Source of the DNA: Microbotryomycetes sp. JL201
Lineage: Eukaryota; Basidiomycota; Microbotryomycetes
Assembly (NCBI GenBank): GCA_033819885.1
Contig: JAQYUZ010000074.1
Span: 1-34,586 of the forward strand
Direction: 5' to 3'
DNA: 34,586 nucleotides
Shown: one piece after another, positions 1 through 34,586 of the stretch
Numbering within the stretch: position 1 is the stretch's first letter
Layout: every line of letters begins with the position of its first letter
The notes under the pieces: generated by a model
Databases searched by the model: none
What the model was told of the DNA's origin: nothing
What the model saw: the letters and a program-made list of their open reading frames with translations, nothing else
Program-made: the position numbers and the translations under genes

Positions 1-399
1 CAAGACGGGCAGAGTCGCCGGTGACAGCTGTCCCTTGATGGAGTTCGCGGTAGTCATGCTTGGCAAGCTCCTGTATAACCCACGTGCAGTGCTCGTACGT
101 TTTGAGCAGGGCTTCGACGATTTCTGCGTGCTTCTCCCGTTCTGTCTTGGCTTGCCCGTCAGGCTTGCCAGAGCACACAGCCGCCAACGTCTCGGTCAGT
201 AGAATGTTGAATATCATAGTGTGCAGCGAAGCACTGTGTTGGTGAAGTGTTCCGTCCCTTTGATGAATGACCGTCGAAGCGAAAAGCGTTGCCACCTCGT
301 TCATGTTCTTCAACGGCGCGGAATACAGGGCCTGGCAGCTGTCGAATCAGAGTCACTCTGTTCGGGCGTTGCACTGGAGCCATACCTCGCGGACGGCAT
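1..399 (-). CDS. Partial unknown helical protein, 5' end only
   Basis: The 5' part of a gene that runs off the left edge. Exon 1 is 399-386, a 14-nt exon encoding MPSA plus two bases. A 47-nt GT-AG intron (385-339) follows, then an open exon from 338 to 1. The protein starts MPSASCQALYSAPLKNMN and continues with about 110 residues rich in predicted amphipathic helix (EKHAEIVEALLKTYEH, WVIQELAKHDYREL). I do not recognise the family. I chose the start because the splice joins it in phase to the only long helix-like frame; the competing frames at 159-383 and 353-571 give low-complexity translations. It is transcribed in the same direction as the next five genes. The intron and start are inferred from splice motifs. 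Confidence 0.5.
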
Positions 400-748
400 T
401 GTGCAGCAGCTCTCTTGATATGGGGCTCAGAGCGCCTTTTGTTTCCACGACTTCAAGTCCAGTCTTGATTTTTCGTGTTGACGCGCTGCTGCACGGCCAG
501 CCTTTTGCACGCAATCCGGAAAGGAGCCGCTGTAGCCAAGCAGCTTCTTCTGGAAGGGCTTCATTGGACATGTGTCAGACTGAAGATGAAGCACATCTCG
601 GCCGCTGCGAGCGCGACGATTCTGCTTCTCCGCGGGCCCCGTTTGCACAAGACTCCTGGGCCCGCACCGCCTCAGGGGCCCAAGCAGTGAGGGCTCTGAT
701 TCCTCTGTTGAAAAGATTGATTGTTCAAGCATGCCGTCAAGATGTGCA
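400..748. other. Intergenic region, no gene seen
   Basis: This interval lies between the start of the partial gene and the stop of the aquaglyceroporin, both on the minus strand. It should hold the 3' UTR of the aquaporin and the promoter of the partial gene. Short open frames occur on both strands but give low-complexity translations with no recognisable domain. I see no TATA box, RNA gene or repeat. Confidence 0.5.
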
Positions 749-2735
749 TCAATGACCTAAAAATTCCTCCACTCTCTGCCTCTTTTTCTCTTTGCGCGTG
801 TGTTCCTGCTCGGCAACCTTTCTTCTCACTTTTCGCCATCTCTCATTGACGTCTGCTCGTCGTTGCTGATCTTTGAGCTTGCCTTGACGTTTTCTCAGAT
901 CGTGCCGCATGTGTCGACCGGATTCAAGCGTCGCTTCCATTCTTGCCTCGGCTCGAGAATCGGGGTCTGTCGACAAAAAATGCTTTCGCACCATGTTGTG
1001 GATTGCTGGGATACGGAGAGCGTGTTTAAGCTCTGTCGATGACGAATTGACAGGCGAACCGGTGCCTTGGAAGATTGCAATGTCGTAAGCGAGACAGCCC
1101 ACTAGTGCCCCCGTAATCGGACCGCAAATTGGCTGCAAAAGGGTGGTGTCAGCCAGAGGCATAATGTCTAGCTGTCGCGTACTCACTCCAATGATCCACC
1201 AACAAGAGTCGTGCGTCCAGAGTTTCGTGCCAAAGCCAACTGCCCAAAGCGCCAAACGGCTACCAAAATCCCTGGCGGGATTGATCGCGTATCCTGACAT
1301 GTATCCCATGCTCATGCCAATAGCAGTAATGACAAGTCCGAGGACAGCGGCACCGAGCCCCGCTCCGGGCGGTGCATTGTTCTATCATTTCGAGTTAGCG
1401 CAGGTATCGAGTTCTGTCGATGGACTGACTTCGTCGCCTAGAGCAAGCACAACAATTGCCAAGATTGCTGTGGCGAGAAGCTCTTGGAAAAACCCGGGAA
1501 CGGTACCACCTGTTGCGACGTTTGGCACGGTGACAAACAAGGGAGCCGTCGCGTTTTGCGTAAGTCCAACGTAAATATTTTTCGATGGATCGTAGTCGTT
1601 CAGGGCAATTTTGTAACTGAAAGCCTCATTGTCAAGAATCGACATCACACGCGATGTTTTGTAGACGCCAACTCACTTTCCCCAGATAATCAACGCCCCG
1701 CAGAATGCGCCAAGGACTTGTGCAAAGATGTACCGCGGGACCATGCGCCACGGAAATCCTCTGAAGAAGGCAAGCGCGATCGTCAACGCCGGATTGAGGT
1801 GTCCGCCGCTCACGCCACCACTGCAGTCTACCAGCATAGCGTCAGGAGACGTCGTCTCTGTGTCAGTTTCACTCACATATTCCGGCCATGACGCCAATGC
1901 CCCAAGAGAAATTTTGCGACGTAAAGCTACCGGCGTTGTTGTCCGAAATTTTCACTTGACAATCCGAAGCGACGCCAATGCAAATCAGCACGAGCATGCC
2001 GAGAAACTCTGCCAACGGTTCCCGTAGCGTGTATCGGATGCCGCTCCATGTACTGATGACGTGACGCGTGTCATCGACTGACTCGTGCTGATCCTCCCAG
2101 TCTTGCTTGTTATCCGGCATAGGACCACCAATCTGCTCCGTGTTGCCACTGTCATCTTGCGCATTGCACTCTTGCGAAGTGCTCTCGTGCAGACTCTCAA
2201 CTGGCGTGGGCTCTTCGTCTCGCCACTCGTCTTCTGCCTGCCGCCTTTCTGATACAAGGCGACCCCACTCCTTCCATCTCATCTCCTCAAACGGATCACT
2301 TCTCTCCTCTTCTGGGGTCGTTGCCTGTCCTGCCACCGATGGCGTTCGAACACTCGCCTGTCGTCGACTCGCTTGCCTCGGGTTTTCAGGGAATACAGCG
2401 CCAAGTTGAAATACCGCGTCGTCGCCTTGGTCCCTGACAGTTTCCTTGTTTGATAAAATCGACCTGGCACTGCTGGCTGTAGCCATAGAATCGCGCCCGA
2501 CGTGCGAGGCTCTGACTGAAGTTTGAGGTCGGTCACTTCCTGCTATGGACACGAGACGGTCTTTGAGCCGAGTGTTTGCAAGGCGAAAAGGCTGTGCTGA
2601 AGGACTTGTCGGGTCGTTCACCGGCGCGCGGCTGACGCTCGGGCCCCTCGCAGGTTTGCTCGATGGCCCTGCGGAGGTTTGTGGACCAATGTCGCTGCTC
2701 GTCCGTTGGGCACGGTTACCATCGCCATGAGACAT
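749..2735 (-). CDS. Aquaglyceroporin (MIP family) with long N-terminal extension
   Basis: A MIP-family channel for water, glycerol or small solutes in a membrane. Five exons: 2735-1877, 1827-1677, 1616-1430, 1381-1187 and 1132-749, joined by introns of 48-60 nt, giving 591 residues. Both pore motifs are present: [10 protein letters not shown] (N298-P-A) and [15 protein letters not shown] (N433-P-A-R-D437). Asp after NPAR is the classical mark of glycerol-conducting members. The core (about 235-500) is preceded by a roughly 235-residue polar, Ser/Pro/Asp-rich cytosolic tail and followed by a charged basic tail ([19 protein letters not shown]). Long tails of this kind are regulatory in yeast Fps1, but no sequence similarity to Fps1 tails can be claimed. 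The start at 2735 is the first ATG after an upstream in-frame non-coding stretch. It lies 0.2 kb beyond the stop of the phytochrome gene, on the same strand. Confidence 0.88.
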
Positions 2736-2850
2736 GAGTCTAATTTTTCCCCCGCTGATCACGCGGTATGCAGACAACGAGAGCGCGACGCGCTTTTCTT
2801 CTTTTTCGCTTCGCGCGCGAACGGCAACGACGTCAACCAGTCCGCAGCCC

Positions 2851-2860
2851 GTCACGTGAC
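2851..2860. promoter_or_regulatory. GTCACGTGAC palindrome (CACGTG E-box)
   Basis: A perfect 10-bp palindrome 116 bp upstream of the aquaglyceroporin start, in the 211-bp gap between it and the phytochrome stop. RTCACRTG is the binding site of bHLH factors of the Cbf1/USF class in other fungi. The same element recurs upstream of other genes in this window. Confidence 0.5.
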
Positions 2861-2946
2861 AAGCCATCGATGGTATACAACAAGCATGACAGAAACGTAA
2901 TGTTGAACGTCTTGTTCATATGTCCAAAGGGTTCGTGAATTGGTGA

Positions 2947-5900
2947 TCAGTCTGCAAACTTTGGCTTTGGTGGCGCAGCTGCTCGACCGCTTGCAGCCTC
3001 TTCGAGCCAGCCGCCCTTTTCCCATTGGCCAGGCACGTACACGTTGTTACTCCGCTCGCGCACATCGCTTGTACCTTTCATCAAAATTCTCAACCTCGTG
3101 AAATCGAGAGGCTTGAGCAGCCAGCCATCAAAGCCAGCATCGACGATCGAATGGCGCTCTCGTTCGGGCAAAGATGCAGAGAAGGCAAAGATGGGCAGTC
3201 GACCGTTGAGCATCGTCGAAGGACGGACACTCAGAGGTGGCGCAGGGTCGAGCAATTCGCGACAACGGATACGTTGAGTCGCCTCGAGACCGCCCATGAT
3301 CTGCAAGACGAAATCGTGAGCGCGTGTCTCCGCCGCCGACGGGAATGCACTCACGGGCATCAGCAGGTCCATCAAGACGAGATCAAAGTCTTGGTCTTGC
3401 TCCAGTAATCGCACGGCCTCTCCACCGTGCTCGACGACTACGACTGTATGACCGTCCTTTTGCAACCGCTTACGAATGATCATTCGGTTGACAAGCTCGT
3501 CCTCGACGACTAGGACTCTCATTGGCGCGATTTTGTCTTCCAGAGTGGCGTCGACGCTCAATTTGCGAACAAACTCGCTCACATGAGTCGGTGAATCTCG
3601 TCGGTGCTGCAACGTCGGCCGTTCGATTGACAGGGGTTTGATCGTCTCTGCTGTCGCAAGCAGAGTTGATTCGACTTGTTCGGCCGTGAGACCAGGGGCA
3701 AGCGAAGGTCTTCTTGGCGAGCTCGCGCCATCTTCAATTTTGATGGCCCGCAATGGCACGCTGCCTTCTTCGACCAAAATTTCGCCGCCGCCGCCTCGTT
3801 CGCCGCTGATCGACATCATGCGTCTCTTGTCCGTTGCCGATGGCGTCACGCTCAGTTTCCTAGCCGTGCCCGTACCGTTTTCAGTGCCGTCGTTGATCGC
3901 AAATTGACCAAAGATCGAATCCGCGCCGTTTGTTCCTCCACTCGATTGCCTTGTTCGAGGTTTTGGTCCAAGTGACGAGCTGATGGCGTCGATCAGCTCA
4001 TTGATGGATCCTCTCGAGCTCTTGCTGTGAGTCGAACCGACGCTGCCAGATCTAGACCTTGCCAAAGCCGTGCTTGGCGCCTCACTGCTTGTCCAAAGTC
4101 CAGTCATTGTCCGACTAGAGCCACTACTCGTTGCCGAAGCATCCTTTATCGACAACCTTCTCAAGTCGTCTTGGGCAGGCAGCCTGAACGGTAAGACAAA
4201 CGTAAACTTGGAGCCTTGACCGAGGTTCGATTCAACGCGAAGTTGGCCACCAAGATTACGAATAATGCGAGCGACGAGCGCCAAGCCGAGTCCGACTGCA
4301 GACTCGGATGGCTGTGCGTCGTCGGACGTCGCTGAGACTTGTTCAAACTCGCGAAAGATGGATTCAAGCTTTGATTCTGACATGCCGACGCCCGTATCGG
4401 TACTGTGAGATAGAGATTGCGTCAAGCACGCGCGCTGTAGATAGTCAAGCGGACCGACTTACATCGAGATGCCGATTCGGATGCTGTCCTGCTTTTTTTC
4501 GAGCGCGTCTTCAACGTCCTGGTCCGCCAACTCTCCCCATTCGACGAGGATGCCTCCCTCTTTCGTATGTTTGACGGCATTGTTGACGACGCTCGTGATG
4601 ATTGTCTTGATCTTGCCTCTGTCCCCCAAGACCGTCCTCGGGGTTCCGGTTGGGTTCTCGACGACTTCAAGTGACAATCCTCTCCTGTTTGCTTCGGCCT
4701 TGTGAACGGCCAACGATTCGCTAATCGTTCTTGGCAAGTCGAAAGGGTCTTGCAAAAACAGCTCTCGTCCTTCTTCAGTTCGAGTCAAGTCGAGCAAGTC
4801 GTTGATGACGTGAATCAAGGATCGACTGGCAGCATGAGACCTCATCAAATTGTCACGCACTTCGTTCGACACTTCACTGTCGAGTGCCTGTTCCAGATAC
4901 TGTATGATGGCGTTCAGAGGCGTCCGAACCTCTTGACTCGCGTTCGCGAGCAAGATGGCACTCATCTGTCTTTGTGCGAGGGCTTCACGCTGCTCTCGCC
5001 ACACAGACTGCATGCGTTCAAAACAATGTCAGGCACTTCCAGCAGGTACATATGCACGTGAAGAGTCTGCATACGATGAATTTGCCATAAACGAGCGCCA
5101 AAGCGCCACCGGTCTCGAGCTGCTCGTCTGTCCAGGCGCGACACTTGCCCAGCACAGTCTCACTCCAGATTCTGAAACTTTTCCTGGGCTCGAGCGATCC
5201 GATCTTGCCATTTTCGTCCACTGCGACAGTCTTATTGGCGTTTGGGTTACCTGCCCATTTGACTTCTTGCAATTGGCCTTTACGGAAAAACACGATAAAG
5301 TCGACTCCGCCACCCGACAATGGGACAGCCAGGGCGCCAGCGATCATTTGGAACGGATGAGGGTAATCGATATCGTCCCAGTCTTTCCGAATGTCTCGGG
5401 TCCACATCATGCTCGTGTACCGTTTCTGGCGCAAGTATTCGAGCACAGCAAGCAACTCTTGCGAGTTTGTCACTGGACCAATGATCTGTTGCCGATGTCA
5501 AAGCAATCAGCCTCTGCGAAACCAGATGGCCTGCGGGGCTCACCTTTGCCTCGTCTCCGATGCTCAGTACACCAAAGTCGGCATCAAACAAGACGAGCAA
5601 ATCTTCGCCCTTTGCGACAATGTAACCACTTGGATTGGCCTCTGTCGGAGCCGTGTTGATCAAACGCCTCGAGTGTAGCCTCTTGGCATACAACAGTCTT
5701 TCGACGTTTCTGGAAATTGTACCGCCCAACAGTTTGCAAAACTGTCTGACAGGGAATGACACGCGGTGACCGAATTTGCCATAACCGTGACAAGCGACCA
5801 AGCCCCACAAATCGCCAAAAGCCGTAATGGAGATTGACATTGAAGCTCTGACTCCCATATTGCCCAAATACTTGATGTGAATCGGACTCATTGCTCTCAA

Positions 5901-7757
5901 ATGGCAGTGAGTCATGTCGAGAGCGTTTTCGACTTCCTCAAGGCTTGTGCAACACATACGGGCCGTCGGTTGATCTCGGTCGTACAAAAGTCGGACTTGA
6001 TTAATCCTGTATAGTTCTCGAGCTTGAGGTGGAATGTCGGACGCTGGAAAATTGAGACCGAGATACAAGTCGTGCGTCTTGGTCCAGTCGACTTGCTCGC
6101 TGACGACTTTGCCGTTCCACTCTTCGTCAAACTGTGCGCTCAAACTCAACGTCAGACTAATTCCAGGTGGCCAAGAAGCCCGTACGCACTTGGTAGACCA
6201 TGCAGCGGTCGAATTGCGTAATCTCTTTGAAAACGCACGCAACGATCTGCCAGGTGCCGTTCAAGGTCAGCAGGATTGATCTGACGACATACAACGCTCG
6301 GTTAGGCGCACCTTGAGAAACGTGCCTAGATCATCCGTCTTGTTGAGCTGGTCAGTGACTTGGCTCAGCAACGCGACGACGTCAACGTGCGGCTGTCCCC
6401 TTTTTGCTCTTCTGGACCTTTTGACTCTTGTCAAAGCCCTCAGAGGTTTGATGATTGACACTGTCGATTCGATCAATTCCTCTTCGGTCGGGTCCATGCC
6501 ATGATCTGAAATGCCACCTCGTTCCTCGGGCAAAAGGTCTTCAGATACGGTCGTGAGGGGATTGACTTGGTCGTCTACCAATTCAAGCTCGACAACGAAC
6601 CGTCGAGGTCTCGTTCGATCTGGCCTGTGCACGGCCGCGTGACAAGTCCACTCGAGTCTGTCTGTCGAATGAGCGTCTGATGACGTGTCTGTGCCGGGCA
6701 AGCCATAGCCTGACAGCGTGATCGTTAAAGGGCCAGTCTCGAGATTGTGAGGGTCCCTCTGTCGATCGTCGAGTGCGTCTAGCGTTTCGAGCAAAAAATC
6801 CAGCTCGCCTTTGACGAGTATGCGCGAGAGGCAGTCAAGGCCGAACAGGAACGTCGGAGTGAGCCCAATGACGAAATGTGCATTCTAAAGCAACGCGAAT
6901 GTGAGTAGATCGTGAAGCTGTTGACTTGAGTCAGTCTTACCTCCGACACCTGAAACACTTTGATCTTTCCGTCGTGGGTTTGTTCAGCGACAATCATGAC
7001 ACCATAAGCCTGCACAGCTCCCGGGGCGTGTATCTCCTGTTGAGACCCGAAAGTCTGGCTTAGTTTCGGGACACCGACAGCTCCCGCGATGACAAACCTC
7101 GTCCTCGCACCGCATGATGGCGCCGTTACGTCCAGTGATGACAAAGTTGTTGCCATCATCTCCAACTTCGTGCTCAAACCGTCTTGTCATGTGCATGCTG
7201 CTGCTACCCCCTCCTTCGGTGGATCCGCCACCGACTGAAGGTTTCAGCGCACCGCCTGCGTAAGGTGACTCGGGTGACCGATCGCCTGCGATCGTGCCGA
7301 GCGCATGTTCCGTCAGGTCGTGTGTCGTTGCCGATGTCGTTTGTTGTGTTGGCTGACGCCGTCTGTGCTGAGCTAAACCTCCCGCACTGTCACCGTCTTG
7401 CCTCGAGCTCGAAGCAGAGCCAGCTGACAGTGGCGGCTCTCTAAGCTTGGATGTGCTTCCTATTGATGCGTTCGTGTATGTTCTAGATCCGACTGTCGGA
7501 CGCTTCGATGTCGCCAGGAGCTGCTGGTTCGATGACGGGACGGTGCCACCCGGAGAAGGATACATGACCGTCCTGATCGGATACATCCTCGTCGTTGAGC
7601 CTGAAGTATTTGTCGCTCCTGAAGGTGGTCTGGCCGGGTCTGCTTGCCTCGTCATGCCTTCTGTCGGTCCAGACGCAGATGTCCACCAAGATGGAGTGTC
7701 ACTGACAGCGCCAGGTGACATGAGCGGGGATATTCGATCATCTTGACCGCCGCTCAT
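2947..7757 (-). CDS. PHY1: Fungal phytochrome hybrid histidine kinase with degenerate H-box
   Basis: A red-light photoreceptor kinase. Nine exons: 7757-7098, 7036-6941, 6884-6312, 6246-6190, 6131-5544, 5485-5075, 5007-4463, 4402-3355 and 3300-2947; introns 54-67 nt; 1443 residues. Domain order: disordered N-terminus; PAS with RCEDEEIHAPGAVQ, where Cys217 is the expected biliverdin ligand; GAF with PASDIPPQARELY (Asp494) and MSPIHIKYLGNMGV; PHY with tongue motif PRKSF (758-762); HisKA; HATPase with N-box VVNNAVKHT, G1 DTGVGM and G2 VGLGLA; receiver with phospho-acceptor Asp1322 (LVLMDLLMP) and Lys (WLLKPLDF). The H-box reads ANASQEVRTPLN, so residue 820 is Gln (codon CAA at 4935-4933) instead of the phospho-accepting His. 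Kinase-core and receiver residues are otherwise kept. The start is the first ATG after which composition becomes protein-like; an upstream in-frame extension to 8036 looks non-coding. Confidence 0.93.
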
Positions 7758-8214
7758 GGCCGCGTCGTTGTGTACTTTGAATTCACTTGGAGGTGGCAAT
7801 CGCGCCTTTCGGGTTGGCTTTAACTGCGGCAGGCGCTGCGCACGGACCGCCTGATCCGCCCGTCGATCGTCTCTGATCGCCCGTGGGCTTTGGCCTGTGC
7901 CCAAGTACAACGCAACGCAAGAAGGCACTTGCACAAGCGGCCAAGCGACAACGGTTGACAAATTTGACGAGAGCCACGAGTCGCTCTCGAAAAACGATCG
8001 ACGATTGGACCGCAGCCGCGCCCGCACAGACACCAAGGTCCAGGCCCTGCCCTCGTCATGCGAAGCAAGTCATCATCTGTAACTCGACCGGACAACGAAT
8101 ACATGCATTGTATGTACATCAAAGGATCACTGCACCGACGCGAAAGTCGCATAATGAGTAACAACAAAGAATAAAAGATGCCGAGACTATCCACCGGTGA
8201 AACGCTGTGTATGC
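7758..8214. other. Intergenic region, phytochrome promoter side
   Basis: The 457 bases between the phytochrome start and the epsin stop. It must carry the phytochrome promoter and the epsin 3' UTR. An open frame continues upstream of the phytochrome ATG, but its translation is basic and low-complexity, with no family resemblance. A short imperfect inverted repeat (TACAT...ATGTA) lies near 8100-8116. Nothing else is evident. Confidence 0.4.
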
Positions 8215-9938
8215 CTACGAATCATGCTTTCTGGCAAAGGGCGACCCTCTGGTGACATCAACGTTCATTTGGTCAGCCTCTCGTGACAGCCTCAACAGCT
8301 GCAATAAAAACGAACGTACGTTGGCACCCTCAATTCTGCCCTGTTGCCAAAAGTGTCTTCGCCAGACCCGTTGGCCAGCATGCGGGCCAAGTCAGAGTGC
8401 TTCGAGTCACCGTTTGCAGCTACGCGAAGCCGATGAGGTGGATCTGCCGTAGCAGGCGCACCGTCGTTCGAAGGAAATGCTGCGAACGGGTTCGTCGCAG
8501 GCAACTGCCCTGTAGATTGTGGCTGCATAGTCATTGCTTCTTGTTGTTGCTGCTGCTGCTGCTGCTGGAGGTACGCCGCTTGCTGCTGTTGTTGCAGTGC
8601 ATAGTATTGGTTCATCTGCTCTTGCTGTTGTTGTTGGAGGTATGCGGCCTGTTGCATCGCCATCAACTGTTGCTGTTGCGCGTAGGCTGCTTGCTGCTCC
8701 ATGGCCTGTTGATACGCATATTGGGCTTGTTGCTGGAACAGGAACAGGAACAGGACGTCAATGCAATGCTGTGGGCGCTTGTAATAGGCCAGACTTGCCT
8801 GCTGCAGCCATGCCATCTGCTGAGCCTGTTGCTGCTGTGCATACCACTCTTGCTGCGAAATGTGACCTGTACTGGCCGCGGTTGACGGCGTTTCGTGAAC
8901 GTCAAACAAGTCGACGTCGGCTTGTTGAGCCTTCATTAGCCGTTGTCTTTCTTCCTCTTCTTCTCTGCTGATCCTCAAAGCTTCTTGTAACTCTCGTTCA
9001 GCTCGTTCCTCGTCCAATTGAGCCTGACTCTTTCCGCCGTTTGACGTCAAAGTTGCAGGTTTCGAGACAGTTGACGCTGATTCCGTCTGGCCCTTTTTCC
9101 AAGGCACTTCAGACTTGAAATTCCTCGGCCTGTCTCTCCAACTTCCTCGCCCGTTCTTTCTTTCATAGTACAGTCTTTCTTCATTGTCCAACAACGCCAT
9201 CAATTCTCTTGCTCTTTCACGAATGTTTGCACCTTGGTCGACATTAAATTCGTCAACGTGTCGGAAATCTTTCAATGATTTGATGACGTTCTTGTTTTCT
9301 AAAAAGTACCGAACAAACAAGCGAGAGCCAAACAAGAGACAATGTTCGATGACGGCGAGCGATTTAAAGACGTGGCGCCACATTTTGCCACTGTCGCTGA
9401 GGCGCTACATTTAAAGAAGCACTTTGATCAGTTCGTGTAGCCTTTGACATCAACGGAGCTTGTCAGTGCGATCGTGTGATCGCTTACCTTGTCGAGCACG
9501 GCAATGATGTCTGCGCAATCGACTCTGTTTGCCAGTCCCGCTTACGTCAGTCCAATCCCAAGCCCCAAATGGTACGTAGTGTCACTAGTGTCACTGTCTT
9601 GTACTGAGCAAACTCAACTCGTTGAATGTCATCTCTGCGACCTGACAGAGCCTGCACGAGACGGCGATGGCGCGTCAGCAGACACGCAAGCTACAAAGAA
9701 ATACATGTCTCTCAGGAGCTGCGACTGACTGATAGTGAGCGGGCCCGTAAGGATCATTTGAGCTCGCGTCGCGCGCCGCAATCGCCGCTGGAGAATTGCC
9801 CTGTCGATATAAACACGCGTTCAGCTATAACCATAGATTGACACACACACATACAACAAGCTGTACCTTGATTGTGTTTTTGGCGGATCGCAACACTGCT
9901 CGCGCCAGGTTCGTTGCGCCGTCCTTGGTGTTACTCAT
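8215..9938 (-). CDS. ENT1: Epsin, ENTH-domain endocytic adaptor
   Basis: A clathrin-mediated endocytosis adaptor that binds PtdIns(4,5)P2 and ubiquitinated cargo at the plasma membrane. Seven exons: 9938-9867, 9800-9730, 9651-9619, 9524-9488, 9404-8799, 8732-8320 and 8248-8215; 421 residues. The ENTH domain is spread over the first five exons. Rebuilt splices give DASSNDPYGP, VAEMTFNE and DKRLSDSGKMWRHVFKSL with the spacing of animal and yeast epsins. Then come a UIM-like helix (ERELQEALRISREE, about 212-225), a DLF motif, a long Gln-rich tract, an NPF motif (about 354-356) for EH-domain partners, and the C-terminus DTFGNRAELRVP. Intron 8798-8733 is GC-AG and has no stop if retained (22 residues). 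Exons 3 and 4 are only 33 and 37 nt, and the donor at 9618 (GTTGAG) is weak. The short last exon, set by donor GTACGT and a CTGAC branch site, is less certain. Confidence 0.87.
8733..8798 (-). other. GC-AG intron in epsin gene
   Basis: Donor CAG|GCAAGT, acceptor TTCCAG, 66 nt. Removing it joins the Gln-rich tract cleanly. It contains no in-frame stop, so retention would insert 22 non-Gln residues. Confidence 0.65.
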
Positions 9939-10417
9939 CTTGACCTGTCTAGGCCAGTGTTCGTGTGATACCCGAGCAAGAGCGAAAGATCTCGATGCCT
10001 CTGAGCTGGGCCAGAGATACTAGTAGGGGACGCAGAGCTGAGGGACAGGCGAGGCGAGACTCGAACAGCGTCATCTGACTGGGCGCGCACGTGACTCGAG
10101 CGTATCACATGCACAACCCCATATTGAAACATACTGAGTGCAATTCTCATATGATTACGCTGCTTATATCGGCCCTCGGCTGGTCCGATTCACTTCCGTC
10201 AAATCCGAAACGATATGCAAAATAATCGATAGTCTACATCAACAATAGGAATGAAAAACGGCTATCACAACTGCTTGACAAAGATGGGTGGCGGAGCAAG
10301 TGAGAATGACGGAATGACGAACCGTTGCCACGTCCATTGGTCAATGGGAGGCAGCCCAGAGGCAAGTCCCATTGCGAGCCTGTCAGCGTGAGAGCGCGCA
10401 CTTTCGTGAGCTTGATA
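9939..10417. other. Intergenic region, epsin promoter side
   Basis: Lies between the epsin start and the acyltransferase stop. It contains a CACGTGAC element at 10088-10095, about 150 bp upstream of the epsin ATG. The open frames crossing it (10234-10659, 9935-10150, minus strand) are extensions in the wrong frame. No RNA gene or repeat is visible. Confidence 0.4.
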
Positions 10418-12347
10418 TCATCCGCTTTCAGAGAGCGAGAATCTACCGACTGACCAACTTCGACCGGCAAGACAACCCACTCCAACGATCCAAAAGTAAC
10501 TCCAAACTCGCCAGTGCCAGCCTGACAAACGCTTCTTGTCACGGGACAAAGACGAAACAGCCGCCTCGATGATGACAGCGACGGCTTGCGCCATGAAAAA
10601 GATCCATCCTCCCCATCGTTCAGTAAATGACAACGAATGGACAGCGTGACCCGGATCAAGTTTCCATCGTGCAGAAAACAATGCTGTGTCCGACCCGGCG
10701 TCAGCCGCTGCGTTCGCCTAAATTCAAACGAGAACAGAACGCACCTTGGTCATGCAGCCAAGACGAGAGGGCAAAGACAGTGACAACGCCGGCGGCTCTT
10801 CCGACAGTCTTGCCAAAAACCGAGCCGATTACACGTGAGACGGGTTCGAATCCGACGGCAGTGAACGGGTCACGAAACAAGTGATGCCACCTAGGAAACA
10901 ACCTTCCGTCAATCTCGATGAAGGGGGGCAATGACCCTGGAGGCCCAAAGCTACGCAAGACTGACTGTTTGCTCCAGAACGTTGATACGTTTTCTGGCAA
11001 GAACGGCATCCAAAACAAGTCTGCCCACTCGCGTTCGTCAAACGGCAATCTCTTGCCGTTCGGCCATGTGATCAACGACGGCAAGCCCAAAATAAGTTTT
11101 GAGCCTTCGAATCCAATCAACATTTGAGCGTGCAGAGAGATGCCAACCGCGAGATATGACAATACGTTGGCGATCATTCGTGACTGGTCAAGCGTAACGA
11201 ACGGCGAAAGCCCGCCGTGAACGAGCACAGGTATGCGATCGTGTCGATGGATCATCAAGATCGTGCACACGTTTGAGATGATGTGGGACCGAACAAGACG
11301 CTTGAATGAGCGCCAGAGGAACCTCTTGCGGTCATTTGCAAAGTACACTGTCGGCAACGAATTGGGTTTCGGTCCAAAAGCGTACCCAACTCCGCGAAAC
11401 GTCATGACGAGGTGCATCGCGTCCTTGAATGCCGTCCAGAAGGATGTGCTGCCAGCGACGTTCAGCGCTTTGACTGTCTCGTCCTTTGCCACCGTTGCCG
11501 ACTTTGCCTCAGATTCGGCTGATTGAGCTACTGCGCGTAAAACTGGACTTTCTGGCGGGGTGTACAACCCGTTCTGACTCGTCTTTGCTCGACCGCTGAC
11601 CTGTCTGCGTCTGAGAGTGTGGCTGTCGTTTCTCGTCTTGTCGACTGACGCCCGTGGGCCACAGTCCGCCTCGTGCGAAGGAGCCACGTCATCAAAACCA
11701 ATCCATTTGTACCTCTCGAGGTCTGTCCTCGTGGCAAATTCTATTGCCTTGAGCATAAAGTTTGGTCCAAAGATGGCGAATCGGAAATTTGCTCCGATAG
11801 ACCATTCAATAGGCTGAACCCGCCACCAGAACGGAGCAACAGCTGCCAAAAAGAATGTTGCTGCTCCTGCGCACCATCTCAGCGTTGTCAAGAGGCGAGG
11901 CGGCAACGACGCGGCGATCGAAGGTTGCAAGAGCAGCGCCTGCGCGATGTAGAAGGGTACAAAAGTGAATGCTGGCCAGCTCGGAAGGGCAAATTGAGGT
12001 ACGACTCCCATTGTTGGAATGAATGTTGCGCCGTCTGGATAGCTCTGGCCGGGTGCAGCAAACGCCGAGGTGGTCCGAGCCCAGTTCGGTCGCCCGCTCG
12101 GCTGCGGCGCACGGGCGCGTTTGAGAGTAGAGGATGGCCAAGAGAGCAGCGAGGCACAAAAAGGCGTGCAAACAGAGTGGATTGCCGCGCTCGTTCGTCG
12201 ATCTAGGTTCCGGTGGCGGCGAAAGAACGTCTCGACCCAATGACGACCTCGGGCTTTTTCCTCCGTGCACTCTAAAGCTTCGGCGACAATACAGACTCGA
12301 AATAACACGAAACAGTGGGAGGGCAAATTGCCCTCGGTCGCTCCCAT
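10418..12347 (-). CDS. Membrane-bound O-acyltransferase, wax-synthase-like
   Basis: A polytopic membrane acyltransferase of the fungal wax-synthase-domain/MBOAT-like group; acyl donor and acceptor are unknown. Exons 12347-10966, 10890-10745 and 10683-10418 give 597 residues from the first ATG. Splicing out 10965-10891 (GTCAGT...CCTAG, branch ATTGAC) restores FWSKQWHHLFRDPF, the family signature FWGRRWHQ. The presumed catalytic His lies in FALSSWLHDQ near the second junction. Multiple hydrophobic segments are visible (WPAFTFVPFYIAQALLL, TTLRWCAGAATFFLAAVAPF, GGWIFFMAQAVAVIIEAAV). The N-terminal 112 residues look unlike protein, so translation may begin at Met 12011 (485 residues), or an unrecognised intron may lie there; another frame in that stretch encodes a hydrophobic helix. 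A GTCACGTGAC element sits about 30 bp upstream of the 12347 start. Confidence 0.78.
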
Positions 12348-12377
12348 TATGGGCTGATGATTCGCATGCACTGGCGG

Positions 12378-12387
12378 GTCACGTGAC
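12378..12387. promoter_or_regulatory. GTCACGTGAC palindrome (CACGTG E-box)
   Basis: Perfect copy in the 82-bp gap between the acyltransferase start (12347) and the DUF726 gene stop (12430), and identical to the element upstream of the aquaglyceroporin. If the acyltransferase really begins at 12011, the distance is about 370 bp. Confidence 0.5.
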
Positions 12388-12429
12388 TGTCAACAAGATC
12401 TATTGCTTTACAACCGAGCCTGCCGACGG

Positions 12430-14404
12430 TTAATCCAGGCCCTGACTTTTCTCTCTATTCATATTGACCCTGCTGATCAATTCGTGAGCCTCTTCCATTC
12501 TCCTTTCTCGAGTATCACCCTCGGCGACCCTATTTAAAATCTCGGTCACCTTGTCTCTCAGTTCGAGATGACCATGTACTAGATCGCTTGTGTCCACATC
12601 CCTCACACCTTCGATGTTGACTGGGGTCAGTGCTGCAATTCGAGGTGACAGCGTAAACAGTCTAGCTGCGATCGCAGCAACGTAATCATCCGTTGAATAC
12701 GTGTTGACGAGTTCGTGAGAAACAACGGACCGCGCCTTAGCCCATGCAAGTCTGGACGGGGATTCCGGAAGGGAAATGAGCGTTGCAGAATAGACGAGGT
12801 CGGACAGGCACCTTTCGTGCAACGTCAACAAGCAATGGAAGATGATGGTCGCTCCGGGTCCGTAGCCAATCTGGGCAGGGTTTCAAAACATAGAGTTGGT
12901 CAATTGGAAGTGGAACGAGCTGGGGAGGACACTCACAAGCACTGCAGGACGCTTGCCTTGTACTTGCTTCTCTAGAATTTCAGCCAGCAAGACACCAGCC
13001 TTCTTTGCCTTGTCGCGACAGCGTGTAAAGTCCGAATCGAGCATCAGCGTTGTCGTATTCCAGATTGTTAAAGGGAGAGCCACAGCAGCGTACGCAGCCG
13101 CCAAAGCCGTCTTTTTGACCAATTCGATGCCGCCCATTTTGATGACGTAGTTGCGAACATAATTATCTAGGGCCCGTCCTGCGCTGAGGAAGGCTTGTGA
13201 GTCGGCTTTGAGAGCGAAAACGTCGTTCTTGTTGTCGCGGAAAGTCGGTCGCCACGGTTCGACAGAGTCGGATTCGTCAATGAGGAAACCCGAGGCGACA
13301 ACTGCACAAAGTGAGTCAGTGGTGAGCAACGCTCAAAAATACCAAAGTACTTTCTTGTCGCTGTGAGTGATGGGATGCTTGGCACGTCATCGTTCTTGAT
13401 TGGCTCAAAGCTGACGTCCTCCAGACCCACCATCCGTCGATGGGTCCGGTAGCCAGCGAGCCCGCCTGAGCAAGCTCCAATCAGGTCTTTCTTTTCTTGA
13501 TCTTTGCGGTTTTTTCCGGGTGCTCACCTCCTCCCAGACCGAGAAGCGTGCCAAGAACGATCGCGCCTCCAGCGCCACTGAACGAAGCGATGCCCACGGT
13601 GCCCAAGACGCCAGCAATGGCTGGTGCAGCCAAACCGCCGGTCAAACCGATTGCGACACCCCCCAAAACGAAGCCTGCCCCCGTTGCGGCCCATTTGAGC
13701 GTGTTTGTTTTTTTGGCCGTCTCTTGCCTCACTTGCTGACTCGCCTCGTTCCACTTGCCTCCTCCAGCCGTAGAAGACTTTTCGCCCTGTTTCTCTTTTT
13801 CCTGCATCTCAAAGTACAAGTGCTGCGCCAGAACTTTTTCGGCTTCAACGACGGCCAAAGGTGGCAATCCGAGCACGGCGCAGGTCCGCATGATGAGACT
13901 GCGTGAGAGTGCCGTATATTTTAATGGCGGAGTCTCTTCCTTGTCTCGCTTTGGTTTCGCCTTTTCTTGTATCTCTTGAGCGTCGCCCACGACCAGCGCC
14001 AACGACACGAGCACCAATTCGAACGCGACTTGGTCTCGCTTGTCGTCCTCCAGTCCAAGTACTTCGCGCATATTGGTATCCAGCCCAGGATCGTCAGGTA
14101 AAGTTCTCATATCTATTCCCAAGTGTTTTGTCAACACTTGCAACCACCTCGTCGCGTTCTCGCTCGTTTCGTCCCTCATCCGAGCGACTCTTTGTTGTTC
14201 GAGGTCGAGTTCAGACTGGATTTGGGATCTTGACATTGCGTCTTGACCTTTATCTCGCTCCGAGGCAGGGTCAACGTCGCTCAAGGTGACGTGGTGAGTG
14301 AACCGGCCTGCCAACGCGTTCAAAACCGCAACTTTGGCACTGATGCACACGACGAGCTTCAACGGTTCTGACCACGAGTCTGCCCGTGACGTAAGGTCCG
14401 CCAT
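12430..14404 (-). CDS. DUF726 / TMCO4-like alpha/beta-hydrolase-fold membrane protein
   Basis: A homologue of the DUF726 family (animal TMCO4, yeast Mil1), membrane proteins with a C-terminal hydrolase fold. Exons 14404-13528, 13465-13343, 13301-12937 and 12870-12430; introns 62, 41 and 66 nt; 601 residues. Visible parts: a charged N-terminal helical region; a Gly/Ala-rich hydrophobic hairpin (ATGAGFVLGGVAIGLTGG, LAAPAIAGVLGTVGIAS); the family junction GGLAGYRTHRR and MVGLEDVSFEPI; the strand YFVVASGFLIDE; and the C-terminal fold with VNTYSTDDYVAAI and DTSDLVHGHLELR, which match the conserved Asp/His blocks. The nucleophile elbow reads IGYGPGA where the family has GYSLGA, so residue 459 is Gly instead of Ser. 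The 41-nt intron (13342-13302) is the shortest in the window but carries a CACTGAC branch site. The protein may be catalytically inactive. Confidence 0.82.
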
Positions 14405-14699
14405 GCTGGCTTTCAGACCGTGCCGAGGGCAACAGTTGCAGCAGGAAGCGAGCTACTTGAGCGTTGACGACGTCATCGCTGTCGATCCGCAGATCAATCA
14501 CGTGCAACACTACCCGAGCCCACTCGTGAGGATTTTGAAACAAATTGCACAGAGCGGATACTCGACCGCAGTGAAAGTGCTGAAAGTGCTGAATTTTGCC
14601 GGGAGCGGTCACGTGCTTGCGGACCAGCATCGTGGTTCTGCGGATTGACACGGAATTTCGACAGTATTGTCTCAATCTACTTTTGCCGTTCCTACTGCC
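14405..14699. other. Divergent intergenic region with two CACGTG boxes
   Basis: A 295-bp head-to-head gap between the DUF726 gene (-) and the small plus-strand gene, likely a shared promoter. It holds CACGTG at 14499-14504 and again at 14610-14615 (context GGTCACGTGC), and a short tandem duplication of AAAGTGCTG at about 14575-14592. Confidence 0.45.
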
Positions 14700-15164
14700 A
14701 TGCCATCGACTCGAAATGACGTCATCTCGCCCCAAGGAATTTGGCCTCGTCGCGCCGGTTCGCGTTCGTTGTCCACAGCGCAATCCGTGCATACCCCAGA
14801 CAATGTGAGTACAATGCAACCTATGCGGCCTCTTTGAAGAATGACCGGCCCTCGTGCATCGTAAAGGGCCACAGACGTTGGTCCCGGATCCGACTTAGGG
14901 ACGACCGAGCAGAACCAGTCCATCTTTACCTCGTCCAACACTGCAGAGCAGCAAGCTCGTCAAGCAAAGCTAGAGCACTGGACTAAAGCGACGACGAACG
15001 ACTCGAGACCGCTGAGCGAACGCGTTTCAGAAGCGACAATGGCGGCGAAAGAGTACTACAATGAGATGTACCACGGAGCAAAAGCTGATGGAGCTGTGGA
15101 GAGGGAAGACTTTAAAGGGTCATCAACGCAGAAGCTCTCAAGTGACGCGAGCAGCCAGGTTTGA
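14700..15164 (+). CDS. Small protein, possibly mitochondrial
   Basis: A predicted two-exon gene: exon 1 is 14700-14804, beginning MPSTRND and containing an Arg/Ser-rich stretch (PRRAGSRSLSTAQS) like a mitochondrial presequence. The donor is GTGAGT at 14805. Exon 2 runs to TGA at 15164, encoding AEQQARQAKLEHWTKAT, RPLSERVSEAT, KEYYNEMYHGAK and VEREDFKGSS. With the in-phase acceptor after 14912 the product is 118 residues; an acceptor after 14918 also keeps phase. A start at 14716 with an acceptor after 14866 would give a different N-terminus. The exon-2 frame is clearly protein-like, helical and charged. I do not recognise the family. A TGACGTCA sequence lies at 14717-14724 inside exon 1. Confidence 0.45.
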
Positions 15165-16323
15165 GCTAGCGGGCCAGGTGTGAAAGTTGTTGTACAACAT
15201 ATGGACGTGAGAAGGGCGGCGAGCGCTACAAGGAGGCTGTCCGTCGCTTGGCATACAAGTGGCCCGAATGTGCCGTTGCTATTGCGCCGATGTGACGGAC
15301 CTTGAACCGCTCATTAAACGGAAGGGGCTCGTGCATGAGGCTGTCAATGTCCTCTTCATGGTGCCAGCTCGCCTAGCTTTGAAGCCTGTTCAAGGCTCGT
15401 GCTAAATTCGCGTTGTAACCTGAATCAGATCGGAATTCCCGATGCCTGGTGGCGCCCAGCTTTCCAGATCCCTCCCCTCCTTGCCTGCTGTCGTTTCGCA
15501 AGCATGCAGCTTGATCAGACCGCGAGGCTTTGAATACTCCCATCTTGTGGGGTGCGTTGTCCTCGGAACTCTGATCGCTATGCACGGGACATTGATGGCA
15601 CGAAGGCTGGGTCTGGTTCGCTGCAGATTGTGACGTCTTGGGGGCTTTCTGGCTCGGAAGCTACAGTTGGGGAAATTTATTGAGACCCATTGCTCGACGC
15701 TTTTCCAGAGGAACCAAGAAGCTAGTCGAATATCGCCGCTCAGCTGACAAGTGCAGGGTTTCGTTGCTGTCCTCATCGCTTGCAGACAGAATTGAGATGG
15801 CTGTGTCTGTGCGCCACAGATTGTATACAAGTGCTACTATCCCCCGCATTCTGAAAAAGGGAGGTCCAGCCAGTGATTATGTCTGCAGGTGCTCCTCGCT
15901 CTTCGCGAGATCAGGCAAGCTGGCCGCCGTGCCCGCGATTCTTGCGCCCACTCTTCAAAATATTCTTCATGCACAATCACCAAATAAGTTGTGCTACATC
16001 GACCCCAAAAACTCATCTATGCCATCACCCGCTGATTCTTGAGCGGTGCTGGCTCCCGCTCGATCTCGATTTCGGTGTCGTGGCGAGTGCGAGATCGCGC
16101 ACAATGGTCGCTCGCGCAATGTATGCAAGAACCATTCCATTTTCGAGTTTTGTTCGTGTGATCTCGAAGCCAGGAAGACGAGCCGATGTAGTCACGTGAT
16201 TGTCGTCATTGATTGCTGCGGGCGAGAGGCAGTTGCTCGCGGCGCGACGAACGAGGGGCGCGCGCGCGGATTTCGGGCTCTGGGATCGCTTCATCGTTTT
16301 GATTCTGTCGTCCTCGGCTAACC
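15165..16323. other. 1.2-kb region without a confident gene
   Basis: No open frame here is convincing. Frames at 15402-15830 (-), 15638-16042 (+) and 16025-16357 (-) are mutually overlapping and low in protein character. Around 15230-15400 (+) two adjacent frames read like pieces of one alpha/beta protein: one gives RRLAYKWPECAVAIA, the next DVTDLEPLIKRKGLVHEAVN. They are separated by a frame change and followed by a stop, so a decayed gene is possible. The right end, with a GTCACGTGAT box, must include the promoter of the first bZIP gene. Confidence 0.35.
16191..16200. promoter_or_regulatory. GTCACGTGAT element (CACGTG E-box)
   Basis: Nine of ten bases match the GTCACGTGAC palindrome seen elsewhere in the window. 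It lies 124 bp upstream of the start of the first bZIP gene. Confidence 0.4.
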
Positions 16324-18205
16324 ATGTCGACCACATTATCGACCCCATTGCGTCCACACGGCATGGCGCTTCGCAGCAGCAGCAGCAGCGGCAAACGTGA
16401 GTCGTCCAAGAGCCCGTCCCCGCTCGAGCCTCGCCCGAGGCGCAAGGGCATTCGTAGATCCGTTCGATCGTAGCTGATGCACGCGTCTACTCGGGTCATA
16501 CGACGTACAGTCAACTCTCCAGCCTTGATGAGACCCGATCTCGAGCGATCTGCTACAAACTCGCCTTGGAGCAGGTTCCTCGAGCCGAGCTTGTTCACGG
16601 CCAGGTCCACAACGTCGGCAACCAGGTTCGACAAGGACGATCAGCCGGCGACGGATATCAAGCGAGAGGTTGATACAACGGGCATCTTTACACTCGAGCG
16701 CGAAAACAATCCGTTTGAGCAAAGCTTTTCATACTCAAAGCCCCCGAGCGAAGCCGCAGGGCTCGCGACCGAGTTTGACGACGATCAAGATGCATCGGTC
16801 CAAATCATCAACACTGTCTCGCTGAATTCAATCGCTCCTGAGATGACTGTTGATGACTCGAACGATTTGGTGTCTTCGGCTCGTCGTCGATCGGCCGGCA
16901 TCGGTGGCGCTCCATCTCGCCAGAGTTCGCGCTCGTCTTCGAGCTCAGTCGAGGCCCTGTCGTTATTCTCGGGTTCGACATCTGGGACAGAGCTGACAAA
17001 CGCCGACCTTTCGACCTCGTTGTCGTCTACCAAGCGAGTCGGCAGAGGCCAGGTGTTGCCTTTGTCGTCTTTCGATCGCCTGCATCAGCACCTCGCTGAA
17101 TCAACTCGCGCGACGACTCGAGCGCACTACCAACCTGCCCCGAACCCAATCAGCTTGCATGCGACTCACGCTCTTGCCGACTCGTCGACTTCTATCTTGA
17201 CCGTGAATTCAATTGGCGCAACAACCTCAACCAACGATCGCGGCCTGTTTACAGCTTTACAGCATGGTCCGTCGCAGAGCATGTGCCCAAGTACGATGGC
17301 GTTGGCAGACATCCAAGTTGGACCGGCAGTCGGTGGCGCTGGCCACGACGACGACGACGCTGACGCTCTCCCGCACACGACGAGGACGAGTGGACGAAAA
17401 CGCAAAGCGAGAGCTTTGTTCGATGACTCTGACTTGCCTGCGAGTGTGCTGGAGGACTCGGAAGGCGAACATGTTGAGAATGATGCAGACATGCTCGTTG
17501 GTGTTGTCCAGCGATCGAACTCGTCGTCGTCGCCCCGTCGGGCAAAGAAGCTTGTGTCCAGCATGGCTTCCGGTAGTCATACAACCAGTGGAACTCTCGG
17601 CCCGAGTGACGCGGGCGACAGTGCTGCGGAAGGCGAAGGTGGCGATGCGCCCGTTTCCAAAAAGGAGGGCAAGGCAGCCGCTTTAGAACGCAACAGGCTC
17701 GCTGCGATTCGGAGCAGGCAGAAGAAGAAAGAGCGCGTCGATGGTCTGCAGCAAGGTTAGTGAAATCGTTTGTTTTGATTGCGAGAACTGGACTGAGCTT
17801 TGGCGTATTTGTGCAGCCGTGACGAGTTTGACCACGTCGAATGCCCAGATGCAGACGCAAGCGCTGCAGCTGTACGATGAGGTTCAACAATTGCGTCAAA
17901 TGTTGTCGGCTATGCACCCGCCGACAGAGTGTCAGTGCAAGCACGTGCAAGGTTATCTCGCTCGAGAGCGCAAGGGACAAGGCATTCCGATGATTGAACA
18001 GATGGCCGGAGATGTTTTGACGCGGGCATTTGTGCCTGGTGTGACAGACGAAGTGACTGTCAAACCGAGCTCGCGCGATGGTGATCAAGTCGAGAGGTGG
18101 CGAGAGCAAGTTCGCAGAGAAAAGGAAGAGATGGAGCGCAAGGGCAAAAAAGCCAAAGTTGTTGATGAGTCGCACGCGATTCCGATCAAAAGGTCCAAGC
18201 GATGA
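16324..18205 (+). CDS. Atf1-like bZIP transcription factor (copy 1)
   Basis: A nuclear bZIP regulator of the ATF/CREB class. Exons 16324-16396, 16511-17755 and 17817-18205; introns 114 and 61 nt; 568 residues. The N-terminus SPWSRFLEPSLFT and NNPFEQSF resemble the stress-responsive N-terminal region of Atf1/Aft1 factors. The basic region ALERNRLAAIRSRQKKK shows the N-x7-R signature, followed by a heptad Leu zipper (AVTSLTTSNAQMQTQALQLY, then DEVQQLRQML) created by the second splice. Downstream is CQCKHVQGYLARERKGQGI, then a basic NLS-like end (PIKRSKR). Ser replaces the usual Cys next to the invariant Arg of the basic region. The middle is Ser/Asp-rich and presumably disordered. The next gene encodes a tandem paralogue with the same exon phases, so a duplication is likely. 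Confidence 0.88.
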
Positions 18206-18618
18206 GCGTCTCACCACGAAAGACGGGAGAGCTACTATACACGAGCTCGGATGAAATTAACACACATACGAAGGTTGTTTCCATAGTGTACATGTAACCA
18301 TTTTGATAACTGTGTGAATTTATCAGTCAATTTGTGGATTGCAGCCTCCTGTTTCTCGCCCCCGCGCGCACGCGAGCGCTCGACGAGGAGCACCCCATTC
18401 GAGCTCAAGCGAGAGCACCCGCAAGATCCCCAACGATCTGCTGCTCGTGAGCTCGAGGCGAGCGTGCACCCGCCCAAGCTCGGCTGCGGGCTCTTGCATC
18501 GCGTGCACAAAAGTCGGAACGAGATCGCGTGCGCGACCGCTCGCTCTCGTCTTGCGACCGTCGGACGCGATCGCCGTCTGCGGCATACGGACAAGTTGAC
18601 AACCACAGGCCCCACTAC
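18206..18618. other. Intergenic region between tandem bZIP genes
   Basis: A 413-base gap holding the 3' end of copy 1 and the promoter of copy 2. It is GC-rich, with many GCGCGC/GAGC runs, and several overlapping short frames on both strands reflect that composition rather than genes. No duplicated promoter block shared with the region upstream of 16324 is obvious by eye. Confidence 0.4.
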
Positions 18619-20828
18619 ATGTCGACGCGCCCGTTCTCACTGCGACGTAAGTGTATTTGCGGCTCTGACGGCATTGGCACGCGTCCTCGTTGTTGCCAGT
18701 CATGCCAAGATGAGCGCGAGCTGACTACTCGTGGTCTCTTTCTGTGTCGGATGCGCGCCTTTTTGATTGGTCATTGTCAGGCGGGTCCTCCAGCCCGCAC
18801 CCAACGACAACGCTGCCGAGCCTGACAAAGATTGGCTTGTCAACCGCGGCGGCAGCATCGACGACTCCGACAGGCATGCTCTCACCCGCACATCCTGGCA
18901 CGCCTGGCTCGACCTTGCCGGGCACACATTCGCCTGGAGGATCAGCTTGGCAGTCGTATTTGAGCCCGTCGCTTTTCACCGCTTCAGCTCTGCACGCTAG
19001 CACGAGCGATCTCCGAAGTACGAGCAGGCCACCGAGCCCCGGCTCAAATACCGCACACGACAAGCAGCAAGAAGTCAACTTGTTCGAACAAAGCTTTGGC
19101 GGCGCCCATGACGAGCGCATATCCTCGTCGGCCGTGGCGGGAGACATCTCAGGAGCTGCTGTCGCCGCCAAAGTTTCGGCAGTCGGTCGCCATGCTGGAC
19201 TCTCAGGCACAATGACTCCCGGTCGCGAATCCAAGTTGCGCAATGTCAGCTCTCACGTGCAAGCTGACGATGACGACGAAGACGAAGACGAGAACGTGCA
19301 AATGTTGTATGGCACTACACAAGGTGCCCGCGACGAAGCTGCTGCAGCTGCCGCGGCCGCTCTCGTCGGCGTGTTGTCTACTGCCAACCAAGCGCGACCG
19401 GCGCCGCCATCTTCAGCTGCTCCTCATTTGCCTAGACGACCGACGCTGCAAGAGTCGCGGTCGTCTGAACTTTCCATTGCAACTAGCGCAGCGAGCGTCG
19501 CCTCTCGTGTAACGACTTTGACCACGCCAGACCGCTCACCTCCACCATCAGCTATTTCCAAACCGACAGCGAAGGAGGACCATCACGAGCATTTTGACGG
19601 ACGGCATGCTATGAAACTTGATTTGCAAGACTTGTCGCTGACGCTGCCAGGACGTCAGTCGTCATCCTTTGCAAATTCGCCCTTGCCATCGTACCGGACA
19701 CACTTTGTCGGTGACGTCGCCATCGGTAGCGGAACTCGAACGCCAGACGTTATGGGCGGTGCGTCTGGCACATTGACACCGTCGTACCTGACGTCGAGCT
19801 TGACGAGGCTCGTGGATGAACCTGAAAAGGTTTTAAGTCCGCCGCTCGTTGTGGACATGAACGGTTACGTTCCAGCTAGTGCCACCCCAAGCGGACAAAC
19901 GTCAGTCATCTCTCATGTCACGTTGCCAAGTTTGCCGAGTCTGCCGACTTTGACGACGAAGACGACTACAACGACCTCGACGACGACCACAAGGCGTGGC
20001 AGGAAACCAAAATCTACTGCCGTCGCTCAAGAAGCTGTTGACGAAATTGTTGGCGAGCAAGACGACGACGATGACGAGTACACTGAACGACCGTCGGCAG
20101 GGCGACGGAACGGACATCTTGTGCACTCTCCTCAAGCTGGGTCTGTCGACAGAGGTAGTTTGGTGACAAACCTGCACGATGACGTTGACGAGATTGACGC
20201 GACGGCTGCTGGAAGCTCGTTCTTGACAATGGCAACGAACGGGACGGCGAAGCTTAGCGCGCTCGAACGAAACAGGATCGCCGCGAGCAAAAGTAGGAAA
20301 CGCAAGCGGGAGCGCATGCAGAACATGGAACAAGGTACGTGTGCACGGGCATTGGCATAACATCATATTGACGACGCTTCTTCAGTTGCGACGGACTTGT
20401 CGATGGCCAATGCCGCACTCCAAGCGACGGCACTGCAACTCAAGTCTGAATTGTTTGCGCTCCGCTCTCAGTTGACGATGATCCACCATGATCAGTCACG
20501 TTGCGAGTGCGCTCACGTTCAAGGCTACCTGAAGCGTGAGCGTTCTGGTCAAGGCATCTCGGTCATAGTTGAATTGAGCGGAGAGACGTTGAGTAAGCAG
20601 TATGGTGATGTTGGCAAATGGGGAAGGGGAGGTGGTGCAGATGCGAGTGCTGCTGATGATGACGTGGCTGGCGCCGAATTTGTCGAGGGAAGGTCCCCGA
20701 TGGGGACAGCGAAGACGAATGGGAGGACAGGCAGAGGGACTAAGAGGACGAGGGCCAATGCGGCGGCGAGTATGAGCGAGCAAGCTGCGTCACCGCTCGA
20801 TGTTGACGAGCTCGATTCGGACGCATAG
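18619..20828 (+). CDS. Atf1-like bZIP transcription factor (copy 2)
   Basis: A tandem paralogue of the preceding bZIP. Exons 18619-18646, 18781-20334 and 20386-20828; introns 134 and 51 nt; 674 residues. Both genes start MST, carry intron 1 after a few codons in phase 1, and place the last intron in phase 1 right after the basic region. Shared blocks: YLSPSLFTASA, VNLFEQSFGG, basic region ALERNRIAASKSRKRKR, zipper starting VATDLSMANAALQATALQL, and the tail CECAHVQGYLKRERSGQGI. The central part differs: Thr/Ser/Ala-rich, an acidic run near 174-186, and an AT-hook-like RRGRKPKS. The C-terminus ends with a basic RTGRGTKRTR stretch and an acidic tail. The likely role is a stress or developmental regulator binding CRE-like sites as homo- or heterodimer; that is inferred from class only. 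Confidence 0.87.
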
Positions 20829-21143
20829 TTTTGCGGCCAATGGGATTTCAAGTTTCCGGTCAAGAGTGGGTACGATTTTTCGGGGGTCTTGTACATGTAG
20901 CTGTCTTTTCTGGTGTAGCTCTTCCGTTGCTTCAGTATGTTATCAGAATTTCCCTCTGCGGTGTGCCAAGACATTTTTTTGGGGGGAAAGTGCGTGGGGA
21001 CGGGTCGATAACTCGTTGACAAACCGCTTCAGCTCGAGCAAAGCTTGCACGCCATCGTCATTCGATCGAAAGACTTGGTTTGGATTACGTTGATCGACAA
21101 TTTGCAGACTTGGTTCGGCAGCGGAACGGCGCCGCTCGAAACG
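20829..21143. other. Intergenic region, nothing recognised
   Basis: A 315-base gap between the second bZIP gene and the DUF3602 gene, both on the plus strand. It contains a T-run/G-run at about 20970-20987 but no motif I can assign. Confidence 0.4.
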
Positions 21144-22158
21144 ATGGCGACATTGGAGCGCCCGCACGCGGACGACACGGCTCACGGTCTCCAGGCGTCC
21201 ACGACGAGCGACCCATCACAGAGTGCGGTTCCGACTCCGTTCCCTGCATTCGATTCTAGCACGGCGCCGCGCACCGATTCACGGTCACCTCGCCGACAGA
21301 GCTTGTCGAGAACAGCGGGAGGATTTATGGACAAGGTCAAGAGGGTCGTCAGTGCCAGCAGAGACCGAGCATCATCTCAGAGAGGAGCTTCGAGCACCAG
21401 GTTTGCTTCTTCGGCAGATCGCAACAGGTCACGCGAAAGAGGTAAGGCCGTCAGACAGAGTCGTCTGGTCCTGCAAGGGAAGCAGTATATTTGAAACTGA
21501 TTTGTGTCTGGTCGCCACTCTGGCGCGCCCTTACTCCCGTCAGGCACAAATACGGAAGACACACGAGGCCGGTCTGGCCAGCAAGAGCACGGTGGGGCGA
21601 CCATGCCACGATTGCATCACACGCACAGCGACATGGACGGAAGCACTCTTCATCAAACAACGTCACGATCGACTTCTCGAGGCAGACCTCTGAAATCGGT
21701 TGGACGTGGTGGCGCAGGCAACATGCTCGACGTTGACGAATCTCTCGAACTGACGGGCGACGAACCAGAAGATGTTGTCAGAAGAGCGAGGGAAGAAGTC
21801 GAACGTGAAAGGTCAATGTCGCGAGAGCGCACAGGGCGTGAAGAATTCGTCGCGAGTGGCAGGGGAGGTCAAGGCAATATTCGTAGTCGCAGTCGAGGAC
21901 GCGAACTCGACCTTGGTAGGGTGCCCACCGTCCAAGAGCAACAAGAGAGGGAGCAGATTGAAGCAGAGGAACAACGGGAGCAGCAGATCCTTGAAAAGCA
22001 CGCGCAAAAGGCCGCAACACAAACAAGATGGTTTACTTCGGGCCGAGGCGAGTCGGTGTGCTTTCTTGGACAGGGTTCGTTCCAGCTGACCATTAGGTTT
22101 GATGCGTGTCTCAGGCGGCGCTGGCAACGTTCGAAGCTCGGGACCGCCGCCACTGTAG
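21144..22158 (+). CDS. DUF3602 protein with three SGRGGxGN-type repeats
   Basis: A fungal DUF3602 family member of unknown molecular function. Exons 21144-21441, 21544-22047 and 22115-22158; introns 102 and 67 nt; 281 residues. The family repeat occurs three times: VGRGGAGNM (152-160), SGRGGQGNI (204-212) and SGRGGAGNV near the C-terminus. The third repeat exists only if the last intron is spliced at a GC donor (GAG|GCGAGT) with acceptor TCTCAG. This restores SGRGGAGN and a short end SSGPPPL, whereas reading through the intron destroys the repeat. The rest is Ser/Arg-rich and charged (VRRAREEVERERSMSRERT), with a Gln/Glu coiled-coil-like stretch before the last repeat. No signal peptide or membrane segment is visible. 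Confidence 0.82.
22048..22114 (+). other. GC-AG intron in DUF3602 gene
   Basis: Donor GAG|GCGAGT, acceptor TCTCAG, 67 nt, phase 1. It is supported by exact restoration of the third family repeat across the junction. Confidence 0.78.
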
Positions 22159-22598
22159 TGACTTGGCCTCCTTTTTTTTCCTGGTCGTCGGAGCTTTGCG
22201 CCTTGTATCCTTCTTTATAGCATACCTTGTTCTGATGTGAAATTCAAGTTGTGCATGTTGGTCGTGTATGTTGACCGGCATGATCGTCGCTAGCGACTGG
22301 TGCCTGAATGCTTCAGGTGTCCCGTTGCGGCTCGCCCCGATCGGGCTCGTCACGGGGCACGGCGCTCGTCGCTCGCGCGCCAACCGGCCCCGGGCGCTTG
22401 CTGCGTTCGACTCGAGCCCACTCCATCAACCGGTGAGCAGCCGCATCTTGGCACTGACGACGTTGACAGAGCGTGCTCACATTGCTGGCCTCTTTTGCCA
22501 CGCTGTGCTGTCCGTTCCTGTCGTCGTCGTCGTCCGCTTTGAGAAAAATCGATTTGTCGTTCATTTGCTAACCGGCACCGCCATCACTGCACACAGAC
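22159..22598. other. Intergenic region, eL15 promoter side
   Basis: A 440-base gap between the DUF3602 stop and the eL15 start. It should contain the ribosomal-protein promoter. Overlapping short frames reflect GC-rich composition. No RNA gene or repeat was recognised. Confidence 0.4.
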
Positions 22599-23733
22599 AT
22601 GGGAGCGTACAAGTCGGTCACGTTCAAATTCATGCAGAGTCGATGCTGGCGAGCTGACATGTGCGTCACGCAGGTACATCGAGGAGCTGCACAAGCGCAA
22701 GCAATCCGACGTCCTCAGGTTCTTGTTGCGCGTCAGGTGCTGGGAGTACAGGCAACTCAACGTTTGCCACCGTGCCTCGCGCCCTTCGCGACCTGACAAG
22801 GCTAGGCGCTTGGGATACAAGGTGAGGGCGTTTTCCGCCCTTTGTTGGAACAGCCACGAGCGCGACAGCGACGGCTACGCGGCAGCAGAGCAATCGATGG
22901 CAGCTCTGGCGAGATCTCAACTGGGTCTAATGGTCAACCTGTGTTCCGTTGTACGGCTAGCAGCGCCAGATCAACGCGCAGGTCTGCGACGATCAATTCA
23001 CGCACTTTTCGATACGAGGGCAGCTACACTCTTTTGTGTTTGCCATTCCGCTATGTGCCATGTGCATCTGCCGTCTGCTGCAATCACTGCCTGTAGCTGC
23101 CGCTGTCGTTGCTCGACTTGGTTGCTTTCAAGAATATCCCGCGAGGGTTGCAACTGACGCATTGGCCTCTCATCAGTCCAAGCAGGGCTATGTCATCTAC
23201 CGCATTCGCGTCCGCCGCGGCAACCGCAAGCGCCCGGTCCCCAAGGGTTAGTTTCCTCGGCACACAAGCCGCCATCGCCGTCCTGACACGGTTCTCCTCA
23301 GGTGCCACCTACGGCAAGCCCACGAACCAGGGTGTCAACCAGCTCAAGTTCCAACGCTCGCTTCGCTCGACTGCCGAAGAGCGCGTCGCTCGCCGCTGCG
23401 GTGGCCTGCGCGTCTTGAACTCTTACTGGATCAACCAAGACGGCGTCTACAAGTACTACGAGGTCATCTTGGTCGACCCCTCGCACAAGGCCATTCGCCG
23501 TGATGCTCGCATCAACTGGATCTGCAACCCTGTCCACAAGCGCCGCGAGTCGCGCGGTCTCACTTCGGCCGGCAAGCAGAACCGCGGTATCGGCCGTGGC
23601 CACCGCCACAACCACCAGCCCAAGTCACAGCAGTGGCGCAAGCACAACACGCTCTCGCTCCGCCGCGTACGTTGTCCCTTTCGGTCGTCGCGAACGCGCT
23701 CGCTGACTTTGACATGTTTTGCAGTACCGATAA
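22599..23733 (+). CDS. RPL15: 60S ribosomal protein eL15
   Basis: A large-subunit ribosomal protein and structural component of the 60S particle. Exons 22599-22612, 22674-22821, 23177-23246, 23302-23666 and 23725-23733; 201 residues, close to the usual 204. The sequence is unmistakable throughout: [87 protein letters not shown] and the end [10 protein letters not shown]. The first exon has 14 nt and the last encodes only YR plus stop. Intron 2 (22822-23176) is 355 nt, five to six times longer than most introns in the window. No C/D or H/ACA snoRNA could be identified in it by eye. The gene lies about 11 kb from the telomere. Confidence 0.97.
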
Positions 23734-24444
23734 GCGCGTCGCGTACCCGCGTGTTGATGTCTCTCTATACGACACTACTACAAAATGGGGCGGCGAGCTC
23801 TTTTGCCGAGCGAGCCAAGCGCAGGGTGCAGAGAAAAAGTTGTGCGGTCTCATGGTTTTTACACTCGTGTGCAATCGTCCAGCTTTTTCTTTGCGGCTTG
23901 TGCTTTCTCAGTCTCTATGCGTTTGTTGCCCATGTTGCGAGCGGTTTTCGTGTCGCCTTGTCCGTTGATGACCCTGTCTTGCTGGTCCTGTCCGCTGCTT
24001 CAAACCTGAACGGCTCGAGTCGTCATTCATTTTCTAGTTGTTGTTTTGTATGCTTTTCTCTCAGCCCGCAACGATTTGGGCTAAAAGAACGTCAACCTCT
24101 CGTGCCATTCTTGCTCGATCTAATGTTGAACCTTGACCAGTCTCCTCGATTCAGTACAAAACGTCCGCTCTACCCAGAAGATGAGTCGGGTCGGACATTG
24201 CGTGCGTCGAGAGGTACGGGACTCGCTTGTGTAGGTAGGACTTTGCACGTGTCGAGAGCGATACAGGCTCGACGTGCGTGGCGCGTGCCGGCAGAGGTGA
24301 TTCTATGATACAACATGTAGGTGATCGATGCTACCTAGGCGATCGGTGCTACCGTAAAAGAATTGACCAGGCCAAAAATAAAAGAAAAGGCGCAAAGCTG
24401 GAACGACGAAGAAAACTAAACCCGGCATCACCGATTCACACGTT
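23734..24444. other. Convergent intergenic region
   Basis: 711 bases between the converging eL15 (+) and unknown gene (-), holding both 3' UTRs. A minus-strand copy is not needed to explain the long plus-strand frame that crosses from eL15, which is read-through of its last introns. Near 24323-24352 a 13-base segment GATCGATGCTACC is repeated 17 bases on as GATCGGTGCTACC. The A-rich stretch 24355-24420 may include polyadenylation signals for eL15. No gene is seen. Confidence 0.45.
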
Positions 24445-26198
24445 CTAGAGTACGCGTCTCCTCTTTCCAAACCGACTTGGGTCGTCTATCGTTTCGACGG
24501 GCGTTCCGGCGCCCGATGGCTCGACCTGAGCGAAAAACTTTGTGAGCGCGTAAAAGTCGGCTTCGTCAGCCGTCGCCGACGCTGATGTTGCAGAAGCCGA
24601 GGACGAGGTAGACTCGTACTGCACAAATGATGTCAGCTGATCGATTCAGAGTGCACGGCCCCATAGCGACTTGCCTTGGCTAGGGCTGGCTTGCCGAGGA
24701 ACCGGGTCGTACATTCCAAAAAGTCGACCATGTCGGCTTCAAACGCCGAAAGCGGGTATCTGGCATTGAGAGCGAGCAAGTGGCTTTCAAGCGTTTGTCC
24801 GTCGGCGACGTTGAGAAACTGCAAAGCGTTACATGTCAGATCACGACGTCACCATCTTTCTCCTCGCCAACGCACCTCGTGTATCCTGTCGCGCATGCTC
24901 CGCTCAAACTCTGCCTGAGCCACGTCTCTCGACCCGAACAATTGTTGTGCCGCGTCGACAAGTCTCGTTCGTTCGCGCTCGCGCTCGAGCCTTTGCTCTT
25001 GCTCCTCGGACTCATCGCTTTCGTCGCTCGCGTCACTGTCACTGTCGTCATCATCCAACTCTTCACCTTCGACAACTTCGACGTGACTGCCACTGCTGTC
25101 CTTTGCCGCTTGCAGAGCCTGTTCCTCGGCACGACGTTGCTCTTCTATCCGTTTGGCCCACCCTCTACCTTCCCATACCCCACAACCAACGCCAAACAAC
25201 GTTTCAATGCCGCTCGTACCCGTCCACCCATCGACGAGGTAGCCTTCGAGGCACGCTTGCGTCAATAGCGAGTGCAATAAATCGTACCAGGCGGCAGTCG
25301 CTTGCATCTCGAGCGACGACTTGATACCGCCATCGTCGCCATCGGAGCCGATACGCTCTCGAATATCGCGCAACAAGTGTGCAGACAAGTCGAGGAATTT
25401 GGGCACGACCTCGACGAGCGGTCGCTTGCCACCGACGAGCTCACCACCAAATGTTTCCAAGCCTTGACCTGGAATAGCCTTGTGACGGGTCTCGAGCTTT
25501 GTGTTGGACACGGTCGTGCATACGTTGCAGCCTGCGACCCTGTGCCTCCTGCAGAATGATCTCGTTTCGCGAGCAAACCTCGGCAAGATGGATTCGCCAT
25601 AAATTGACTTTGCTCGCGTGCGCATTGTCTGTTGTCGAACGATGCGGTAGTCCATGTGAGGCGCGGCCGCTCCGGCTGCGCCTACGGCGCCGTTGTTCGA
25701 ACCAGAAACGTTGCCGCCGTTGCTCTGATCGACTTCGCCCCCGCCAAACAATGCGCCAGCATCTTGCCACGCCTTGTCTACCGATGGGTCTGGTACATTC
25801 GGGGACGAGGAAGATGACGACGATTTCCCAAACTTGAGGTCAATGAGCGATTGAGCGACCGACGAGCTCGACGTTGCAGCCTTGTCGTCGGTACGGGACG
25901 TTGTAGTGAGATAGAGTTTGGTCGTGTCGTGACTCGTGAGGGGCTTGAGTGTTGCCAGCGACTCGATTTCGTCCGATGCAACGACGTCTGCTGCGTCCGA
26001 CACGGGCGAGAATGCATCTGCTGCAGCCGGATGAACGAGCAAGTCTTCGGTCAAGCTGGCAAGAGCGACACGTCGTTCAACAGATGGTGCCAAGTGCCCT
26101 TCTCGCTTGTTTGCCTTGAGCAGACTTGCGCCAAGTCGCCACATGCCTTGGGCTTTCAGTTCGGATTCCAGCCATTCGACGTCGATGGAAGCTGACAT
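24445..26198 (-). CDS. Unknown protein with Cys-rich block and acidic C-terminal part
   Basis: Exons 26198-24876, 24818-24675 and 24618-24445; 546 residues from ATG 26198 (MSASIDVEWLESELKAQGMW). I do not recognise the family. Visible parts: an N-terminal helical block (VEWLESELKAQGMWRLGASL), Ser- and Gly/Asn-rich linkers, a compact block with several Cys and Arg (RFARETRSFCRRHRVAGC), a globular-looking region ending with AAWYDLLHSLLTQACLEGYL and WTGTSGIETLFGVGCGVWEG, a strongly acidic run (DDDDSDSDASDESDESEEQ), a charged helix, and a last segment LTKFFAQVEPSG ending in FGKRRRVL. The second intron, 24674-24619, has a GC donor (AAG|GCAAGT) with branch CAGCTGAC and acceptor GTGCAG. The same frame stays open upstream to 26687, so an N-terminal extension spliced from 26688-27007 is possible. 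Confidence 0.7.
24619..24674 (-). other. GC-AG intron in unknown gene
   Basis: Donor AAG|GCAAGT, acceptor TTGTGCAG, 56 nt, phase 0, with a CTGAC branch site. Without splicing the frame ends shortly after the donor, while splicing opens a further 57 codons. Confidence 0.65.
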
Positions 26199-26687
26199 CG
26201 TGGCAGTGGTATCGTTTGACGACTCGGCGCGGTTCAGCAGTGTCTGTGAGCCGTTAGGATGCGTGTATGATGCGAGTCGCGCCGAGGTGGCCAGGTGGAG
26301 CGTGTACGAGAGAATGTTTGACCTGGACGATTGAGATGGTGCGCGTGGCGGGATCGACTGCAACATGTGCGATGTAGGATGCTGGGGTGCTCTGCATGCC
26401 AGGCAAATCGAAGCGTGCGTCAGTGTGATATTCCACAAGTCCGCGATGATCGTCCTTGTCCCCGCAAAAAAAGGGCGACGCGACTGCGCGCGGGGGAGTC
26501 GGGTCCGACAGGGCAGCCGGATGTAGTCGATCGGACAGAGCTGTGAGCCCGAGAGCAGCAGCTGTGGGCTACGATAGCCTGCACGGCGCAATCCATCGGG
26601 GACGCATGCGAGCGGATGGCGTGTGCGTGATTCGCGCGGTGGTGCGGCGACGCCCGAGCTCCGACTCGGCGGACTCGAACTACTCAC
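26199..26687. other. Unresolved region upstream of the unknown gene
   Basis: Two minus-strand frames are open here and both look partly coding. One is in frame with the gene downstream (ILSYTLHLATSARLASYTHP). The other (26254-26454) reads YHTDARFDLPGMQSTP and YIAHVAVDPATRTISIVQV, then stops at 26254. Phase arithmetic from the donor at 26687 permits joining only to the first frame without meeting a stop, with acceptors after 26569, 26455 or 26392. It may be promoter, intron or part of a second gene. Confidence 0.3.
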
Positions 26688-27007
26688 TTGTATGGCTCAG
26701 GCTTGTATGGCAGGGTAGACTGAGGCGCGGCAGAAGGCAAAGACGACGGAACCGAGGTCTCTGCATCGGCAGATGTAACGGTGACGGCGGTGGGTGGTGC
26801 GGATGGTGGTGGCTTCAAAGTCGCGCTCGCGGCTGTCGCCGGTCGCAGTTGAACGTCTGGATGAGTCTGTAGCCATTGCTTGAATTCCTTTGTTGTGATG
26901 AAATGCCTCGACTCGCTGCCTTGGAGCAGGTGGTCGTGAAAGTGTGCTTCTGTTGCGGGCACGAGAATGCACGCGGGCGAGCCCGTTATGCCGCGCTCGG
27001 GCGCCAT
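26688..27007 (-). CDS. Hypothetical first exon of unknown gene
   Basis: An open exon starting at ATG 27007 with MAPERGITGSPACILVPAT, then HFITTKEFKQWLQTHPDVQ and a Pro/Ala/Thr/Ser-rich tail, ending at a strong donor (TACAA|GTGAGT at 26687). The globular part looks like a real protein segment, but I do not recognise it. It could be the first exon of a larger product that includes the gene at 24445-26198 (phase 2 fits), or of a separate short gene whose downstream exon I could not place. An alternative upstream Met at 27231 lies in a different frame. Confidence 0.35.
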
Positions 27008-27325
27008 CCTTGTTGACGTTCAGGCCGGCAGAGCTGGCGAGCTTTGGTCAACGTGCGTGTGTGCGTGCAGCGGTACGAGCAAAAGCGTGACAGCAATCGC
27101 TGCCTGTCGCTCAGGCCGCCGCCGAGCCACCACAAACGCGCGAGCGAAAGTGAATCAAGCGGAGGGCCCGGGGCCATACCAGTCATAATAAGACCTATCC
27201 ACACGACCGGAGCTCTTGCCATCCTCGCCATTTCCTAACCAGTCAGCCTCCTGTGTTTCACTCTCGGAGGCCCTTTTTTGGGAACAGATCGCGCAGCGTT
27301 TCTGATCCTCTACCACCTAATCACG
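27008..27325. other. Divergent intergenic region upstream of eIF3g
   Basis: 318 bases between the hypothetical exon (-) and the eIF3g start (+), likely a two-way promoter. A minus-strand frame (26986-27231) gives a hydrophobic segment (APVVWIGLIMTGMAPG) followed by Arg-rich sequence without domain character. Nothing else is recognised. Confidence 0.4.
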
Positions 27326-28837
27326 ATGCCGGCACTGTGAGTTCAAAAGTGCTCCTCAGCAACGTGCTCTCCGCACGGCTTGTATGCGGCGCGCAGTTGC
27401 ACTAGCAGCGCCTTCTTTTGTGCGTGCGCGTGCATGTTGCTGACTCGCGCTCGCGACGCGCATCCTTGCATCCAGTCAATCTTGGGCAGACGACGTTGAG
27501 AACAATGGTGAGCTCAATACCGAGCACGAGGAGCACCTTGGTGGTGCATTGTGGCGCGCGTCTTTGCTGCAAAAGACGCGGCCGTTCGTGCGCTCAGTCA
27601 CGGTGCATGCTCGCGCGCCCACGTCGCGCGCAATGTCGACGTTCTGTTTCGCATTGCTCCTGTGCTCACTTGCTCGTCTTGCCCACGTCCGTCCAGACTT
27701 TCCGCCGCGCACAGAAACCACAGACAAGGACGGCATCACGACCATTGTCGAGTACAGGCTCAATGAAGAAGGCAAGAAAGTAAAGGTTCGCTTCCCTGAT
27801 TCCCTCGGCGCCGCTGCTTTCCAAGATCTGACGCCACAAGACAGGTTACACGCAAGATCAAGCGCGTGCTCGTCAAGAACAAGGTCAATCACGTCGTCGC
27901 AGAGCGCATGGGCTGGGCAAAGTCGGTCACCGCTCAAAGCCTTGAGAGAAGGTATTCTTTCTGGCTGACTCTATATGTGTGCAGGTTCGGCGCCGAGAAG
28001 GGCAAGAAACCGGGCCCAGACACGGCGACGACGACCGTTGGCGAAAACGTTCGATTGAGATTGCAAGTTGGAGGCATTCAGGTGCGCATGCGCGCGGGAG
28101 GCACTTGAACCGTCTTGGCGGAAAATGGGCTAACGCATGGATTGCTTGCGCAGAGGGACGAGCCGGAAGAAGACTCAAACGCCGCACTCCGACAACAACT
28201 TGCCGGCCGCAAGATTACTTGTCGATTGTGCCAGGGTGACCATTACACGACACGCTGTCCGTACAAAGACACGCTCGGCGACGTGCTCGGTGGAGGTGAG
28301 CTCGCGGCCCACATGACCAGTCATGTGCACTGCTGACATGACTGGAAACACCGGCTGTAGCCGACGACGATGGAGAAGGAGGCGCCGCAGGTGGTGAAAC
28401 GACGGGCCAGACGGCATCAGACTTGCGCGCCGCAGGCAAATACGTTCCACCATCTCAACGAGCCGGTGCCAACCGGGTCGGCGAGTCGATGCACATGCGC
28501 GACAGGGATAGCATGCCAACTCTGCGAGTCACAAACTTGTCCGAGGATTGCACAGACGCCGACATGTGGGACTTGTTTACGAGGTTTGGTCGAGTTACGA
28601 GGATTTACCTTGGCAAGGATCAAGAGACGGGCTTGTGCAAAGGCTTTGCATTTGTCAGTTACGAGACTAAAGCAGAGGCGGAGAAAGCTATGGGCAAGAT
28701 CAACGGTCTGCCATATGACCACTTAATTTTGTCTTGTACATGGTCGGGTAAGTCTCTCGGCCAAGCGCTCGGGCTCTTCAATTGACGCGAATGCTTTGTC
28801 TTGCGCAGTGCCAAAAGGACAAGAGAACAAAGCGTAG
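27326..28837 (+). CDS. TIF35: Translation initiation factor eIF3 subunit G
   Basis: The RNA-binding subunit of eIF3, acting in scanning and reinitiation on the 40S ribosome. Eight exons: 27326-27336, 27476-27507, 27697-27785, 27845-27921, 27985-28081, 28154-28295, 28361-28747 and 28809-28837; introns 59-189 nt; 287 residues. Family blocks appear in order: MPALQSWADDVENN, TETTDKDGITTIVEYR, VKNKVNHVVAERMGWAKFG, PGPDTATTTVGENV, then the zinc-knuckle-like GRKITCRLCQGDHYTTRCPY (C125, C128, H132, C137), linker AAGKYVPPSQRAG, and a C-terminal RRM (about 201-277) with RNP2 LRVTNL and RNP1 KGFAFVSY, ending TWSVPKGQENKA. Exons 1 and 2 are tiny (11 and 32 nt), which hides the start from simple frame searches. 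The gene lies about 6 kb from the telomere. Confidence 0.96.
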
Positions 28838-29014
28838 TCTTTTCCCGTATTGCATGCAATGTCATGTCGACCACTCTTGTCACTGAATCGAAGAAAGCAA
28901 AAAGCGATGGATTGCAAACAAGGATTCACAAAACGAGATGCAAAAACAAAAGCGCTCGAAGGCTGTGGAACTTTGCATGACCGGAAAGGAAGAAAGTGTT
29001 CACATGACGCCGAA

Positions 29015-31096
29015 TCAGGTGACGGTCAGACGCTGCGTTTTGACGCGACGAAGTTTGCGGCACTCGTCTCGCTCTCGTACTTGGACGGCGCATGCAATGT
29101 CTCGCCAATCGATCTTGCCTTGACGGATGGCTCGAGCCGTCTGACTCGCTTTTTTGATGTGACGAGAAGATTTCATCTTGAAGCGTTTGATGAGCTTGAG
29201 CAAGTCAGGATTTGACGATCCAAGCTTGTGGCGGGCAGACGTGGCAAAAGACTTGATACGTGGTGTTGATTTCAAAGTCGCGCCTCCAAAACGTTCAGGA
29301 AATGCATGTCGACGATGCGTGGCTTGCGTCCATGGTCCGGCGTGCTTGCCTAGTGGACACCTGAACGACTTTTCAACAACCGTAGCCGGTCTTTCGCAAG
29401 CGCGCCGTGCGCATCGGACATCTTGAGGAGTAGACGGTTGACCGTGATAACACGCTTTCCAGCTTGCGACCACGTCGTGACCGCGGGCTCGAGCTTGCTT
29501 TCCGACAACCCCGATTGTTTCGCGCAGCCAGGGCAAGTCGCGCCGGCTTTTGTCGTTGTCATTCGAGACGCACTTTTGACGACAGTGCTTGCGTCGGATA
29601 GGTCGACTGTTTGTCGATCGCTCGGGATTGCTGGGCGGAGACGCGACCGTGGCGTTGACGTCTGAAACGATGCTCAGTGCGCATGACAGAGACGACGAGA
29701 ATGAACAGGGCAAAGTTGCGACGACTGGTGCTGGGTCGAGCAAGCCCATTTTGACCAGTGTCGCTGCCGGAAGCGAGAGTGGGGGCGTCGCGCGGGCCAT
29801 TTGGACTTGCGTGCTTTTGCCAAGCTCGTTTGCGACACGGTGGCCTGATCGCGGTACCAAGTTGATGGCAAACGTGGCGAGAAGCACACTCCCGAGAACG
29901 CCGACAAGAAGGTGGACGAGAAAGTCGGATGCAGGCGTTGCGACCTTTGCTTGCGGTTCTTTGATGATTGCACGAGAGACGATGACTCTCAGTTTGGCTT
30001 TCGACATGAGCGCGAGTCTTGCTACGGTGACAATCGGGTCTCGGGACAGTTGATCATTGACTTGCAAGTGTGTCCCACACGCTGACGCACGAATAGTCAT
30101 GCTGGACGAAGCCGACGGCAAAGAGACGAGCGACGATGGCAATGACGATTCGCCCGACCTCACGCGCAGTATGACGTTGCTCGAAGATGACAGCGAAAGT
30201 TTCAGGCTGCTGGTCAGGCGAACGTTGTCGTCGATAAAGTGCACGACCAAGCGGGGTGACAAGCAAGAGTCAACGGGCGCGACTGCGACTGTAACATCTT
30301 GCAAGTCGCCGAGCCGCTTCAGCACGTTGTCACGTTCGGCGATCGAGCCTCCGACAAACGTGACATGGAGCTGTTCAGACGAGCCTGCTTGTGTCGGCCG
30401 GGCTGATGAGAGGTGCGAAGCTTTTGAAAAGAGCGAATGCGTCGAAACGCTGTCGCCGTCCGAGTCTGCAGCCGTACTCGTCGCTTTCGGCCAGAACGAA
30501 ACCGCATCACCGACCGGATCGACGTTTGGTCGCGATTGCTGCGTGTTTTCAAGCCACGACGCAATGGCAGAGTCTTTGTCAACGCTCGATGGCTTTGGCT
30601 CAGCCTCTGGCGTTGTCTCGGGCGTTGCGAGTTGTGCCGGATGTGCATCAAGCAAGAGGAAACCGGACTCGGAGCTGTCGTCGACCCTTGTGGCGATATC
30701 TGAAGCGGAAGATTCTGACGCAGGTGCGAGGGGATCGGGAAAGCTGAGTGACATTCCGTGCTGCTTGCTGCTGGTGTCTGAGCTCGTGCGCGTAGCGCTG
30801 TGGCCCGAGATTACGCTAAAGTCGTGGCTACGAACCATTTCAAAGCCGATCAAAGATTCGACCTCGCTCGTTCTGTCGTCGTCATCGAAGCTGCTGTCGG
30901 CATGCTCGGACAAGCTCTCGAGCGATATGACGTCCGAAATGGGAGGGTCAATAGAGTCGGCGGTCGAGTTGGCGGTCGAGTGCGTAGGCGACGCCGGTTC
31001 TGGAGCAAACTGTGATCTCGCAGGCGAGTCGAGTGGCAAAGGCCCTGCTAACGGCGACATTGCGCGCTTGCGTATGCGCTCGTCTGTGAAGGTCAT
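29015..31096 (-). CDS. Single-pass membrane protein of unknown function
   Basis: A single-exon frame of 693 residues from ATG 31096 (MTFTDERIRKRAMSPLAGPL). Residues 1-240 are Ser/Asp-rich and probably disordered. Within them, an acid-flanked LIGFEMV (F85-V88) fits the W/F/Y-x-x-L/I/V pattern of Atg8-interacting motifs. Residues about 240-380 look like an alpha/beta domain (LHVTFVGGSIAERDNVLKRL, VTVAVAPV, RLVVHFID, NVILRVRSG). One hydrophobic segment lies at about 393-415 (LVHLLVGVLGSVLLATFAINLV). The C-terminal 280 residues are basic and less protein-like, and other frames compete near 29350-29560, so unrecognised introns may exist there. No family was recognised. The long plus-strand frame 30057-31676 is its antisense shadow. 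Confidence 0.6.
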   Translation of the reverse strand: MTFTDERIRKRAMSPLAGPLPLDSPARSQFAPEPASPTHSTANSTADSIDPPISDVISLESLSEHADSSFDDDDRTSEVESLIGFEMVRSHDFSVISGHSATRTSSDTSSKQHGMSLSFPDPLAPASESSASDIATRVDDSSESGFLLLDAHPAQLATPETTPEAEPKPSSVDKDSAIASWLENTQQSRPNVDPVGDAVSFWPKATSTAADSDGDSVSTHSLFSKASHLSSARPTQAGSSEQLHVTFVGGSIAERDNVLKRLGDLQDVTVAVAPVDSCLSPRLVVHFIDDNVRLTSSLKLSLSSSSNVILRVRSGESSLPSSLVSLPSASSSMTIRASACGTHLQVNDQLSRDPIVTVARLALMSKAKLRVIVSRAIIKEPQAKVATPASDFLVHLLVGVLGSVLLATFAINLVPRSGHRVANELGKSTQVQMARATPPLSLPAATLVKMGLLDPAPVVATLPCSFSSSLSCALSIVSDVNATVASPPSNPERSTNSRPIRRKHCRQKCVSNDNDKSRRDLPWLRETIGVVGKQARARGHDVVASWKACYHGQPSTPQDVRCARRACERPATVVEKSFRCPLGKHAGPWTQATHRRHAFPERFGGATLKSTPRIKSFATSARHKLGSSNPDLLKLIKRFKMKSSRHIKKASQTARAIRQGKIDWRDIACAVQVRERDECRKLRRVKTQRLTVT

Positions 31097-31963
31097 GTGC
31101 AAGTCCGAGTCAGCAAGGGCACTTGGGCGGTACAAAGTAATTGCTGGTATGCAGTCAGCGCATGTCGACGAGAGCAACATTAGAGGTTTGCAGAGCGATT
31201 GCCAGCAAGAGAAAGTTTTCCAAACCACCAGACTGTTGCCAAGTGTGCTGCATGTGATGCAGATGCCCATGCCTGTCGGCCAAAGAGCAATATTGCAAGT
31301 CGGGGCACCCCCACTTGAGCGCGGCTGTGTCGGGAACAGACCGTGTGCGAGCATACGGACAGGTCTTGCTCGCCAGAAAGAGCACAACACAAGCCGAATA
31401 CAGCCCCTTGCGTCGACGCCAAGGCTGCAGACGAGGCTACTGGTCGCCTATCGCCGAAGCGGTCCGCACGCAGTCATCGTGTACCGCCTGCATCTGACGC
31501 GCCTGGACTGCGCGCTGCCAAAGAGGCATGGAAGACTCACAGGAACGCTGCCGGCGAAAAGTGGGCACGCAGCTGAGCGGCCCAGGTTGCGAAGCGGGGG
31601 AACCGAGGCCTGTGGGTGCGCAGACGCGACGGTCACGAGGCGCCACACCTTGTCTCGATTGCACAGCGCAAAATGACCACCTGACACGTTTCAAATTATG
31701 GGCTGCAGCGATGACCCGTCTGCTGCCAAGCATGAAACAACTCGTTCGTGTCACGTGACCATGGGAACACTGGCCAAACGAACGCTTTAACACAGAGTGT
31801 TGTGCACCAGGACAACGATGACAGGTAAGGCTTGTGGGCTTGCTATGTATTCAATAAAATGCAGCACCCGGCTGCTCGGACGAGCATAGCCGAGCCGAGC
31901 CCGAGGATTGCGCTCGCGCCAGCTTTGTTCGCTCATCCATTCAGACGACAATCACTCCACACA
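31097..31963. other. Divergent intergenic region
   Basis: 867 bases between two divergent genes. The minus-strand frame of the membrane-protein gene stays open to 31390, but that extension is Cys/Trp-rich and unlike protein. A GTCACGTGAC element lies at 31750-31759, 205 bp upstream of the dehydrogenase. No RNA gene or repeat is seen. Confidence 0.4.
31750..31759. promoter_or_regulatory. GTCACGTGAC palindrome (CACGTG E-box)
   Basis: The third perfect copy of this 10-bp palindrome in the window, 205 bp upstream of the short-chain dehydrogenase start in a divergent promoter region. Confidence 0.5.
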
Positions 31964-32908
31964 ATGCGCATTCAAGATAACGTATTCTTTGTCACGGGTG
32001 GCGGCAGCGGTCTCGGACAGGCGACCGTTGACGAGTTGATCAAGCGCGGCGCGGCGGGCGTGTGCGTCATGGACTTTGACGAGGACGCGCAAGACAGAAT
32101 AATCCAAAAGTATGATCAGAAACGAGTGCTGTTCCAGTTGTGTGACGTGCGCAGCGAGAACGACGTCAAGAGCGCGATCGAGCATGCCAGATCCAAGTGG
32201 CCATCTCACGCCATCGGGGGCGTCGTGCATTGCGGAGGCAGAGGAATGGCAGGCAAGGTCAGTCTACTCGACGCATTTGGGAATCGACACTGATTTTCAA
32301 ATCTTTTTGCACCACAGACGGTCGGCAACGACGGCGAGCCGTGGAGCCTTGACCTGTACAGAGACATTGTCGACATTAATCTTGTCGGAAGTTTCAACGT
32401 TGCACGTCTTGTTGCAGCGCAAATTGTTGCCACCAGTCCCAAGTTGCCTAAATCTTCAACGTCGGCAAATGCAGCGGCAAGCCAAGTAAAGGACGATTGC
32501 GGCGTCATCATCTTGACATCGTCCGTGTCGGCAACAGAGGGTCAGATGGGCCAAGTCGGTTACGCGTCGTCGAAAGCAGGGGTCGAGGGACTGGTACTGC
32601 CCATGGCTCGTGATCTTGCGCGGTACGGCATTCGCGTTGTCTGCATTGCACCGTCGTTGTTCTCCACGGCCATGGGCGCGGGAACGTCAGACAAGTGCGT
32701 CGAGTCGGGCCATAAGAGGCGCGCGAGCTGACTCATGCTCGTGTGCGCCCCCAGGGTTAAACAAGGCCTGCTCAACTCGACCTTGTTTCCTCAGCGCTTC
32801 GGAGAGCCGCCCGAGTTTGCGCATCTTGCATGCGCCATCGTTGAAAACACGTATATCAACGGTACAACTATCAGAATCGACGGCGGTAGCAGGATGAGCA
32901 AGTTTTAA
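31964..32908 (+). CDS. Short-chain dehydrogenase, 3-hydroxyacyl-CoA dehydrogenase type-2-like
   Basis: An NAD(P)-dependent oxidoreductase of the classical SDR family, closest in feel to type-2 3-hydroxyacyl-CoA dehydrogenases (HSD17B10 group). Exons 31964-32257, 32318-32694 and 32755-32908; two 60-nt introns; 274 residues. The cofactor site VTGGGSGLG (10-18) has Asp after the second strand (CVMDFDED), suggesting NAD+. The catalytic set is complete: Asn119 (DINLVGSFN), Ser167 (ILTSSVSATEG), Tyr180 and Lys184 (YASSK). The C-terminus EFAHLACAIVENTYINGTTI, then RIDGGSRM, is typical. The likely substrates are 3-hydroxyacyl-CoAs or hydroxysteroid-like alcohols, inferred by family. No clear targeting peptide is seen, although the short N-terminus could support mitochondrial import. 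An insert of about 15 residues (KLPKSSTSANAAASQ) precedes the Ser strand. Confidence 0.92.
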
Positions 32909-32953
32909 ATCGAAATTTGTTGTAGTCTGGGCACGCCAGCGAGTTTCAAGTGT

Positions 32954-34479
32954 CTACGAGAGCACAATGCCACTTCTTTCTGCCCACTCGACAGCGCCGT
33001 TGTATCCGAAATTGTATCCGACGAATTCTTGTGCGTTCAGCGTAAACGTTTCACCCTGACGTCCGCCCAGAGCCTTTTGACGCGAGTATTGTTGAATATC
33101 TGTCGCTCGCTGGTACCTGACACTCTGAACTTGGGCGAGCAGCTTTGGTACACGAGACGCGTCCGTGACGCCTTTCAGAAGCGCGCCAAGCGCCTCTGCG
33201 TCCTCGACTGTCTGTCCGCCACCCTGACCCTGGTCTGTAGAAATCATGAGCGCAGTTCTCAGTCATGTCTGGGATTGTATTGTCGACTGACGAGGGAGCA
33301 TGGCATGCGCCGCATCTCCAATGATAATTGCTTTGCCTCTGGTCCACGTCGGCAGAGGATCTTGGTCGCGCAATTGCCATAGCACGCATTCTGAAGCCAG
33401 ACCGAGGAGTCGCTTCAAATCGTCCGAGAATGACGAAAACGCTTCGACGAGCTCTTGAACAGAACCAGGCGCATTCCACGCATGCGATGACACGGACTCG
33501 AAGGCGTCATCCGGCACGACAGCGACAATATTTAAAAGCTCGTTCCGCCGGCACATGTAGGAAATTACACGTCTGTCGTGTCCCACAAACGTTGCCAGAC
33601 CTGGGCTTGACGGATCGACTAGCCAGGCCAAGCCTGCATCTCGACGAACTTGGGCAGCAGGAATCTGTGGAGCGGTGCGTCAGGACAGATTGGCACATCT
33701 GAGCGGCTCGCGCATACCATGCAACGGTAGGCAGAGTAACCTGTCCGTCGTGGAGTAACCTCGTGTCCAAGAATGAATGTGCGAGTCGCGCTGTGAATCC
33801 CGTCGGAGCCAATAACGACGTCACCTGTCACTGTCTCCCCGTCCTCGAGCGTCACGATGCCCTGCTCGCAGTCCTGAAAGAATGATAGTGAGCACTGATA
33901 TGGCCTAGGTCCCAATCGTTTGCGAATGCTTGCCACTGTCTTGACCTTAGCAGCCGTTTGAATTGTCGCCGGCAAACCGGGACCGTCAAGTGTCGTTGCG
34001 AGCCTCTTGAGCTCATTGTGCAAGTCTACGCGATGGCTTAGCAGCCATGGCGCACCGAAAGCCCTGTTTGCGTCGATTGGCGCGTCAAGTTGGACGTTGC
34101 CCCGGTGATCAATCTCCTTGTACTGCACACATGGGAATGTTCAGTCTGGGGAGAGAGTGCGCTCATAAGCCAACTTGCCCATCGGGCATTAATGCCTTGC
34201 AGATTGTCCTCCTTCAGACCCCATCTATTGATTGCAATCTTTGTCGCGTTGGGTCCGAGGCCTATCGCAGCGCCAACCTCTTGGTTCATGCGACTAGATT
34301 CCAGCACAACAACTCTGTGTTCTCTGAGTGCGGTCGCAGCTGCCAGGCCTGCGATTCCGGCTGGTGATATCGACGCACAGAGTCGGTCTCAGCAAAGCGC
34401 AAGTACCGGAAAGAGCGGGCTGCCTAGGCTTGCCTCCGACAATGACAATGCGAAGGCGACCGTCATCCGCCGACAACAT
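32954..34479 (-). CDS. FAD-dependent aromatic monooxygenase (salicylate hydroxylase-like)
   Basis: A flavoprotein hydroxylase acting on aromatic or related ring substrates with NAD(P)H and O2. Six exons: 34479-34434, 34360-34179, 34122-33934, 33873-33718, 33664-33292 and 33234-32954; introns 53-73 nt; 408 residues. All three hallmarks are restored by splicing: FAD-binding RIVIVGAGIAGLAA (G15-x-G17-x-x-G20), the DG motif GDVVIGSDGIHSATR, and the GD motif IIIGDAAHAMLPHQGQGG. Also present are GAPWLLSHRVDLHNEL and GYSAYRCMIP. Introns 1-3 use GC donors. The start codon is about 21 bases from the first telomeric repeat, so the gene is the last on the chromosome and has almost no unique upstream DNA. 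Substrate cannot be deduced. The neighbouring dehydrogenase converges on it with a 45-base gap between stops. Confidence 0.92.
33874..33933 (-). other. GC-AG intron 3 of the monooxygenase gene
   Basis: Donor GTG|GCAAGC, acceptor TTTCAG, 60 nt, phase 0. Splicing joins AKVKTV to DCEQGIVTLEDGE with the family spacing. It has no in-frame stop, so it is invisible to simple frame analysis. Confidence 0.72.
34123..34178 (-). other. GC-AG intron 2 of the monooxygenase gene
   Basis: Donor TGG|GCAAGT, acceptor GTGCAG, 56 nt, phase 0. It joins LQGINARW to YKEIDHRGN. A GT donor three bases on would break the frame. Confidence 0.75.
34361..34433 (-). other. GC-AG intron 1 of the monooxygenase gene
   Basis: Donor GAG|GCAAGC, acceptor CACCAG, 73 nt, phase 1. 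It interrupts the FAD-binding motif; removal yields IVIVGAGIAGL exactly. No in-phase GT donor restores it. Confidence 0.82.
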
Positions 34480-34500
34480 TCCGTACGTTGCTCGCGCAGT

Positions 34501-34586
34501 GGGTTAGGGTTAGGGTTAGGTTAGGGTTAGGGTTAGGGTTAGGGTTAGGGTTAGGGTTAGGGTTAGGGTTAGGGTTAGGGTTAGGG
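34501..34586 (+). repeat. Telomere, TTAGGG repeat array
   Basis: About 14 tandem GGGTTA units with the G-rich strand running 5' to 3' off the right end, as expected at a native right telomere. One unit is a five-base GGTTA variant at 34519-34523, three units from the inner edge; the rest are perfect. No subtelomeric repeat family separates the array from the last gene. Confidence 0.98.

Follow-up and report, generated by a model that had tools for sequence, protein, structure and literature searches.

For the phytochrome FphA of Aspergillus nidulans, autophosphorylation of the His is reported (PMC10219052), and its receiver is reported to accept phosphate from YpdA in vitro, with HOG activation being proposed to occur via YpdA dephosphorylation (PMC12607886, PMC10219052). 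For fungal phytochromes, the way in which light alters this flow of phosphate is said to be unclear (PMC12607886). In Aspergillus fumigatus, FphA forms heterodimers with its paralog FphB, which is photoinactive and has no biliverdin Cys (PMC12607886). According to a 2019 review, fungal phytochromes have every conserved residue that histidine kinase activity requires (PMC6944256).

The gene described here, phyA of Microbotryomycetes sp. JL201, is an exception to this reviewed rule in an otherwise intact protein, in that its H-box has Gln820 where the phospho-accepting His is expected. Among the matches listed in a search of the open-licence literature, none was recognised as describing a fungal phytochrome whose H-box His has been replaced. 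Phytochromes without kinase output (DrBphP, those of flowering plants) and histidine pseudokinases (DivL, an evolved ChrS variant) are, however, already known. The phytochromes of plants have no receiver, and their kinase-related domain differs at other places too, and DivL of Caulobacter carries a Tyr at the acceptor position, has no receiver of its own and has a sensor different from that of phyA. Flowering-plant phytochromes share with phyA the absence of the H-box His (PMC10219052), but phyA, unlike these, has intact ATP-binding boxes and an intact receiver. DivL is described as using its histidine kinase region without kinase activity, with both kinase and phosphatase activities being absent (PMC4211667). 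DrBphP of Deinococcus radiodurans, a light-activated phosphatase with no detectable kinase activity, has an accepted phosphatase residue at H+4, as does phyA, but is reported to have His in place of both the H+1 residue and the N-box Asn (PMC8292422), whereas phyA is normal at both and has lost the acceptor His instead. A close relative in layout is A. nidulans FphA, which shares with phyA the order PAS-GAF-PHY-HisKA-HATPase-REC, an N-terminal biliverdin Cys and an HPt protein in the genome, and differs by the His that is Gln in phyA. A. fumigatus FphB resembles phyA in being a paralog with half of its function lost beside a photoactive one; yet the halves differ, since FphB lost the Cys and photoactivity, whereas in phyA the Cys is retained and the kinase His is gone.

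The phyA gene and its H-box codon

The window, i.e. the whole stretch of 34,586 nucleotides that was analysed, is an entire contig (C72) of an assembly of 17,152,241 bases (17.15 Mb) in 92 contigs. The features of phyA are as follows (all on the minus strand).

2947..7757, minus: phyA, phytochrome hybrid histidine kinase homologue; 9 exons, 1,443 amino acids, GT-AG splice model with a single open frame
7757-7098, 7036-6941, 6884-6312, 6246-6190, 6131-5544, minus: exons 1-5 of the splice model
5485-5075, 5007-4463, 4402-3355, 3300-2947, minus: exons 6-9 of the splice model
7107..7109, minus: Cys217, the expected biliverdin-binding Cys, kept (aligned with 6bap, phyB and phyD; binding predicted)
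4933..4935, minus: CAA, Gln820, replacing the phospho-accepting His of the H-box (sequence and spliced model; CAC, CAT and CAC in the paralogs)
4930..4932, minus: Glu821 (H+1), position of the kinase general base, kept (spliced model; role reported in PMC3510030 and PMC8292422)
4921..4923, minus: Thr824 (H+4), phosphatase residue of HisKA kinases, kept (spliced model; role reported in PMC3510030)
4900..4902, minus: CAG, Gln831 (H+11), Asn in the three other paralogs (paralog alignment and codons)
4579..4581, minus: Asn938 of the N-box in the ATP-binding domain, kept (spliced model, paralog alignment)
4396..4398, minus: Asp979 of the G1 box (DTGVGM), kept (spliced model, paralog alignment)
3367..3369, minus: Asp1322, receiver phospho-acceptor, kept (spliced model; Pfam Response_reg)

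The first-pass annotation, made from the letters of the window, had reported Gln in place of the H-box His, with the codon CAA at 4935-4933, and this is what both the sequence and the spliced model contain: the H-box reads LLANASQEVRTPLNAII and the context of Gln820 is LLANASQEVRTPLN. It is also correct that the codon is a single-base step away from either His codon, CAC or CAT. An alternative exon supplying a His-containing H-box was considered and rejected, since the Gln820 codon lies within the single open exon 5007-4463 and when the assembly was searched with this exon at the DNA level, only the best candidates being scored, the exon itself and two stretches of phyB (72% and 66%) were the only matches.

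The remaining landmarks claimed by the annotation, i.e. Cys217, the DIP and PRKSF motifs, the N and G1 boxes and Asp1322, keep their positions in the spliced model, where ASDIP is found at residue 492, PRKSF at 758, the N-box at 937-938, DTGVGM at 979 and VGLGLA at 1013. Its remark that one Gly of the G2 box is Ala is accurate for phyA but describes nothing particular to it, because the three paralogs have V, P and S; all four proteins thus lack that Gly, and the change was discarded as a special feature of phyA. All Pfam domains score above cut-off (PAS_2 34.2, GAF 40.6 and PHY 90.9 bits; HisKA 45 bits against a cut-off of 26.9; HATPase_c 69.9 bits; Response_reg also above cut-off), and the Cys217 stretch aligns with the N-terminal biliverdin-Cys stretch CDREPIHIPGAIQ of the solved bacteriophytochrome 6bap, which was among the best 60 of 103 PDB matches to the photosensor query.

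In its domain layout and in its relationship to the three paralogs, phyA appears to be a phytochrome of the group VIII fungal kind. It has features of active HisKA kinases, namely the acidic H+1 residue (Glu821) and the N-box Asn (Asn938), and one of histidine pseudokinases, namely HisKA and HATPase domains that Pfam recognises without the acceptor His; because this His is absent, we do not file phyA as an active histidine kinase. By its Cys, it is not a photoinactive phytochrome of the FphB type either, as Cys217 is present (it is phyC that lacks this residue).

A non-His residue at this position is rare in both comparisons made. Among the HisKA matches in the genome, 16 of 17 have His (or 12 of 13 when the Pfam cut-off is applied), with phyA being the sole exception. 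A search of a bacterial and archaeal collection with the paralog alignment gave 59 kinase hits at 54 loci, all bacterial and 27 of them cyanobacterial; the H-box column is His in 55/55 hits with a residue there and gapped in 4/59, where the hits include kinases neighbouring phytochrome genes and are not independent.

Paralogs and the pattern of change

A PHY profile search of the assembly gave four matches in four genes, i.e. four phytochromes, of which the following three (placed by paralog alignment) accompany phyA.

C39:49212-54225: phyB, on the same strand as phyC
C39:43832-48695: phyC, in tandem with phyB (immediately upstream, same strand)
C64:17558-21745: phyD

The closest paralog of phyA is phyB (63% identical). 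The H-boxes read NASQEVRTP in phyA (CAA), NASHEVRTP in phyB (CAC) and phyC (CAT), and NASHEARTP in phyD (CAC). In a tree of the four paralogs and 13 bacterial rows picked from the 54 loci, phyA groups with the three paralogs of its own genome, in the order ((phyA,phyB),phyC),phyD with SH-aLRT values of 95, 98 and 100 from a quick search; long bacterial branches and a midpoint root make the root unsure, and four of the 13 rows (L064, L088, L102, L104) have no H-box matching the text pattern and may represent other kinase types or cut frames. Whatever the root, however, Gln820 is derived on the phyA branch, because all three paralogs have His. The splice models of phyC and phyD include GC-AG introns, one in phyC (C39:47311-47380) and two in phyD (C64:18787-18842, C64:21630-21684). 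A Cys-to-Ser change in the GAF domain of phyD was rejected as a loss, since the biliverdin Cys of this kind precedes the PAS domain and is kept in phyD.

The annotation had read the conserved boxes as a sign that the loss of His is not part of a general decay, and both relative rates against phyB and counts at conserved columns bear this out. Unique changes in phyA and phyB number 10 vs 11 in the ATPase domain with phyC as the outgroup and 5 vs 5 with phyD, 8 vs 16 and 11 vs 7 in the receiver, and 5 vs 6 and 9 vs 3 in the DHp domain; in the short signalling helix they are 3 vs 0 and 3 vs 1 with the two outgroups. None of these comparisons is significant alone.

For the conserved-column test, the departures of each protein were counted over the columns that are identical in its three paralogs. 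In the photosensor, phyA departs at 8/40 (PAS), 8/61 (GAF) and 3/50 (PHY) columns and phyB at 7/39, 4/57 and 3/50, which gives pooled values of 19/151 and 14/146 (p 0.46). In the remainder of phyA the departures are 2/6 in the signalling helix, 4/34 in DHp (H820Q, N831Q, K857R, E882D), 3/39 in the ATPase domain and 2/42 in the receiver; the corresponding values for phyB are 0/4, 1/31, 0/36 and 3/43. For the transmitter, i.e. signalling helix, DHp and ATPase domain together, phyA thus has 9/79 departures vs 1/71 in phyB (Fisher p 0.019, uncorrected and for a comparison picked after the data were seen), and 7/73 vs 1/67 (p 0.065) for DHp and ATPase alone. A general decay of the kinase half of phyA was rejected, as relative rates and conserved boxes speak against it, although the conserved columns of the transmitter have changed more often than in phyB. 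Sensor and receiver are conserved as in phyB, whereas the transmitter has shifted, mainly in the helices around the H-box. Between phyA and phyB, dN is much lower than dS in DHp (0.22 vs 2.2), the ATPase domain (0.30 vs 1.8) and the receiver (0.36 vs 1.6), but codon tests give no dating, because synonymous divergence between the paralogs is at or near saturation.

Four changes within residues 801-831 (4900-4992, minus strand), namely K801Q and A807Q in the signalling helix and H820Q and N831Q in the first DHp helix, are all to Gln, and N831Q requires two base changes (AAC or AAT to CAG). With the H-box His of EnvZ at position 243 (from a reference title in PMC3510030), Gln831 at H+11 lies, by our count, at the same distance from the H-box His as L254 of EnvZ, reported as one of three major response-regulator specificity residues (PMC2991266).

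The opposite pattern is found in phyC, which has the H-box His but no Cys at the biliverdin position, and in which the phyB stretches DIPAQARELY and SPIHI are replaced. Its departures amount to 20/52 in PAS, 35/88 in GAF, 2/32 in DHp, 11/47 in the ATPase domain and 11/51 in the receiver, or 69/201 in the photosensor vs 13/79 in DHp and ATPase (p 0.003). As its F-box region (FAALHHV) differs from those of the paralogs, the kinase half of phyC is less altered rather than untouched. Loss of His in phyA and loss of light-sensing parts in phyC may mean that sensing and signalling are divided among the paralogs, and the presence of both genes in one genome would make such a division of labour among phytochromes directly testable. 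This paralog context, i.e. three further phytochromes with His, the reverse pattern of phyC and the changes K801Q, A807Q and N831Q, extends an annotation that had been confined to phyA itself.

A profile search of the genome found one HPt match above the Pfam cut-off (C20:55540-55869, motif HFLKGSSAALG) and a weak one below; the single match above cut-off stands beside 13 HisKA matches above theirs. Heme oxygenase matches were found on one contig.

Competing readings of the His loss

Our preferred reading, to which we give somewhat less than an even chance, is that phyA is an intact red-light receptor turned pseudokinase, whose own H-box cannot be loaded and which may drain phosphate from HPt via its receiver. 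By established HisKA chemistry, phosphate from ATP cannot be loaded at the usual site without the H-box His, and phytochromes dimerise. With Gln820, the H-box of phyA would carry no phosphate and autophosphorylation would be lost; receiver Asp1322 would instead take phosphate from HPt, and light would alter either the readiness of this transfer or the speed of hydrolysis (Thr824 is kept), such that a HOG-type relay would be drained, not fed. Draining might be performed by a homodimer or together with a His-bearing paralog. The reverse route from HPt to Asp needs no H-box His, so that acting only as a drain is the simplest way for phyA to stay useful, and this one-way route is the likeliest remaining, given the intact Asp1322 and the single strong HPt match in the genome. 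A sensor and a receiver that are held, with a transmitter that has shifted, would be the expected look of a pseudokinase that uses its receiver. The interpretation given in the first-pass annotation is sound as to a specific loss of His without general decay. It had proposed three ways in which phyA may signal, namely as a scaffold, through a partner that phosphorylates it in trans, or through the photosensory module alone, but had left out this reverse flow from HPt to the receiver. In a receptor that naturally lacks the forward kinase reaction, the HPt to Asp route would be separated from the one that runs from ATP via His to Asp.

Whether hydrolysis could be assisted by a transmitter without His depends on the kinase taken for comparison. 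In CrdS, a conserved Thr/Asn at H+4 is reported as being needed for phosphatase activity, and a His-to-Ala change abolished the kinase but lowered the phosphatase only modestly, whereas a His mutant of PleC lost phosphatase activity too (PMC3510030). With CrdS keeping its phosphatase but PleC losing both activities, a phosphatase step in phyA is, by analogy, plausible but not established; the PleC mutant, and DivL with neither activity, would argue against a drain. So does the retention of Glu821, as the H+1 residue is reported to be needed for kinase but not for phosphatase activity in the kinases tested (PMC3510030, PMC8292422), and a protein acting only as a drain would apparently not require it. 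Unique changes in DHp are more numerous in phyA than in phyB with phyD as the outgroup (9 vs 3), but not with phyC (5 vs 6). Moreover, as paralogs of one genome are compared, Gln820 may have arisen too recently for any decay to be visible, and the transmitter changes may simply reflect relaxed constraint in a gene that is losing its use.

The main alternative, possible though rather unlikely, is a heterodimer, in which phyA would contribute the light sensor, the ATP-binding domain and the receiver, with the His being supplied by phyB or phyC. The ATP-binding boxes kept in phyA point in this direction, as do the photosensory domains of phyA and phyB, which are still similar (identities of 139/200 in GAF and 113/183 in PHY), and the reverse pattern of phyC, with its missing biliverdin Cys and with 35/88 departures in GAF vs 2/32 in DHp. 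There are also precedents: phyC resembles A. fumigatus FphB, which pairs with FphA as a photoinactive partner (PMC12607886), the ChrS pseudokinase is reported to act with HrrS, its heterodimer partner (PMC9491836), and engineered bacteriophytochrome heterodimers regain light-controlled kinase activity (PMC12329595). On the other hand, the kinase half of phyC is changed as well (11/47 departures in the ATPase domain, F-box region FAALHHV), dimerisation may differ with its altered photosensor, the genes phyA and phyB are located on different contigs, and Glu821 would be superfluous in phyA. The retention of Glu821 nevertheless favours neither draining nor heterodimers, since a mixed dimer would use the partner's own H+1 residue. 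In a stricter form, which we regard as doubtful, the His-less light sensor phyA and phyC as a kinase with a degenerate photosensor would be obligate complementary halves of a split phytochrome, pairing directly or through phyB to form a light-regulated histidine kinase. Altogether, the transmitter counts and the caveats attached to phyC pull both ways on the competing readings.

It is also unlikely that His was lost neutrally in this strain or species, i.e. without a new role and either recently or from a transmitter already relaxing in a redundant gene. Such a loss takes one base from either His codon, three paralogs may provide the redundancy, and the intact Glu821, Asn938 and other boxes are as expected shortly after it. 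The excess of transmitter departures (9/79 vs 1/71) can likewise be read as relaxed constraint; the transmitter shift fits a pseudokinase of some age and also relaxed constraint after a neutral loss. However, all nine exons of phyA are open with GT-AG introns, and neither its photosensor nor its receiver is relaxed.

Rather improbable is signalling by the DHp-ATPase core without the usual His phosphate, either as a scaffold or sensor of phosphate state of the DivL type or with another acceptor residue. H820Q and N831Q are both located in the first DHp helix, with H+11 being the position of receiver specificity in EnvZ (PMC2991266); DivL provides a precedent for the former (PMC4211667), and two His-less archaeal kinases reported to still autophosphorylate, one of them at Tyr, for the latter (PMC6944256). 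The receiver Asp kept in phyA, however, suggests that receiver phosphate still matters.

Finally, although a single base decides and the codon is known from the assembly alone, an assembly or sequencing error at a true His codon is very improbable: phyA shows no other anomaly, two bases must change for N831Q close by, and the preceding helix contains K801Q and A807Q. Base errors in assemblies are, moreover, rare.

Neighbouring genes and other kinases

Two further genes were placed in the window.

8295-9383, minus: ENTH-domain (epsin-like) protein, neighbouring gene
23109-24305, plus: ribosomal protein L15e, neighbouring gene

Two adjacent open frames on the plus strand, 16477-17757 and 18744-20357, both have at their end a bZIP match that is weak and does not reach the Pfam cut-off; they are possibly tandem genes for bZIP transcription factors split by an intron. 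Elsewhere in the genome, C41:6072-14284 carries four HisKA matches, two above and two below cut-off, with two per strand in convergent orientation. These look like two dual histidine kinases, a type of protein that is typical of Basidiomycota.
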